Source: Streptomyces fulvorobeus
GTDB lineage: Bacteria > Actinomycetota > Actinomycetes > Streptomycetales > Streptomycetaceae
Reading direction: 5' to 3'
DNA length: 64,000 nucleotides
Assembly (NCBI RefSeq): GCF_013167895.1
Contig: NZ_BLWC01000001.1
Location: forward strand, 5,394,001-5,458,000
Positions within the stretch are counted from its first letter, which is position 1. Each line of letters starts with the position of its first letter. The translations under genes were made by a program, and so were the position numbers. A model generated the notes under the pieces. The model worked only from the letters and a program-made list of their open reading frames with translations. It was not told the origin of the DNA and did not search any database. Below are positions 1-64,000 of this stretch, piece by piece.

Positions 1-608
1 GGCCGGCCTGGGAGGTGGCGCAGGCCAACACCCTGGCCGAGCTGCGCGACTGGTCGCCGTTTGCCGGACTCCAGATCAGGTACAACCTGCTCGAACGGAC
101 CGTCGAGCGCGAACTCCTCCCGATGGCCCAGGCGTTCGACCTCCCGGTCTTCGCCTGGGGGCCGCTGGCCGACGGCCGGCTCACCGGCAAGTACCTGCGG
201 TCCGAGGGCGGCAGGCTGGACCACGTCGCCTGGGGCCAGGGCGGCAGGGGGCCGGGTGACGACGTCGTGGAGGAGACGGTACGGGTCGCCGAGGCGGCGG
301 GCCTCAGCCCCGCCCAGGTGGCGCTCGCCTGGCTGCTCTCCCGGCCGGGCAACGTGGTTCCCCTGCTCGGCGCCACCAAGGAGGAGCAACTCGCCGACAA
401 CCTCGCGGCCGTCGATGCGGTCCTGGAGGACGAGTGGCTGGCTCGCCTGGACGAGGTCAGCCGGGTGGAGCCGGGCTTCCCGCACGACTTCCTCCGCTTC
501 CCCGCGATGCGGAACGCGATCTACGGCGACCGCTGGCAGCAGGTCGACGACCTGCGCTCCACGGTGCGCCGCGTCCCGGCCGACGACCAGTACACGACGG
601 CGCGGTAG
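1..608 (+). CDS. Aldo/keto reductase, C-terminal part (cut by window start)
   Basis: The reading frame is open from base 3 to the stop at 606-608, so the gene begins upstream of the window. About 200 residues are visible. They carry the second half of an AKR barrel: 'QIRYNLLER' (the 'YN' strand before the cofactor site), 'FAWGPLADGRLTGKY', and the cofactor segment 'NVVPLLGATKEEQLADNLAA', which matches the family motif for binding the NADP adenosine phosphate. Probably an NADPH-dependent carbonyl reductase; the substrate cannot be read and the catalytic Asp/Tyr/Lys/His lie mostly outside the window. It converges on the PPOX gene, with a strong hairpin between them. Confidence 0.85.
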   Translation, partial: PAWEVAQANTLAELRDWSPFAGLQIRYNLLERTVERELLPMAQAFDLPVFAWGPLADGRLTGKYLRSEGGRLDHVAWGQGGRGPGDDVVEETVRVAEAAGLSPAQVALAWLLSRPGNVVPLLGATKEEQLADNLAAVDAVLEDEWLARLDEVSRVEPGFPHDFLRFPAMRNAIYGDRWQQVDDLRSTVRRVPADDQYTTAR

Positions 609-624
609 GCGGGCGGCGGCACGG

Positions 625-671
625 AAGCCGAGGCGGCGGAGGGGCACCTGGCCCCTCCGCCGCCTCGGCTT
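625..671. terminator. Bidirectional terminator
   Basis: A perfect 21-bp inverted repeat (arms 625-645 and 651-671, 5-base loop) followed by a short T run. It sits between the convergent aldo/keto reductase and PPOX genes and can serve both. Confidence 0.85.
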
Positions 672-695
672 TCGCCACCTGCCGCCGGGAGACGG

Positions 696-1153
696 TCAGG
701 GGTTCTTCACGTTGACCGTCTCCGAGAGATTGACCTTGGCCACGATGTGCTCGACCTTCACCCGGACGACCACGCCGTTGGGGATCGTGAACCGGTCGGA
801 GAACTCCTCCTCGCGCGCCCGGCCGTGGTACCGGCCGCCGATCCGGGCGGTCCAGGTCCGCAGCTCGTCCAGGTCCTCGCTGAGGGTCGCCCTGCCCCGT
901 ACCAGTACGAAGGAGAACGGCGGCCGCTCGTCGTCCCACAGCATGGCGATCCGGCCGTCCCGCTGGAGGGAGCGGCCCTTCACGCTGTCCTTCTGGCAGG
1001 TGTAGATGATGTCGTCGCCGTCCATGATGACGCCGACCGGCACGACGTGCGGGCTGCCGTCCTTGCGGACCACCGATGCCTTGGCGGTCCTCGGCGGGTC
1101 CGCCATGATGAACTCGCGCCACCAGCCCTCGGGGCGTCCACGTAACTGGGCAC
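696..1153 (-). CDS. PPOX-class (F420-/flavin-dependent) oxidoreductase, frame break
   Basis: Split-barrel flavin/F420-binding protein of the pyridoxamine-phosphate-oxidase superfamily. The conserved core is clear: 'PPRTAKASVVRKDGSPHVVPVG', then 'MLWDDERPPFSFVLVRGRATL' (first 20 residues diagnostic). The N-terminus is split between frames. A GTG at 1153, behind an AAGGAG ribosome site, gives 'VPSYVDAP', and the next frame continues 'EGWWREFIMADPP'. One extra G in the run 1131-1134 joins them into 152 residues, the usual family length. Starting at the ATG at 1106 would lose the conserved 'WWREF' helix and has no ribosome site. The GTG lies just downstream of the stop of the lipocalin-like gene, so the two are co-transcribed. 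Confidence 0.8.
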
Positions 1154-1155
1154 GT

Positions 1156-1572
1156 CTACTCCTTCTCCTGCTGTGTCGGATCGTCGTTCTCTGCGCGTCG
1201 CCAGGTCAGGACGCGTTCGGGCGCGCGGCCGCCCACCGGGTTCACGGCCGTGCCGCGGAGCGACAGCGCGGGGCCGTCCAGCGCGACACGGCGCACCTGC
1301 TCGGTGCCCGCCATCCGCGGATGCGCGCTGACGAGCACCGTGTGCGTCATCTCGTCCCCGGCCAGCCGCCACCGCCCGGAGTACCCCATGAAGGTCTCCA
1401 GGGCCGGGCCCTGACCGGTCTTCATCATGCTGACCGCGACATGACCGTCCGCGGTGTAGATCAGCAGCCCCGCCGGTGCGTCGCCCAGGGGGCCGGCCAC
1501 CGTCGAGCCCGACTCGTCCACCTCGGTGTACGAGTCCAGCCGCCAGACCCCGACGACGTCGTCCGGGGTCAT
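1156..1572 (-). CDS. Lipocalin-like domain protein
   Basis: 138 residues with the lipocalin-like pattern: 'VVGVWRLDSYTEVDESG', 'GLLIYTADGHVAVSMM', then 'YSGRWRLAGDEMTHTV' and 'VRRVALDGPALSLRG'. There is no signal peptide, so it is probably cytoplasmic; such small beta-barrels often bind hydrophobic ligands or act in polyketide-like pathways, but no ligand can be named. Its ATG overlaps the TGA of the upstream secreted protein (ATGA), and its stop is 2 bases before the PPOX start, so the three genes form one coupled unit. Confidence 0.75.
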   Translation of the reverse strand: MTPDDVVGVWRLDSYTEVDESGSTVAGPLGDAPAGLLIYTADGHVAVSMMKTGQGPALETFMGYSGRWRLAGDEMTHTVLVSAHPRMAGTEQVRRVALDGPALSLRGTAVNPVGGRAPERVLTWRRAENDDPTQQEKE

Positions 1573-2648
1573 CGCACGCGCCGGCTGGAGACCCGGTAGG
1601 GGCCGAGCCGGAAGGACGCGCCCTGCCCGAACAGGCGGCCGGCCTCGGTGCTCTCCTCATCCGCGAACTCCAGCTCGGCGGGTGCGCCGACCGAGGGCCG
1701 GTAGTACGTCGAGTGAGTCCGCGAGGAGAGCCGGACGAGCCCCTTGTCGGTGGGCCATGAGGCGTCCAGGAGGGTGAGGAGTCCCAGACCGGCGTTGAGC
1801 TGCCGGGGCTTGATCAGCGTCTCCTCACCACCCTCGTCCAGGGTCGCGGTCGAGCGGTCCAGCCGGAAACCGATGCGGTCCACCCGGAACACCTCGCGGC
1901 CGTCGATCAGCCAGCGGACGACCCCGGCGGCGCGGTCGTAGGCGATGCCGAAGCGGTGGGTGTCGTCCGGAGCGCGGTCGGCGAGCGGCACCGTGTGGGC
2001 GAAGGAGGCGTAGTCGCCCAGCTCGCCGCGCATGAAGGTGGGCCGGCCGTACCACGCGTAGATCCGCTTGTTGGTGACCACGAAGTCGAAGGAGACGGAG
2101 GTCTCCGGGTCCGTGGTCAGCATCATCGCGGAGGCGAGGCGCAGGTCGTCGTCCGGGTCGCTCACCGCGTCGCCGAAGGGGTGCCCCGCGGTGCCGTAGG
2201 TGCGGCCGGAGAGCCGGGTCTCGAAGAGCAGCTCGTAACCGTCCTCGGCGTCGAAGCCAGGGTGCCCGCTCGTCGCGGTGTGGCTGGTGTAGGCGATGAA
2301 CTTGGCGTGGTCGCCCGAGCCGGGCATACCGATCGGGTTGTCGGCGGGGATGGTCTGGGTGAAGGCGGGCTCGCCCGTCACCGGGTGGCTTCCGCGTGCC
2401 CGTACGGACAGTTCGCCCTTGCGGGTGGTGACCACGCCGTCGTCGGCCCGGTACGGGCCCCCGGCCACGTGGAACCAGCGGGCGTCTTCGCCCTCGGCGC
2501 GGAAGCCGTCCGCGAAGTCGTCCCAGACCATGCGGTAGTCGCGGCTGTCCCGCCGGGCGGTCGCCGTTCCGGGCGTCGCCATGACGGTGCCCAGCGCGGC
2601 GGCGGCCAGCAGCAGGGCGTGCCGGGAGACGAATGTTCTGCGCGGCAT
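1569..2648 (-). CDS. Secreted protein of unknown function, paralogue A (DUF6081-like)
   Basis: 359 residues. The start at 2648 is chosen because it opens a signal peptide (MPRRTFVSRH, then a hydrophobic stretch to about residue 28, with a twin-arginine-like RRTFV). The frame remains open far upstream, but that extension has non-protein-like arginine-rich composition. The mature part shares 'RTYGT', 'VSDP', 'RLAS', 'YAWYGR' and 'LFGQGA' blocks with the protein at 4458-5522, so the two are paralogues. The alternating strand pattern suggests a jelly-roll or lectin-like fold, which is inference. I believe it matches the family called DUF6081; no activity is known to me. Confidence 0.75.
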   Translation of the reverse strand: MPRRTFVSRHALLLAAAALGTVMATPGTATARRDSRDYRMVWDDFADGFRAEGEDARWFHVAGGPYRADDGVVTTRKGELSVRARGSHPVTGEPAFTQTIPADNPIGMPGSGDHAKFIAYTSHTATSGHPGFDAEDGYELLFETRLSGRTYGTAGHPFGDAVSDPDDDLRLASAMMLTTDPETSVSFDFVVTNKRIYAWYGRPTFMRGELGDYASFAHTVPLADRAPDDTHRFGIAYDRAAGVVRWLIDGREVFRVDRIGFRLDRSTATLDEGGEETLIKPRQLNAGLGLLTLLDASWPTDKGLVRLSSRTHSTYYRPSVGAPAELEFADEESTEAGRLFGQGASFRLGPYRVSSRRVR

Positions 2649-2692
2649 GGGAGCCGCCCCTTTCCTCGTCGGATGATGTTTCGGGGCCGGGC

Positions 2693-3370
2693 TCACCGGT
2701 GGCCCTCCAGTACGGCGGTGACCGCGGCGGCGAAGGAGTCCACGACCGTGTCGGCCCCGGCCCGCTTCAGTTCGTCCGGCGACGACACGCCGTACGAGAC
2801 ACCGATCACGCTCATCCCGGCGGCCCGGCCCATCTCCGCGTCGGGCACCCCGTCGCCGATGACGACGCACTGCCCGGGAGCGAGGCCGAGCGCCCCGGCG
2901 ACGTGCAGGGCCATGTCCGGGTTCGGTTTGCCGCGTGCCACGGTGTCGTCGCCCGCGATGACCTTCAGCCAGGCGTCCAGACCGGTGATCTGCGCGATCG
3001 CGTGCGCGGCCTTCTCCACCTTCGAGGTCGCCAGCGCCAGCCCGAAGCCGGCCGCGGAGAGCGCCTCGAGTCCGTCGAGGACGCCGGGGTAGAGCAGCGC
3101 GGGACCGGCCGCCCGCACGTGGGCGCCGAACCGCCGCCCGTACTCCTCGGTCGCCGCGGTGACCTTCGGGTCGTCGACGGAAAGGTTCATCAGCCCGGCG
3201 AGCGAGGCGGCCAGCGGCCGTCCGACCGTGGCCAGGATCGCCTGACGGGACACCTCGGTACCCGCCGCCGACAACACGTCGGCGGTGATGGCGGCGATCG
3301 CCGCGGGGGTGTCGGCGAGCGTCCCGTCCAGGTCGAGGATGACCCCGCGGGTCGCCGCGGGGGCGGTCAC
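2693..3370 (-). CDS. HAD-superfamily phosphatase coupled to the PsuG-like gene
   Basis: 225 residues. HAD motifs are complete: motif I 'DLDGTLAD', motif II 'LATSK', motif III Lys in 'ARGKPNPD', motif IV '[12 protein letters not shown]', with a helical cap between I and II (subfamily IA). The start is the GTG at 3370, whose GTGA overlaps the stop of the PsuG-like gene, so the two are translationally coupled. In the alnumycin (AlnA/AlnB) and indigoidine (IndA/IndB) clusters the same pairing occurs, with the HAD enzyme removing phosphate from a C-ribosyl-phosphate product. By analogy this enzyme may dephosphorylate the product of its partner; phosphoglycolate-type activity is the alternative. 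Confidence 0.8.
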
Positions 3371-4287
3371 CGCTCGGCCTGCACGGCGCTCAGGGCCACG
3401 GAGAACTCCCCGGCGACCCGGGCGGTGCTCAGCAGCAGCGACCGGCCGGCCTTCGGCAGCATGCCGTCGGACGCCCTGGCGAGCGCCTTCATCAGGTAGG
3501 GGCTGACCGCGTTGCCCACGATCCCGTCCCGGTCGCACTGGGCGAGCGCGTCGGCTATGGCGGTCTCCACCACGGTGTTGTCCGCCGCGTCCCGCTCGTC
3601 GATCGGGTTGGTCAGCAGGACCGTTCCCGGTCCGTTGACCTCCCAGTGCGCCTCGGCGGCACGGGCGGCGGTGTGCAGGTCGTCCATCCGCTGCACGGAC
3701 ACGTCGGCCTCGCGCACCACGAACGCCGGCAGCTTGCCGGTGCGGTACCCGTAGACCGGGATGCCCGCGGTCTCCAGGTACTCGGCGGTCAGCCGGTGGT
3801 CCAGGATGCTCTTGGCGCCGCCGCAGACCACGGTCATCCGGGTACGGCGGAACTGGAGCAGGTCGGGGGAGATGTCGAGCGTGTCCTGCCCCCGCCGGTG
3901 GACCCCGCCGATGCCCGCCGTGGTGAACACCTGGATGCCCGCCCGCTCGGCGATCACGATGGTGCCCGCCACCGTCGTCGCGCCCAGGCCGCCGCCCGCC
4001 AGCGCGGCACCGATGTCCCGGGCGCTGATCTTCGGGATGCCCTTGGTGGCCGAGAAGCGCTCGATGAGCTCGTCCGTCAGGCCGACGACCAGCTTCCCGC
4101 CGGCGATCCCGATGGTGGCCGGAACCGCCCCGGCGTCCCGCACGGCCTTCTCGATCAGGGACGCGGTCTCGGACGAGGGGTCGGTGGTGATGAGCGACGA
4201 CTCCAGGGCCACCACCGGACGGCGCTCCGCCAGTGCGGTGGCGATCTCCTCGCTGACCTCGAGCAGCGGATCGGGCTGTCGTTCCAT
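3367..4287 (-). CDS. PsuG/IndA/AlnA-family C-ribosidase or C-glycosynthase, divergent active site
   Basis: 306 residues, aligned over the full length with pseudouridine-5'-phosphate glycosidases. Start ATG 4287 follows AGGAAGGA. Retained catalytic positions: Glu29 in 'VALES', Lys86 in 'PKISARD', Lys159 in 'GGAKSILD' (the Schiff-base lysine), and the phosphate/metal loop '[16 protein letters not shown]'. Changed: the family His-Gly after 'EST' reads 'SSLITTD' here, and the conserved Asn-Asn before 'AR' near the C-terminus reads Ser287-Thr288. There is no PfkB-type pseudouridine kinase beside it; a HAD phosphatase overlaps instead. Ordinary pseudouridine salvage is therefore less likely than C-ribosylation or cleavage of some other C-nucleoside. 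Substrate unknown. Confidence 0.8.
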
Positions 4288-4457
4288 GTCCGGGGGTCCT
4301 TCCTCATGGGTGGGAACTGGCTCGGCCACCATCAGGTCCCCCGCTGGAGCGCCGGTCGAGCAGCCGTCGAAGCCACGGCCGCAGCGGTACTCCAGAGAAA
4401 ATCCGGTGACGGACGCCACGGTGTGAGGAGGCAAGCACGCTGAAACAGGGGGTAGTT

Positions 4458-5522
4458 GTGACAAGGCGAACGGCAAGACGCAAGCTGGCGTACGCACTGG
4501 TGGCCGGGGCAGCGGTGACGGCTCTGCTGCCGGCCACCGCACAGTCGGCGCCGAAGGCGGCGGAATCCGGCGGCACGGTCCTGTTCAAGGACGGGTTCGG
4601 CACCGGGTTCTCCTCCGGCGAGAACGGCGACTGGATGGTCCTCGGCGACACCGAATGGCCGGATGGCGACGCCGTCATCTCCACCGCGGGTGGCGTGCTC
4701 GACGTGAAGCCGACCGGTGTCAACCCCAGGACCGGCCACCCCGCGTACGCGCGGAGCGTCGGACCGCAGGGCGGCGAGGGCGCGGACGACCACATCAAGT
4801 GGATCGCCTTCCCCAACCGCTACACCGCCGACGGCACCCCTGGCTTCGAGGTCCCGGACACCGGCTCCATCAGCTGTGAGCACCGGGTGGCGGGCCGGAC
4901 CTACGGCACCGAGAACCCGTTCGGGCGCACCGTGTCGGACCCGGCGTCCGACATCCGGCTCGCCTCCATCGCGCTGATCACGGCGGACTTCGAGTCGCAG
5001 GCGATCGCCGACTTCTCGGTGACCAACGACGCCGTGTACGCCATCTACGAGCGGCTGCCGAGCGCGACCGAGGACTACGCGGCGTACGGCTACGCGATAC
5101 CGGTCGCCAGGACCGCGCCGGGAGAGATGCACGACCTGGAGGTCCGTGTCGACCAGGGCGGCAAGCGCGTCGCCTGGTACGTGGACGGTGCGCTGAAGCT
5201 GCGCACCGACAAGATCGGCACGCGCGCCTTCGACCGCAAGTACATGACGCTGGACCACGGCGGGACCGAGGAGGAGCTGACGCTCCATCAGATCAGCTGC
5301 GGGATGGCCCTGGGCAGTCTGCTGGACGGCGCGAAGCCGGGTGCTGCCGACGGCAAGGCGCTGGTCAGGCTCAAGGACAGGCAGGACTTCTACTACGATC
5401 CGCGGGCCGGCGAGCCCGTGGAGCAGACGTTCCTCGACCCAGAGAGCCGGGTCGAGAACCGGCTCTTCGGCCAGGGGGCCCGGATGCGGCTCGACGCGAC
5501 CAGGGTCGTCGTGCGGCCCTGA
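4458..5522 (+). CDS. Secreted protein of unknown function, paralogue B (DUF6081-like)
   Basis: 354 residues. Start GTG 4458 follows an AGGGGG site by about 6 bases and opens a signal peptide (MTRRTARRK, hydrophobic to 'LLPATAQSAP'). It shares 'RTYGT', 'FGRTVSDP', 'RLASI' and 'LFGQGA' blocks with the protein at 1569-2648. Divergent from the PsuG-like gene with 170 bp between them. The pair of paralogues flanks the PsuG/HAD module, which suggests a shared role, for instance handling an exported or extracellular ligand; this is inference. No catalytic motif recognised. Confidence 0.75.
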   Translation: MTRRTARRKLAYALVAGAAVTALLPATAQSAPKAAESGGTVLFKDGFGTGFSSGENGDWMVLGDTEWPDGDAVISTAGGVLDVKPTGVNPRTGHPAYARSVGPQGGEGADDHIKWIAFPNRYTADGTPGFEVPDTGSISCEHRVAGRTYGTENPFGRTVSDPASDIRLASIALITADFESQAIADFSVTNDAVYAIYERLPSATEDYAAYGYAIPVARTAPGEMHDLEVRVDQGGKRVAWYVDGALKLRTDKIGTRAFDRKYMTLDHGGTEEELTLHQISCGMALGSLLDGAKPGAADGKALVRLKDRQDFYYDPRAGEPVEQTFLDPESRVENRLFGQGARMRLDATRVVVRP

Positions 5523-5542
5523 CCACGGCTGACCACCTCTAC

Positions 5543-5582
5543 GGCGATGGAGCGGAACCCCCCCGGGTCCCGCTCCATCGCC
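5543..5582. terminator. Bidirectional terminator
   Basis: Perfect 13-bp arms 5543-5555 and 5570-5582, with further pairing of GGAACCC with GGGTCC inside the loop. It separates the convergent paralogue B and SARP genes. Confidence 0.8.
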
Positions 5583-5597
5583 ATCAGCCGGTGGTGA

Positions 5598-6418
5598 TCA
5601 GCCTGCCCTGAGCAGGAGTTCGGGCTCGGGGGAGGAGTCGGACAGCCGGCCCTGGTCCCCGTTCAGCACCTCCTGGTGCAACCGCTGGATGCGGCCGGAC
5701 GGCTCGACCCCCAGTTCGCCGACGAGCGTGGCCCGCAGCTGCTGGTAGACCTCCAGCGCCCGCCAGTTGTGCCCCGACCGGCACAGCGCGATCATCAACT
5801 GCGCGTGGAAGCTCTCGTGCAGCGGGTGCCGCGCCACCAGCATGCGCAGTTCGCCGATGAGGTCGGCGTGCCGGCCGAGCCGCAGGTCGGCCTCGACCCG
5901 CAGTTCCAGCGCCCGGGCCCTGCCCTCCTCGATGCCCAGGATCTCGGTGTCCAGGAGAGGCCCCGTCGGCACGTCGACGAGTGCCGGGCCCTGCCACAGG
6001 CCGAGCGCGCGGCCGAGCAGCTCGGCCGCGCGGGCGGCGTCCCCCCGCTCCAGCGCCGTGCCCCCTCCGCCGTGAGCCGCTGGAAGTCGACGACGTCACT
6101 GCTGCGGACCGGCTCGCTGAGCTGGTATCCGCCGAAGCGCGTGCTCAGCACGTCCTTGGCCTGGGGGCGCCGGGCGTCCGGGCGCGCCGCGCTGATCCTG
6201 CGGCGGAGCTGGAGGATGTAGGTCTGGAGCGTCGTCTGTGCGCTGCGGGGTATCCGGTCCCCCCAGATCTCCTCCATCAGGACCGGAACGGGCACGATCC
6301 GTCCTGCCCGCAGCGCGAGGAGAGCCAATATCTGCCGGGGCTTTCCGGCACTCGGGACGACCGATGTGCCGTCAAGGCGTACGTCGAGCGGTCCCAATAC
6401 TTTGATTTCCACAACCAA
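5598..6418 (-). CDS. SARP-family transcriptional activator, frame break
   Basis: Two overlapping frames together give one small SARP of 273 residues. The N-terminal frame (from ATG 6418) holds the OmpR-like winged helix ('VLGPLDVRLDG', 'PRQILALLALRAG', 'LQTYILQLRRRI'). The second frame holds the bacterial transcriptional activation domain ('LVDVPTGPLLDTEI', 'LIGELRMLVARHPLHE', 'LRATLVGELGVEPS'). One added G at about 6055-6058 restores 'EGARALERGDAARAAELLGR'. SARPs typically activate secondary-metabolite genes by binding direct heptamer repeats; four TGAA-containing heptamers lie just upstream of this gene. Its target may be the neighbouring PsuG/HAD and secreted-protein genes, which is inference. 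Confidence 0.85.
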
Positions 6419-6459
6419 GCCCCCTGTTCGGAAATTTCAACGGGAGCCTTGCAGAGGAA

Positions 6460-6502
6460 CTTGAATCTTCACAGTGAATCCGTCATGAAAGCGTCCATGA
6501 AT
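6460..6502. promoter_or_regulatory. Four phased TGAA heptamers upstream of the SARP gene
   Basis: On the plus strand CTTGAAT (6460), AGTGAAT (6473), CATGAAA (6484) and CATGAAT (6496) lie 11-13 bases apart, roughly one helical turn, 42-84 bases upstream of the SARP start in a locally AT-rich stretch. Direct heptamer repeats with about 11-bp period are the classic SARP recognition pattern, so autoregulation is plausible. The remainder of 6503-6683 shows nothing further. Confidence 0.45.
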
Positions 6503-6683
6503 TCATCATGTTTGGCTGATGAGGGCCTACGGTGGGGCCGGATCCGGCCAAGTTGAAAATTAATGGATCGGATACGACGACGTCATCCAGGCGGCTGAGT
6601 GTGAAATGCGCCACGGCCGGGAGGGCGTGGCCGATTTGACCTGACGTGAATTCCTCATCCAGGGGGGTCCGGACGTAACAGAA

Positions 6684-6708
6684 CCCCGTTCCACATGCTG
6701 GAACGGGG
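6684..6708. terminator. Terminator of the DUF1579-like gene
   Basis: Perfect 10-bp inverted repeat (6684-6693 and 6699-6708, loop CATGC) located 50 bases downstream of the stop of the minus-strand gene 6759-7331. Confidence 0.7.
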
Positions 6709-6758
6709 CTTGCGGTGGTGTCCGGATCAGGTCCGGGGCGTGAATGGCGTCAGCCGGG

Positions 6759-7331
6759 TCAGTTCCGTCGGCAGTCCACGTGGCTGATCGCCTTCCACTC
6801 CTCTCCGGGGAACCTGATGAATGCGTCGTCGGTGAACCGGTCGCCGTCGACGATACGGAACTCGTCCTTGCTGGCGACGTGTCCCGCCGGGATGACGTAG
6901 GGCCCCCTGAAGCGGAGCATGCCGTTGTCGTTCCAGCCCTGGGAAGTCGCGGTTCCGGTATTGCCCCAGGTGTCCCAGTAGAACGAGGTGAACTCGTCGT
7001 CGACCGCGTTGCGGCCGAACACCCAGCGCCCTTCGAAGGCGGGTGTGGTGCCTATCAGGCGCATCTCGTAGAAGGCGCCGCCCAGCGTCTTCTCCGTCTT
7101 CCAGTCGACGTTCACCGTGACGGGTTCGGCGAGGGTGAGATCGGTGTACGCGCAGCTGAAGTCACCGAGCAGGAAGTCCAGCTCGGTGATGGGGCCGGCG
7201 CCGTTCGTTCCGCTCCTGGGCGCGGCCTGCTGTCCCCAGGCGGTCATGGAGCCCGTCGTGACGAGTGCGAGCGCGCCGGCGAGCGTGGCGAGCGCGCGGA
7301 GCCGGAAGCGGCTGGAAGATGCGGAGAGCAT
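6759..7331 (-). CDS. Secreted DUF1579-like protein
   Basis: 190 residues with a typical signal peptide (arginines, then 'ALATLAGALALVTTGS', cleavage probably after 'TAWGQQA'). The mature part begins 'ITELDFLLGDFSCAYTDL' and contains 'GGAFYEMRLIG', 'FEGRWVFGRN', 'FYWDTWGN', the pattern of DUF1579-type beta-barrel proteins related to lipocalins. No function is known. It is a single gene with its own terminator; the MFS gene upstream also has its own terminator, so it is probably monocistronic. Confidence 0.65.
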   Translation of the reverse strand: MLSASSSRFRLRALATLAGALALVTTGSMTAWGQQAAPRSGTNGAGPITELDFLLGDFSCAYTDLTLAEPVTVNVDWKTEKTLGGAFYEMRLIGTTPAFEGRWVFGRNAVDDEFTSFYWDTWGNTGTATSQGWNDNGMLRFRGPYVIPAGHVASKDEFRIVDGDRFTDDAFIRFPGEEWKAISHVDCRRN

Positions 7332-7438
7332 GAGGCACGTCCTCTTCTGTGGAAGGTGATGTGCCGCTCACCGTGCCCCGTCGCCCTAGAGAGGGAGTGG
7401 CGGGACAACGGTGCGGGGGTGGTGGGCCGACGGAGCGG

Positions 7439-7468
7439 TGCCCCGCCGCGAGCGCTCGCGGCGGGGCA
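7439..7468. terminator. Terminator of the MFS efflux gene
   Basis: A perfect 30-bp palindrome (15-bp arms meeting at 7453/7454) 45 bases downstream of the MFS stop on the minus strand. Confidence 0.75.
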
Positions 7469-7512
7469 TGGGCGGAAGGGGGAGCTTCCGGGTCCGTTCT
7501 GCTGCGGACGGT

Positions 7513-9042
7513 TCAGCTCCCCGCGGGGGCCCCGGAGGTGGCGACGGGCACCGCGGCGCCGGAGACCGGGCCGTGGTCGCCGGGCGCGTCCTCGTCCTCG
7601 TCGGGCTCCAGGCCGTCCACGTCGACCCGGCCCGGGGGCAGGACGAAGGCGAGCAGTCCGGCCGCGACGTAGAGACCGACGACGGTCAGCAGACCGGTGA
7701 CCGCCGCGTCCACGGGGGAGTGCTGGTCCTCCAGCAGTGTGAAGTAGACGGTGCCCACGATCGCCACGCCGGTGGCCGCACCGAGCTGGATGGCCGTGTT
7801 GATCAGCGAGGAAGCGGCGCCCGACGCGGACCTGGGCATCTTGGCGAGCACGATGGTCAGGAGGGTTCCGGCGACCATGGCGAGGCCGATACCGGAGATG
7901 ACCATGCCGGGCACCAGGTGCCACCACTCCAGCTCACCGGAGTAGCGGTCGACGGTCCACGCCACGATCCCCATGCCCACGGCGATGACCGCGCAGCCCA
8001 TCAGCACCACCCGGCGTCCGAGCGGCATCAGCTTGGGAGCGAAGGCCGAACCGATGCCCACGCCCACCGTGAAGGTGGCCAGCGCCACCGCCGTACGCAG
8101 CGGGGAGTAGCCCTCGGCCGTCTGGAGGTGGACGGTCATCACCACCTGGTAGGCCATGCCGCAGAAGAACAGGACGGCGACCAGCAGCCCGCCCAGCGAA
8201 CTGCGGTGGCGCAGCAGGTCGGGGTCGATGATCGGGGACTCGCCGCGGTCGGCGACCCGGCGCTCGTAACGGGCGAACAGCCACAGGAGGAGCGGGCAGG
8301 CGATCATCAGCGCGAAGGTCCACCAGGGCCATCCCAGCTCCCTGCCCTGGATGAGCGGGTAGAGCAGGCTGACCAGGGCGACCGTGGCGAGCAGGGTGCC
8401 CCGGATGTCGAAGGTCTCGCGGGAGTCGGCGCGCGACTCGCGGGTGAGGTAGTAGGCGGCGACGAGCGCGATCAGTCCGACCGGCACGTTGATGAAGAAC
8501 AGCGGGCGCCAGCTGAGGTCGAAGAGGTCGGCCTGGAGCAGTACGCCGCCGAGCAGCGGGCCGCCGATGCCGCCGAGGGCGAGCGACATGCCGTACATCG
8601 ACATCGCCTGGGGGCGCTCGGACTTGGGGAAGTCGACCTGGAGCATCGCCAGGACCTGGGGCACCATCAGGGCCGCCGCGGCGCCCTGGAGGATGCGGGA
8701 GGCGATGAGCATCTCCACGTTGACCGCGGCACCGGCCAGGGCCGAGGTGACGACGAAGGCGCCGAGGCCGATCAGGTAGATCCGCCGGCGTCCGAGCTGG
8801 TCGCCGAGGCGGGCGCCGGTGATCATCGCGGCCGCGAAGGCCAGCGTGTATCCCGCCACCGACCATTCCAGCTGCGAGGACGAGGCGTTCAGGTCGCGCT
8901 GGACCGCGGGGAGCGCGACGTTGAGGACCGTGTTGTCCACCATGTCCATGAACACGGCGAACAGGGTCACTCCCAGCGTCGCCCAGCGCTTGGGGCTGTA
9001 CTGCGGCGGTGGTGGTGAGTCGGCCAGTTTTTCCACCGTCAT
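7513..9042 (-). CDS. DHA2-type MFS drug efflux transporter
   Basis: 509 residues, predicted 14 transmembrane helices. DHA2 markers: 'DMVDNTVLNVALPAVQRDL' in TM1 (motif D1), 'GARLGDQLGRRRIY' (motif A), 'SRILQGAAAALMVP' (motif B), 'GGIGGPLLGG' (motif C). The start ATG 9042 follows GGAGGG by 8 bases; an upstream in-frame start adds only 11 residues. A proton-driven exporter of antibiotics or other toxic compounds in the membrane. It is divergent from a MarR repressor, with a 21-bp palindrome in between, so it is very likely repressed by that MarR and induced by a substrate or related compound. Confidence 0.9.
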   Translation of the reverse strand: MTVEKLADSPPPPQYSPKRWATLGVTLFAVFMDMVDNTVLNVALPAVQRDLNASSSQLEWSVAGYTLAFAAAMITGARLGDQLGRRRIYLIGLGAFVVTSALAGAAVNVEMLIASRILQGAAAALMVPQVLAMLQVDFPKSERPQAMSMYGMSLALGGIGGPLLGGVLLQADLFDLSWRPLFFINVPVGLIALVAAYYLTRESRADSRETFDIRGTLLATVALVSLLYPLIQGRELGWPWWTFALMIACPLLLWLFARYERRVADRGESPIIDPDLLRHRSSLGGLLVAVLFFCGMAYQVVMTVHLQTAEGYSPLRTAVALATFTVGVGIGSAFAPKLMPLGRRVVLMGCAVIAVGMGIVAWTVDRYSGELEWWHLVPGMVISGIGLAMVAGTLLTIVLAKMPRSASGAASSLINTAIQLGAATGVAIVGTVYFTLLEDQHSPVDAAVTGLLTVVGLYVAAGLLAFVLPPGRVDVDGLEPDEDEDAPGDHGPVSGAAVPVATSGAPAGS

Positions 9043-9093
9043 GAGTCGGCCCTCCGGTAGCCTCGGCAGCAGCATGGAAAAGCAGAGCTAAAT

Positions 9094-9114
9094 GCTTTGC
9101 TTTCAAAGCAAAGC
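9094..9114. promoter_or_regulatory. MarR-type operator palindrome
   Basis: A 21-bp palindrome, GCTTTGCTTT and AAAGCAAAGC around a central C, in the 91-bp gap between divergent MFS and MarR genes. The gap is AT-rich compared with the surroundings. MarR proteins bind such 16-20-bp palindromes, so this is the likely shared operator. Confidence 0.75.
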
Positions 9115-9133
9115 TATTGCGGGGGGCTGTGTC

Positions 9134-9607
9134 ATGTCAAGCGATGGTGAGGGGGGAGCCGAGCCCAGCGTCGACGACGGAGTCCGCACCCTGCTGCTCC
9201 TGATGCCGCGCGTGGTCGCGCGCACGAAGCGCACCCCGGTGCCCAAGCAGCTGGAGGAGTTCAACCTCGCTCCCAGGCACCTGTCGCTGCTGGCCTACCT
9301 GTACTTCGACGGACCGCTCGCGGTCAACGAGCTGGCGACGCGTCTTGAGCTCGCCCCGGCCACCGTGAGCCTGCTCGTGGGCGAGCTGAACCGGTACGGA
9401 GTGGTGGACCGCGATGACGACCCGTCCGACCGGCGCCGCAAGATCGTCGGCATCGCCGACGTGCACCTGGACGCGGTGCGCTCCTGGCTGGAGAACGGCG
9501 TACGGGCGTGGCGGGCCGCGCTGCGGCCGCTGAGCCCCGCCGAGCGGCGCACCTTCGTCGAGACCCTCCGCGTCTACGAGCGGGAACTGACGGAGGGCCA
9601 GGAGTAG
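9134..9607 (+). CDS. MarR-family repressor
   Basis: 157 residues from ATG 9134, which follows a GGGGGG site; the frame also has an ATG at 9092, but that lies before the palindrome centre and has no ribosome site. The winged helix is visible: 'LAPRHLSLLAYLYFDGPLAVNELATRL', recognition helix 'APATVSLLVGELNRYGVV', wing 'DRDDDPSDRRRKIVGI', followed by a long C-terminal dimerisation helix. Probable ligand-responsive repressor of the divergent DHA2 pump and of itself. Confidence 0.85.
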   Translation: MSSDGEGGAEPSVDDGVRTLLLLMPRVVARTKRTPVPKQLEEFNLAPRHLSLLAYLYFDGPLAVNELATRLELAPATVSLLVGELNRYGVVDRDDDPSDRRRKIVGIADVHLDAVRSWLENGVRAWRAALRPLSPAERRTFVETLRVYERELTEGQE

Positions 9608-9659
9608 GGCCTGCCGATCGGATCATGCCGGGCCCGCGGGGTCCGGCGCCGACGAGGAA

Positions 9660-9675
9660 CCCCGGGACCACGGGG
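9660..9675. terminator. Weak hairpin between MarR and response regulator genes
   Basis: A short stem (CCCCG/CGGGG with a 6-base loop) in the 83-bp gap between convergent genes. A 12-bp direct repeat, GGGGTCCGGCGC, flanks it at about 9638 and 9673. Either could contribute to termination; the evidence is modest. Confidence 0.4.
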
Positions 9676-9690
9676 GTCCGGCGCGGACCG

Positions 9691-10295
9691 TCAGATGAGG
9701 CCGTGCTCCCGCGCGATGCGCACCGCGTCCACCCGGTTGCGCGCACCGAGCTTGCGCACGATCGCCGTCAGGTAGTTGCGGACCGTGCCGGTGCTCAGGT
9801 GCAGCTCCTGCGCGATGACGCGTACGTCCTCCCCGTCCGCCGTCAGGCGCAGCACCGACACCTCGCGCGGGGTCAGTTGGGGCGCCGGGCCGTCCCAGGA
9901 CGTCAGCGCGAGCTGCGGGTCGATCACCCGCTGCCCCGCCACCACCTTGCGGATCGCCTCGGTCAGATCGCTCGGCAGCGCGTCCTTGAGCAGGTAGCCG
10001 TCGACCTGAGTGGCCAGCGCCCGGCGCAGCGTCGCCGTGGTGCCGAGGCTGGTGATGACCAGCAGCCGGCACGAGGGAAGGCAGGAGCGTAATTTCGCCA
10101 CGGCCGTCAGTCCGTCGGTGCCGGGCAGATCGATGTCGACGACCGCGACGTCTGGCCGGAACTCCACGGCCGTGGGAAGAAGATCGTCCCAGTGGCCCAC
10201 CTCCGCCACGACGTGGAAATCCGGCTCCATCTGTAACAGGGCCACCAAGGCCCGCGCAGCATGGGCATCTCCTCGGCAATGACCAGCCGTATCAC
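9691..10295 (-). CDS. Orphan LuxR/NarL-type response regulator, frame break
   Basis: 201 residues after joining two frames. The first frame (GTG 10295) gives 'VIRLVIAEEMPMLRG', the second 'ALVALLQMEPDFHVVAEVG', continuing to the end. One extra base in the C run 10251-10253 restores the typical receiver start. Receiver: 'DVAVVDIDLPGTDG' with the phosphoacceptor Asp, 'VITSLG', and Lys in 'GYLLKDALPSDL'. LuxR helix-turn-helix: 'QLTPREVSVLRLTADGEDV', 'STGTVRNYLTAIVRKLGA', 'VDAVRIAREHGLI'. In the NarL/DesR group the Asp is phosphorylated by a membrane histidine kinase. No kinase gene lies next to it, so it is an orphan here. Confidence 0.85.
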
Positions 10296-10543
10296 GAACC
10301 GCCCCTCCCCCAGAGACGGCAATAGTACGTCGAACACGCCTACTAATCAGGGGCGTTCCGGTGATCGGCGTTTTGCGGAACTATCGTCCCGCATGCGCTC
10401 GGGGTCCGCCCCCGGGGCCGCGCCGCACCCTTCTCACGCCCTGCCCTGAGCCGGGTTCGAGGACTTCTCCACCGCCCGCACCGACCCTGGGTGAGGCAAG
10501 CGTCCGGATCAGGACGCCGCAGCCGACAGGGAGGGAGACGGCT

Positions 10544-11554
10544 ATGACATGGACCGTCAGAACGGCCGGGACTCGCCACAGCGCGCTGCTCGGCATCGGC
10601 GGCTACCGGCCACACCGGGTGGTCGGCAACGCGGAGATCTGCCGGCTGATCGACTCCACCGAGGAGTGGATCGAGACCCGTAGCGGCATCGTCGAGCGAC
10701 GGTTCGCGGGCCCGGACGAGACCTTGCCGATGATGGCCACCGCGGCGGCCGAGAAAGCCCTGGCCCAGGCCGGGACGGTGCCGGGCGAGATCGACCTGGT
10801 CCTGGTGGCGAGCATGTCCAACCTGGTGCAGACCCCGCCGCTCTCCGTCCGCGTGGCGCACGAGCTCGGTGCGCGGGGCGCCGCTGCCGTCGATCTCTCC
10901 GCCGCCTGCGCCGGCTTCTGCCACGCCCTCGCCATGGCCTCCGACGCGGTCCGGGCCGGCAGCGCGCGGCGGGTCCTGGTCATCGGCGCCGAGCGCATGA
11001 CCGACATCGTGGAGCCCACGGACCGGACCATCTCCTTCCTCTTCGCCGACGGGGCGGGCGCCGTGGTCGTCGGCGACGCCCCGGCGCCGGGGATCGGCCC
11101 GGTCGTACGGCGGGCGGACGGCGCCCACGCCGAAGCGCTCCGGATGACGGCCCCCTGGGCCGGGGCGGGCGCCGTGACCGGTGCCGGGCAGGCGGAACGG
11201 CCGTGGATGCGGATGGACGGGCGCCGGGTCTTCCGCTGGGCCATGGACGAGGTGGCCCCGGCCGCCGCGCGGGCCCTCGACGAGGCGGGCACGACGCCCG
11301 CGGCGCTCGACGTCTTCGTGCCGCACCAGGCCAACCTCCGCATGATCGACCTGCTGTCCGAGCGGCTGGGTCTGACCGGCGCCACCGCGGTCGCCCGCGA
11401 CGTGGCGCACAGCGGCAACACCTCGGCGGCCTCCATCCCGCTGGCACTGGATGCGATGCTCGCCTCCCAGCAGGCGTCGACCGGGGACACGGCGCTGCTC
11501 GTCGGCTTCGGCGCCGGACTCAACTACGCCGCGCAGGTGGTGGTCCTGCCGTGA
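10544..11554 (+). CDS. Beta-ketoacyl-ACP synthase III family protein
   Basis: 336 residues, normal FabH length. Start ATG 10544 follows GGGAGGGAG. The catalytic triad is complete: Cys122 in 'SAACAGFCHAL', His261 in 'FVPHQANLRM', Asn292 in 'HSGNTSAAS'. The N-terminal 'STEEWIETRSGIVERRF' motif is present. KAS III condenses an acyl-CoA starter with malonyl-ACP. It stands apart from the fatty-acid synthase locus, with no ACP or KAS II beside it, and its stop overlaps the GTG of a flavin reductase, so it may serve a specialised pathway or branched-starter supply. That role is inference. Confidence 0.9.
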   Translation: MTWTVRTAGTRHSALLGIGGYRPHRVVGNAEICRLIDSTEEWIETRSGIVERRFAGPDETLPMMATAAAEKALAQAGTVPGEIDLVLVASMSNLVQTPPLSVRVAHELGARGAAAVDLSAACAGFCHALAMASDAVRAGSARRVLVIGAERMTDIVEPTDRTISFLFADGAGAVVVGDAPAPGIGPVVRRADGAHAEALRMTAPWAGAGAVTGAGQAERPWMRMDGRRVFRWAMDEVAPAAARALDEAGTTPAALDVFVPHQANLRMIDLLSERLGLTGATAVARDVAHSGNTSAASIPLALDAMLASQQASTGDTALLVGFGAGLNYAAQVVVLP

Positions 11555-12078
11555 ACCGCACCGACCACCGCACCGCCGCCCTCCCAAAGGCCCCGCCCGT
11601 CGGCGAGGCGTTCCGGGCGGCCATGGCGCAGCTCGCCGGAGGCGTCGTCGTCGTCACGACCGAGGACGCCGAGGGGGAGCCGCGCGGATTCACCGCCACC
11701 TCGTTCTGCTCCGTATCCATGGACCCGCCGCTCGTGCTCGTCTGCCTCGCGGAGACGTCGAGCTCCTACCAGGTGTTCTCCGAGTGCCGGGGCTTCGCCG
11801 TGAGTCTCCTGCGCGAGGACCAGAGCGCGCTGGCCACCCGGTTCGCCCGCTCCGGCGGGGACAAGTTCCGCGCGGAGGACACCGTCACCACCCCGCGCCT
11901 GCTCCCCGCGGTGGCGGACACGCTGGTGACCCTGGACTGCGCGGTGCACGCCCGCCACCCCGCGGGCGACCACATGATCCTCGTCGGCGCCGTCCGGCAC
12001 GTCCTGCCCGGCCGGGGGGAGCCACTCGTCTACTACGACCGGGCCTTCAGACAGCTGAGGCACCTGCCGGGAAACTGA
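11551..12078 (+). CDS. Flavin reductase-like FMN-binding protein
   Basis: 175 residues, starting at GTG 11551 within the stop of the KAS III gene (GTGA). HpaC/ActVB-type split barrel: 'FRAAMAQLAGGVVVVTTEDAEG', 'GFTATSFCSVSMDPPLVLVCL', 'SSSYQVFSECRGFAVSLL', 'LVYYDRAFRQL'. These enzymes use NAD(P)H to reduce free FMN or FAD and supply it to a two-component monooxygenase. No oxygenase is encoded nearby, so the partner is elsewhere or the protein uses its flavin directly. Tight coupling to a ketosynthase is unusual. Confidence 0.85.
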   Translation: MNRTDHRTAALPKAPPVGEAFRAAMAQLAGGVVVVTTEDAEGEPRGFTATSFCSVSMDPPLVLVCLAETSSSYQVFSECRGFAVSLLREDQSALATRFARSGGDKFRAEDTVTTPRLLPAVADTLVTLDCAVHARHPAGDHMILVGAVRHVLPGRGEPLVYYDRAFRQLRHLPGN

Positions 12079-14424
<2,346 letters not shown>

Positions 14425-14450
14425 CCCGGCGGGAACTCCCGCACAGCGCT

Positions 14451-14484
14451 CCGCCCCGGCCGGCTCCCTGCCCGGCCGGGGCGG
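14451..14484. terminator. Terminator of isocitrate dehydrogenase
   Basis: Perfect 13-bp arms (14451-14463, 14472-14484) with an 8-base loop, 27 bases after the idh stop. Confidence 0.85.
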
Positions 14485-14607
14485 GCCCGCGTCATCAGCC
14501 GCCCGCGGGCGGCTGATGGTGGTGCGGGAGACGGCGGCCCTGGCGGGCGCGCACGCCGCGCGGACCGGTCCCTCCTCCCGTACGAAGGAGGTCAGCCGCG
14601 TGCGGCC

Positions 14608-15102
14608 TCAGCTGTGGAAGGAGATGTACCCGTTGCCGTCCCGGTCGTTCGCCGACCTGGAGTACGCGTGCACGTCCGAGCGGGCGCCGGAGGGCTTGTA
14701 GAGGTAGATCGTGTCCCGGTCGTTGTTCCACATGAAGTTGCAGTTGTCGCGGTAGACGACGTTGCCGGCGTCGGAGTCGGTGCCGTTCCCGCCCCGCAGC
14801 TTGATGGAGTCACCGGGCTGGAGGTAGTGGTTCGCGGTGAACGCGAACTTGTTGCCGGCGGCGTCCTTGACCGCGTATCCCCTGAGGTTGACGGTCGTCC
14901 TGGACGAGTAGTTCTTGAGCGTCAGGTACTCCGCGCGGGTGTTGCCCGAGGAGCAGCTGTTGGAGTCGCGGCCCGGCGCGTCGTACTGGGCCGCGCGGAT
15001 CTTCAGGGCCGAGTCGTACTCGGCCGCCTGAGCCGGAGCGGCGGCGAGCGTGGCCAGGATGCCGGTGGATATGACAGTGGCGACGGCAAGGTGCTTACGC
15101 AC
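14608..15102 (-). CDS. Secreted lamin-tail-domain protein
   Basis: 164 residues from GTG 15102, behind a GAGGGGGG site. Signal peptide: 'RKHLAVATVISTGILATLAAAPAQA'. The mature protein is one lamin tail domain: 'ALKIRAAQYDAPG', 'RAEYLTLKNYSSRTTVNLRG', 'VKDAAGNKFAF', 'LQPGDSIKLRGGNGTD', 'WNNDRDTIYLYKPSG'. Two cysteines (in 'NSCSSGN' and 'DNCNF') may form a disulphide outside the cell. Lamin-tail domains in bacteria often accompany secreted nucleases or phosphatases, but here the domain stands alone, so it is probably a binding or scaffolding module. Confidence 0.8.
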   Translation of the reverse strand: MRKHLAVATVISTGILATLAAAPAQAAEYDSALKIRAAQYDAPGRDSNSCSSGNTRAEYLTLKNYSSRTTVNLRGYAVKDAAGNKFAFTANHYLQPGDSIKLRGGNGTDSDAGNVVYRDNCNFMWNNDRDTIYLYKPSGARSDVHAYSRSANDRDGNGYISFHS

Positions 15103-15230
15103 GTGAGGTTCCCCCCTCATTGGTGCTGATGAGGGCCGAAGACTACATACCTGGACCGGTCCCCATACGGGAAAGGGCGGCGCCGAGGGCAAGAGAACGT
15201 CTGTTCGTGACCGTGCGGGCGTGGGCCCGG

Positions 15231-15605
15231 TCAGTCGGCCTCAACCGCCACGGGCGCGTCCTGAAGACCCAGGCGCAGGTGCTCGACGTGGAAAAGGGCC
15301 TGGTCGAGAAGCTGGGCGACGTGGTGGTCGTAGAGGGCGTAGACGATCGACCGGCCCCGGCGCTCGCCCGTGACCAGGCCGAGGTTGCGCAGCAGCCGCA
15401 GCTGGTGGGAGCAGGCGGAGGGCTCCATGTCGACCGCCTGCGCCAGATCACCGACCGCGCACGGGCCCTCCTGGAGGCGGGCGAGGATACGCAGCCTGGA
15501 CGGGGTGGCGAGGGCCTGGAGGGTCGCGGCGACATCGGCGGTCCCCACGGCGTCCAGGCGTTCGCGTGTGGTGGCGGCGTTCGTGTCGTCGGCTCCATGA
15601 CCCAT
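15231..15605 (-). CDS. ArsR-family metal sensor of CzrA/NmtR type
   Basis: 124 residues. Winged helix: 'TPSRLRILARLQEGPCAVGDLAQAV', 'PSACSHQLRLLRNLGLVTGERRGRS'. The C-terminal helix carries Asp93, His95, His106 and His109, the D-x-H ... H-x2-H arrangement (11-residue spacing between the first two His) of the alpha-5 site in CzrA and NmtR, which bind zinc, cobalt or nickel. No ELCVCDL-type arsenic or lead site. Divergent from a P1B-4 ATPase with a TGAA-N6-TTCA operator between them, so it should repress the ATPase until metal binds. Confidence 0.9.
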   Translation of the reverse strand: MGHGADDTNAATTRERLDAVGTADVAATLQALATPSRLRILARLQEGPCAVGDLAQAVDMEPSACSHQLRLLRNLGLVTGERRGRSIVYALYDHHVAQLLDQALFHVEHLRLGLQDAPVAVEAD

Positions 15606-15628
15606 GAGGCCATCCTACCGATGACACA

Positions 15629-15642
15629 TGAAGACCTGTTCA
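15629..15642. promoter_or_regulatory. ArsR (CzrA-type) operator, TGAA-N6-TTCA
   Basis: TGAAGACCTGTTCA has the same half-sites and 6-base spacing as known CzrA-type operators. It lies in the 95-bp gap between divergent ArsR and ATPase genes, 24 bases upstream of the ArsR start. Flanking ACA and GAT/TGT bases extend the imperfect symmetry. Confidence 0.7.
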
Positions 15643-15700
15643 GATGTTCCTGTATGGTGAGCTCATCGTCGGCCACCTGCCCGTGAAGGGTTGATTTGTC

Positions 15701-17704
15701 ATGCCCCATGTCCTGCTCCAGCGTCCGGAACGGACGGCGCCCGCCGGTTCCACGGCTCCACCACGCCGCCGTACCCGGGTCCTCGCGCTCGCGGAGGCCC
15801 GCTGGGCAGGCGCCGCCCTGGCCCTGTTCCTGGCCGCGCTGCCCCTACAGCTGACCGGCGCCCCCGCCTGGATCTGGGGGCCGCTGTACGCACTCGCCTA
15901 CGTCACGGGCGGCTGGGAACCGGCCCTGGAAGGGCTCCGCGCCCTGCGGGAGAAGACACTCGACGTCGATCTGCTGATGATCGTCGCCGCGATCGGGGCG
16001 GCCTCCATCGGCCAGGTGATGGACGGCGCCCTCCTGATCGTCATCTTCGCGACGTCCGGCGCGCTGGAAGCGCTCGCCACCGCACGTACGCAGGACGCCG
16101 TGCGCGGTCTGCTCGACCTCGCCCCTGCCACCGCCACCCGGCTGACCCCGGAAGGCGAGGAGACGGTCGCCACCGCGGACCTCCGGGTCGGCGACACGAT
16201 CCTGATCCGCCCGGGGGAGCGCGTCGGCGCCGACGGCCGGGTGGTGGAGGGGGTGGGCGAGGTCGACCAGGCCACCATCACCGGTGAGCCCCTGCCCGTC
16301 ACCAAGGAGGCCGGGGACGAGGTCTTCGCCGGCACCCTCAACGGCACAGGAGCCCTGCGCGTCACCGTCGAGCGGGACGCCGCCGACTCCGTGATCGCCC
16401 GGATCGTGGCCATGGTGGCCGAGGCGTCCGAGACGAAGGCGCCCACCCAGCTCTTCATCGAGAAGGTCGAACAGCGCTACTCCCTCGGCATGGTGGTCGC
16501 CACCCTCGCCGTCTTCCTCGTCCCGATGGCCTTCGGCGCCGACCTGACGAGCGCGCTGCTGCGGGCGATGACCTTCATGATCGTCGCCTCGCCGTGCGCG
16601 GTCGTGCTGGCCACGATGCCGCCCTTGCTGTCCGCGATCGCCAACGCGGGCCGCCACGGTGTCCTCGTGAAGTCCGCCGTCGTCATGGAGCGCCTGGGCC
16701 AGGCCGACGCGGTCGCCCTCGACAAGACCGGCACCCTGACCGAGGGCACCCCGCGCGTCACCGCGGTCCGGCCGCTGGACGGCAGCGGCCTCGACGAGGA
16801 CGGTCTGCTCGCCCTGGCCGCAGCCGCCGAGCACTCCAGCGAACACCCGTTGGCGCGCGCCGTCGTCGAAGCCGCCCGGGAGCGCTCCCTGTACGTTCCG
16901 GCCGCCGGGGAGTTCAGCTCGGCCCCCGGGACGGGCGTGACGGCCAGGGTCCAGGGCCGTACGGTGGCGGTCGGCTCCCCGCCCCGCCTCCTGGCCGGCG
17001 CCCAGCACTCCGTCACCACCGCCCAGGCCCGGGCCGCCGCCGCGCTGACGGCCGAGCTGGAGAGCGACGGGCGCACCGCCGTGCTCGTCCAGCGCGACGG
17101 AATCCCGGTAGGGGTCCTGGCCGTCGCCGACCGGCTCCGCCCGGACGCGGCGGCGACCGTGAGGGCCCTGACGGCCCTGACCGGCCGTACGCCGATGCTG
17201 CTGACCGGCGACAACCCGCGCGCCGCGGCCCGCCTCGCCACCGACGTCGGCATCACCGACGTCCGCGCCGCTCTGCTGCCCGAGGACAAGGCCGGCGCCG
17301 TACGGGAGCAGGAGGCGGCCGGTCGCAAGGTGCTGGTCATCGGCGACGGCGTCAACGACGCCCCGGCCCTGGCCGCCGCACACGTGGGCATCGCGATGGG
17401 CCGCGCCGGCTCCGATCTGGCCCTGGAGACCGCCGACGCCGTCATCGTCCGCGACGAACTGGCCACCGTCCCGGCGGTCATGGCCCTCTCCCGCGCCGCC
17501 CGCCGCCTGGTGGTACAGAATCTCGTCATCGCGGGCGTGTTCATCTCCGGCCTGGTCATCTGGGACCTGGCGGGCCACCTGCCGCTGCCCCTGGGCGTAC
17601 TCGGCCACGAAGGCTCCACGGTCATCGTCGGCCTCAACGGTCTGCGCCTGCTGCGCGACACGGCCTGGAACCGGGCGGCGGCGCTTCCCGCCGACCGCCT
17701 GTGA
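15701..17704 (+). CDS. P1B-4-type heavy-metal-transporting ATPase
   Basis: 667 residues. P-type motifs: 'TITGEPLPVTKEAGDEV' (actuator), Asp341 in 'DKTGTLTEG', 'SSEHPLARAV' (HP motif), 'TGDNPRAAARL', 'GDGVNDAPAL'. The transport site is S297-P298-C299 in 'ASPCAVVLAT', with 'GHEGSTVIVGLNGLRLL' in the last membrane helix. SPC plus HEGST is the P1B-4 (CtpD/CoaT) signature, so cobalt or ferrous iron, possibly zinc or nickel, is the likely exported ion. No N-terminal CxxC metal-binding domain and no His-rich tail. Regulated by the divergent ArsR sensor. Confidence 0.93.
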   Translation: MPHVLLQRPERTAPAGSTAPPRRRTRVLALAEARWAGAALALFLAALPLQLTGAPAWIWGPLYALAYVTGGWEPALEGLRALREKTLDVDLLMIVAAIGAASIGQVMDGALLIVIFATSGALEALATARTQDAVRGLLDLAPATATRLTPEGEETVATADLRVGDTILIRPGERVGADGRVVEGVGEVDQATITGEPLPVTKEAGDEVFAGTLNGTGALRVTVERDAADSVIARIVAMVAEASETKAPTQLFIEKVEQRYSLGMVVATLAVFLVPMAFGADLTSALLRAMTFMIVASPCAVVLATMPPLLSAIANAGRHGVLVKSAVVMERLGQADAVALDKTGTLTEGTPRVTAVRPLDGSGLDEDGLLALAAAAEHSSEHPLARAVVEAARERSLYVPAAGEFSSAPGTGVTARVQGRTVAVGSPPRLLAGAQHSVTTAQARAAAALTAELESDGRTAVLVQRDGIPVGVLAVADRLRPDAAATVRALTALTGRTPMLLTGDNPRAAARLATDVGITDVRAALLPEDKAGAVREQEAAGRKVLVIGDGVNDAPALAAAHVGIAMGRAGSDLALETADAVIVRDELATVPAVMALSRAARRLVVQNLVIAGVFISGLVIWDLAGHLPLPLGVLGHEGSTVIVGLNGLRLLRDTAWNRAAALPADRL

Positions 17705-17744
17705 CCTGCCGCGAGCGGTGCCGGTGGCGTAAGCGCCCCCGCGG

Positions 17745-17996
17745 CTACAGGGCGTCCAGCGGGCCCGTCATCGGAGCCGCCGACGTGTCGTCCTCGTCGT
17801 CATCGTCGGGGGAGCGGGGGAACATCAGCCAGGCGCTGGCGGTGATCATGCAGATGGACGTCAGCCCCAGGGCGAACTTGACCAGCCGCATGCCTTCCAC
17901 CCAGTCGTGGGGCGAACCGAACACGACCCAGAAACCGAGGGCGAGCCCGGCGAACAGGACGATGACAGCGGCGGTGCGACGCAAATTTATGGACAC
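17745..17996 (-). CDS. Small two-helix membrane protein
   Basis: 83 residues: basic N-terminus, two hydrophobic segments ('AAVIVLFAGLALGFWVVFG', 'LVKFALGLTSICMITASAWLMF') and an acidic tail 'DDDDEDD'. Not recognised. It lies 40 bases after the convergent ATPase gene. The sequence between its start and 18191 shows only a short GATCATGATC palindrome near 18000. Codon use is typical, so it is probably real. Confidence 0.6.
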   Translation of the reverse strand: MSINLRRTAAVIVLFAGLALGFWVVFGSPHDWVEGMRLVKFALGLTSICMITASAWLMFPRSPDDDDEDDTSAAPMTGPLDAL

Positions 17997-18191
17997 CGGA
18001 TCATGATCTCATCCGCGCTCGCGCGGCATGGCGGCTCGTCGGTCCCGCCAGCAGCTTCACCACTCCTCCGAGCGCCATCGCCGCCGGCCTCCCCGTCACG
18101 TACGAGGTGATCGGCGTTCGCGACCCCGGCAGTGGTCACACGCCTCGCGCACCGCGCTCAACCGGATTCGGGGGCCGGGGCGCCGGCCGGC

Positions 18192-18222
18192 GGCACCCGT
18201 CCGGTCCGGCCGGACGGGTGCC
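18192..18222. terminator. Terminator of the hemerythrin gene
   Basis: Perfect 13-bp arms (18192-18204, 18210-18222) with a 5-base loop, 19 bases downstream of the minus-strand hemerythrin stop. Confidence 0.75.
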
Positions 18223-18240
18223 CGCGTACCGCTGTGCGGT

Positions 18241-18738
18241 TCACTGCTCCCGGACGACCGCACGGACGTTCTCGATGCTCCCGCAGTCGGCCTTCAGGTG
18301 CTTCGCCCGGTCCCGGAGGAAGACCGCGCCGAGTTCGGTGCGGCGCTGGTCCGGCACGCTCTCCCGGGCTCCGTTGAGGATCGTGCGCTCCTCCTCGTCG
18401 AGGTGGTGGGTCACGGCCGATACGAGCTCTTCCAGCTTCTCGTCCCACTCGTCGGAGCCGACCTCCTCCACCTCCATCAGGGCCAGGAGCGCCTCGTTGC
18501 CCTCGTGGTGCTCCTCCTCCCCGTGCTCCACTTCCTCGTTGTCCACGTTGGCGAACCGCTTGAGCGCGGGGTAGACCTCGGCCTCCTCGGCCTCTCCGTG
18601 GGCGATCAGGAGCGCGGCGAACTCGCTGAGAGCCGTCTCCCGGTCCGCCTCGACACTCCTCATCCGCCGCAGCAGTTCTTCCATGGTGCGATGGTCCTCA
18701 AGAATCACGGCCACCACGTCACGAGCTTCGGACACCAC
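18241..18738 (-). CDS. Hemerythrin-like domain protein
   Basis: About 165 residues. A four-helix hemerythrin/HHE pattern with the expected metal ligands: 'LEDHRTMEELL', 'LIAHGEAEEAEVYPAL', 'HGEEEHHEGNEALL', 'VTHHLDEEERTIL'. Such proteins bind a di-iron centre and sense or carry oxygen or nitric oxide. Two adjacent GTG codons are possible starts; the second (18735) lies 6 bases after AGGAG and is better placed than the first. Cytoplasmic, monocistronic. Confidence 0.8.
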   Translation of the reverse strand: MVSEARDVVAVILEDHRTMEELLRRMRSVEADRETALSEFAALLIAHGEAEEAEVYPALKRFANVDNEEVEHGEEEHHEGNEALLALMEVEEVGSDEWDEKLEELVSAVTHHLDEEERTILNGARESVPDQRRTELGAVFLRDRAKHLKADCGSIENVRAVVREQ

Positions 18739-19099
18739 GAACTCCTCTCTTCGTCCAGTGCTCCGCTGCTACCCCCGGGAGGAGCGGACAAGCGGGCAGG
18801 TGGTGTCCGGTTTGCCGCGCGGACCGGCGGGACGGCTCGGGCCCGGAAGCCAGGAGTGCCCGCCCGGCATCGGCGACATTAGGCGGTGCTCGTACCGGAG
18901 ACCGGTCCGCGCATCGATCAAGCCGACTTCCCCCGTGCCGCGCCGGGGTACGTCACCCACCTCACCCGACGCCAATTCCGGCGGAGAGAATGCGAAGAGA
19001 GGGTGCTTATAGGGTCGGTTGCCGACATCGCCCCTCACTGACCGATATCCGGAGCGGTGCAGGCCATGGCTGATGCCTACTCCAAGCGAAGGGCCACCC
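18739..19099. other. Intergenic region between hemerythrin and glycoside-hydrolase-like genes
   Basis: 361 bases holding both divergent promoters. The stretch near 19000-19020 is locally AT-rich (GCTTATAGGG) and may be a -10 region for the plus-strand operon. I see no convincing inverted repeat or regulator site. Confidence 0.4.
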
Positions 19100-21562
19100 A
19101 TGGCAGACGACAAAGTCCAGGAAGCACAGCGGTGGGTGAATGCCACCTACGGCGGCGTGAGCGGTTACGTGCGCTGTCCGGAGGACGGCCGGACGGGCTG
19201 GTCCACCATGTACTCCCTGGTGATGGGCCTCCAGCACGAGCTGGGGATCTCCCCGGTCGTCGCCGGCTTCGGGCCGACGACGCTGGCACGGCTGGAGGCG
19301 CTCGGCAACATCGGGTTCGGCTGGAACAAGAACGCGAACATCGTCCGGATCATCCAGCACGGCCTGTTCTGCAAGGGCTACTGGGGTGCCAACGGGTACG
19401 GCGAGTTCGGGGCGGTCACCACCGAGGCGGTGGACGCGATGCGCGTCGACATGGGCCTGCCGGACGCCGGTTCGGGCACCGCCGGTGGCATCGTCACCCC
19501 GAGGATCTTCAAGTGCATCCTCAACATGGACGCCTATGTCGTCGTCGCCGGCGGCACCGACAAGATCCGTAGCATCCAGCAGTGGCTCAACGGCCGCTAC
19601 TGGAACCGGTCCGCCTACTCGATCGGCCCCTGCGACGGCATCTACTCACGGGACGTACAGAAGTCCCTGGTGATCGCCATCCAGTACGAGCTCGGGATCA
19701 GCGCCCCCAACGGGAACTTCGGTCCCACCACCCAGGAGGGCCTGCGCCAGCGCCCGATGCGCGAGGGCAGCACCGGGGTGTTCGTGGAGCTGTTCACGGC
19801 CGCCTGTGTCTTCAACGAGCCGGTGGTCATGCGAGGGCTCGACGACACCGAGGTGCGCACCACCTTCAAGAGCACCTTCGACTCCAAGACGAAGGAGTAC
19901 GTCGAGATCTTCCAGGAGTTCTCCCAGCTGTACAGGTCCGGGGTGGGCGACTTCGACACCTGGGCGCAGCTGCTGGTCTCCATGGGAAACGCCGACCGCA
20001 CGGCCACCGGGTCCGACACCCGCTTCGAGATCACCGCCTCCCGCGCCCGCTGGCTGTACGACAACGGCTACCGGCTCGTCGGCCGGTATCTGTACGACCC
20101 GCCGGGGTCCACCCTCGACAAGGAGATCAAGCCCGGCGAACTCCAGATCATCTTCAACGCGGGGCTGCGGGTCTTCCCCATCTACCAGGACAACGCGCGG
20201 AGGCTGGCCGACTTCACCTACAGCCAGGGTTACCAGCACGCCCTGAACGCTCACGCGCTGGCGACCAGTTACAAGTTCAACCGGGGCACCACGCTCTACT
20301 TCGCGGTGGACTACGACGCCCAGCAGTGGGAGATCGACCAAGCCATCGTCCCCTACTTCAACGGGGTGGTGGCGGGTCTCGCCAACCAGGGCAAGAAGTA
20401 CTTCCACGGGGTCTACGGCTCCCGCAACGTCTGCATCAACGTCACGCAGAGGACCAGCGCCCGCTTCTCGTTCGTCTCCGGCATGTCCTGGGGTTTCTCC
20501 GGCAACCTCGGCTATCCGCTGCCGGCGAACTGGGCGATCAACCAGATCAAGGAATTCAAGGTCACCAACGGCTCGGACACCTTCGACCTGGACCGGGACG
20601 TCTGGCGCACCAACAGCGAGCCGGGCGTGCGGGCCGTGGACGGCTCGTCCGGACCGGCCGACGGCTTCATCGCCTACGTCTCCCGGCTCTACAACCATGC
20701 CGTCGCGTACAAGTCCGAGAACAACGTCACCACGAACGCCAGCCGCCTGGTGATGGAGTACATCCGGCACGAGAAGTACAACGGCATCGCCTGGTGGTGG
20801 CTGGCCAACGCCTACGACGGTGACTTCGTCGAGTACTGCAACACCCGGGGCATGTCGGTGAGCGAGTCGTTCACCGACTCCATCACCGGCTACAGCCTGG
20901 ACGCCACCCACCTGATGGCCACGGCCAACGGCTTCCTGGAGAACCCCGACCCGAGCTCCAAGGGCTCCGCCACCGGCGGGGACGTGGCCGGCTGGGGTGG
21001 CGACATCATGACCTTCTGGGCGGACTGGCGGAACTCGGAGCAGGAGTACGCCTCCCCGCTCACCTTCAGCCAGGCCAAGCTGGCCATTCCCGGCACCGTT
21101 TCCAGCTTCGGCTTCACCGACATGGTCGAGGACGTCGACGGATACCTGCTGGCGAAGTACGTCGCCGGCGGCGGCAACATCGTCACCTGGGTGACGAACC
21201 ACTACAACAACGGAGGCGGTCTCACCCGCTTCCGCGACCACTTCGACCGGCGTTTCCAGAGCGCCACCAACGCCTACGAGGCGTGCCGGGACATCCTGCT
21301 CGGCGGGGACGAGGCCAAGATCGACCTGGCCCTGCTCAAGCTGATCACCGGCGCCGGCGCCGCACTGCCGGGCGACTACGTCCTGCTGCCCGGCGGCGGG
21401 GACAAGTTCAACTCCTTCTGCCGGGGCTTCTCCGACCGTCAGCTCTCCCTGATCGGCCTGGAGAACAGCCGGATCGCCACGTACCGGCAGAACCTCAAGA
21501 CCTACCGCGAGCAGGCCACCCAGCGGGCCGCCGCCAGGGACGGGAAGAGCGCGCGGAGTTAG
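19100..21562 (+). CDS. Large protein with PG-binding-like repeats and an Rv2525c-like glycoside-hydrolase domain
   Basis: 820 residues from ATG 19100, with GAAGGG 7 bases before it. About four peptidoglycan-binding-like repeats occupy residues 1-300 (for example 'VMGLQHELGISPVVAGFGPTT' minus its last residue, and a second copy 'AIQYELGISAPNGNFGPTT'). Residues about 305-505 match the DUF1906/Rv2525c GH25-like barrel: 'GYRLVGRYLYDPPG', 'LRVFPIYQDNA', 'TLYFAVDYDAQQWEID', 'YFHGVYGSRNV'. The last 300 residues are unrecognised. No signal peptide is visible, so export is unexplained. It leads a three-gene operon with a membrane protein and an exported M15-like protein, which points to cell-wall binding or hydrolysis. 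Confidence 0.8.
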   Translation: MADDKVQEAQRWVNATYGGVSGYVRCPEDGRTGWSTMYSLVMGLQHELGISPVVAGFGPTTLARLEALGNIGFGWNKNANIVRIIQHGLFCKGYWGANGYGEFGAVTTEAVDAMRVDMGLPDAGSGTAGGIVTPRIFKCILNMDAYVVVAGGTDKIRSIQQWLNGRYWNRSAYSIGPCDGIYSRDVQKSLVIAIQYELGISAPNGNFGPTTQEGLRQRPMREGSTGVFVELFTAACVFNEPVVMRGLDDTEVRTTFKSTFDSKTKEYVEIFQEFSQLYRSGVGDFDTWAQLLVSMGNADRTATGSDTRFEITASRARWLYDNGYRLVGRYLYDPPGSTLDKEIKPGELQIIFNAGLRVFPIYQDNARRLADFTYSQGYQHALNAHALATSYKFNRGTTLYFAVDYDAQQWEIDQAIVPYFNGVVAGLANQGKKYFHGVYGSRNVCINVTQRTSARFSFVSGMSWGFSGNLGYPLPANWAINQIKEFKVTNGSDTFDLDRDVWRTNSEPGVRAVDGSSGPADGFIAYVSRLYNHAVAYKSENNVTTNASRLVMEYIRHEKYNGIAWWWLANAYDGDFVEYCNTRGMSVSESFTDSITGYSLDATHLMATANGFLENPDPSSKGSATGGDVAGWGGDIMTFWADWRNSEQEYASPLTFSQAKLAIPGTVSSFGFTDMVEDVDGYLLAKYVAGGGNIVTWVTNHYNNGGGLTRFRDHFDRRFQSATNAYEACRDILLGGDEAKIDLALLKLITGAGAALPGDYVLLPGGGDKFNSFCRGFSDRQLSLIGLENSRIATYRQNLKTYREQATQRAAARDGKSARS

Positions 21563-21565
21563 CAC

Positions 21566-21994
21566 ATGGGTCTCATCCTCCTCGCGCTGCTTCTCCTGCT
21601 CCTGGCCGGCCCCGGGCTGTGGTTCTGGGGCCGGTCGCTGGCCACCGGAAGGTGGCGGCAGAGCGCCGGCTGGTTCGCCGGGACGGCGGTGCTGCTCCTC
21701 GTGGCGACCGGGACCACCTACCTGGTGGGCTCCATGGCCGGGACATCGCTGGACCCCGAGGAGTCGTGCCACGCCGTCGGGCAGAACTACGACAGGGCGT
21801 ACATCAGGGAGCACTTCGAGGAGCAGACCCGGTGGTTCCCGCTGCGCGACGCCTGCAACGCCGACCACGACCTGGTCCCGGTCTGGGTGAATCCGGCCCT
21901 GGTCGCACTCCCCACACTGGCCGTCGCCTCCCTGGTGTACTCCGCGAGGCCGGCCCTTCGTCATCGACAACGCACCAAGAAGGATACGCAGTGA
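21566..21994 (+). CDS. Small membrane protein in the cell-wall operon
   Basis: 142 residues, starting 3 bases after the previous stop with GGAG 7 bases upstream. Three hydrophobic segments: 'LILLALLLLLLAGPGLWFWG', 'GTAVLLLVATGTTYLVG', and 'PALVALPTLAVASLVYS'. The loop after segment 2 contains two cysteines ('EESCHAVGQ', 'DACNADHD'), likely outside the membrane and able to form a disulphide. Not recognised. Its TGA overlaps the GTG of the M15-like gene, so all three genes are translated together. Confidence 0.7.
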   Translation: MGLILLALLLLLLAGPGLWFWGRSLATGRWRQSAGWFAGTAVLLLVATGTTYLVGSMAGTSLDPEESCHAVGQNYDRAYIREHFEEQTRWFPLRDACNADHDLVPVWVNPALVALPTLAVASLVYSARPALRHRQRTKKDTQ

Positions 21995-22656
21995 CCGAAT
22001 TGACCAGGCGTCACATCATAGGCGCCACCGCCGGCCTGGCCGGCGCCGCAGCCATCGGGTCGCTGGGCGCGACACCCGCCCTGGCGGCGGACGCCCCGGC
22101 CAGGACGTGGACCGGGAGCCGGTCCGCCAACGGCTGGGAGATCCTCGCCGAGGCGGCGTCGTACGGCATCGAGGGCAGCGGACGTTCCGTCCGCCTGGCC
22201 GGTGGCGACGCGGCCACGATCCTGCTGCACGTGGCGCGCCGCTTCCACTACGAGATCGACGAGCTCCGGGCGGACGACGTGCGCGGCCACCGCACCTCCA
22301 GGAAGGTGCGGGAGTCCTACGAGTCGAACCACCTGTCGGGTACGGCGATCGAGATCAGGCGGCCGGTCTATCCACTCGGCTCCAAGGGCAACTTCTACGA
22401 GCAGGAGCTCGTGGTGATCCGCGACATCCTCGTGGAGCTCGACGGGGCGGTCGCGTGGGGAGGCGACTTCGCGACGCCCAAGGAGTCCCACTTCGAGATC
22501 GCTCTGAAGCCCGGCCACCCCAAGATCAAGGGAGTCGCCCGGAAGATCGAGGGGTGGAACGCCGGGACCGGCCGTGAAGGAGCGGGCTCCGTCGACGCCT
22601 TCGCGCCCGACCGGCGAGAGAAGTCCCGTGCCTTCGCCCGCCGCACAGCCGGCTGA
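21991..22656 (+). CDS. Tat-exported M15-like (D-Ala-D-Ala carboxypeptidase fold) protein
   Basis: 221 residues. Twin-arginine signal 'LTRRHIIGATAGLAGAAAIG', with cleavage probably after 'TPALAADA'. The M15 zinc-peptidase layout is visible: 'SNHLSGTAIEI' (family SNHxSGTAxD), 'WGGDFATPKESHFEI' with the HFE motif. The position that is Asp in the zinc site reads Glu here, which may weaken or alter catalysis. The middle resembles proteins acting on peptidoglycan stem peptides. Translationally coupled to the membrane protein before it; a terminator follows. Confidence 0.8.
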   Translation: MTELTRRHIIGATAGLAGAAAIGSLGATPALAADAPARTWTGSRSANGWEILAEAASYGIEGSGRSVRLAGGDAATILLHVARRFHYEIDELRADDVRGHRTSRKVRESYESNHLSGTAIEIRRPVYPLGSKGNFYEQELVVIRDILVELDGAVAWGGDFATPKESHFEIALKPGHPKIKGVARKIEGWNAGTGREGAGSVDAFAPDRREKSRAFARRTAG

Positions 22657-22674
22657 GCCGTCTCCCTGCGTGAC

Positions 22675-22714
22675 AGCGGCCTTCATCGCCCGGTTGGCGG
22701 CGGTGAAGGCCGCT
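22675..22714. terminator. Terminator of the cell-wall operon
   Basis: 11-bp arms AGCGGCCTTCA/TGAAGGCCGCT (22675-22685, 22704-22714) with an inner CGCC/GGCG stem, 19 bases after the M15-like stop. Confidence 0.75.
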
Positions 22715-22970
22715 TGCTGTCCCTGCCACCCCATGACGCCGTCTCGACCCGCGCGGGAGGAGTCTCGTGGCAGGCGGAGGGGAATGCGGGACTCACCCTC
22801 GGCCACTTGGTGCCGGAGGCAGGGCAGAAGTGGAGCAGGGCGGTCGACAGCCTTCTGAGAACTCGACGGGGGAGACCCCGGCGCGAGCTCCCCGGATACT
22901 CCCCGGCATCCTTCCCGAGTGCCCGTCATCCCGGCCGGTACGCGTAGACAACAGCGAGGTGCGAGGCCCT
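22715..22970. other. Intergenic region before the gamma-glutamyltransferase-like gene
   Basis: The frame of the downstream gene stays open through most of this stretch, but the upstream residues look non-coding in composition and do not match the family. I see no regulatory repeat. Confidence 0.35.
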
Positions 22971-24806
22971 GTGTTCACGACCCGACCGACCCTTCAGGGC
23001 ACCTTCGGCATGGTGTCCTCCACCCACTGGCTCGCCTCGCAGTCCGCCATGGCCGTCCTGGAGGACGGCGGGAACGCCTTCGACGCGGCCGTGGCCGCCG
23101 GCTTCGTCCTGCACGTCGTCGAGCCGCACCTCAACGGCCCGGCCGGCGAGGTCCCGATCATCCTGGCGCCGAAGGACGGCGAGGTGGAGGTGGTGTGCGG
23201 CCAGGGCCCCGCCCCGGCGGGCGCGACCGCCGCCCACTACCGCTCCCTCGGGCTCGGCCTCGTCCCCGGCACGGGCCCGCTCGCCGCCGCGGTCCCCGGC
23301 GCGTTCGACGCCTGGATGCTGCTGCTGCGCGACCACGGAACGAAGAGCGTCGAGCAGGTCCTGCGGTACGCCATCGGGTACGCCGAGGACGGCCACGCAC
23401 CCGTGGAGCGGGTCGGCCGGACCGTCGAGACCGTCCGTGAACTCTTCGAGACCCAGTGGCCCTCCTCCGCCGAGGTCTACCTCCCGGGCGGTGCCGCGCC
23501 CCAGCCGGGCGAGCTCTTCCGCAACCCCGCCCTCGCGGCCACCTGGCGACGCCTCATAGCCGAGGCCCGCGAGACCGGCGGCGATGACCGGGTCGCACAG
23601 ATCGACGCCGCCCGGTCCGTCTGGCGCGAGGGCTTCATCGCCGAGGCCCTGGTCCGCCAGGCCGCCGTCCCCACCACGGACACCAGCGGCGAGCGCCACA
23701 CCGGCACCCTCACCGCCGCCGACCTGGCCGGCTGGTCCGCCTCCTACGAGGCCCCCGTCACGTACGACTGGAACGGCTGGACGCTCGCCAAGGCCGGCGG
23801 CTGGAGCCAGGGCCCCGCCTTCCTCCAGCAGCTCGCCCTGCTCCCCGCCGAGCTGCCCGCCTACGGCTCGGCCGACTACGTGCACCTGCTCATCGAGGGC
23901 TGCAAGCTCGCCATGGCCGACCGGGAGGCGTGGTACGGCGACGCCGCCGACGTCCCCCTGGACGCCCTGCTCTCCGAGCCGTACAACACGGCCCGCCGCG
24001 CACTCGTCACCGCCACGGCCTCCTACGAGCTGCGCCCAGGAAGCCCCGGCGGTCGTGTCCCCGTCCTCAGCGGGCACGCCCGCGCCGTCGCCTCCGGCGA
24101 GGCGGGCTCCGACGCCCTGGGCGTCCCGGCGGCCGGCGCGGGTGAGCCGACCTTCGCCAGGGACGGCGCCGGGGAACCGGCCGTCCGCGCCGACGGCGCG
24201 ACACGCGGCGACACCTGCCACCTCGACGTCGTGGACCGCTGGGGCAACATGGTCTCCGCCACCCCCAGCGGCGGCTGGCTCCAGTCCAACCCGGTCGTGC
24301 CAGAGCTGGGCTTCCCGCTCGGCACCCGCCTCCAGATGGCCTGGCTCGACGAGGGCCTGCCGAACACCCTCACCCCGGGCCGCCGCCCCCGCACCACCCT
24401 GACCCCGTCCCTCGCCCTGCGCGACGGCGTCCCCGTCATGGCGTTCGGCACACCCGGCGGCGACCAGCAGGACCAGTGGCAGGTGCACTTCTTCCTGGCT
24501 GTCGCCCTGCGCGCCGAGGTCCGCGGCGGCCTCGACCTCCAGGGCGCCGTCGACGCCCCGAACTGGCACAACGACAGCTTCCCCGGCTCCTTCTTCCCAC
24601 GAGGCATGCGCCCCGGCAGCGTCACCGTCGAGGAGGGCATGGACCCCGCCGTCATCGCGGAGCTGCGCCGCCGCGGGCACGACGTCACGATCGGCGAGCC
24701 GTGGTCCGAGGGGCGCCTGTGCGCCGTCGCCCGCGGCCCGCGGACCGGAGTGCTGTCGGCGGCCGCCAACCCGCGCGGCATGCAGGGGTACGCGGTCGGC
24801 CGCTGA
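22971..24806 (+). CDS. Gamma-glutamyltransferase-like Ntn hydrolase
   Basis: 611 residues from GTG 22971 ('VFTTRPTLQGTFGMVSSTHW'). GGT layout: 'LASQSAMAVLEDGGNAFDAAVAAGF' (first 20 residues diagnostic), 'GPAGEVPIILA', 'AVPGAFDAWMLLLRDHG', and the small-subunit start 'GDTCHLDVVDRWGNMVSATPSG', where the Thr after Asp would be the autocatalytic nucleophile; the usual second Thr is Cys here. Near the end, 'TLTPSLALRDGVPVMAFGTPGGDQ' is typical. No signal peptide, so cytoplasmic. Substrate uncertain: glutathione-type gamma-glutamyl compounds or an acylated amine. Confidence 0.85.
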   Translation: MFTTRPTLQGTFGMVSSTHWLASQSAMAVLEDGGNAFDAAVAAGFVLHVVEPHLNGPAGEVPIILAPKDGEVEVVCGQGPAPAGATAAHYRSLGLGLVPGTGPLAAAVPGAFDAWMLLLRDHGTKSVEQVLRYAIGYAEDGHAPVERVGRTVETVRELFETQWPSSAEVYLPGGAAPQPGELFRNPALAATWRRLIAEARETGGDDRVAQIDAARSVWREGFIAEALVRQAAVPTTDTSGERHTGTLTAADLAGWSASYEAPVTYDWNGWTLAKAGGWSQGPAFLQQLALLPAELPAYGSADYVHLLIEGCKLAMADREAWYGDAADVPLDALLSEPYNTARRALVTATASYELRPGSPGGRVPVLSGHARAVASGEAGSDALGVPAAGAGEPTFARDGAGEPAVRADGATRGDTCHLDVVDRWGNMVSATPSGGWLQSNPVVPELGFPLGTRLQMAWLDEGLPNTLTPGRRPRTTLTPSLALRDGVPVMAFGTPGGDQQDQWQVHFFLAVALRAEVRGGLDLQGAVDAPNWHNDSFPGSFFPRGMRPGSVTVEEGMDPAVIAELRRRGHDVTIGEPWSEGRLCAVARGPRTGVLSAAANPRGMQGYAVGR

Positions 24807-24851
24807 CCGCCCGGCCGAGGCAACGCCGGCCGGCCGTGCTTAGCTGGAGAC

Positions 24852-25715
24852 ATGATCGATGACTTCCTCACCGAGAACGCTGAGAACGCCGGGAACGCCG
24901 GGAACGCCGGACACCTGACCCAGGTCGAGGCGGCGGTACGCGCAGCGGCCGCCGCCGAGATCATGCCGCGCTACCAGCAGCTCGCCTCCCACGAGATCAT
25001 CGAGAAGAGCGGCCCGCACGACCTGGTCACCACTGCCGACCGCCGCGCCGAGGAGCACCTCACCGACTCCCTCACCCGGCTGCTCCCCGGCTCCGTCGTC
25101 GTCGGCGAGGAGGCCGTCCACACCGACCCACGCGTGTACGACGAGCTCGGCGGCGAAGCACCCGTGTGGATCGTCGACCCGGTCGACGGCACCCGGCAGT
25201 TCGTCCGCGGCGAACCGGGCTTCTGCACCCTGGTGGCCCTCGCCCACCACGGTGAGGTCCTCGCCTCCTGGACGTACGCCGCCGCGCTCGACGAGATGGC
25301 GATCGCGGTACGCGGCCGTGGCGCCACCCTGAACGGGAAGCCGCTGCACGCCGGCTCGCCCGCGCCCGGCGCCGTCCTGAAGGTGGCGATGTCCCACCCC
25401 GACTTCACTTCTGACGCCCAGAAGCGCGCCCTGCTGGGGCTGCGCACCGCAGGCATCGACGCCCGGCCCTGCGGGTCGGCGGGCCTGGAATACCTCGCCG
25501 TCGCCTGCGGCGCCCAGGACGCGATCGCGTTCAACTGGGAGTTCGCCTGGGACCACGCGGCGGGCCTGCTCCTGGTCACCGAGGCGGGCGGCGCGCAGTC
25601 CACGCTCTCCGGCGCCACGTTCCGTATCACCGGCGGCAACGACCTGCCCTTCACGGCGGCCCGCGACGAGACCACCAGGGACCGCGTTCTCGCGGCCCTG
25701 CGCACCGGGGCCTGA
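24852..25715 (+). CDS. Inositol monophosphatase-family phosphatase
   Basis: 287 residues. Metal and phosphate motifs: '[14 protein letters not shown]', Glu-Glu in '[10 protein letters not shown]', '[15 protein letters not shown]' (DPxDGT), and '[18 protein letters not shown]' (WDxAAG). Such enzymes remove phosphate from inositol, histidinol or PAP-type substrates; this one cannot be assigned. The N-terminus contains a three-residue repeat ([13 protein letters not shown]) encoded by a 9-base tandem repeat before the conserved fold begins, a tail that could vary in length between strains. Confidence 0.85.
24873..24908 (+). repeat. 9-base tandem repeat in coding sequence
   Basis: Four 9-base units (GAGAACGCT, GAGAACGCC, then two copies of GGGAACGCC) encode the Asn-Ala-Glu/Gly repeat at the N-terminus of the IMPase-like protein. 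Confidence 0.85.
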
Positions 25716-25792
25716 CCAGGCCCCGCGCCCCTGGTGCCGGCGGCCCGGAATATCCTGGGTGCCCTGGCCCCCGGCTGACAAGGAGTCCCAAG

Positions 25793-27207
25793 GTGCCGTC
25801 GATGCTCGATGCAGTCGTCGTGGGGGCGGGGCCGAACGGACTCACCGCCGCGGTCGAGTTGGCCCGCAGGGGCTTCTCGGTGGAGGTGTTCGAGGCCCGG
25901 GACACGATCGGTGGCGGGGCCCGGACGGAAGAGCTCACCCTCCCGGGCTTCCGCCACGACCCGTGCTCGGCCGTGCATCCGCTCGGCATAGGGTCACCCG
26001 CCTTCCGGGCCATGCCGCTGGACCGCCACGGGCTGCGATGGCTCCAGCCCGAGCTGTCGCTCGCCCACCCCTTCCCGGACGGCTCCGCCGCCGTGCTCAC
26101 CCGGTCGGTGGGCGAGAGCGCGATGTCACTGGGAGCGCGGGACGCGGGGGCCTACCGCCGTCTGGTCGCACCGCACATCGGGCACTGGGACACCCTGGCC
26201 GCCGACTTCCTGCGCACCCCCTGGGACGGGCTGCCCCGGGACCCGTACCGGCTCGCACGCTTCGGGCTGGTCGGCCTCCAGCCCGCCGGCTGGATCGCCC
26301 GCCGGTTCCACGGCCCCAGGGCGCGGGGTCTCATCGCCGGGCTCGCCGCCCACTCCATCGCTCCCACCAGCGGATTCGCCACCGGCGCCATCGCCCTCGT
26401 CTTCGCGCTCGCCGCCCACGAGAACGGCTGGCCCGTGCCGTACGGCGGCTCCCAGGCCATCTCCGACGCACTCGCCTCCTACCTGCGGGAGCTGGGCGGC
26501 ACCATCCGCACCGGCACCGAGGTCAGGCGCCTGGACGAGCTGCCGCCCGCCCGTGCCTACGTCTTCGACACCTCGCCGACCGCCCTCGCCCGGATCGCGG
26601 GCCTCGGCAGCGCGTACCGCGGCTACCGGTACGGGGCCTCCACCTTCAAGATCGATTACGCGCTGTCCGGCCCGGTCCCCTGGACCGCGAAGGACGCCAG
26701 GCGGGCCGGCACCGTCCACATCGGACCCACCGAGGGAGAGATCGACAGCGCCCTGCGCGCCGCGGTCGGCGGCCGTGACCCCGATGTCCCCTTCCTGATC
26801 ACCGCTCAGCCCTCCCTCGTCGACCCGTCCCGGGCACCGGAGGGCCGCCACGTCTTCTGGGTGTACGGGCATGTGCCCGCGGGCTGGAAGGGGGACGCCA
26901 CCGAGGTCATCGAGCGGCAGCTCGAACGCTTCGCGCCCGGTTTCCGCGACCTGGTCCTCGCCCGAGCCGTCGCGGGACCCCCGAACTCGCCGCCCGCAAC
27001 GCCAACTACGTGGGCGGTGACATCGCCTGCGGTGCCTTCTCCGGTCTCCAGACGCTGATCCGCCCCAAACTGGCCCGCGTGCCGTACGCCACCGCGCACC
27101 CGGCGGTCTTCCTCTGTTCATCGGCCACCCCGCCCGGGCCGGGCGTGCACGGCATGTCGGGGCACCACGCGGCGAAGGCGGTCTGGCGGCGACTGCGGAA
27201 CAGCTGA
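25793..27207 (+). CDS. FAD-dependent oxidoreductase (phytoene-desaturase-like), frame break
   Basis: 471 residues after correction. Start GTG 25793 follows AAGGAG by 7 bases. N-terminal dinucleotide fold '[21 protein letters not shown]', written here in full at 21 positions less the first Ala, then '[19 protein letters not shown]'. The C-terminal frame continues '[17 protein letters not shown]' and ends '[18 protein letters not shown]', the usual FAD-contacting end of the amine-oxidase/CrtI group. One extra C in the run 26978-26982 joins 'VAGPP' to '[12 protein letters not shown]'. No carotenoid genes are near, so the substrate is unknown. Confidence 0.85.
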
Positions 27208-27320
27208 ACCCCGGCCTCCGCCCCCGTCCGGTGCCGGCCGATCCGGGGGGCCCTGGCAGGCGAAGGCTGATGTCGGATTTCCGCCAGCCCCAGGGTCCCC
27301 GTGTGCTCCATCCTTGGACC

Positions 27321-28792
27321 ATGCACACCGACACCGAGCGCTGCGTGCGGGCCGTCCAGTCGAAGGACGCCCGCTTCGACGGATGGTTCTTCACGGCGGT
27401 CGTGACCACCCGGATCTACTGCCGCCCCAGCTGCCCCGTCGTGCCGCCCAAGGTCGAGAACATGACCTTCCTGCCCAGTGCCGCCGCCTGCCAGCAGGCC
27501 GGATTCCGCGCCTGCAAGCGGTGCCGTCCCGACACCAGTCCCGGCTCCCCGCAGTGGAACGCCCGCGCCGACTCCGTCGCCCGCGCCATGCGCCTCATCG
27601 CGGACGGGGTCGTCGACCGGGAGGGTGTGACCGGACTCGCCGCCCGCCTCGGCTACTCCGCCCGGCAGATCGAGCGCCAACTGCTCGCCGAGCTCGGTGC
27701 GGGGCCCCTGGCCCTGGCCCGTTCACAGCGCGCCCAGACGGCCCGGCTGCTCATCGAGACCACCGGACTCCCCATGGCGGACGTGGCGTTCGCCGCCGGG
27801 TTCGCCTCTGTCCGCACCTTCAACGACACCGTCCGCGAGGTCTTCGCGCTCGCCCCCGGCGAACTGCGGACCCGCGCCGCCCGGGGAGCGGGCCTGCCAC
27901 GACACCCGGCGTCATCGCGCTGCGCCTCCCGTACCGCGCCCCGCTCAACCCCAGCAACCTCTTCGGCCACCTCGCCGCGACCGCGGTACCCGGCGTCGAG
28001 GAGTGGCGCGACGGCGCCTACCGCCGCACGCTGACCCTCCCGCACGGACACGGCATCGTCTCCCTCGCACCCGGCCCCGACCACATCACCTGCCGGCTCC
28101 TGCTCACCGACCCGCGCGACCTCACCCGGGCCATCAGCCGCTGCCGGTGGCTGCTCGACCTGGACGCCGACCCGGTCGCCGTCGACGCCCAGCTGCGCGC
28201 CGATCCGCTGCTCGCCCCCCTCGTCGACAAGGCCCCAGGACGCCGGGTTCCGCGTACCGTCGACGGCGCGGAGTTCGCGGTACGGGCGGTTCTCGGCCAG
28301 CAGGTGTCGACGGCCGCCGCCCGCACCCACGCCGCCCGGCTCGTCACCGCCCACGGCACCCCCGTCCACGACCCCGAGGGCGGACTGACCCACCTCTTCC
28401 CCACCCCACAGGCGCTGGCCGGGCTCGACCCGGAGGCGCTGGCCCTGCCGCGCACCCGGCGCAGGACGCTCACCACCCTCGTGGCAGCCCTCGCCGACGG
28501 CACCCTGCGGCTGGGCATGGACACCGACTGGGAACGGGCCCGCGCCGAGCTGGCCGCGCTCCCCGGCTTCGGGCCGTGGACGGTCGAGGTGATCGCCATG
28601 CGGGCGCTCGGCGACCCGGACGCCTTCCTCCCCACCGACCTCGGGATCAGACGGGCGGCCGCACAGCTCGGTCTTCCCGCGACCCCCGCCGCGCTCACCG
28701 CACGCGCGGCCCGCTGGCGCCCCTGGCGGGCGTACGCCGTGCAGTACCTCTGGACCGTCGACGACCATCCGATCAACCACCTGCCCGGGTAA
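27321..28792 (+). CDS. alkA: Ada-AlkA fusion: alkyl-DNA repair regulator and glycosylase, frame break
   Basis: 490 residues after correction. Residues 1-75 are the Ada zinc domain with Cys34, Cys38, Cys65 and Cys68; Cys34 would accept a methyl group from DNA phosphotriesters. An AraC-type helix-turn-helix follows ('[17 protein letters not shown]', '[17 protein letters not shown]'). The AlkA domain comes next: '[11 protein letters not shown]', '[16 protein letters not shown]', hairpin '[17 protein letters not shown]', catalytic Asp in '[10 protein letters not shown]'. One added G at 27883-27886 links 'TRAARG' to 'SGPATTPG'. It excises alkylated bases and may activate its own operon, which includes ogt 10 bases downstream. 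Confidence 0.9.
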
Positions 28793-28802
28793 GGACACCC
28801 CC

Positions 28803-29321
28803 ATGACAGCGACACACTTCGCGACCAGACAGCACACGGTCGTCGACAGCCCCTACGGGCCGCTCACCCTCGTCGCCACGGACGGAGTCCTGGCCGGCCT
28901 CTACATGGTCGGCCAGCGCCACCGTCCGCCGCAGGAGAGCTTCGGCACACCCGACCCCCGGCCCTTCGGGCCGGTCACCGAGCAGCTGGACGCCTACTTC
29001 GCGGGCGAGCTGCGCACCTTCGACCTCCCGATGACGCTGGCCGGCACCCCGTTCCAGCGCGCCGTCTGGGCCGAGCTGAACCGTATCCCGTACGGCGAGA
29101 CCCGCTCGTACGGAGAGCTGGCCGACCTCCTCGGCAACCCCAGCGCCTCCCGCGCCGTTGGCCTCGCCAACGGCAAGAACCCCATCGGCATCATCGTCCC
29201 GTGCCACCGGGTCATCGGAGCGTCCGGCGGCCTCACCGGATACGGCGGCGGACTCGACCGCAAGCAGCGGCTGCTGGCCTTCGAGAGCGGAAGGGGGGCC
29301 GACACACCGGCCCTCTTCTGA
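28803..29321 (+). CDS. ogt: Methylated-DNA-[protein]-cysteine S-methyltransferase
   Basis: 172 residues. Active-site motif 'IIVPCHRVIG' with Cys134, preceded by 'RAVGLANGKNPI' and the winged-helix segment 'TPFQRAVWAELNRIPYGETR' of the DNA-binding domain. It transfers O6-alkyl groups from guanine to its own cysteine. It lies 10 bases downstream of the Ada-AlkA gene with AAGGACA upstream of its ATG, so both act in one alkylation-repair operon. Confidence 0.95.
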   Translation: MTATHFATRQHTVVDSPYGPLTLVATDGVLAGLYMVGQRHRPPQESFGTPDPRPFGPVTEQLDAYFAGELRTFDLPMTLAGTPFQRAVWAELNRIPYGETRSYGELADLLGNPSASRAVGLANGKNPIGIIVPCHRVIGASGGLTGYGGGLDRKQRLLAFESGRGADTPALF

Positions 29322-29334
29322 TCCCTGCCCGGGG

Positions 29335-29357
29335 CCCCTGGGAGAAGCCTCCCGGGG
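29335..29357. terminator. Terminator between ogt and the TMEM165-type gene
   Basis: A 9-bp stem with one bulged T (29335-29344 and 29349-29357, loop AAGC) between the convergent genes. Confidence 0.6.
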
Positions 29358-29374
29358 TGCCGCTCAGCCGGTGC

Positions 29375-29959
29375 TCAGCCGGTGAAGATCTCCACGGCCG
29401 ACCAGACCGCGAGCCCCAGCATGCAGATCCCGCCGATCCGCTGCACCGTCCTCAGCGGCACCCGCCTGGCGATGAAACGACCCGCCAGGAGCGCCAGCGC
29501 CGAGACGGACATCAACGCGGCGGCCGCTCCGACCGCTGTCGGCCAGGGGCCGTTGCCCGCCGCGAGGTTGGCGGTGGTGATCTGGGTGAGGTCGCCCCAC
29601 TCGCTGATGAAGACCGCCATGAAGGCCGTCGACCAGACCGGCCAGAAGCCGGTCACGGTTTTGCCGCCGGTGTCCTCGTCCCCGTCGCCGCCCCCGCCGC
29701 GCAGCAGCATGAACGCGCCGAAGGCGAAGAGCAGGGCCGAGACCAGCTCGACCGTCCAGTCGGGCAGCAGACCGATCAGCCCGCCCGCGCCGACGGCGAT
29801 GGCGACGTGCACGAGGAACGCGGAGGACGTGCCGAACCAGACGTGGAGCGGGCGCATACGCGTGCCCATGGCCAGCGAAGCGAACATCGTCTTGTCGGGG
29901 AGCTCCGCGAGGAAGATCAGCCCGAAGGCGGTGAGGATCGCCAGGGGGTCGAGATGCAT
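29375..29959 (-). CDS. TMEM165/GDT1 (UPF0016) family manganese transporter
   Basis: 194 residues, six hydrophobic helices in two homologous halves. The signature repeats are 'FLAELPDKTMFASLAMG' in the first helix and 'FISEWGDLTQITTANL' in the fourth (E-x-x-D-K/L-T). Family members export Mn2+ or exchange it or Ca2+ for protons. The central loop holds 'GGGGDGDEDTGG', possibly a cation-rich surface. A yybP-ykoY-type Mn2+ riboswitch lies in its leader on the same strand, so it is probably induced by manganese excess. Confidence 0.9.
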   Translation of the reverse strand: MHLDPLAILTAFGLIFLAELPDKTMFASLAMGTRMRPLHVWFGTSSAFLVHVAIAVGAGGLIGLLPDWTVELVSALLFAFGAFMLLRGGGGDGDEDTGGKTVTGFWPVWSTAFMAVFISEWGDLTQITTANLAAGNGPWPTAVGAAAALMSVSALALLAGRFIARRVPLRTVQRIGGICMLGLAVWSAVEIFTG

Positions 29960-30041
29960 GCCGGGTGGCTTTCTGTGGGAACCGGGCCCCGGATCTTCAC
30001 GAAGCGCCACTCGGGCTTCCGGAGGACCACTCGGCCCGGCA

Positions 30042-30074
30042 TGACGTCGGCGCCCGCGGAGCGCGGGCGCGTCA
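30042..30074 (-). promoter_or_regulatory. Hairpin of the riboswitch expression platform
   Basis: On the minus strand, TGACG and CGCCCGCG pair with CGCGGGCG and CGTCA (TGACG/CGTCA outer, 8-bp GC inner stem, 3-base loop). It directly follows the aptamer and precedes the transporter ATG by about 80 bases, so it may be the switching hairpin. Confidence 0.5.
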
Positions 30075-30082
30075 TACCTGAC

Positions 30083-30181
30083 CGAAGGTCTCGCCCACCC
30101 GTAACGGTCTACGAGCCCGGCCACCGGGAACCCGGGGGCTCCAGCGTGTCGACGACCGGTTTGCGGGGCTACTCCCCTTCG
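30083..30181 (-). ncRNA. yybP-ykoY Mn2+ riboswitch aptamer
   Basis: Read on the minus strand, the leader contains GGGGAGTAGC just inside a CGAAGG strand (30181-30176), then AACCGGTCGTCGACA (the L3-like CGTC loop), and finally GGGCGAGACCTTCGG (the GCxAGACCUU 3' end), whose CCTTCG (30088-30083) closes the P1 stem with CGAAGG. These are the conserved loop 1, loop 3 and closing elements of the Mn2+-sensing yybP-ykoY aptamer, in the right order and about 99 bases long. The downstream gene is the typical riboswitch-controlled family. Confidence 0.85.
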
Positions 30182-30295
30182 CAGCCGTCAACGATACCCG
30201 ATCCGGCCGGCAGTGGGGATCAGCTGTTCGACACGGGGGACGGCTCGGTACAGTCCCACCGTGATCGTCCGCGCCTCGACCGGAAGTGTTCCCCC

Positions 30296-30709
30296 ATGAG
30301 CCGCCGCTCCCGCAAGGCCGCCCCCGAACCGGGCACGCCCCGCCCCACCGTCAGCGTCTGCCGGGGCTGCTGCTGCGGAACGGAGAAGATCCCCGGCGTC
30401 GACCACGCCGGACAGCTGCGCCGGCTCAAGGAGACGGCGGGCGGGGCCGCAACGGTGCGTGCCGTGGAGTGCCTGGACGCCTGCGAGCACGGCAACGTCA
30501 TCGTCGTACAACCCTCGTCCGAGGGCCGCAGAGCGGGCGGCCGGCCGGTCTGGCTCGGGCTGGTCAACGATCCTGACGCGGTGGCCGACATCGCCACGTG
30601 GGTCGCCGGGGGCGGTCCCGGCCTGGCGGACGCGCCCGACATCCTCGACCTGTACGTGTTCCAGCCGTCGCGCCGCGTACAGGCGGAGCTGGAGCGCCCC
30701 GGCCGCTGA
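30296..30709 (+). CDS. Thioredoxin-like [2Fe-2S] ferredoxin-type protein
   Basis: 137 residues. Cysteines in 'VSVCRGCCCGTEKI' and 'VECLDACEHGNVIVVQP' form the CX(n)C ... CLxxC pattern of thioredoxin-like [2Fe-2S] proteins, with 'GLVNDPDAVADIATWV' typical of the (2Fe-2S) ferredoxin domain family in actinobacteria. A soluble electron carrier or iron-sulphur binding protein. It is divergent from the riboswitch/TMEM165 unit. The extra cysteine ('CRGCCC') is notable. Partner enzyme unknown. Confidence 0.75.
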   Translation: MSRRSRKAAPEPGTPRPTVSVCRGCCCGTEKIPGVDHAGQLRRLKETAGGAATVRAVECLDACEHGNVIVVQPSSEGRRAGGRPVWLGLVNDPDAVADIATWVAGGGPGLADAPDILDLYVFQPSRRVQAELERPGR

Positions 30710-30718
30710 GACCCCGCT

Positions 30719-31213
30719 TCAGCCGGTGACGGGCCTGCCGTCCTCCAGCTCCACCGTGCCCGCCCCGGAGTCCAGCACCGCCAGGGCCGCCGCCACCCGC
30801 AGGCCGAGCGGGCCGGGCAGGCGGCGGCCGGTCTCCGCGGGCTCGACGAGTGCCCAGGACAGGAGCTCCTCCTCCTGGAGCCGGACCGTCGCGAGCTGCG
30901 CCTCCGTCAGTACGCCCCCGTCGTAGAGGTACGCGGCGATCGGCGGGCGCGCACTGCCGCGTGCCCAGTCGACGGCCAGCAGCCGCCCGGGCTCCAGGTC
31001 CAGGCCGATCTCCTCCGCCGTCTCGCGGCGCGCGGCCTGCCGCGGACTCTCGCCCGTGTCCGACTCCACCGTGCCGCCCGGCAGGGCCCAGCCCGCCCGG
31101 TAGTTGGGCTCCACGAGGAGGACGCGTCCGCGGTCGTCGCGGAACAGGGAGGCGGCGGCGGCCAGGACGCGGGGGAGGCCCGCGATGTACGTGGCGTAGT
31201 CAGTGGTGGTCAC
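30719..31213 (-). CDS. NUDIX hydrolase
   Basis: 164 residues from GTG 31213. Nudix box 'GGTVESDTGESPRQAARRET' followed by 'AEEIGL'; two extra residues sit between the first Glu and the GE pair, otherwise RETAEE is intact. The preceding 'YRAGWALPGG' is standard. It hydrolyses nucleoside diphosphates linked to some moiety; the substrate is not predictable. Convergent with the ferredoxin-like gene with 9 bases between stops. Confidence 0.88.
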   Translation of the reverse strand: MTTTDYATYIAGLPRVLAAAASLFRDDRGRVLLVEPNYRAGWALPGGTVESDTGESPRQAARRETAEEIGLDLEPGRLLAVDWARGSARPPIAAYLYDGGVLTEAQLATVRLQEEELLSWALVEPAETGRRLPGPLGLRVAAALAVLDSGAGTVELEDGRPVTG

Positions 31214-31328
31214 CGGGGCAGCGTAGTGCGGCGCGGAACCCGGTCGCTGGACAGCCATGGGCAGATCAGGGGTGGTGCGGATAGGGTCGGGGCGGCGCGA
31301 CTGCCTGTTCGAAAGCAAGGGATGCAAG

Positions 31329-32462
31329 GTGACGGACGGAGCAGTGATCAAGACCGCCCGCGTGCTCGTCGCGGCGGACAAGTTCAAAGGCTCGCTCACG
31401 GCCGTACAGGTCGCGGAGCGGGTGACGGCCGGGCTGCGGCGCGCCGTCCCGGACGTGCGGGTCGAGACCCTGCCCGTCGCGGACGGGGGCGACGGCACGG
31501 TGGCGGCGGCCGTGGCCGCCGGATTCGAGCGCAGGGAGGCGCGGGTGACCGGGCCCCTCGGGGAGGCGGTCACGGCGGCGTACGCGCTGCGCGGGACCAC
31601 CGCGGTGGTGGAGATGGCGGAGGCGTCCGGCCTCCAGCAGCTCCCGGACGGGGTGTTCGCCCCGCTGACGGCGACGACGTACGGCTCCGGCGAACTGCTG
31701 CAGGCCGCGCTCGACGCGGGCGCCCGCACCATCGTGTTCGGGGTCGGCGGCAGCGCGACCACGGACGGCGGCGCGGGCATGCTCGCCGCGCTGGGCGCGC
31801 GCTTCCTCGACGCGGACGGCAAGCCCCTCGGTCCCGGCGGCGGCGCCCTGGCGGAGCTGGCCGAGGCCGATCTCTCCGGGCTCGACCCGCGCCTCGCGGA
31901 GATCGACCTGATCCTGGCCAGCGACGTGGACAACCCGCTGACCGGGCCCAAGGGCGCACCCGAGGTGTACGGGCGGCAGAAGGGAGCGACCGAGGACGAC
32001 ATCGCGCACCTCGACGCGGCCCTCGCCCACTACGCGTCGGTCCTCGGCCCCGAGCACGCGGCGCTGCCCGGCGCGGGGGCAGCGGGTGGCATCGGGTACG
32101 GCGCCCTGGTGGCGCTCGGGGCCCGCTTCCGGCCCGGCATCGAGGTCATGCTCGACGTCCTCGGCTTCGCGCCCGCGCTGGCGCGGGCCACGCTCGTCAT
32201 CACGGGGGAGGGCTCGCTCGACGAGCAGACCCTGCACGGCAAGGCCCCGGCGGGTGTCGCGGCGGCGGCGCGCGCGGCGGGCGTGGAGGTGGTCGCCGTG
32301 TGCGGACGCCTCGCACTCCCCCCGGAGGCCCTGGGCCGGGCGGGCATCCGCCGCGCCTACGCCCTGACGGAGCTGGAACCGGACCCGGAGGTGTGCATGG
32401 CGCAGGCGGGACCATTGCTGGAACGGGTGGCGGAGTCGATCGGCCACGACTTCCTGACCTGA
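31329..32462 (+). CDS. Glycerate kinase
   Basis: 377 residues from GTG 31329 with an AAGGGA site. Family GckA/GlxK signatures: 'VLVAADKFKGSLTAVQVAE', 'TLPVADGGDGTVAA', 'TIVFGVGGSATTDGGAGMLAALG' (first 20 residues are the glycine-rich core), 'ASDVDNPLTGPKGAPEVYGRQKGA' likewise, and 'ITGEGSLDEQTLHGKAPAGVA'. It phosphorylates D-glycerate in glyoxylate and serine metabolism. Monocistronic; pentanucleotide repeats start at its stop codon and two hairpins follow. Confidence 0.95.
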   Translation: MTDGAVIKTARVLVAADKFKGSLTAVQVAERVTAGLRRAVPDVRVETLPVADGGDGTVAAAVAAGFERREARVTGPLGEAVTAAYALRGTTAVVEMAEASGLQQLPDGVFAPLTATTYGSGELLQAALDAGARTIVFGVGGSATTDGGAGMLAALGARFLDADGKPLGPGGGALAELAEADLSGLDPRLAEIDLILASDVDNPLTGPKGAPEVYGRQKGATEDDIAHLDAALAHYASVLGPEHAALPGAGAAGGIGYGALVALGARFRPGIEVMLDVLGFAPALARATLVITGEGSLDEQTLHGKAPAGVAAAARAAGVEVVAVCGRLALPPEALGRAGIRRAYALTELEPDPEVCMAQAGPLLERVAESIGHDFLT

Positions 32463-32506
32463 CCTGACCTGACCTGAACTGACCTGACGAGACGAGACGA
32501 GACGAG
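32456..32506. repeat. Pentanucleotide tandem repeats after glycerate kinase
   Basis: About six CTGAC-type units run from the last codons of glycerate kinase through its stop, followed by four GAGAC-type units. One unit in the first array carries a changed base (CTGAA). The arrays end at the first terminator hairpin. Confidence 0.85.
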
Positions 32507-32508
32507 GA

Positions 32509-32546
32509 GCGGGGGCGGAGCCCCACGGCACGGGCTCCGCCCCCGC
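32509..32546. terminator. Terminator hairpin 1 after glycerate kinase
   Basis: Perfect 15-bp arms (32509-32523, 32532-32546), 8-base loop. The sequence GGGCTCCGCCCCCGC followed by CTCCTCAATCGCCGGACGGG resembles a dispersed intergenic element common in streptomycete genomes. Confidence 0.8.
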
Positions 32547-32564
32547 ACCCCCGCTCCTCAATCG

Positions 32565-32601
32565 CCGGACGGGCTTGAAGTGGCCGGTCAAGCCCGTCCG
32601 G
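32565..32601. terminator. Terminator hairpin 2, overlapping the regulator stop
   Basis: Perfect 14-bp arms (32565-32578, 32588-32601). The right arm contains the stop codon of the convergent PucR-type gene, so it can end transcripts from both sides. Confidence 0.75.
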
Positions 32602-33328
32602 CCGGGCTGCCCGCCGCCGTCAGGCGGAACGCGTCCAGCGCCAGCGTCATCTCGATCAGCTCGCGCGGGCGCGACAACGACCGTGAGGTGAGCGCCTCCA
32701 ACCGCCGCAAGCGGTTGAACACCGTGTTCCGGTGGCAGAACAGCCGCCCCGCCGCCCGCCCCGCCGACCCACCGCACTCCAGCCACGCGTCCAGCGTCTC
32801 CACGAGCAGGGCCCGCTCCGCCGGTTCCAGCGTCAGCAGCGGCCCGAACACCTCCGTGACCAGCCGGGCCGAGAGCTCCGGCTGACTCACCAGCAGCGCC
32901 GTCGTCAGCCGCTCCTCCAGACGCACGATCCGCGTCGAGCCCGCCACGCACGTCAGCAGCGCCGCCTCGGCCAGCCGCCGGGCCCGGTCCAGTTCGGCCA
33001 GCCCTTCCACCACCGGACTGATCCCGCCGGGCCCGCAGCACCGGGCCGTGAGCACCTCGGCCAGCTCGGCCGGACCCCGGTCACCCAGAGCGACCACGGC
33101 TATCTCGCGCTCCGCCCGCGTCCGCCACCAGAACCGCATGCCGCCCACGTCCAGGGCCGCCCGCACCGGCTCGTGACGACCGGCGCGGCGCAGCACCGCC
33201 ACCGCGTACCGCCCGCGCTCCGGCAGCCCCAGCCCTCCGGCCACCCGCTCCGCGAGGCCAGGCGACACCCGGCCCTCCAGCAGCGCGTCGAGCAGTGCCC
33301 GGACCCGCTCGTCACTGCGCCGCTGCAT
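32588..33328 (-). CDS. PucR/CdaR-type helix-turn-helix regulator
   Basis: 246 residues from ATG 33328, behind GGGGAGC. The C-terminal helix-turn-helix typical of PucR/CdaR proteins is clear: 'LLVETLDAWLECGGSAGRAA', 'LFCHRNTVFNRLRRLEALTS' and 'RPRELIEMTLALDAFRL'. The N-terminal half is a GGDEF-like or ligand domain without recognised motif. Divergent from the branched-chain-amino-acid-type ABC operon with 295 bp between, so it is its likely regulator. Confidence 0.85.
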   Translation of the reverse strand: MQRRSDERVRALLDALLEGRVSPGLAERVAGGLGLPERGRYAVAVLRRAGRHEPVRAALDVGGMRFWWRTRAEREIAVVALGDRGPAELAEVLTARCCGPGGISPVVEGLAELDRARRLAEAALLTCVAGSTRIVRLEERLTTALLVSQPELSARLVTEVFGPLLTLEPAERALLVETLDAWLECGGSAGRAAGRLFCHRNTVFNRLRRLEALTSRSLSRPRELIEMTLALDAFRLTAAGSPAGRA

Positions 33329-33540
33329 GGTCTGCTCCCCGTTCCGCGGACACGTCGGGCTCTGCGGCCGCTCATGGCTGGTGAGGATGCCACCGGCCGG
33401 GGCGGGGCACCAGCGCACGGCGCCCCTCTGTGCGCGTGCACAACCGCGCCCTTCGCTCGCTGGTCACCCGCATCGTCTGGGCCGAACGGCGTGGACGCAC
33501 GGCCCGCCCGGTGCTGGTCTGTGGCACCACACGCATGACA

Positions 33541-33623
33541 GCGCGACGCACCACACGACAAGAGCAAGACGAGACAAAGACAAGACGACGAGCAAGAACG
33601 ACAAGGCGGAAGGAGGAGGACGC
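33541..33623 (+). promoter_or_regulatory. T-free purine/C-rich leader before the ABC operon
   Basis: From 33541 to the ATG at 33624 there is no T on the plus strand, with many AAGA, GACGA and CAAGA units ending in the AGGAGGAGG ribosome site. Such a leader would be unstructured RNA favouring strong initiation. The rest of 33329-33540 holds the divergent promoters; I see no clear operator. Confidence 0.6.
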
Positions 33624-34421
33624 ATGGCAACGCTAGAGATCCGCGCACTGTCCGTGGGCTACGGCCCGGTACGGGCCCTGCGCGACGTCTCCGTCGACGT
33701 GCCGGCCGGCGCGATCACCGCCGTACTCGGTGGCAACGGCGCCGGCAAGACCACGCTGCTGCGGGCCGTATCGCGGACCCTCGGCTTCCACCGCGGGACG
33801 GGCACTGGCACCATCCGCTTCGACGGCCAGGCCCTTGAGGGGCTGGGGCCCGCCCAGGTGGTGGCAGCGGGAGTGGTCCAGGTGCCGGAGGGGCGGCAGG
33901 TGTTCGCCCGGATGACGGTGGCCGACAACCTGCGGGCGGGCGCGCTCGGAGCCCGCGGCGGGCGCAAAGCCGTGGCGGCCGCGCTGACCCGCGTACACGA
34001 ACTGTTCCCGGTGCTCGCCCAGCGCGCGCACCAGCGGGCCGGACTGCTGTCCGGCGGCGAGCAGCAGATGCTGGCCATGGGACGGGCGCTGATGGCCGGT
34101 CCCCGGCTGCTGCTGCTCGACGAACCGTCACTCGGCCTCGCGCCGCTGATGGCGCAGAAGATCGCCGAGACCGTGCAGGAGATCAACGCGGCCGGTACCT
34201 CGGTGATGCTCGTCGAACAGAACGCCTCCATCGCCCTGCGGCTCGCCACGACGGCGTACGTCCTGGACGTCGGCGAGGTCGCACTCGAAGGGCCGGCCGG
34301 TGAACTCGCCGCCTCCGACGAGGTACGCCGCCGCTACCTGGGCGTCGTCGACGAGACGGCGGCCGAGGACGCGGACCGGGCCGGCCGGGCCCCCCGCACC
34401 CTGAGCAGGTGGTCCGCGTGA
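33624..34421 (+). CDS. livF: Branched-chain-amino-acid-type ABC transporter ATPase
   Basis: 265 residues. Walker A 'GGNGAGKTTLLRAV', signature 'LLSGGEQQMLAMGRALM', Walker B 'RLLLLDEPSLGL', H-loop replaced by 'VMLVEQNASIALRL' as usual for LivF. Start ATG 33624 behind AGGAGGAGG. First gene of a five-gene operon whose members overlap by 4-8 bases. One of two nucleotide-binding subunits on the cytoplasmic face. Confidence 0.93.
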   Translation: MATLEIRALSVGYGPVRALRDVSVDVPAGAITAVLGGNGAGKTTLLRAVSRTLGFHRGTGTGTIRFDGQALEGLGPAQVVAAGVVQVPEGRQVFARMTVADNLRAGALGARGGRKAVAAALTRVHELFPVLAQRAHQRAGLLSGGEQQMLAMGRALMAGPRLLLLDEPSLGLAPLMAQKIAETVQEINAAGTSVMLVEQNASIALRLATTAYVLDVGEVALEGPAGELAASDEVRRRYLGVVDETAAEDADRAGRAPRTLSRWSA

Positions 34422-35221
34422 GGACCGCACCCGCCACCACCGCGCCCACGACGGCACCGGCCGCGCTCGCCGTCCGGGACGTGACCGTACGGTTCGCCGG
34501 GCTCACCGCCCTCGACGCCGTCTCGTTCACCGTCGAACCGGGCAGCGTCCACGCCGTCATCGGCCCCAACGGGGCAGGCAAGTCGACCTGCTTCAACGTG
34601 CTCTCCGGCGTCTACCGGGCGACCTCCGGCACCGTGCACCTCGGCGACACCGAACTGACCGGCCGGGCCCCGCACCGGATCGCCGCACTCGGTGTGGCCC
34701 GCACCTTCCAGAATCTCGCGCTGCCGCCGCACGCCACGGTCGCCGAGAGCATGCTGCTCGGCAGGCACCGCCTCACGCGCTCGGGGTTCGTGTCCACCGG
34801 ACTGTGGCTGCCCTCGGCCGCGCGCGAGGCCAGGCGCCACCTCCAACGGGTGCGGGAGATCGCCGAGTTCATCGGTCTGGAGAAGGAGCTGGACCACCCG
34901 GCGGGCGCCCTCCCGTACGGGAAGCAGAAGCTCGTCGAGCTCGGCCGCGCCCTGTGCATGGAACCGCAGGTCCTGCTCCTGGACGAGCCCGTCGCCGGAA
35001 TGACCGCCGACGAACGGCGGCGCGTGGCGGCCGTGGTCGCCGGTGTACGCGACAGCCTCGGCATCTCCATCGTGCTGGTCGAGCACGACATGGGGGTGGT
35101 GATGCGGCTCGCGGACGCGGTGACCGTACTCGACTTCGGACGCAGGATCGCGGGCGGCACACCGGCCGAGGTCCAGAACGACCCGGCCGTCGTCCGGGCC
35201 TACTTGGGGGCACAGGAATGA
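34418..35221 (+). CDS. livG: Branched-chain-amino-acid-type ABC transporter ATPase
   Basis: 267 residues; GTG 34418 overlaps the livF stop (GTGA), and another GTG 9 bases upstream is possible. Walker A 'GPNGAGKSTCFNVLSG', LivG-type 'GVARTFQNLALPPHATV', signature replaced by 'ALPYGKQKLVELGRALCM' as in the family, Walker B 'QVLLLDEPVAGM', H-loop 'IVLVEHDMGVVMRL'. Partner ATPase of LivF. Confidence 0.93.
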   Translation: MRTAPATTAPTTAPAALAVRDVTVRFAGLTALDAVSFTVEPGSVHAVIGPNGAGKSTCFNVLSGVYRATSGTVHLGDTELTGRAPHRIAALGVARTFQNLALPPHATVAESMLLGRHRLTRSGFVSTGLWLPSAAREARRHLQRVREIAEFIGLEKELDHPAGALPYGKQKLVELGRALCMEPQVLLLDEPVAGMTADERRRVAAVVAGVRDSLGISIVLVEHDMGVVMRLADAVTVLDFGRRIAGGTPAEVQNDPAVVRAYLGAQE

Positions 35222-36108
35222 CCACCTTCATCGAACTCCTCCTCGGCGGCCTGTCCATCGGCTCGGTCTACGCGCTGATCGCGCTCGGCTTCGTCGTCAT
35301 CTTCAAGGCCACCGAGGTCGTCAACTTCGCGCACGCCTCCCTGCTGCTGGCCGGCGGGTACGTCACCGCCGTGCTCCACGACGACATCGGCTTCTGGCCG
35401 GCGCTCGGCGTCGGCATCGCGGGCGCCGCGGTCGTCGGCGCCGGAGTCGAGTTCTTCGTCATGCGCCGCTACCGGGGCAGCGACCACAGCGTCCTGGCCA
35501 TCGTCACCATCGGCGTGGACATCATCCTCGTCACCGAACTCACCCGGCGCATGGGCACCGACGTCATGGCGCTCGGCGACCCGTGGGGCGATGACGTCGT
35601 CACCATCGGCGGCGTCACGCTCGCCGAGACGCGCATCGCCGCGTTCCTCGTCGCGGGACTCCTCATCACGGTGTTCCTGCTGGCGTTCCGGTTCACCTCC
35701 TGGGGCGTGTCCATGCGGGCCGCGGCCGAGAACCCGCAGACCGCGGCGCTCATGGGCATCAAGCTCGGCCGGGTCTCCCTCTCCGCCTGGGCGGTCGCGG
35801 GAGCCCTCGCCGCCGTCGCCGCGCTCTTCCTGACGGTGTTCCCGACGCCGGGACTCGAACGCGCCACCTCGCTCGCCGCGCTCAAGGCGTTCCCCGCCGC
35901 GATCCTCGGCGGCCTGGACTCGACGACGGGCGCGCTGGCCGGCGGACTCATCGTCGGCGTCACCGAATCACTGGCCACCGGCTACCAGAGCGACCTGTCC
36001 TTCCTGGGACGCGGCATCGGGGACCTCGCGCCCTACCTGGTGATGGTGATCGTCCTGCTCGTCCGGCCGGCGGGACTCTTCGGCACGAAGGAGCTCGCCC
36101 GTGTCTGA
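35218..36108 (+). CDS. livH: Branched-chain-amino-acid-type ABC permease
   Basis: 296 residues, about eight membrane helices. ATG 35218 overlaps the livG stop (ATGA). LivH signatures: 'GSVYALIALGFVVIFKATEVVNFAH' (first 20 diagnostic), the EAA-like loop 'SMRAAAENPQTAALMGI', 'AFPAAILGGLDSTTGALAGG', 'VMVIVLLVRPAGLFG'. One half of the transmembrane pore. Confidence 0.93.
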   Translation: MTTFIELLLGGLSIGSVYALIALGFVVIFKATEVVNFAHASLLLAGGYVTAVLHDDIGFWPALGVGIAGAAVVGAGVEFFVMRRYRGSDHSVLAIVTIGVDIILVTELTRRMGTDVMALGDPWGDDVVTIGGVTLAETRIAAFLVAGLLITVFLLAFRFTSWGVSMRAAAENPQTAALMGIKLGRVSLSAWAVAGALAAVAALFLTVFPTPGLERATSLAALKAFPAAILGGLDSTTGALAGGLIVGVTESLATGYQSDLSFLGRGIGDLAPYLVMVIVLLVRPAGLFGTKELARV

Positions 36109-37228
36109 CACCGTCGAAACCGCCACGGCGGCCCCCGGGACCCCGCCGGAGAAGACGCCCGCGCCGGCCGGCGCCCTCGAACGGCTGCGCCGGCCCCGTA
36201 CGTACCTCTGGCTCGTCGGCTCTGTCCTGCTCCTCGCGTTCCCGTTCTACCTGGACCGCTTCTGGCTCCAGGCGGGACTCTTCGCGATGGCCGCCGCGAT
36301 CGGCGCCATCGGCATCAACCTGCTCACCGGCGCCACCGGCCAGCTCTCCATGGGACACGCCTTCTTCCTCGCCGTGGGGGCGTACAGCTACTGCGTTCTG
36401 GCGGGGGAGAGCAGCACCGAGAACGGACACGCGCTCACCGGCCTCGGCCTGCCCACCTGGCTCGCGGCGATCCTCGCCGTGCTCCTCGCGGGCGTGGCCG
36501 GCGGAGTCTTCAGCCCCATCGCCGGCCGGCTGCGGGGCGCCTACCTCGGCATCGCCACGCTCGCCCTGATCTTCATCGGCCAGCACGTGCTGTTCAACGC
36601 GGGCTCCCTCACCGGCGGCTTCAACGGCCGCCCGGTGCCGCCGCTCTCGGTCTTCGGGTTCACCTTCGACGACACCGAGGTCCTCGTCGCTGCCGTCCCC
36701 TTCCAGTCCTCCGAGAAACTCTGGTACGTGGCGCTGCTCGCACTCCTCCTCAGCGGGCTCTTCGCCCGCGGGGTGCTGCGCGGCAGGCCGGGGCGGGCGC
36801 TCAACGCGATCCGTGACCACCGGATCGCCGCGGGAGTGATGGGCGTACCGGTGGCCCGCTACCGGGCCGGTGTCTTCGTCCTCTCCTCGATGTACGCGGG
36901 TCTCGCGGGCGTCCTGCTCGCGCTGGTCTTCCAGCGGACCGTGCCGGAGTACTTCGGCATGATCCTGTCCCTCGAGTACCTCGCCATGATCGTCATCGGC
37001 GGGCTCGGCAGCGTCGCGGGAGCCGTCGTCGGCGCCGCCTTCGTCTCGCTGATGCCGCAGGTGCTCACCCACTACAGCGACTCCCTCCCCCTGGTCTCCG
37101 CCCCGGGTACGGGCGGTCTCGCACCGGGTGAGGCATCGCGCTACCTGTACGGCGCCGCGGTGGTCGCGGTGGTCCTGTTCCTGCCCGGCGGCCTGACGCG
37201 TCTGAAGAAACCAGGGGAGAAGAAATGA
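36101..37228 (+). CDS. livM: Branched-chain-amino-acid-type ABC permease
   Basis: 375 residues; GTG 36101 overlaps the end of livH by 8 bases. The N-terminus is hydrophilic, followed by about nine membrane helices. LivM features: 'INLLTGATGQLSMGHAFFLAVGAY' (first 20 typical), 'LRGAYLGIATLALIFI', 'RALNAIRDHRIAAGVMGV', 'MIVIGGLGSVAGAVVGAAF'. Partner of LivH. Confidence 0.92.
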   Translation: MSDTVETATAAPGTPPEKTPAPAGALERLRRPRTYLWLVGSVLLLAFPFYLDRFWLQAGLFAMAAAIGAIGINLLTGATGQLSMGHAFFLAVGAYSYCVLAGESSTENGHALTGLGLPTWLAAILAVLLAGVAGGVFSPIAGRLRGAYLGIATLALIFIGQHVLFNAGSLTGGFNGRPVPPLSVFGFTFDDTEVLVAAVPFQSSEKLWYVALLALLLSGLFARGVLRGRPGRALNAIRDHRIAAGVMGVPVARYRAGVFVLSSMYAGLAGVLLALVFQRTVPEYFGMILSLEYLAMIVIGGLGSVAGAVVGAAFVSLMPQVLTHYSDSLPLVSAPGTGGLAPGEASRYLYGAAVVAVVLFLPGGLTRLKKPGEKK

Positions 37229-38475
37229 AACTGCGAGTGATCCCGGCCGTATGCGCGGCCCTCACCCTCACGCTCGTGGGTTGCAGCGGAAAGGCCGCGG
37301 ACAACAGCGGCGACAAGCAGGACAAGAGCGGAGTGAAGACCGGCGAGGGAGTCAGCGCCTCGACCATCACGCTCGGCGCCCTGACCGACATGACGGGCGT
37401 CTACGCCTCGCTCGGCAAGAGCGTCACCCAGGCCCAGCAGCTGTGGGCGAAGCAGACCAACGCCGCGGGCGGCATCTGTGACCGCAAGGTCGCGCTGACG
37501 GTCCGCGACCACGGTTACGACCCGCAGAAGGCCATCGCCGCCTACACCGAACTGGAACCCGACGTGCTGGGCTTCACCCAGTTCATCGGTTCCCCGTTCG
37601 TCGCGGCAGTCGAGCAGCGCATCGACACGCAGGACAAGGGCCTCGTCCTGCCGCAGGCGTGGTCGGCGAACCTGCTCGGCTCCGAGTACGTCCGCGTCAT
37701 CGGCGCCACCTACGACGTCGAGACGATCAACATGATCGACTACCTGCTCGCCGAGAAGCGCATCGCCGAAGGCGACAAGGTCGGTCACGTCTACTTCGAG
37801 GGCGACTACGGCGAGAACGCCCTGACCGGCTCGGAGTACGCGGCCGAGCAGGCGGGCCTCACCATCGTCGAGCAGAAGATCAAGCCGACGGACAACGACA
37901 TGACGGCCCAGGTCTCCGCGCTCAAGCAGGCGGGCGTCAAGGCCGTCGTCATCAGCGCCGGCCCGCGCCAGGCGGCCTCCCTGGTCGGTGTGGCGGCGGC
38001 CACCGGCTTCGACGTCCCGGTCATCGGCAACAACTCGGCGTTCGCCCCGCAGCTCCTCAAGACCCAGGCGGGCCCGGCCCTGCTCAAGGACTACTACATC
38101 GCCTCCTCCACCCTGCCGATCGGCGACCCGGCCGCCGGCCCGGCGAAGCTCGCCAAGGAGTACGCGGCCCAGTACCCCAAGGACGGCCTCGACAACGGCG
38201 TCGTCGCGGGATACTCGGCGGCGTCCGTCTACGGCGAGGCGCTGAAGAAGGCGTGCGAGGCCAAGGAACTCACCCGCGAGGGCGTCGACAAGGCGCTGCT
38301 CACCCTCACCGCGTACGACCACGGCTTCGGGATCACGCACGACTTCTCGGACCCGGCGGCGCCCTCCACGCGCCAGAGCGCCATCATGAAGCCGGACGCC
38401 GCGGCCCCCGGCGGGCTGAAGGTGGTCCGCCCGGCGGCGGCGGCCCCGGCCGCCGAATCGTTCACGGTGAAGTAG
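37225..38475 (+). CDS. livK: Branched-chain-amino-acid-type substrate-binding lipoprotein
   Basis: 416 residues; ATG 37225 overlaps the livM stop. Lipoprotein signal with lipobox 'LVGC' (Cys20). Periplasmic-binding fold type I: 'TITLGALTDMTGVYASLGKS', 'GGICDRKVALTVRDHGYDPQ', 'DKVGHVYFEGDYGENALTGS', 'AGVKAVVISAGPRQAASLVG'. Such a protein may bind branched-chain amino acids, amides, urea or aromatic acids; the ligand cannot be told. Last in the operon, whereas many liv operons start with it. Confidence 0.9.
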   Translation: MKLRVIPAVCAALTLTLVGCSGKAADNSGDKQDKSGVKTGEGVSASTITLGALTDMTGVYASLGKSVTQAQQLWAKQTNAAGGICDRKVALTVRDHGYDPQKAIAAYTELEPDVLGFTQFIGSPFVAAVEQRIDTQDKGLVLPQAWSANLLGSEYVRVIGATYDVETINMIDYLLAEKRIAEGDKVGHVYFEGDYGENALTGSEYAAEQAGLTIVEQKIKPTDNDMTAQVSALKQAGVKAVVISAGPRQAASLVGVAAATGFDVPVIGNNSAFAPQLLKTQAGPALLKDYYIASSTLPIGDPAAGPAKLAKEYAAQYPKDGLDNGVVAGYSAASVYGEALKKACEAKELTREGVDKALLTLTAYDHGFGITHDFSDPAAPSTRQSAIMKPDAAAPGGLKVVRPAAAAPAAESFTVK

Positions 38476-38520
38476 CCGGGAACGGACCCGAGGCGCTGAA
38501 GCGCTGACCGCGCGGCCCCT

Positions 38521-38552
38521 GAACGGGCCCGGCCCACCGGCCGGGCCCGTTC
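38521..38552. terminator. livK terminator hairpin
   Basis: Perfect 13-bp arms (38521-38533, 38540-38552), 6-base loop, 45 bases after the livK stop. First of three perfect hairpins in this convergent gap. Confidence 0.8.
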
Positions 38553-38573
38553 AGCCGTTCCCGCCCGCCGCGC

Positions 38574-38626
38574 GGCCTCCCGGGCCGTGGAGCGGCGCGA
38601 GGGGCCGCTCCACGGCCCGGGAGGCC
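38574..38626. terminator. Central 23-bp hairpin
   Basis: Perfect 23-bp arms (38574-38596, 38604-38626), 7-base loop. Second of three hairpins. Confidence 0.75.
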
Positions 38627-38713
38627 CCGCCCCCGCCCTGCCCCGCCCCAGCGGCCCTGGAGGCCGCCCGGGCGCCTGCACACCTGCCACCCGCGCACCC
38701 CGCACACGGCACG

Positions 38714-38755
38714 CAGAGGGGCCCGGACACCTGGGGAGGTGTCCGGGCCCCTCTG
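38714..38755. terminator. pssA-side terminator hairpin
   Basis: Perfect 19-bp arms (38714-38732, 38737-38755), GGGG loop, 32 bases beyond the pssA stop. Third of three hairpins. Confidence 0.85.
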
Positions 38756-38787
38756 TATGCGTCGTCGTGCGTGAGCCGCGTCAGGAG

Positions 38788-39642
38788 CTACGGCAGCTGA
38801 GCCGCGCGCGCCTCGCGCCGGTTGCCACGGAAGGTGTTCACCCGGCGTGCCGTCGCGAACAGCGGGATCACCGCGCCCATCACGACCTGCAGCGCGCAGC
38901 CCGTCTGGAGGAGCAGCTGACCGCCCGGGGCGTCGAAGGCCCAAGCGGCGAGGAGTCCCATCGCGGCCACGATCCAGCCGAGCATCGCCACCGCGAGCAC
39001 GCCCCGCGGCTTGGGGTACTCGACCCGGCTGACCATCAGCCACGCCACGCCGACGATGGCGAGCAGCGTTGGCACGAAGGGCAGCTCCAGGAGCACGATC
39101 GAGACGACCGTGAGCGCCCCGAAGGGGCTCGGCATGCCCTGGAACATGCCGTCCTTCAGGGTCACGCAGGAGAATCTCGCCAGCCGCAGGACCACCGCCA
39201 GCAGCACCACGATCGCCGCCAGCGCCGAAACCCGCTGCTGGGCGTCGTCCGCGACCATGCCGTAGACCAGCACGAAGTACGCCGGAGCGAGTCCGAAGCT
39301 GATCAGGTCGGAGAGGTTGTCCAGCTCCGCGCCCATCGGCGAGGAGCGCAGCTTGCGCGCCACCAGCCCGTCGCAGAGGTCGAAGATCGCCGCCAGCAGC
39401 ATGAGGATCACGGCGGTGGCGGCGGAGTTCCGCGCCATGCCGCTCTCGTTGCTGCCCGTGAGGTGCGGGATGAGGATGCCTGTGGTGGTGAAGTACACCG
39501 CCATGAATCCGCACGTGGCGTTACCCAGCGTGAGGGTGTCCGCTATCGACAGCCTCATCGACAGAGGCATGTCCTCGACGTCGTCCTCATCGGCCGCCTC
39601 GGGAACCCAGTCGGCTTGGGCATCAGGATCAATCACGGTCAA
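38788..39642 (-). CDS. pssA: CDP-diacylglycerol-serine O-phosphatidyltransferase
   Basis: 284 residues with the start written at TTG 39642 ('MTVIDPDAQADW'); a GTG two codons on is equally possible. The CDP-alcohol phosphotransferase motif is exact: 'DGLVARKLRSSPMGAELDNL' followed by SD (DGX2ARX8GX3DX3D). About eight membrane helices. It makes phosphatidylserine from CDP-diacylglycerol and serine; its start overlaps the end of psd, the next enzyme, so the two are coupled. Confidence 0.95.
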   Translation of the reverse strand: MTVIDPDAQADWVPEAADEDDVEDMPLSMRLSIADTLTLGNATCGFMAVYFTTTGILIPHLTGSNESGMARNSAATAVILMLLAAIFDLCDGLVARKLRSSPMGAELDNLSDLISFGLAPAYFVLVYGMVADDAQQRVSALAAIVVLLAVVLRLARFSCVTLKDGMFQGMPSPFGALTVVSIVLLELPFVPTLLAIVGVAWLMVSRVEYPKPRGVLAVAMLGWIVAAMGLLAAWAFDAPGGQLLLQTGCALQVVMGAVIPLFATARRVNTFRGNRREARAAQLP

Positions 39643-40276
39643 TTCGAGTCACCCCCGCGGTGGTGGCCTGGCCGACCTCGACCGCGACATCGATACCTTC
39701 CGGAAGGTAGATGTCCACACGCGAGCCGAAGCGGATCAGGCCGATACGTTCGCCCTGCTCGACCTTCGTGCCCTGCGGGAGGTACGGAACGATACGACGG
39801 GCGACCGCTCCCGCGATCTGCACCATCTCGATGTCACCGAGCTCGGTGTCGAAGTGCCAGACAACGCGCTCGTTGTTCTCGCTCTCCTTGTTGAACGCCG
39901 GAACGAACCCGCCCGGGATGTGCTCGACGGATGTCACCGTGCCCGCCAGCGGTGCGCGGTTGACGTGCACGTTCAGCGGGCTCATGAAGATCGCGACGCG
40001 GGTGCGCCCGTCCTTCCACGGCATGATGCTCTGCACCACGCCGTCGGCCGGGGAGATGACCCGGCCCTCGGTGATCTCGCGCTCGGGGTCGCGGAAGAAC
40101 CAGAGCATGCCCGCCGCGAGCGCGGTGGTGGGCACGGCCACTGCGGCCCAGCGCCCGGACGTGCGCGCCCGGGAGAGGCTGAGAGCCGCGGTGGCGAGGG
40201 TCGGCAGGAGCCACGGCGAAGCTCCGCGGGCGATGCGGACGCCGCCGCGTGATGCGGAGGTATGGCTGTCGGGCAT
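39629..40276 (-). CDS. psd: Phosphatidylserine decarboxylase, short form
   Basis: 215 residues from ATG 40276, with GAAGG upstream. Short (type II) Psd features: 'LWFFRDPEREI', 'VISPADGVVQSI', 'VAIFMSPLNVHVNRAPLAG', 'NNERVVWHF', and the self-cleavage site 'RFGSRVDIYLP', where Ser becomes the pyruvoyl group. It converts phosphatidylserine to phosphatidylethanolamine at the membrane. The stop overlaps the pssA start. 180 bases separate it from the ethylmalonyl-CoA operon on the same strand. Confidence 0.95.
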   Translation of the reverse strand: MPDSHTSASRGGVRIARGASPWLLPTLATAALSLSRARTSGRWAAVAVPTTALAAGMLWFFRDPEREITEGRVISPADGVVQSIMPWKDGRTRVAIFMSPLNVHVNRAPLAGTVTSVEHIPGGFVPAFNKESENNERVVWHFDTELGDIEMVQIAGAVARRIVPYLPQGTKVEQGERIGLIRFGSRVDIYLPEGIDVAVEVGQATTAGVTRIDRD

Positions 40277-40456
40277 GGATGACCTTCGTAGCGGATGATG
40301 CCGCGCAGGCAACGGGGGACGGCGGCTTTTCCGGCGATGCTATCGGTTGCGGGCCACAACTGGGCAAGCCAGCAGTCGAGTCGAACCGCCCACGGGCACC
40401 GGCCCAGGATCACAGGGTGTGATGTTCTTCGCGGCAAAATCACCCCGAAAGGGACA

Positions 40457-41662
40457 TCAGCCCTGCAACCGGTACTCCTCCAGGAGTCGGCGCCCGATGA
40501 TCATTTTCTGGATCTCGGCGGTACCTTCGCCGATCAGCAGCATCGGCGCCTCCCGGTAGAGGCGCTCGATCTCGTACTCCTTGGAGAAGCCGTAACCGCC
40601 ATGGATACGGAAGGCGTCCTCGACGACTTCCTTGCAGTACTCGGAGGCGAGGTACTTCGCCATCCCTGCCTCCAGGTCGTTTCGTTCCCCGGAGTCCTTT
40701 TTACGTGCCGCATTCACCATCATCGCATGAGCGGCTTCGACCTTGGTGGCCATTTCGGCCAGTTTGAACTGGATGGCCTGGTGCTGGGCGATCGGCTTTC
40801 CGAACGTCTGGCGCTGCTGGGCGTACGAAACACCCAGCTCAAAAGCACGCTGTGCCACCCCACAGCCACGTGCGGCCACATTGACCCGGCCGACCTCCAC
40901 GCCGTCCATCATCTGGTAGAAGCCCCGGCCGGTGGCGCCGCCGAGTACACGATTGGCCGGAATACGTAGGCCGTCCATGATGAGTTCGGTCGTATCGACG
41001 CCCTTGTAGCCCATCTTGTCGATCTTCCCCGGGATGGTCAGGCCCGGCCGGACCTCGCCGAAGCCCGGCTCCTTCTCCACGAGGAAGGCCGTCATCGACT
41101 TGTGCGGGGCCGTGCCCTCGGGGTGGCCTTCGTCACTGCGGCACAGGACCGCGACCAGGTTGGCGGTGCCGCCGTTCGTCAGCCACATCTTCTGGCCGTC
41201 GAGGACGTACTCGTCGCCGTCCCGTACGCCCTTGGAGGTGATCGCGGAGACGTCCGAGCCGAGCGCCGGCTCGGACATCGAGAACGCGCCCCGGACCTCG
41301 CCCAGCGCCATGCGCGGAAGGAACGTGTCCTTCTGCTCCTGGGTTCCGTGCTGCTTGAGCATGTACGCCACGATGAAATGCGTGTTGATGATTCCCGAGA
41401 CGCTCATCCAGCCGCGCGCGATCTCCTCCACGCACAGCGCGTATGTGAGAAGCGACTCACCCAGGCCCCCGTACTCCTCGGGGATCATCAGCCCGAACAG
41501 GCCGAGTTCCTTGAGACCCTCGACGATCTCCGTCGGGTACTCGTCGCGGTGCTCCAGCCCGGTCGCGACCGGAATGATCTCCTTGTCGACGAAATCCCGC
41601 ACGGTCGAGAGGATTTCCTGCTGGATGTCGGTCAGACCGGCGGTCTGGGCGAGTCGCGTCAT
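40457..41662 (-). CDS. mcd: Acyl-CoA dehydrogenase, probable (2S)-methylsuccinyl-CoA dehydrogenase
   Basis: 401 residues. Acyl-CoA dehydrogenase motifs: 'AFSMSEPALGSDVSAITSKG', 'QKMWLTNGGTANLVAVL', 'RQTFGKPIAQHQAIQFKLAE', 'RIHGGYGFSKEYEIERLYRE', 'GEGTAEIQKMIIGRRLL'. The assignment to methylsuccinyl-CoA oxidation rests on its position as last gene of the ccr-ecm-lyase-hydratase set. It would make mesaconyl-CoA, passing electrons to ETF. Its start lies 27 bases after the hydratase stop. Confidence 0.85.
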   Translation of the reverse strand: MTRLAQTAGLTDIQQEILSTVRDFVDKEIIPVATGLEHRDEYPTEIVEGLKELGLFGLMIPEEYGGLGESLLTYALCVEEIARGWMSVSGIINTHFIVAYMLKQHGTQEQKDTFLPRMALGEVRGAFSMSEPALGSDVSAITSKGVRDGDEYVLDGQKMWLTNGGTANLVAVLCRSDEGHPEGTAPHKSMTAFLVEKEPGFGEVRPGLTIPGKIDKMGYKGVDTTELIMDGLRIPANRVLGGATGRGFYQMMDGVEVGRVNVAARGCGVAQRAFELGVSYAQQRQTFGKPIAQHQAIQFKLAEMATKVEAAHAMMVNAARKKDSGERNDLEAGMAKYLASEYCKEVVEDAFRIHGGYGFSKEYEIERLYREAPMLLIGEGTAEIQKMIIGRRLLEEYRLQG

Positions 41663-41689
41663 GACTGCTTCTCCTGTGGCTTCACGCGG

Positions 41690-42193
41690 TCAGTTGGAGG
41701 GGACGGGGCGGCCGGGCTGCTCTCCGCCGCGCTCCTTGGTGTACGTCTCGGTGGGGACCATGACCTTGCGGCGGAAGACGCAGACGACGGTGCCGTCCTG
41801 CTTGTAGCCCCTGGTCTCGACGTACACGATCCCGCGGTCGCTCCGGGACTTCGACGGCGTCTTGTCCAGGACCGTCGTCTCGCCGTAGACCGTGTCCCCG
41901 TGGAAGGTCGGCGCGATGTGCTTGAGCGACTCCACCTCCAGGTTCGCGATCGCCTTGCCCGACACGTCCGGCACCGACATGCCGAGCAGCAGCGAGTAGA
42001 CGTAGTTCCCGACGACGACGTTCCTGCCGAAGTCGGTCGTCTTCTCGGCGTAGTTGCTGTCCAGGTGGAGCGGGTGGTGATTCATGGTCAGCAGACAGAA
42101 GAGGTGGTCGTCGTATTCCGTGACCGTCTTCCCGGGCCAGTGCTTGTAGACGGCACCGACTTCGAACTCCTCGAAAGTGCGTCCGAACTGCAT
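41690..42193 (-). CDS. mch: MaoC-type mesaconyl-CoA hydratase
   Basis: 167 residues from ATG 42193. Hot-dog MaoC fold: 'MQFGRTFEEFEVGAVYKHWP', 'HLFCLLTMNHHPLHLDSNYA' (hydratase Asn-His/Asp region), 'GNYVYSLLLGMSVPDVSG'. It would hydrate mesaconyl-CoA to beta-methylmalyl-CoA. The start is 2 bases after the corrected end of the lyase gene. Confidence 0.88.
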   Translation of the reverse strand: MQFGRTFEEFEVGAVYKHWPGKTVTEYDDHLFCLLTMNHHPLHLDSNYAEKTTDFGRNVVVGNYVYSLLLGMSVPDVSGKAIANLEVESLKHIAPTFHGDTVYGETTVLDKTPSKSRSDRGIVYVETRGYKQDGTVVCVFRRKVMVPTETYTKERGGEQPGRPVPSN

Positions 42194-42195
42194 GA

Positions 42196-43160
42196 TCAGG
42201 CCCCGGTGCTTCGAACTTGGAGGTGCGCCGCATTCCCGCGGCACGGCCCTTGCCCGCGATGACCAGCGCCATCTTGCGGCTGGCCTCGTCGATCATCTCG
42301 TCGCCGAGCATCGCCGAGCCCTTCTTGCCGCCCTCCTCGGATGTGCACCAGTCATAGGCGTCGAGGATCAGCTCGGCGTGGTCGTAGTCCTCCTGCGCGG
42401 GCGAGAACACCTCGTTGGCCGCGTCGACCTGACCGGGGTGCAGCACCCACTTGCCGTCGAACCCCAGCGCCGCCGCCCGGCCCGCGACCTCGCGGTACGC
42501 GTCCACGTCACGGATCTGGAGGAAGGGGCCGTCGATCGCCTGGAGGTCGTGCGTACGGGCCGCCATCAGGATGCGCATCAGGATGTAGTGGTACGCGTCC
42601 GCGCCGTAGCCGGGCGGCTGCTGGCCGACGACCAGTGTCTTCATGTTGATCGAGGCCATGAAGTCGGCCGGGCCGAAGATCAGGGTCTCCAGACGCGGCG
42701 ACGCGCCGGCGATGTCGTCGATGTTCACCAGGCCCCTGGCGTTCTCGATCTGCGCCTCGATGCCGATCTTCCCGACCTCGAAGCCCATCGTCTTCTCGAT
42801 CTGCGTCAGCAGCAGGTCCAGCGCGACGACCTGCTGGGCGTCCTGGACCTTGGGCAGCATGATGCAGTCGAGGTTGGGGCCCGCGCCCTCGACGACGGCG
42901 ATGACATCGCGGTACGTCCAGTGCGTGGTCCAGTCGTTGACCCGCACGACCCGGGTCTTGCCCGTCCAGTCGCCGTTGTTCAGCGCGTCGACGATGTGCC
43001 CGCGGGCGCCCTCCTTGGCGAGCGGCGCGACGGCGTCCTCCAGGTCCAGGAAGACCTGGTCGGCCGGGAGGCCCTGGGCCTTCTCCAGGAACCGCGGGTT
43101 CGAGCCGGGCACGGCCAGGCAGGAGCGGCGCGGACGCAGACGGTTCACGGGCGTGGTCAT
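42196..43160 (-). CDS. HpcH/HpaI CoA-ester lyase, beta-methylmalyl-CoA lyase type, frame break at 3' end
   Basis: 321 residues after correction. 'RPRRSCLAVPGSNPRFLEKA', 'QVFLDLEDAVAPLAKEGAR', 'RVVRVNDWTTHWTYRDV', 'IEAQIENARGLVNIDDIAG', 'GFDGKWVLHPGQVDAANEVF' are the malyl-CoA lyase family motifs. As read, the last codons run on in frame ('EAPGPDHAVRTH...') across the hydratase gene. One extra base in the C run 42201-42204 gives 'EAPGA' and a TGA 2 bases before the hydratase ATG, a normal family end. It would split beta-methylmalyl-CoA into glyoxylate and propionyl-CoA. Its ATG overlaps the ecm stop (ATGA). Confidence 0.88.
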
Positions 43161-45178
43161 GCGGGGACCTCCAGAGGATCGAGCTTGTTCGCTTTGCGGA
43201 TCTCGTCGACGATACGGCCGATGATCTCCGTGATGCCGAAGTCCTTCGGGGTGAAGACGGCGGCGACGCCGGCTCCGATCAGGGCGGCCGCGTCGGCGGG
43301 CGGGATGATGCCGCCCGCGATCACCGGGATGTCCGTCGCGCCGGCCTCGCGCAGCCGGTGCAGCACGTCCGGCACCAGCTCGGCGTGCGAACCGGACAGG
43401 ATCGAGAGACCCACGCAGTGCACGTCCTCGGCGACGGCCGCGGAGACGATCTGCTCGGGCGTCAGCCTGATGCCCTGGTAGACCACCTCGAATCCGGCGT
43501 CCCTGGCCCGCACGGCGATCTGCTCGGCGCCGTTGGAGTGCCCGTCCAGCCCCGGCTTGCCGACCAGCAGGCGCAGCCGGCCGGTGCCCAGGTCCTCGGC
43601 GGTACGGGCGGCCTTCTCGCGGACCGCGGCGAGCGGCGTACCCGCGTCGGCCGACACCGCGACCGGGGCCGAGGAGACACCGGTCGGGGCACGGAACTCG
43701 CCGAAGACATCGCGCAGGGCCCAGGACCACTCGCCGGTCGTGACGCCCGCACGGGCGCACGCCACGGTCGCCTCCATCAGGTTCTCGGTGCCGGCCGCGG
43801 CCTTCTTCAGCGCGGCGAGCGCCTCGGCGGCCCGTGCCTCGTCGCGGTTGGCGCGCCACTCGTGGAGCGCGGCGACGACCCCGGCCTCGTTCTCCGGATC
43901 GACCGTCATGACGGCGGCGTCCAGGTCGGCCGTGAGCGGGCTGGGCTCCGTCGTCCCGTAGATGTTGACGCCGACGATCTTCTCCTCGCCGCTCTCGATC
44001 CTGGCCCGCCGTGCGGCGTGCGAGGAGACCAGCTCGGACTTGAGGTAGCCGGACTCGACGGCGGCCATGGCGCCGCCCATCGCCTCGATGCGGTCCATCT
44101 CGGCGAGCGACTCGGTGACCAGGGACTCCACCGTGGCCTCGATGACGTGCGATCCGGCGAAGATGTCCTCGTACTCCAGCAGATCGCTCTCGTGCGCGAG
44201 GACCTGCTGGATGCGCAGGGACCACTGCTGGTCCCAGGGCCGGGGGAGCCCCAGCGCCTCGTTCCAGGCGGGCAGCTGGACGGCGCGGGCGCGGGCGTCC
44301 TTGGACAGGGTGACGGCCAGCATCTCCAGCACGATCCGCTGGACGTTGTTCTCCGGCTGCGCCTCGGTCAGCCCCAGCGAGTTGACCTGTACCCCGTAAC
44401 GGAAGCGCCGCTGCCTGGCGTCCTGGATTCCGTACCGCTCGCGCGTCACCTGGTCCCAGATGCGGCCGAACGCCCGCATCTTGCACATCTCCTCGATGAA
44501 GCGGACTCCCGCGTTCACGAAGAAGGAGATCCGGGCGACCACGTCGCCGAACTTCTCCGGAGGCACCTGTCCGGAGTCGCGGACCGCGTCGAGGACCGCG
44601 ACGGCCGTCGACATGGCGTACGCGATCTCCTGGACCGGCGTGGCTCCCGCCTCCTGGAGGTGGTAGCTGCAGATGTTGATCGGGTTCCACTTCGGGATGC
44701 GGCCGACCGTGTACGTGATCATGTCGGTCGTCAGCCGCAGGGAGGGGACCGGCGGGAACACGTGCGTCCCGCGCGAGAGGTACTCCTTGACGATGTCGTT
44801 CTGTGTCGTGCCCTGGAGCTTGCCCGGGTCGGCCCCCTGCTCCTCGGCGACCACCTGGTAGAGCGCCAGCAGCCACATCGCGGTGGCGTTGATCGTCATG
44901 GAGGTGTTCATCTGCTCCAGGGGGATGTCCTGGAACAGCCGGCGCATGTCGCCGAGGTGCGAGACGGGCACGCCGACCCGGCCCACCTCGCCGCGGGCGA
45001 GCACGTGGTCGGGGTCGTACCCCGTCTGCGTCGGCAGGTCGAAGGCGACCGACAGGCCCGTCTGGCCCTTGGCGAGGTTGCGCCGGTAGAGCTCGTTGGA
45101 CGCCTCGGCCGTCGAGTGGCCCGCGTACGTCCGCATGAGCCACGGGCGGTCCTTCCGACGGCCGCTCATCTCAGACAT
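43157..45178 (-). CDS. ecm: Ethylmalonyl-CoA mutase, B12-dependent
   Basis: 673 residues. N-terminal substrate barrel ('[20 protein letters not shown]', '[20 protein letters not shown]', '[19 protein letters not shown]') and a C-terminal cobalamin domain with '[19 protein letters not shown]' (DxHxxG), '[16 protein letters not shown]', '[12 protein letters not shown]'. The neighbours show it is the ethylmalonyl-CoA rather than methylmalonyl-CoA mutase. The start overlaps the ccr stop by 8 bases. It makes methylsuccinyl-CoA. Confidence 0.93.
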
Positions 45179-46508
45179 CCCGGAATCGGTTGATGGCCTC
45201 GATGTGCTGCTCGCGCATCTCCTGGTCGTGCACGCCGAGCCCCTCGCGGGGCGCCAGGGCGAGCACGCCGACCTTGCCCTGGTGGAGGTTGCGGTGCACG
45301 TCGTACGCGGCCTGGCCGGTGTCCTCCAGGGAGTAGACCTTGGAGAGCGTCGGGTGGATCTTGCCCTTGGCGACCAGGCGGTTGGCCTCCCACGCCTCGC
45401 GGTAGTTGGCGAAGTGCGAGCCCACGATCCTCTTCAGCGACATCCACAGGTAGCGGTTGTCGTACTCGTGGTTGTAGCCGGAGGTCGAGGCGCAGGTGAC
45501 GATCGTGCCGCCCTTGCGGGTCACGTACACACTCGCGCCGAACGTCTCGCGGCCCGGGTGCTCGAAGACGATGTCCACGTCCTCGCCGCCGGTCAGCTCC
45601 CGGATGCGCTTGCCGAACCGCTTCCACTCGCGGGGGTCCTGGTGGTGCTCGTCCTTCCAGAACCTGTAGTCCTCGGCGTTGCGGTCGATGATCGCGTCCG
45701 CGCCCATCTTCCGGCAGATGTCCGCCTTCTGGTCGCTGGAGACGACGCAGATCGGGTTGGCGCCGCCGGCCAGCGCGAACTGCGTGGCGTACGAGCCGAG
45801 TCCACCGCTCGCGCCCCAGATCAGCACGTTGTCGCCCTGCTTCATACCGGCGCCGTTGCGCGAGACGAGCTGGCGGTAGGCGGTGGAGTTGACCAGCCCG
45901 GGGGCGGCGGCCTCCTCCCAGCTGAGGTGCCGCGGCTTCGGCATCAGCTGGTTGGACTTGACGAGTGCGATCTCCGCGAGCCCGCCGAAGTTGGTCTCGA
46001 ACCCCCAGATGCGCTGCTCGGGGTCGAGCATCGTGTCGTTGTGGCCGTCGGAGGACTCCAGCTCGACCGAGAGGCAGTGCGCGACGACCTCGTCACCCGG
46101 GCGCCAGGCGTTCACGCCAGGGCCGGTGCGCAGCACGACGCCCGCCAGGTCCGAGCCGATGACGTGGTACGGGAGGTCGTGGCGCTTGCTGAGGTCGCTG
46201 AGCTTGCCGTACCGCTCCAGGAAGCCGAAGGTCGAGACGGGCTCGAAGATCGAGGTCCACACGGAGTTGTAGTTGACCGAGCTGGCCATGACCGCCACCA
46301 GTGCCTCGCCCGGGCCGAGCTCGGGCACCGGCACCTCGTCGAGGTGCAGGGACTTCCGGGGGTCCTTGTCGCGGCCGGCGACTCCGGCGAACATCTCGGC
46401 GTCGTCCTTGTGCACGGTCACCGCGCGGTACGACTCGGGGACGGACAGGGCCGCGAAGTCCGCGGCTGTGCTGTCCTGCGACTGGATCGCGTCCAGGATT
46501 TCCTTCAC
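45171..46508 (-). CDS. ccr: Crotonyl-CoA carboxylase/reductase
   Basis: 445 residues. GTG 46508 lies 7 bases after GGAGG and gives 'VKEILDAIQSQDSTAADFAA'; longer frames upstream look non-coding. MDR-type reductase with 'VMASSVNYNSVWTSIFEPVS', 'YHVIGSDLAGVVLRTGPGV', 'ILIWGASGGLGSYATQFALA' (read as 'NVLIWGASGG...'), and 'VFEHPGRETFGASVYVTRKG'. It carboxylates and reduces crotonyl-CoA with NADPH to ethylmalonyl-CoA, used for acetate assimilation and as a polyketide extender. First gene of the five-gene operon. Confidence 0.96.
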   Translation of the reverse strand: MKEILDAIQSQDSTAADFAALSVPESYRAVTVHKDDAEMFAGVAGRDKDPRKSLHLDEVPVPELGPGEALVAVMASSVNYNSVWTSIFEPVSTFGFLERYGKLSDLSKRHDLPYHVIGSDLAGVVLRTGPGVNAWRPGDEVVAHCLSVELESSDGHNDTMLDPEQRIWGFETNFGGLAEIALVKSNQLMPKPRHLSWEEAAAPGLVNSTAYRQLVSRNGAGMKQGDNVLIWGASGGLGSYATQFALAGGANPICVVSSDQKADICRKMGADAIIDRNAEDYRFWKDEHHQDPREWKRFGKRIRELTGGEDVDIVFEHPGRETFGASVYVTRKGGTIVTCASTSGYNHEYDNRYLWMSLKRIVGSHFANYREAWEANRLVAKGKIHPTLSKVYSLEDTGQAAYDVHRNLHQGKVGVLALAPREGLGVHDQEMREQHIEAINRFRDV

Positions 46509-46864
46509 GGTGTGCCTCCGGCGGAGCGGCGTCGAGGGATCGCTCGGCGGTCCCTGGAATCGAAGTGGGTGCGGTGCGGTGTGGAGGTGTGCCGTCGGTT
46601 CGGCGGGTGGGGCTTCGGCCTGCTCTGTGGAGCAGAGGATGTGCCTGTGACGCAGGCGTCCGGGCGCACGGACACGTGGTCCGCGGGGACAGCCGGCGTA
46701 CGTGAGGTCCCGGCACGCCGGCCGCCCGGACACCTTCAACGTATGGCACTCCGTGACACGTGACAAGGCACCCAGTGCCAACAATTTCTCTCACTTGTCA
46801 TCCGCAGGGCACGCATGAGCAATACCATGGGCGTTACGGCCTGGTCTGTCCTGCCGACGAGCGG
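46509..46864. promoter_or_regulatory. ccr operon upstream region with inverted repeat
   Basis: 356 bases. It contains TGGCACT (46744-46750) and AGTGCCA (46774-46780), inverted copies 23 bases apart, and between them GTGACACGTGAC. The region is AT-richer near 46785-46800. The repeat may be a regulator site or overlap the ccr promoter; the wide spacing makes a single operator uncertain. Transcripts from the GNAT gene also enter here. Confidence 0.4.
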
Positions 46865-47656
46865 TCAGCGCGCGGGGCGGTACACGTACGGCGTCGTCGT
46901 ACTCAGCTCCGAGAAACCCAGCCGGCGCAGGATCGGGGCCGACTGGTCCGTGGCGTCGACCATGAGATGGCGGTACCCCCGCCCGGCGGCGATCCGGGCC
47001 CGGTGCGCGATGAGCGCGCGGTAGATCCCCTTGCCGCGCCAGGGCGCCACCGTCCCGCCGCCCCACAGCCCCGCGAACCCCGTCCCCGGGCAGAGCTCCA
47101 TCCGGGCCGAACTCACCGGCTCGTCGCCCGCCATCGCCACCACCCCCACGAAGCTGTCCGGGTCCTCCCGGAGCCGGGCCAGCACCTGGTGGCCGAGCCG
47201 CGACCAGTCCGTGCCGAACGCCATCTCATGGGCCCGGCCCATCAGCGCCACCCCGGCCGCGTCGGTCACCGTCCGCAGCTCGACGCCCTCCGGCAGCACG
47301 ACGGCGGTCGGCAGGCCCGCCACCGGGGCGACCAGCAGGGTCTCCGGCGGTTCTGGTACGAAACCGGCGGCCCGCAGCCGGTCCGGCAGGTCTGCGGGCC
47401 GGTCGTGGGCGTACAGCTTCCACTCGAACTCGCCATGGCGGAGCGAGGTGAAGTACGCGATCTGCTCCGCGATCGCCGCGTCCGCCCGCGCCGGGCCGAG
47501 GACGGGGGAGGACCACACGACCCCGTTCCAGTCGTCGGCCGCACCGACCTGGCGTACGACGTCACCCGCCCGCTCGACCCGTACCCCGGGACCGTCCGGG
47601 CGGGCGTTCTCGCGCATCTCGTGGTCGAAGAGGGTCAGCAGTGGAGTGGGTCGCAT
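46865..47656 (-). CDS. GNAT-family N-acetyltransferase
   Basis: 263 residues from ATG 47656 ('MRPTPLLTLFDHEMREN'). The C-terminal half is a GNAT domain: 'GLWGGGTVAPWRGKGIYRAL' is the acetyl-CoA-binding R/Q-x-x-G-x-G/A loop, followed by 'AAGRGYRHLMVDATDQSAPI' and 'LRRLGF'. The N-terminal part is a degenerate second GNAT-like half. Substrate unknown. It lies upstream of ccr on the same strand but 356 bp away. Confidence 0.85.
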   Translation of the reverse strand: MRPTPLLTLFDHEMRENARPDGPGVRVERAGDVVRQVGAADDWNGVVWSSPVLGPARADAAIAEQIAYFTSLRHGEFEWKLYAHDRPADLPDRLRAAGFVPEPPETLLVAPVAGLPTAVVLPEGVELRTVTDAAGVALMGRAHEMAFGTDWSRLGHQVLARLREDPDSFVGVVAMAGDEPVSSARMELCPGTGFAGLWGGGTVAPWRGKGIYRALIAHRARIAAGRGYRHLMVDATDQSAPILRRLGFSELSTTTPYVYRPAR

Positions 47657-47795
47657 CCGGTCACCCGACCACGCGCCCCTCCGGCGCGCAACGGGGTTTC
47701 CGTGCCCCCGGCCCCCGCGTCGATGCCGCGCGCCGGGGCAGGTGGCAGAGCGAGTGATCTTGGACGACACGCGTCGAGGGGAAGAGGTACCGAAG

Positions 47796-48557
47796 ATGGC
47801 GATAGCCGCCCGCACAGGGGTCGCGCCGCACGGCCGGCCCGCGTTCAGCATCCGCCGCACGGCCGTGGGCTTCACGCTCGTCGCCCTGCTGCTCTGGGGA
47901 GGCGGCACCGCCCTGCGAGCCGCCTGGCAGAGCGCCGGGAGGCACCCGGCCGTCGCCGCGGTGGTGGTGGTCCTCCTGGTGACGGGGGCGGTCGCGGTAC
48001 TGCGCCACCGCCGCAGCCGGAGGGCGGCGCTCAGGACCACCGCGGCGGTCACCGAGGTCACCTACGACCTGGTGGACACCGGGCTGGCGGAGGCGGCCGC
48101 GGCCCTGCGTCCGCCGCAGGAGGCCACCGCACCGGAACCGGTGGAGTACGCGGCGCTGGACCCGTACGAGTTCGAGGAAGCCATCGCCGGACTCTGCGAG
48201 CGCGACGGCTGCCGGGACGTCGAGGTCGTCGGCGGAGCGGGGGACCTCGGGGCCGACGTCGTCGCGACGGCCCGCGACGGGCGGCGCGTCGTCATCCAGT
48301 GCAAGCGGTACGGCTCCGAGAACAAGGTCGGCTCCCAGGACGTGCAGCGGTTCGGAGGCACCTGCTACGCCGTGCACGAGGCCGACGTCGCGATCGTCGT
48401 GACGACCGGCGAGTACACCGACCCGGCCCTTGGCTACGCGGACACGTGCGGCATCCTCTGCGTGGACCACGAGGCCCTCAGGGCTTGGAGCGACGGCGAC
48501 GCGGCACCGCCCTGGGAAGCGGCGCTCCCGGTGGACGACGCCTACGGCGGACGCTGA
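47796..48557 (+). CDS. Membrane-tethered Mrr-like restriction endonuclease
   Basis: 253 residues. Two membrane helices (about residues 21-43 and 51-69) precede an Mrr_cat nuclease domain: 'LDPYEFEEAIAGLCERDGC', 'GDLGADVVATARDGRRVVIQ', then CK. Asp154 and Gln168-Cys169-Lys170 form the D-...-QxK-type core (here QCK) of PD-(D/E)XK Mrr enzymes, with 'YGSENKVGSQDVQRFGG' after it. Mrr enzymes cut modified or foreign DNA. Anchoring in the membrane suggests action on incoming DNA or a non-restriction role. No methylase nearby. Confidence 0.82.
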   Translation: MAIAARTGVAPHGRPAFSIRRTAVGFTLVALLLWGGGTALRAAWQSAGRHPAVAAVVVVLLVTGAVAVLRHRRSRRAALRTTAAVTEVTYDLVDTGLAEAAAALRPPQEATAPEPVEYAALDPYEFEEAIAGLCERDGCRDVEVVGGAGDLGADVVATARDGRRVVIQCKRYGSENKVGSQDVQRFGGTCYAVHEADVAIVVTTGEYTDPALGYADTCGILCVDHEALRAWSDGDAAPPWEAALPVDDAYGGR

Positions 48558-48567
48558 CCCTCAGCTC

Positions 48568-49383
48568 TCAGCGGTCCTTCAGCGCCTGCTGGATCGTGCG
48601 CATCACCTCGTCGAGCGGCGCGTCCGTGCGCGCCACCGCGACCAGTACCTCGCCCTCCGCGGCCGCCGTGGCGGCCGGGGTCCTCGGCTGTTCGGCCGTC
48701 GCGGTGCGGCCCGCCCCGATCCCCGACCCGAAGGTGTCCCGGACGATCGCGAAGGCGTGGTCGAGCTGCGCCTCCACATCACCCTGGCCGCCCGCCCGCA
48801 GCCAGCGGCGCAACACGTGGTTGTGCGCGGTCACGACGGCCGACGCGGCGACCTCCGCCAGCAACGGGTCGTCGTTGCCGACGTGGTGGTCCCGCTCGTC
48901 GAAGTGGCCCAGGAGATAGCGGGTGAACAGCCGCTCGTAGCGGGCCACCGACGCGATCTCCGCCTCCCGCAGTGTGGGCACCTCACGGGTCAGCTTGTAG
49001 CGCGCCACGGAGACCGCGGGCTTGGCCGCGTACATCCGCATGACTTCCTTGATGCCCCGGCAGACGGTGTCGAGGGGGTGCTCGTGCGCCGGGGCCGCGT
49101 TGAGGACGGCCTCGGCCCGAACGAGGGTGTCGTCGTGGTCCGGGAAGATCGCCTCTTCCTTGGAGCGGAAGTGCCGGAAGAACGTCCGCCGGGCGACGCC
49201 CGCGGCACCCGCGATCTCGTCGACGGTCGTCGCCTCGTACCCCTTGGTGGCGAAGAGTTCCATCGCGGCGGCCGCCAGTTCGCGGCGCATCTTGAGCCGT
49301 TGGGCGGCGGCGCGGGTACCCGCGGCGGTCTCCGGGGCGTCGGGCGCGGCTGAGGTACGCGGGGGCTTGGCGGGCTGGGACAT
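48568..49383 (-). CDS. TetR-family regulator
   Basis: 271 residues. Helix-turn-helix: 'RRELAAAAMELFATKGYEAT', 'TVDEIAGAAGVARRTFFRHF', 'RSKEEAIF'. The C-terminal ligand domain is alpha-helical; the last 50 residues are alanine/threonine-rich. It is 91 bases downstream of the 3-hydroxyacyl-CoA dehydrogenase on the same strand, so it probably responds to an acyl-CoA or fatty acid and controls that gene; this is inference. Confidence 0.85.
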   Translation of the reverse strand: MSQPAKPPRTSAAPDAPETAAGTRAAAQRLKMRRELAAAAMELFATKGYEATTVDEIAGAAGVARRTFFRHFRSKEEAIFPDHDDTLVRAEAVLNAAPAHEHPLDTVCRGIKEVMRMYAAKPAVSVARYKLTREVPTLREAEIASVARYERLFTRYLLGHFDERDHHVGNDDPLLAEVAASAVVTAHNHVLRRWLRAGGQGDVEAQLDHAFAIVRDTFGSGIGAGRTATAEQPRTPAATAAAEGEVLVAVARTDAPLDEVMRTIQQALKDR

Positions 49384-49425
49384 GGTGTGAACGTACTGCA
49401 TGGGCGCGGCGGGCCGCTCCCATGG

Positions 49426-49459
49426 GGGCGGGCCGCCGGAACGGTCCGGCGACCCGCCC
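49426..49459. terminator. Hairpin between dehydrogenase and TetR genes
   Basis: GGGCGGG-CC-GCCGG pairs with CCGGC-GA-CCCGCCC around a 6-base loop (7+5 bp with a small internal bulge), just after the minus-strand dehydrogenase stop at 49475. It could end or attenuate that transcript. Confidence 0.55.
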
Positions 49460-49474
49460 AGTCCGCCTGTGAGG

Positions 49475-51256
49475 TCAGCGGCGGGCGTACTCGCGGAAGC
49501 CGCGGCCCGTCTTGCGGCCGAGGCAGCCCGCGGCCACCAGATGCTCCAGCAGGGGCGCCGGGGCGAGGCCCGGGTCCCGGAACTCGCTGTGCAGCACCTT
49601 CTCGATGGCCAGTGAGACATCGAGCCCGACGACGTCCAGGAGTTCGAACGGCCCCATCGGGTAGCCGCCGCCCAGCCTCATCGCGGCGTCGATGTCGTCG
49701 AGGGTCGCGTAGTGCTCCTCGACCATCTTGATCGCGTTGTTGAGGTAGGGGAACAGCAGCGCGTTCACGATGAAGCCCGCCCGGTCCCCGCAGTCCACCG
49801 GGTGCTTGCGCACCTTCGCGCAGACCTCGCGGACGGTGGCGTGGACGTCGTCCGCCGTCAGCACCGTGCGGACCACCTCGACCAGCTTCATGGCGGGCGC
49901 CGGGTTGAAGAAGTGCATCCCGATCACGTCCTCGGGCCGCGCGGTCGCCCGCGCGATCGCGATGACGGGCAGCGACGAGGTCGTGGTGGCAAGCACCGCC
50001 CCCGGCCGGCAGACCTTGTCCAGGGTGGCGAAGAGCTGCTGCTTCACCGCCAGGTCCTCGGCGACCGCCTCCACCGCGAGGTCGACGTCGGCGAAGGCGT
50101 CCAGCGACCCGGCGGCGGTGATGCGCGCCAGGGTCTCGTCCCGGGCCTCGGCCGTCAGCCGGCCCTTGGCGACCGAGCGCTCCAGGGACTTCGCTATCCG
50201 GGCCGTGGCGGTCTCCGCCTTCTCCTGGCCGCGCGCGGCCAGGACCACGTCGTAACCGGCCTTCGCGAAGACCTCGGCGATTCCCGATGCCATCGTGCCG
50301 GAGCCCGCGACACCGACCGAGCGCACCGCGCGCCCGGTAGCCGTCCCCGTGCTCTCCCGGGGCGTCAGCGCGTCCGCAACCACCGTCTGGCCGCCCGGGG
50401 TGTCGTACGTGTAGAAGCCGCGGCCCGTCTTGCGGCCGGTCAGACCCGCCTCGCTGAGCTGCTTGAGGATCGGGGCGGGGGCGTGCAGCCGGTCGTGCGA
50501 CGCGGAGTACATGGCCTCCAGGACCGTACGCGCGGTGTCGACGCCGATCAGGTCGAGCAGGGCCAGCGGGCCCATCGGGAGCCCGCAGCCGAGTCTCATG
50601 GCCGCGTCGATGTCCTCACGGGAGGCGTAGCGCGCCTCGTACATCGCTGCGGCCTGGTTGAGATAGCCGAACAGCAGGCCGTCCGCGACGAACCCCGGCC
50701 GGTCACCGACCGCGACGGGCTCCTTGCCGAGCTCCCTGGCCAGCCGGGTGACGCTCTCGACGGCCGGCGGCGCCGTGAGCACCGACGAGACCACCTCGAC
50801 CAGCTTCATCGCGGGCGCCGGATTGAAGAAGTGCAGGCCCAGCACCCGCTCGGGGTACTGCGACTCCGCGGCCAGCCGGGTCACCGACAGGGCGTTGGTG
50901 CCCGTCGCCAGGATCGCGGTGGGCGGGACGACCGCGTCGAGGTCGCGGAAGACCTGCTGCTTGATCTCGTACGACTCGGGCACCACCTCGATGACCAGCT
51001 CGGCCGCGGCGGCGGCCCGGAGGTCGGAGAAGGTACGGAACCGGGCGAGGACGTCGGTCCGCTCCTCCTCGGTGATCCGCCCGCGCCGCACGGCGCGGGC
51101 GGTGGAGGCTGCCAGGGAGGCGACGGCCCGGCGGGCGGCCTCGTCACTGATGTCGATGCCGATGACCTCGCGGCCCGCACGGGCCAGGACCTCGGCGATG
51201 CCGGTTCCCATGGTGCCGAGACCGACGACGGCGATGGTGCTGAGCGGGATGTCCAT
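49475..51256 (-). CDS. Tandemly duplicated 3-hydroxyacyl-CoA (3-hydroxybutyryl-CoA) dehydrogenase
   Basis: 593 residues with two complete copies of the enzyme. Copy 1: 'TIAVVGLGTMGTGIAEVLAR', 'GLHFFNPAPAMKLVEVVSSV', 'DRPGFVADGLLFGYLNQAAA'. Copy 2 (from about residue 310): 'SVGVAGSGTMASGIAEVFAK', 'GMHFFNPAPAMKLVEVVRTV', 'DRAGFIVNALLFPYLNNAIK'. Both keep the NAD fold, the catalytic His of 'HFFNPAP' and the C-terminal dimerisation domain. ATG 51256 lies 7 bases after GGAG; a GTG one codon earlier also fits. It would reduce acetoacetyl-CoA to 3-hydroxybutyryl-CoA, the precursor of crotonyl-CoA for ccr nearby. Confidence 0.92.
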   Translation of the reverse strand: MDIPLSTIAVVGLGTMGTGIAEVLARAGREVIGIDISDEAARRAVASLAASTARAVRRGRITEEERTDVLARFRTFSDLRAAAAAELVIEVVPESYEIKQQVFRDLDAVVPPTAILATGTNALSVTRLAAESQYPERVLGLHFFNPAPAMKLVEVVSSVLTAPPAVESVTRLARELGKEPVAVGDRPGFVADGLLFGYLNQAAAMYEARYASREDIDAAMRLGCGLPMGPLALLDLIGVDTARTVLEAMYSASHDRLHAPAPILKQLSEAGLTGRKTGRGFYTYDTPGGQTVVADALTPRESTGTATGRAVRSVGVAGSGTMASGIAEVFAKAGYDVVLAARGQEKAETATARIAKSLERSVAKGRLTAEARDETLARITAAGSLDAFADVDLAVEAVAEDLAVKQQLFATLDKVCRPGAVLATTTSSLPVIAIARATARPEDVIGMHFFNPAPAMKLVEVVRTVLTADDVHATVREVCAKVRKHPVDCGDRAGFIVNALLFPYLNNAIKMVEEHYATLDDIDAAMRLGGGYPMGPFELLDVVGLDVSLAIEKVLHSEFRDPGLAPAPLLEHLVAAGCLGRKTGRGFREYARR

Positions 51257-51629
51257 CACGGGACTCCAGGGTGAGTGACGACTGAGGAGGAAGCACGGAG
51301 CGCGCGGGGCGAGGAGAGCCGGGCGCGGGGCGTGCGTGAGCTGCGTGTCGTGGTGCGCGGGGCCGGGGCGCCACAGGCGGGCCCGGAACCGGGAAGGGCG
51401 ACGGACTCCGTCCCGAGTCGCGTCTCACAGAGCTGCCGAACCGACAGGCACTCCGGGCGGCTGCGTCACCAGGCCGCCGGAGCTGCGGGGTTGTGCCCCG
51501 CTCAGCTGAGAGTAACCGGCGGGTAATGAGCGCGCCAGCCCTGGCCGGTTGTGCGCTGGACCACACTTTCCGGCCCTGGGCTTCCCGAGCCGGTCCGCAC
51601 GGTCGGTGACCGCCGATACGCTGAGCGTC
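51257..51629. other. Intergenic region between dehydrogenase and HEAT-repeat genes
   Basis: 373 bases with divergent promoters. It holds a small hairpin GCGGGG/CCCCGC (51485-51501) and a CTCAGCTGAG palindrome (51501-51510). Neither matches a known regulator site that I recognise. Confidence 0.4.
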
Positions 51630-52205
51630 ATGGACGAGGAGTTCCGGTCACTCAAGGACCGGCTGCGGGACGAGGCGGGGGAGTCGGCGTCGTACGACCG
51701 GCTCGTGACCACCGAGGACGACGAGGAACTGGCCGGGGTCCTCGTGGAACGGGGCCGCCCGCTGTGGGCACGGGAGCTCGCCGCCTTCCGGCTCGGCTGT
51801 TCGGGCGACCGCAGGGCCTTCGAGGCGCTGGTCCTCCTCCTCAACCACCGCGATCCGCCACGCTGTGTCTCCGCCGCCCACGCCCTGCTGCGGCTCGGCG
51901 ATCCGCGCACCCCCAGGGCCGCCGCCGCGCTGGCCACCAACACCCTGCGCACCGCGTACGCGGTGCACCCCGTACGGCTGCTGACCGACCTGCGGGCCCC
52001 GGAGTCGGTGCCCGCCCTGGTCAGCACCCTGGAACGGCTGCTGACCCCGGACGAACCGCACTGGCGGGTGGCCCTGGCCTGCGTGGAGGGGCTGGGCCGG
52101 CTGGGTGACCGGGCGGCCCGCCCGGTCCTGGAAGCGGCCCTGCCCCATCCCCGGCTCGGCGGCGCGGCGGCCGTAGCCCTCGGCCGGCTGCCGGCCGGCC
52201 GGTGA
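51630..52205 (+). CDS. HEAT-repeat protein
   Basis: 191 residues from ATG 51630 ('MDEEFRSLKDRLRDEAGESA'). Repeated helical pairs: 'ARELAAFRLGCSGDRRAFEA', 'CVSAAHALLRLGDPRTPRAA', 'VALACVEGLGRLGDRAARPV', 'LEAALPHPRLGGAAAVALG', the PBS-lyase/HEAT type used for protein-protein contacts. No catalytic motif. A possible -10 (GATACGCT) lies only 15 bases before the ATG, so the mRNA may have a very short leader. Confidence 0.8.
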   Translation: MDEEFRSLKDRLRDEAGESASYDRLVTTEDDEELAGVLVERGRPLWARELAAFRLGCSGDRRAFEALVLLLNHRDPPRCVSAAHALLRLGDPRTPRAAAALATNTLRTAYAVHPVRLLTDLRAPESVPALVSTLERLLTPDEPHWRVALACVEGLGRLGDRAARPVLEAALPHPRLGGAAAVALGRLPAGR

Positions 52206-52221
52206 ACCGCCGGCCGGCCGG
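52191..52221. terminator. Bidirectional terminator around the HEAT-repeat stop
   Basis: 12-bp arms CCGGCCGGCCGG (52191-52202 and 52210-52221) with the TGA stop of the plus-strand gene in the loop, 13 bases before the convergent peptidase stop. Confidence 0.65.
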
Positions 52222-52233
52222 AGTCCCGGGCGG

Positions 52234-53835
52234 TCAGCCGCGGAAGCCGAGGAGCCCGTGCAGCACCTTGCCCCCGGAGCCGTCGACGGCACCGTCCGTG
52301 TTCCGCAGGGCCTTCTCCGCGGGCAGCGGCTTCGGGTCGGCGAGCGCCTCGCAGACCGCGTCCACCCGGCCGCCCCTGCCGCGCGGGACCGTGCCGTCCT
52401 TGAGGTAGTCCACCAGATACGCGTCCAGGCAGGTGCTCCCGCTCAGGGTGACGCCGTGGTTCCCGCCGCCCTGCTCGACGACGAGAGCGGAGCCCCTCAG
52501 CTCCCGGTGCATGGAGACCGCGCCCTCGAACGGGGTGGCCGCGTCGTCGGTGGCCTGGAACAGCAGGGCGGGCGGAATCCGGTGGTTGCCGACCCGCACC
52601 GGGTTCAGCGGCTCCACCGGCCACGAGGCGCACGGCGCGTTGTACCAGGTGTTGTTCCACGCCATGAACGGGGCCTTGGCGTGCACCGTCGCCGTATCGG
52701 CGCGCCAGGTGTTCCAGTCCCGCGGCCATCCGGCGTCCCGGCACTGCACGGCCGTGTAGACCGAGTAGCTGTTGCCGGCGCCCGCGCCGGTGGCGCCGAA
52801 GTTCTCGTACGCCGTGACGAGCGCGTCCTCGTCCCTGTCCCGGACGTACGCGGCGAACGCTTCGGCCAGATACGGCCAGTAGCCGTTGTAGTAGCCGCCG
52901 GGCATGAAGGTGTCCTCCAGCTCGCTTCCGCCCACCGTGCCGTCCACGGGCCGCTTCCTGACGGCCTCGCGCATGGCGTACCAGGCGGCCTCGACCTTCG
53001 CCGGGTCCTTGCCGAGCCGGTAGGTGGTGTGGTGCTTCGCCACCCAGGCGGCGAACGCCTTGTGGCGGGAGTCGAACGCGTAGTCCTGACGGAGGTTGTC
53101 GTCGTACCAGACGCCCGTGGGGTCGACGACCGAGTCGAGCACCAGGCGCCGGACGCGCTCGGGGAACAGCTTCGCGTACACGGCGCCGAGATAGGTGCCG
53201 TAGGAGTAGCCGAAGTAGCTGATCCGCCGCGCGCCCAGGGCCGCGCGGATCACGTCGAGGTCCCTGGCGGCGCTGACCGTGTCCATGTACGGCAGCAGGT
53301 CCCCGTGCTTCTCGCCGCACGCGTCGGCGAAGGCCGCGGCCCGTGCCCGCAGGGCCCGCTCGTCCTGGTACGAACGCGGAACGGAGTCCGGACGCACCGG
53401 ATCGAAGTGCTTGGGACGGCAGTTGAGCGCCGGGCTGCTCTTCCCCACCCCGCGCGGGTCGAAGCCGATCACGTCGTACTGCGCGGCGAGCTTGGCCGGC
53501 AGCGCGGACGCCACGAACCCGGCCATCGAGAGCCCGCTGCCACCGGGGCCGCCCGGATTGACCAGGAGCGGGCCCTGTGAGGTCGCCGCCGTGTGCGGGA
53601 TGCGGGACAGCGCCAGGCTGACCTGACGGCCGGACGGCCGGTCGTGGTCGAGCGGGGAACGGACCTTCGCGCACTGCATCGTCGGATACGACGAGGTCGC
53701 GCAGTCGGTCCACTTGAGCCGCGGGGCGCCCGGCGCGCTCGTCTCCGCGCCGGCGCTCGCGGCGGACGGCACGGCGGTCACCAGACCTGCCACCGCCGCG
53801 CCGACGGCGACCAGAATTGCTGCACGTTTCGTCAT
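52234..53835 (-). CDS. Secreted TAP-type alpha/beta-hydrolase (tripeptidyl aminopeptidase family)
   Basis: 533 residues. Signal peptide 'TKRAAILVAVGAAVAGLVTA', cleavage near 'SAASAGA'. ATG 53835 has GGGAGG 7 bases upstream. Catalytic triad of the family: Ser in 'YFGYSYGTYLGAVYAKLFP', Asp in 'LFQATDDAATPFEGA', His in 'QGGGNHGVTLSG'. The oxyanion segment 'LLVNPGGPGGSG' is present. The C-terminal TAP domain has conserved cysteines ('STCLDAY', 'DAVCEAL'). It cleaves N-terminal peptides or small esters outside the cell. Confidence 0.92.
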   Translation of the reverse strand: MTKRAAILVAVGAAVAGLVTAVPSAASAGAETSAPGAPRLKWTDCATSSYPTMQCAKVRSPLDHDRPSGRQVSLALSRIPHTAATSQGPLLVNPGGPGGSGLSMAGFVASALPAKLAAQYDVIGFDPRGVGKSSPALNCRPKHFDPVRPDSVPRSYQDERALRARAAAFADACGEKHGDLLPYMDTVSAARDLDVIRAALGARRISYFGYSYGTYLGAVYAKLFPERVRRLVLDSVVDPTGVWYDDNLRQDYAFDSRHKAFAAWVAKHHTTYRLGKDPAKVEAAWYAMREAVRKRPVDGTVGGSELEDTFMPGGYYNGYWPYLAEAFAAYVRDRDEDALVTAYENFGATGAGAGNSYSVYTAVQCRDAGWPRDWNTWRADTATVHAKAPFMAWNNTWYNAPCASWPVEPLNPVRVGNHRIPPALLFQATDDAATPFEGAVSMHRELRGSALVVEQGGGNHGVTLSGSTCLDAYLVDYLKDGTVPRGRGGRVDAVCEALADPKPLPAEKALRNTDGAVDGSGGKVLHGLLGFRG

Positions 53836-54008
53836 ACGGGCCTCCCGGGATGGAGGGAGCGCGGCCGAGGGTGCCGCTGCCCCCGCCGCATGCTGCCCGT
53901 ATTCGGGTCCGGAAGGACACGTTCTGCCGAGAGTTGACCCATTTGGAGAGTGGGACACGCGTGGCCGGGGTGAAACGCAGGCCCCGTGCGCTGACCCGGG
54001 CCGTGGTG

Positions 54009-55064
54009 TCAGAGCAGGGTCAACTGGGTGGGCCCCGTCCCCGGTCCGCCTTCCGGGTCCGGAGCCGGCACGGCCGCCTGTGGCGCGGAGATCCGGCGGG
54101 CCTCTCCCCGGTGCGCGGGCCCGATGCCGTACTCGGCGGCCAGCTCATGGACCCGGCGGGTGATCCGGCGCTGGTACCAGGTGGGCGCGTACGCCCCTTC
54201 CCCGTACATCCGCTCGTACCGCCGCACGAGATGCGGATGGTGCCGGCCGAGCCACCGCATGAACCACTCCCGGGCGCCGGGCCGCAGATGCAGGACGAGC
54301 GGGGTCACCGAGGTCGCGCCGGAGGCGGCGATCGCGCGGACCGTGGCGCGCAGCTGCTCCGGGCTGTCGCCGAGGAACGGGATGACCGGTGCCATGAGGA
54401 CACCGCAGCCGATCCCGTTGTCCGTGAGGGCGCGGATGACGTCGAGGCGGCGCTCGGGGGAAGGGGTTCCCGGTTCCACCGTCCGCCACAGCTCGGCGTC
54501 GACGAAGCCGACCGATACCGAGACGCCGACCTCGGTGACCTCGGCCGACTGCTTCAGCAGTTCCAGGTCGCGCAGGATCAGTGTGCCCTTGGTCAGGATG
54601 GAGAAGGGGTTCGCCTGGTCGCGCAGGGCCGTGATGATGCCGGGCATCAGCCGGTAGCGGCCCTCGGCGCGCTGGTAGCAGTCGACGTTCGTGCCCATCG
54701 CGATGTGCGCGCCGTGCCAGCGGGGCGAGGCGAGATGGCGGCTGAGCAGTTCGACGGCGTTGATCTTGACGACGATCTGGGAGTCGAAGCCGAGCCCCGT
54801 GTCGAGGTCCAGATAGCTGTGGGTCTTGCGGGCGAAGCAGTACACGCAGGCGTGGGAACAGCCCCGGTACGGATTCACGGTCCACTCGAACGGCATCCGG
54901 CTCGCCCCCGGCACCCGGTTCACGATGGAGCGGGCCCGTACCTCGTGGAAGGTGATGCCCCGGAATTCGGGTGTGTCGAACGTGCGCGTGGTCACCGCGT
55001 CCGCGGCGAAGAGCGCGCTGTTCCCGGCCTCTGTGGTGTTCTCGGCCAAATTGTCCCAGCGCAT
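54009..55064 (-). CDS. Rv2578c-type radical SAM protein
   Basis: 351 residues; ATG 55064 has AAGGAGG 5 bases upstream. [4Fe-4S] cluster motif 'GCSHACVYCFARKTHSYLDL' (CxxxCxxC) after 'FEWTVNPYRG'. Other family blocks: 'VKINAVELLSRHLASPRW', 'AMGTNVDCYQRAEGRYRLMP', 'PFSILTKGTLILRDLELL'. Related to spore photoproduct lyase-type enzymes, with no proven reaction that I know. Mycobacterial Rv2578c is DNA-damage-inducible; a GAAC-N4-GTTC LexA-like box lies 33 bases upstream here, which supports a repair or stress role. Confidence 0.9.
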   Translation of the reverse strand: MRWDNLAENTTEAGNSALFAADAVTTRTFDTPEFRGITFHEVRARSIVNRVPGASRMPFEWTVNPYRGCSHACVYCFARKTHSYLDLDTGLGFDSQIVVKINAVELLSRHLASPRWHGAHIAMGTNVDCYQRAEGRYRLMPGIITALRDQANPFSILTKGTLILRDLELLKQSAEVTEVGVSVSVGFVDAELWRTVEPGTPSPERRLDVIRALTDNGIGCGVLMAPVIPFLGDSPEQLRATVRAIAASGATSVTPLVLHLRPGAREWFMRWLGRHHPHLVRRYERMYGEGAYAPTWYQRRITRRVHELAAEYGIGPAHRGEARRISAPQAAVPAPDPEGGPGTGPTQLTLL

Positions 55065-55097
55065 GGACGCCTCCTTGGTAGCACTGCCCCAAGAATA

Positions 55098-55109
55098 GAA
55101 CACTTGTTC
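55098..55109 (-). promoter_or_regulatory. LexA (SOS) box before the radical SAM gene
   Basis: GAACACTTGTTC is a perfect GAAC-N4-GTTC palindrome, the core of the actinobacterial LexA operator (TCGAAC-N4-GTTCGA; the outer TCG/CGA are not conserved here). It lies 33 bases upstream of the start, in the promoter position, in an AT-richer patch. Confidence 0.65.
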
Positions 55110-55241
55110 CCTTGATCGTGCGCGACCGATTCCGCTGGAGGGCGGAGCGGGGTCCGATCGGGACGGGGGCCGATTTTGAGGGGCGTGTCCGAGGTGGTTG
55201 GCTCAGCACACCCCGAATGGTCGAGTGGTGGAGGAACAGCT

Positions 55242-55685
55242 GTGGCGCAGGTCGAGGCAACGACGGAACGGATCATCGCGGCGGGCGCGGAGGCGGTGTT
55301 CGACGCACTGGCGGACTACAAGGAGGTCCGGGGCAAGGTGATGACCGGTCACTTCAGTGAGTACGAGGTGCGCGAGGGCGGCGACGGTGAGGGCACCCTC
55401 GTGCACTGGAAGCTCCAGGCGACGAGCAAGCGCGTCCGCGACTGCCTGCTGGACGTCACCGAACCGACCGACGGGCAGCTGGTCGAGAAGGACCGCAACT
55501 CCTCGATGGTCACCACCTGGACCGTCACTCCGGCCGGCGAGGGCACCTCCCGTGTCGTCGTCTCGACCGTCTGGGACGGCGCCGGCGGCGTCGGCGGATT
55601 CTTCGAGCGGACCTTCGCGCCCAAGGGACTCGGCCGCATCTACGACGAACTGCTCCAGAACCTCGCCGCCGAGGTCGAGAAGTAA
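55242..55685 (+). CDS. SRPBCC-family (START-like) protein
   Basis: 147 residues from GTG 55242, 7 bases after GGAGG. A helix-grip fold: 'VEATTERIIAAGAEAVFDAL', 'FSEYEVREGGDGEGTLVHWK', 'VVVSTVWDGAGGVGGFFERT', 'KGLGRIYDELLQNLAAEV'. Polyketide-cyclase/dehydrase-like lipid-binding pocket; the ligand is unknown. The GTG reading excludes the preceding run (MRGVSEVVGSAHPEW), which lies before the ribosome site. Confidence 0.8.
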   Translation: MAQVEATTERIIAAGAEAVFDALADYKEVRGKVMTGHFSEYEVREGGDGEGTLVHWKLQATSKRVRDCLLDVTEPTDGQLVEKDRNSSMVTTWTVTPAGEGTSRVVVSTVWDGAGGVGGFFERTFAPKGLGRIYDELLQNLAAEVEK

Positions 55686-55873
55686 CCTCCGGGCGCTGTC
55701 GGCCGGCCTCACCGGAACGGGTGGTTCTCCGGGACGGCCGGTTGTGCGCCGTAGCGCCTCCGACCGGCGCATAAGCCCTCCGAACGCGCCGGTCGTACTC
55801 CCGGTCGCGTTTGCCCCTCCCTGCCGCGTGGTGCGAGAAATGGGCGGCGCAGGTGTGACGAGGGGAGCGTTTG

Positions 55874-58309
55874 GTGGCGGGTGCGATCACTCCGGTGAAG
55901 GACGGACCGAGTGGCTCGGGGGGAGCCGGGACGCGGACCGTGCCACCCCCGCCGCCGCCGGACGGGGACCCCGCCGCACCCGCCGTAGCGTCCCCGGAGA
56001 CCAGCCCGGTCCGGGTCCGCATGGTCTTCCTGGGCCTCATGCTCACCCTGCTGCTCGCGGCACTCGACCAGATGATCGTCGCCACCGCACTCCCCAAGAT
56101 CGTCGGTGAGCTGCACGGCCTGGACAAGATGTCCTGGGCGGTCACCGCCTATCTGCTCGCCTCCACGATCGGTCTGCCGATCTACGGGAAGCTCGGCGAC
56201 CTCTTCGGCCGCAAGGGCGTCTTCCAGTTCGCGATCGTCGTGTTCGTGGCCGGCTCCGCACTCGCCGGCTGGTCCCGCACCATGGAGGAGCTGATCGCGT
56301 TCCGCGCGGTCCAGGGAATCGGCGGCGGCGGACTCATGATCGGCGTCCAGGCGATCATCGCGGACATCGTCCCGCCCCGGGAGCGCGCCCGCTACATGGG
56401 GATGCTCGGCGCGGTCTTCGGCCTCGCGTCCGTGGCGGGCCCGCTGCTCGGCGGCTTCTTCACCGACCACGCGTCCTGGCGCTGGTGCTTCTACATCAAC
56501 GTCCCGTTCGGCCTGGTGACCTTCGTCGTCATCGCCGTCGTACTCAAGCTCCCCAAGCCCTCCGTGCGCCCGCGCCTCGACGTCCTCGGCGCGCTGCTGC
56601 TGGCCGCCGCCTCCACCTGCCTGGTGCTGCTCACCAGTTGGGGCGGCACCGAGTACGCCTGGGGTTCGCGCACCGTGCTGGGGCTCGCCGCCGGAGCTGC
56701 CGGAACGACTCTGCTCTTCCTCGCCGTGGAACACCGCGCGCCCGAACCGGTCATCCCGCTGCACCTGTTCCGCGACTCGGTCTTCAACGTCACGGGTCTC
56801 GTCGGCGCGGTCATCGGTGTCGCGCTCTTCGGCGCCGCCAGCTATCTGCCGACGTACCTCCAGATGGTCGACGGGGCCTCCGCCACCGAGTCGGGGCTGC
56901 TGATGCTGCCGATGATGGCCGGCATCGTCGGCGCGTCGGTCGTCTCCGGGCACCTGATCTCACGCACCGGCCGCTACCGGATCTACCCCCTGCTCGGATG
57001 CGGGATCTCCGCCGTCGGGATGTGGCTGCTCTCCCGGCTCGAAGCCGGCACGTCCCGCTTCGAGTACGGCGTCTGGCAGGCGGTGCTCGGTCTGGGCATC
57101 GGCCTGGTGATGTCCGTGCTGGTGCTCGCGGTGCAGAACTCCGTGCGCCCCGCCGACCTCGGCACGGCGACCAGCGCCCACAACTACTTCCGCCAGATCG
57201 GGGGCAGCATCGGTGCCGCGATCTTCGGAACGCTCTTCGCCGGACGGCTCTCGGACGCCCTCGACGTACGGCTCCCGTCCGGCACCGGACTCCCCGACCC
57301 GGAGTCGATCACCCCGCAGCTGGTCCACGCCATGGAACCCGCGCTGCGCGACGCCTACATCCAGGCGTACGTCGACGCGATGCCACACATCTTCCTGTAC
57401 CTGGTGCCGGTCCTCCTGCTCGGCCTGGTCCTCGCCTTCTTCCTCAAGGAGAAACCGCTGGTGTCCCACCCCACCCCTGACACGGCAGCCGTCCCGGTGG
57501 CCGTTCCCGCCGCCCGCACCGACTCGGTGACCGTGACGGTCGGTCCCGCCTCCGCTGTGCCGGTCGGCGGCCTCGTGCGGCACCCTGACGGCACCAAGGT
57601 CCCGCGTGCCGCCCTCACCCTCGTCGACGGCCACGGGCAGCAGGCAGGGCGGGGCGCGAGCGGGGACGACGGGCGGTACGCGCTGAGCGTGCCGGGACCC
57701 GGTGCGTACGTCCTGATCGCCGCGGCGGGCGGACACCAGCCGCAGGCGGTCAGCGTCACCGTGGGCGACCGGCCCGTGGAGCTCGACGTGGTCCTGGGCG
57801 GCGCGGGGAGGCTCGCCGGTACGGTCCTGACGGCGGACGGAACCCCGGTGCGCGACGCCGCGGTGACCCTCACCGACGTACGCGGGGAGGTCGTGGCCAC
57901 CGCCCGCACGGACCGGGAGGGCGGCTATGTGATCACGGAGCTGGTGGCGGGCGAGTACACCCTCGCCGCCGGCGCCCCGGCCTTCCGCCCCGCCGCCCTC
58001 CCGGTCAGCGTGCGGGCGGCCCGCGAGACCCGGCAGGACATCGAGCTGGCGGGCGGCTCGGTCCTGCGCGGCACCGTGCGCGCCAACGGCGGACGGCCCG
58101 TCGAGGACGCCCGGGTCACCCTGCTCGACGCGGCGGGCAACGTGGTCGATTCCCTCACCACCGGCCCCGAGGGGACCTTCCGGTTCGTCGACCTGTCCGC
58201 CGGCGAGTACACGGTGATCGCCGCCGGGTACCCGCCGGTGGCGACGGTCCTGCGGATGGCGGGCGGCGGTCCCACCGAACGCGACCTCCAGCTCGGCCAC
58301 GAGGGCTGA
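55874..58309 (+). CDS. DHA2-type MFS exporter fused to three carboxypeptidase-regulatory-like domains
   Basis: 811 residues from GTG 55874 (GGGGAG 6 bases upstream). Residues about 50-530: 14-helix DHA2 transporter with '[20 protein letters not shown]', '[20 protein letters not shown]', '[20 protein letters not shown]', '[20 protein letters not shown]'. Residues about 560-805: three tandem beta-sandwich repeats ('[20 protein letters not shown]', '[20 protein letters not shown]', '[20 protein letters not shown]'; each ends in a '[17 protein letters not shown]' strand). Such domains are usually extracytoplasmic, so after 14 helices they must lie at the C-terminal end on one side of the membrane. 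Substrate unknown. Confidence 0.88.
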
Positions 58310-58318
58310 GCGGGGGTG

Positions 58319-59206
58319 TCAGCGGCGGCCGTCCGTTCCCACCAGCGTCATCAGGGCCCGTGCCCCGGGACTCATCACCACAGCGGGCGGGAGCACCACG
58401 ACACTCTCGTACACCGGCCGGTGCGGGCCCGGCTCCACGGCCACCAGCCGCCGGGCCTCCGGCTTGCGGGCGAAGTGCTGCGGAACCACCGCGATGCCCA
58501 GCCTCTCGTGCACCAGTTCAAGGAGGCTGTGCACGTCGTTCACCTCAAGGGCCACCGTGCGCCGCACCCCCGCCGCCGCGAACGCCTCGTCCGCCGCACG
58601 CCGAGGACCCCAGTCCGGATGGAAGTCGATGAACGACTCACCGGCCAGCTCCGTCCACGCCACCGCCGCCTCCCGCGCGAAACGGTGGCCCGGAGCACAC
58701 AGGACGACCATCGGCTCCCTGGCCAGCGGCACCAGCTCACCGCGCCACTCCAGGGGACTGACCGTCGCGGCGAAGGCGATGTCGAGCCGCCCGTCCGCCA
58801 CCCCGTCCAGCAGGCTCGTCGTGCCCTCCTGCCGCAGCCGGATCTCCATGTGCGGATGGGCCCGGTGGAAGGCCGCCAGCAGCCGCGCGGGGCTCACCCC
58901 CGCCACACACTGCTCGACCCCCACGGTCAGCGTGCCGCGCAGCAGCCCCCGTACGGCGTCGACGGCGTCCTTCGCCGCTTGTGCCCCCGCCAGCGTGCGT
59001 TCCGCCTCCACCAGGAGTGCCCGCCCCGCCTCGGTGAGCCGCACCGAACGCGTCGTCCGGCTGAACAGCGGGGTCCGCAGCTCGTGCTCGAGAGCGCGCA
59101 CGGATGCCGACAGCCCCGACTGGGACACGGCGAGGCGCTCGGCGGCCCGGGTGAAGTGCTGCTCCTCGGCGACGGCGACGAAGTGCTCCAGCTGACGCAG
59201 TTCCAT
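58319..59206 (-). CDS. LysR-family regulator
   Basis: 295 residues from ATG 59206. Helix-turn-helix 'MELRQLEHFVAVAEEQHFTR', 'AAERLAVSQSGLSASVRALE', 'TTRSVRLTEAG'. Effector domain 'LTVGVEQCVAGVSPARLLAA', 'DGRLDIAFAATVSPLEWRGE'. Divergent from an aldo/keto reductase with 126 bp between starts, which it probably controls as LysR pairs usually do. Confidence 0.9.
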   Translation of the reverse strand: MELRQLEHFVAVAEEQHFTRAAERLAVSQSGLSASVRALEHELRTPLFSRTTRSVRLTEAGRALLVEAERTLAGAQAAKDAVDAVRGLLRGTLTVGVEQCVAGVSPARLLAAFHRAHPHMEIRLRQEGTTSLLDGVADGRLDIAFAATVSPLEWRGELVPLAREPMVVLCAPGHRFAREAAVAWTELAGESFIDFHPDWGPRRAADEAFAAAGVRRTVALEVNDVHSLLELVHERLGIAVVPQHFARKPEARRLVAVEPGPHRPVYESVVVLPPAVVMSPGARALMTLVGTDGRR

Positions 59207-59332
59207 GATTGAGAAATGTAAGCGATGAATGCGACCGCAATCTCCTGTTGGACTGCTGGATCGTTCTGCGCCAGCCTGGTGGCGCGCGCCGAGCCCGGCG
59301 CGCACCCGGAACCTCTCCCCTGGAGCCCGCGT

Positions 59333-60325
<993 letters not shown>

Positions 60326-60334
60326 CGTCTCCCG

Positions 60335-61423
60335 TCAGAGCCAGCCGTTGCGGCGGAAGCCGCGGTGGATGACGAAGCAGGCGGTGGCCATGAGCCCGAG
60401 GACGAACGGATACCCGTAGGTCCACCGCAGCTCCGGCATGTGCTCGAAGTTCATGCCGTACACCCCGCACACCATGGTGGGTACGGCGATGATGGCGGCC
60501 CACGCCGTGATCTTGCGCATGTCCTCGTTCTGGGCGACGGTCACCTGCGCCAGGTGGGCCTGGAGCACCGAGTCGAGCAGGGCGTCACAGGAGGTGATCT
60601 GCTCCGTGGTACGGGCCAGATGCTCCGCGACATCCCGGAAGTAGGGCTGGAACTCCGGTCCCGCCGGTGCGAGCGGCCGGGTCGCCAGGTGCTCGAGCGG
60701 CCGGCTCAGCGGCGCCACCGCCCGCTTGAACTCCAGCAGTTCGCGCTTGAGCTGGTAGATCCGGCCCGCGTCGCCCCGGCCCGCCTCCGCGCTGAAGACC
60801 GCGGTCTCCACCACGTCGATGTCGTGCTGCACCGCCTCGGCGACCAGCAGGTAGTTGTCGACCACCTGGTCGGCTATCGCGTGCAGCACGGCGGCGGGCC
60901 CCTTGGCCAGCTGGTCCGGGTCCGCCTCCAGCGCCTCTCTGAGCGGGCCGAGCGAACCATGGCGGCCGTGCCGCACCGTGATCACGAAGTCCGTCCCCGT
61001 GAAGACCATGATCTCGCCCGTCTCCACCACCTCGCTGGTGGCGGTGAGCTGCTCGTGCTCGACGTAACCGCAGGGCTTGAAGACGGCGAACAGCATCTCC
61101 TCGTACCGCTCCACCTTCGGCCGCTGATGAGCCGTCACCGCGTCCTCCACGGCCAGCGGATGCAGCCCGAACAGTTCGGCGATCCCGGCGAACTCATCGG
61201 TGGACGGCTCGTGCAGCCCCAGCCAGACGAAGCCCCGGCCGGAGCGGCGGACCCGGTGCAGCGCCTCCCGCGCCGGGCACGCGGCCGGATGCCGGACACC
61301 GTCCTCGTACAGCACGCAGTTGACGACCGAGCTGCCCAGCGGCGAACGCGCCGGGTGGCTGAGATCCACCCGGGGGCCGAGAGTGCGGCGTACCGCGTGG
61401 CGTAGTTTGCGGGCGATCGGCAC
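60335..61423 (-). CDS. corA: CorA-family magnesium/cobalt transporter
   Basis: 362 residues from GTG 61423 with GAAGGAG 8 bases upstream. N-terminal cytoplasmic funnel with 'WLGLHEPSTDEFAGIAELFG', long helical stalk, then two C-terminal helices with the pore motif 'GVYGMNFEHMPELRW' (YGMNF ... MPEL). The positively charged C-terminal end 'HRGFRRNGWL' is typical. It imports Mg2+ (and some Co2+ or Ni2+). Convergent with the reductase gene with 9 bases between. Confidence 0.93.
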   Translation of the reverse strand: MPIARKLRHAVRRTLGPRVDLSHPARSPLGSSVVNCVLYEDGVRHPAACPAREALHRVRRSGRGFVWLGLHEPSTDEFAGIAELFGLHPLAVEDAVTAHQRPKVERYEEMLFAVFKPCGYVEHEQLTATSEVVETGEIMVFTGTDFVITVRHGRHGSLGPLREALEADPDQLAKGPAAVLHAIADQVVDNYLLVAEAVQHDIDVVETAVFSAEAGRGDAGRIYQLKRELLEFKRAVAPLSRPLEHLATRPLAPAGPEFQPYFRDVAEHLARTTEQITSCDALLDSVLQAHLAQVTVAQNEDMRKITAWAAIIAVPTMVCGVYGMNFEHMPELRWTYGYPFVLGLMATACFVIHRGFRRNGWL

Positions 61424-61640
61424 TGCGGGGGCTCCTTCAGGCGGCAGGCGGGGCGGCCAGTGTGCCATCCGGCCGTCCCGGCGCGGTCGCGGCGGTCGCG
61501 GACCCGGCGACACGCCCGGTGTCCGCGACGCCCGGCCGGCGCGCGGTTTCCGCCGGGGCACGCCACCGCGGGAATGCCTGCGTGTCCCCTGCGCGGGCGG
61601 GCGGCTCGCCCGGCGGATGCGGAGCGTGTAAAGATGGGGC

Positions 61641-64000
61641 ATGGCCGCCCGCTACGGCCGCCCGCGCTCGGTTCTCAGGATGCGGACCGTCGCCGGTCAG
61701 GTCTTCCTCCTGCAAGTGGCGATCGTGGTGCTGCTGGTCGCCGCAGCCGTGGCCGCGCTCGTGCTCCAGTCCCGTGCCGACAGCGAGACCGAGGCCCGCA
61801 ACCGGTCGGTCGCGGTGGCCGAGACCTTCGCCAGTGCTCCGGGCACCGCCGCCGCACTGAAGAGCCCCGACCCGACCGCTCTGCTCCAGCCGCGAGCCGA
61901 GCGGGCTCGCGAGCGCTCCGGGGTCGACTTCATAGTCGTGATGGGCACCGACAGCATCCGCTACACCCACCCGCTGCCCGACCGCATCGGCAGGAAGTTC
62001 GTCGGCAACGTCGGGCCCGCCCTGCGCGGAGGCGTCGTCGTCGAGCGGATCACCGGAACCATCGGGCCGCTCGTACAGGCCGTGGTGCCCGTCGTCGGCC
62101 CTGACGGCACCGTCGTGGGCCTGGTCTCCGCGGGCGTCACCCTCGAACGCGTGAGCGGCGCCGCGGAGGGCCAGTTCCCCCTGCTGTTCGGCTCCGCCGC
62201 CGGAATCCTGCTCCTGGCCACCGGCGGCACCGCGCTCGTCAGCAGGCGCCTGCGCCGCCAGACACACGGTCTCGGACCCACCGAGATGACCCGCATGTAC
62301 GAGCACCACGACGCCGTCCTGCACGCCGTACGGGAGGGCGTGGTCATCGTCGGCGGCGACGGCCGTCTCCTGCTCGCCAACGACGAGGCGCGCAGGCTGC
62401 TGGCCCTGCCGCCGGACGTGGAAGGGCGCACGGTCCCGGAACTGGGCCTCGACCCGGTCACCACGGAGCTGCTCGACTCGGGCCGTACCGTGACCGACGA
62501 ACTGCACCCGGTCGGCGAGCGCCTGCTCGCCGTCAACCAGCGGTCCACGGACCGCAACGGCGGCCCGCCGGGCAGTGTGACGACCCTGCGCGACACCACC
62601 GAACTCCGCGCCCTGACGGGCCGGGCCGACGTGGCACGGGGGCGGCTCAACCTGCTCTACGAGGCCGGGGCCGAGATCGGCACCACCCTCGACGTGGTGC
62701 GCACCTGCGAGGAACTGGCGGGCTTCGCCGCCACCAGATTCGCCGACCTCGCCACCGTCGACGTCGTCGAGTCCGTGCTCCAGGGCGAGGAACCGGCCGC
62801 CATCCGCGAGGGCACCGAGATGCGGCGCACGGCCCTCAGCGCCGGCCTGGAGGACATGGGCCTGCACCCGGTCGGCTCCACCCTCCGCTTCGTACCGAGC
62901 ACGCCCATGGGCTCCGGACTGGGCCGGGGGGAGGCGGTCCTCGAAACGGATCTGGCCGACTTCGCCGGGTGGCAGGAGCAGAACCCCGTACGGGCCCGCA
63001 GGCTCGTCGACAACGGCGTCCACTCCAAGATCGCGGTACCCCTGCGGGCCCGCGGCGCCATCCTCGGCGTGGCCATGTTCTGGCGCTCGGCCAACCCCGC
63101 CCCCTTCGACGAGGAGGACCTCTCCCTCGCCGAGGAACTGGTCGCCCGCGCCGCGGTGAGCATCGACAACGCCCGCCGCTACTCGCGCGAGCACACCATG
63201 GCCGTGACCCTCCAGCGCAGCCTGCTCCCGCACGGTCTCCCCGAACAGAACGCCCTCGACGTCGCCTACCGCTACCTGCCCGCCCACGCCGGGCGAGGCG
63301 GCGTCGGCGGCGACTGGTTCGACATCATCCCGCTGCCGGGCGCACGGGTCGCGCTCGTCGTGGGCGACGTCGTGGGCCACGGACTCCACGCCGCCGCCAC
63401 CATGGGACGGCTGCGCACGGCCGTCCACAACTTCTCCACGCTGGACGTCCCGCCCGGCGAGATCCTCTGGCACCTGGACGAACTGGTCGCCCGCATCGAC
63501 CAGGGCGAGGCGTTCGACCCGACCGAGGCGGCGGTCACCGGGGCCACCTGCCTCTACGCGATCTACGACCCCGCCTCGGGGCGCTGCACCATGGCCAGGG
63601 CCGGACACCTCCAGCCGGTGATCGTCCACCGCGACGGCACCGCCGAGCTCGCCGACGTACCCGGCGGCCCGCCGCTCGGCCTCGGCGGCCTGCCCTTCGA
63701 GACCCTCGACGTCATCCTCCCGAGGGCAGCGAACTGGTGCTCTACACGGACGGCCTCGTCGAGGACCGCCGCCGTGACATCGACGAAGGTCTGGAGCTCC
63801 TGCGCCGCACCCTCGCCGACCACGCGGCCGACCCGCCCGAGCAGACCTGCGAGGCCGTCGTCCGTACGCTGGTGAGCGACCCGGCCCGCGACGACATCGC
63901 GCTGCTCATCGGCCGCACGCACCGGCTCGACGCGGCGGACATGGCCGACTGGGACGTCCGGTCCGATCCCTCGGCGGTCTCCGCCGTACGGGCCGACGTG
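61641..64000 (+). CDS. SpoIIE-family multidomain signalling phosphatase, frame break, 3' end beyond window
   Basis: More than 780 residues. An N-terminal membrane helix (about 19-42), an extracellular sensor domain, a second helix (about 192-208), a PAS-like domain ('VVIVGGDGRLLLANDEARRL'), a GAF domain (about 350-510), then a PP2C/SpoIIE phosphatase ('LQRSLLPHGLPEQNALDVAY', 'GGVGGDWFDIIPLPGARVAL', 'VGDVVGHGLHAAATMGRLRT'). One C added at 63719-63721 joins 'LDVILP' to 'EGSELVLYTDGLVEDRRRDI'. The frame then reaches 'DWDVRSDPSAVSAVRADV', which looks like the start of an HATPase kinase domain. It probably dephosphorylates an anti-sigma-factor antagonist in response to an external signal. Confidence 0.88.

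Follow-up and report, generated by a model that had tools for sequence, protein, structure and literature searches.

A PsuG-family gene and a HAD phosphatase gene that lie side by side in a Streptomyces genome raise the question of whether they form an orphan C-ribosylation pair with a new acceptor, as a preliminary description had it, or belong to a pathway that is already known. The window analysed here is a stretch of 64,000 nucleotides, C1:5394001-5458000 of a 6.63-Mb genome. The two reading frames overlap by GTGA at the positions given in the preliminary description, and have a third-position GC of 0.96 (PsuG-family gene) and 0.94 (HAD gene). The features of the locus are listed in Table 1. 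Genes were called by a simple third-position GC rule, by which some genes were missed or given the wrong start; the genes for the KR, the second ACP and the acyltransferase were recognised from the frames.

Table 1. Features of the alnumycin-type locus. Positions are those of the window unless prefixed with C1.
Feature	Position	Strand	Evidence and remarks
CofC-like gene	C1:5382027-5382701	-	
Acyltransferase, second ACP, SnoaL-like protein	left of KSalpha		
KSalpha, KSbeta, ACP, KR, two-domain aromatase/cyclase, MBL-fold cyclase, PPTase	KSalpha to window		
Acyl-CoA-dehydrogenase-type oxygenase (AlnT candidate)	KSalpha to window		close to HsaA/HpaB-type enzymes; assigned by family only
TetR	KSalpha to window		
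F420H2-quinone-reductase-like protein	C1:5393073-5393537		
Aldo-keto reductase (Aln4 candidate)	1-608	+	PF00248, in the part left of the window; C-terminal part inside, gene start at C1:5393541, 460 bases left of window
F420-dependent PPOX-class oxidoreductase	696-1106	-	PF01243; TIGR03618, 93.2 bits (cut-off 79.05)
Lipocalin_5 domain protein	1156-1572	-	PF13924
DUF6081 protein 1 (Aln6-family oxidase by family name)	1569-2648	-	PF19559, 305.6 bits; twin-arginine-like N-terminus
HAD phosphatase, AlnB-type	2693-3370	-	225 aa, GTG start; HAD families in Pfam
PsuG-family protein, AlnA-type C-ribosylation enzyme	3367-4287	-	306 aa; PF04227, 295.7 bits
DUF6081 protein 2	4458-5522	+	PF19559, 277.0 bits; export-type N-terminus
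SARP activator, split	5598-6418	-	PF00486 in one frame, PF03704 (BTAD) in another
Small protein	6759-7331	-	no Pfam family; signal-like N-terminus; same place in 4/5 related loci
MFS transporter, probable exporter	7513-9075	-	PF07690
MarR-type regulator	9092-9607	+	PF12802/PF01047
Response regulator	9691-10248	-	PF00072 + PF00196
Ketosynthase III (starter-unit enzyme)	10361-11554	+	PF08545 + PF08541
Flavin reductase domain protein (AlnH candidate, by family)	11623-12057 (C1:5405623-5406057)	+	PF01613

The top PDB match of the PsuG-like protein (P0001) was AlnA (4ex8, E = 1.1e-172), followed at some distance by E. coli PsuG (4gij, E = 6.5e-65), and that of the HAD protein was AlnB (4ex6, E = 9.4e-106), the next HAD having an E value of 3.5e-16. 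P0001 is identical to the crystallised AlnA at 276 of 305 positions (90.5%), and the HAD protein, in which the DLDGT, ATSK, GKP and GDGVPD stretches are all found, to AlnB at 177 of 220 (80%). AlnA (4ex8/4ex9) and AlnB (4ex6/4ex7) come from the aln cluster of Streptomyces sp. CM020, for which PMC10376017 gives the GenBank accession EU852062 and from which the window sequences diverge by ≈10–20%; the link to that cluster runs through these PDB chains and one related locus (L038). Judged by these sequences, the pair is the orthologue of the characterised alnumycin C-ribosylation pair, that is, a known system. An AlnA-type protein with at least 76% identity was present in four of 199 sampled genomes of the genus, including the genome of the window itself, and a scan of genome contigs with P0001 gave three loci. 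The 66 matching records in the plasmid collection were all below 60% identity, so the collection holds no close copy. An NCBIfam scan assigned no family to P0001 or to either of the two DUF6081 proteins that flank the pair.

A tree of 29 rows was built from 20 loci found in the genome search, two from the contig scan (L036 and L038), five of the 66 plasmid records, P0001 and 4ex8. The rows are best hits and not a random sample, and L037 was left out because it shares a contig with L004. P0001, AlnA and the proteins of five aln-type loci form a clade of seven rows (starred; support 100/99), while six kinase-paired PsuG proteins, including the other copy in this genome, fall on a separate side with the same support (100/99). 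The program flagged two meetings of long branches, one between four Streptomyces PsuG proteins and the rest, the other between the group of L012 and that of the aln rows plus L007; the clade of seven lies outside both warnings. Together, the shared clade and the PDB matches support the AlnA/AlnB-type C-ribosylation that had been proposed.

The retention of Glu29, Lys86 and Lys159 was confirmed in P0001. These residues (one Glu and two Lys) are common to the salvage PsuG, an enzyme of the same family that works with the PfkB-type kinase PsuK. Both of the motif losses that had been described were also found. At the His-Gly position after EST, P0001 has TTD followed by a four-residue gap, the same as in 4ex8. 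This state occurs in all seven aln rows (4ex8 included), in none of the eight other HAD-paired rows, in none of the six kinase-paired rows, which all keep His-Gly, and in none of the eight rows with neither partner. The replacement is thus AlnA's own state. The C-terminal Asn-Asn position is Ser-Thr in P0001, in all seven aln rows and in most of the other HAD-paired rows; the kinase-paired rows have NN (two of six) or GN (four of six). Ser-Thr is therefore more a feature of HAD-paired proteins in general than of AlnA in particular, and this change is weaker evidence than the preliminary description took it to be.

The orphan appearance of the pair comes solely from the left window edge, beyond which lies the remainder of an alnumycin-type cluster. 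Ketosynthase matches were found at C1:5384713 and C1:5386032, and a set of type II PKS genes (KSalpha, KSbeta, ACP, KR and cyclases) lies 1.8–9.3 kb to the left of the window edge. From the CofC-like gene to the flavin reductase gene, the cluster spans ≈24 kb (C1:~5382000-5406060). The absence of PKS and NRPS genes from the window, as described previously, holds for KSalpha, KSbeta and NRPS genes rightward of the pair; the ketosynthase III and flavin reductase genes, however, are inside it. When 36 neighbouring proteins (10 + 10 + 10 + 6) were given to Pfam, no NRPS family was found among them, and a module of the NRPS type, like those of IndA, MinB and SdmA, was rejected on this ground. The CofC-like, F420H2-quinone-reductase-like and F420-dependent PPOX genes suggest that coenzyme F420 serves the pathway.

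We compared the cluster with seven other loci by tblastn, using 24 query pieces from KSalpha to ketosynthase III (23 genes, with the SARP gene in two parts); the row of the LLM query, which had been read out of frame, is void. All 24 pieces were matched in CB02058 and in G127, the match to the PPTase in G127 covering 18% of the protein. V4I2 and S. phaeochromogenes NRRL B-1248 matched 22 of 24 pieces each and gave no PPTase match; both loci end inside KSbeta, which leaves KSalpha uncovered. In G161, 22 pieces were matched, 20 of them in place, the MFS transporter giving a weak match elsewhere and the ketosynthase III lying ≈12 kb further away. G124 and G180 matched only the pair and one or two weak others. 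The cluster is thus collinear with five related loci. The aldo-keto reductase is found in the same place in CB02058 (94% identity), G127 (90%), V4I2 (89%) and S. phaeochromogenes (90%), and the PPOX protein is 95–96% identical in the four closest loci.

Two of the related loci carry nearly the crystallised sequences themselves: the AlnA of S. phaeochromogenes NRRL B-1248 agrees with 4ex8 at 305 of 305 positions and the HAD protein of the same locus with 4ex6 at 217 of 222, and the AlnA of G127 agrees with 4ex8 at 301 of 305. The gene order in our cluster is that of NRRL B-1248. As in the aln cluster of CM020, PKS, oxygenase, aldo-keto reductase and DUF6081 genes lie beside the pair, and AlnA has the same His-Gly replacement and gap. 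A protein of ≈430 residues, perhaps a sensor kinase, is encoded between the MarR and response regulator genes in G127, V4I2 and S. phaeochromogenes, but is missing from the window (9607-9691) and from CB02058, so that the response regulator may be left without a partner. (Some of the “genes” called in this region of the related loci are antisense frames.) Alnumycin clusters have been described in further strains of S. phaeochromogenes, that of BV-204 (32 ORFs, 31,030 bp) with a comparison to CM020 and NBC 00034 (PMC11062104), and the cluster is reported in 3% of streptomycete genomes (PMC10376017).

The SARP activator that had been placed beside the pair is present, but its gene is broken across two frames, with the DNA-binding portion in that of 6418 and the BTAD portion in that of 5972, a difference from the CM020 cluster. 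With a motif search, the gene was recovered as a single uninterrupted frame (267 aa) in three of the five relatives (G127, V4I2 and S. phaeochromogenes) and was not found in CB02058 or G161, while the pieces matched by tblastn were in step in all five. Either the frame has truly been lost or the assembly is in error; an error is possible since the completeness of this genome is 94.22, compared to mostly 98–100 for the others. The cluster is therefore possibly silent, if the fault does not lie in the assembly at this point.

The identity to AlnA and AlnB, the clade, the gene content and the gene order were read directly from the DNA and its translations, and on this basis the pair is almost certainly AlnA/AlnB, encoded in a type II polyketide cluster of the alnumycin type in a Streptomyces. 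An orphan pair acting on a new acceptor encoded elsewhere is very improbable by comparison, and we rejected it: the departures from the PsuG motifs and the lack of KSalpha/KSbeta or NRPS genes to the right within the 64 kb would fit that reading, but the PKS genes just beyond the left edge stand in an order conserved in the collinear clusters, AlnA identity is 90.5%, and two further biosynthetic genes are inside the window itself. The new or remote acceptor is likewise unsupported, given the alnumycin-type genes that adjoin the pair or share the window with it. The possibility of a pseudouridine-5'-phosphate glycosidase in salvage, for which the PF04227 family and the three retained residues might speak, is smaller still and may be set aside. 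The protein is split from the six kinase-paired PsuG rows, it has lost the His-Gly, and it has a HAD phosphatase rather than a PfkB kinase beside it. In addition, the genome has a canonical PsuG gene with an adjoining PfkB kinase gene elsewhere (L001, C1:1341805-), by which pseudouridine salvage is covered. The tree placement and this separate pair led us to reject salvage. The two types of protein are well separated in sequence: P0001 is identical to an E. coli plasmid PsuG at 128 of 296 positions, and the genome's own PsuG to AlnA at 119 of 306.

A more serious alternative concerns the product. The cluster could be alnumycin-like and still lead to an end product other than alnumycin A, through variant tailoring or as a shunt such as K1115A. 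AlnA is 90.5%, and not 98–100%, identical to 4ex8, and some genes of the relatives are absent or diverged, such as that of the ≈430-residue protein in three of the five loci. Furthermore, a strain bearing the cluster is reported to give K-1115A and no alnumycin (PMC11062104). Against this, the match to the related clusters is nearly gene for gene, with identities in the four closest loci of 89–94% for the aldo-keto reductase and 95–96% for PPOX. We consider a different end product unlikely.

In the alnumycin-type reading, the chemical steps and the product are taken over from published work on the orthologues. The ketosynthase III, acyltransferase and second ACP would load the starter unit, and KSalpha, KSbeta, ACP, KR and the two cyclases would build the aromatic core, from which an oxygenase pair of the AlnT/AlnH type, both members assigned by family or place, would make the quinone. 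AlnA would then join ribose-5-phosphate to the prealnumycin core through a C–C bond, by a Michael-type addition, and AlnB would take off the phosphate. The ribose would next be opened at a C–C bond by a DUF6081 (Aln6-family) oxidase, and the result of this cleavage would be reduced by the aldo-keto reductase, the Aln4 candidate; these two are likewise assigned by family or place. Aln6 cleaves the C1'–C2' bond in alnumycin biosynthesis, in which Aln4 is reported to act last. The acceptor of the pair is most likely prealnumycin. The published accounts describe the same Michael-type addition by AlnA to prealnumycin and dephosphorylation by AlnB (PMC5321127), a mixture of anomers from AlnA (PMC7722734), and Aln6 as a cofactor-independent oxidase that cleaves a C–C bond (PMC10697411). 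For alnumycin D, the listed producer is a construct from which aln6 has been deleted (PMC8431294, PMC6787268), in keeping with Aln6 acting after ribosylation.

The pair had been described as sitting between two paralogous secreted proteins. Both flanking proteins are indeed DUF6081 proteins with N-termini that look, by eye, to be of the export type, and this type of N-terminus is kept in five of five related loci for each of them (also judged by eye). They are the only two DUF6081 matches in the genome. DUF6081 was above the cut-off in 19 of 199 genomes, among them all four AlnA-type genomes, with 2, 2, 2 and 3 copies. In table 1 of PMC10697411, NcnN is labelled “ActVA-3/Aln6” and its closest relative is a DUF6081 protein; that paper describes the NcnN/ActVA-3/Aln6 family as oxidases that work without a cofactor and have no structural characterisation, and NcnN is listed with 180 aa, compared to 354–360 aa for the two DUF6081 proteins of the window.

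DUF6081 protein 1 was modelled, minus its N-terminus, with AlphaFold2 from an alignment of 21 rows (mean pLDDT 79.6, pTM 0.85). With Foldseek, the model matched GH16 enzymes with a best E value of 5.3e-07, at query TM-scores of only 0.30–0.47 among the 50 matches listed, and with VIA-align the best GH16 match had Z = 15.9 and an rmsd of 3.5 over 216 aligned residues. The catalytic motif of GH16 enzymes is E-x-D-x(1-3)-E. This motif was found in none of the 21 DUF6081 rows, and a search of the PDB sequences with the DUF6081 profile gave no match at E values up to 0.1. The protein is therefore predicted, from the model, to have a GH16-like jelly-roll that lacks the GH16 motif, and in the absence of this motif from all 21 rows we have not filed the DUF6081 proteins as GH16. 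Invariant residues of the family include His78, Asp132, Arg134, Asp144, Tyr164 and Arg166 (alignment A1, numbering of its first row). Export of the Aln6-type enzymes would be odd if a cytosolic aldo-keto reductase works after them: with Aln4 in the cytosol, two membrane passages of the intermediate would be needed, and it is on this consideration that a reading with extracellular cleavage is based. We tentatively propose, while regarding it as somewhat doubtful, that both DUF6081 proteins are exported oxidases that need no cofactor and have a glycanase-like (GH16-type) jelly-roll, without the hydrolase motif, as their scaffold. They might then cleave the C-bound ribose with O2 outside the cytosol, once the C-riboside has been exported.

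Among other systems, the naphthocyclinone and actinorhodin clusters (NcnN and ActVA-3, respectively) share with ours a type II PKS for a benzoisochromanequinone, an oxidase of the DUF6081 family, PPOX, SARP and MFS genes; the ncn gene table, in contrast, lists no AlnA/AlnB pair, and the oxidase there serves dimerisation (PMC10697411). A PsuG-type enzyme and a HAD phosphatase also occur together in showdomycin (SdmA/SdmB) and minimycin (MinB/MinC) biosynthesis, where the acceptor comes from an NRPS (PMC8724604), whereas that of the window cluster would come from a type II PKS.

Pairs of AlnA-like and AlnB-like genes without aln PKS genes were observed in two genomes (L032/L033 in G124 and L034/L035 in G180) and on a plasmid of Streptomyces sp. 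NBC_00212 (L039, 73936-98829), with 57–64% and 55% identity to P0001; the plasmid pair has cupin, acyltransferase, asparagine synthase, dihydroorotase-family and flavin reductase genes as neighbours. These pairs may be other C-ribosylation clusters. On a Burkholderia stagnalis plasmid (L043, NZ_CP156687.1 58767-75678), PsuG-type and HAD genes lie with genes for AMP-binding, acyl carrier, ‘ectoine synthase’, acyl-CoA dehydrogenase, MFS and nucleoside deaminase proteins, a combination that resembles the showdomycin set of adenylation, carrier protein, cyclase, C-glycosynthase and phosphatase described in PMC8724604. In eight loci (L013-L019 and L040), the DNA examined around the PsuG-type gene contained no AlnB-like HAD gene and no PfkB kinase gene; the neighbours in L040, from the S. 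lavendulae plasmid pSA3239, include tautomerase, alkene reductase, ribose-phosphate diphosphokinase, adenylation-domain protein and SARP genes.

An apparent orphan pair with a new acceptor thus drops off the list of leads, and the strain becomes one more carrier of a known cluster. For the DUF6081 family, the predicted fold, the invariant residues and the location of the proteins become testable.
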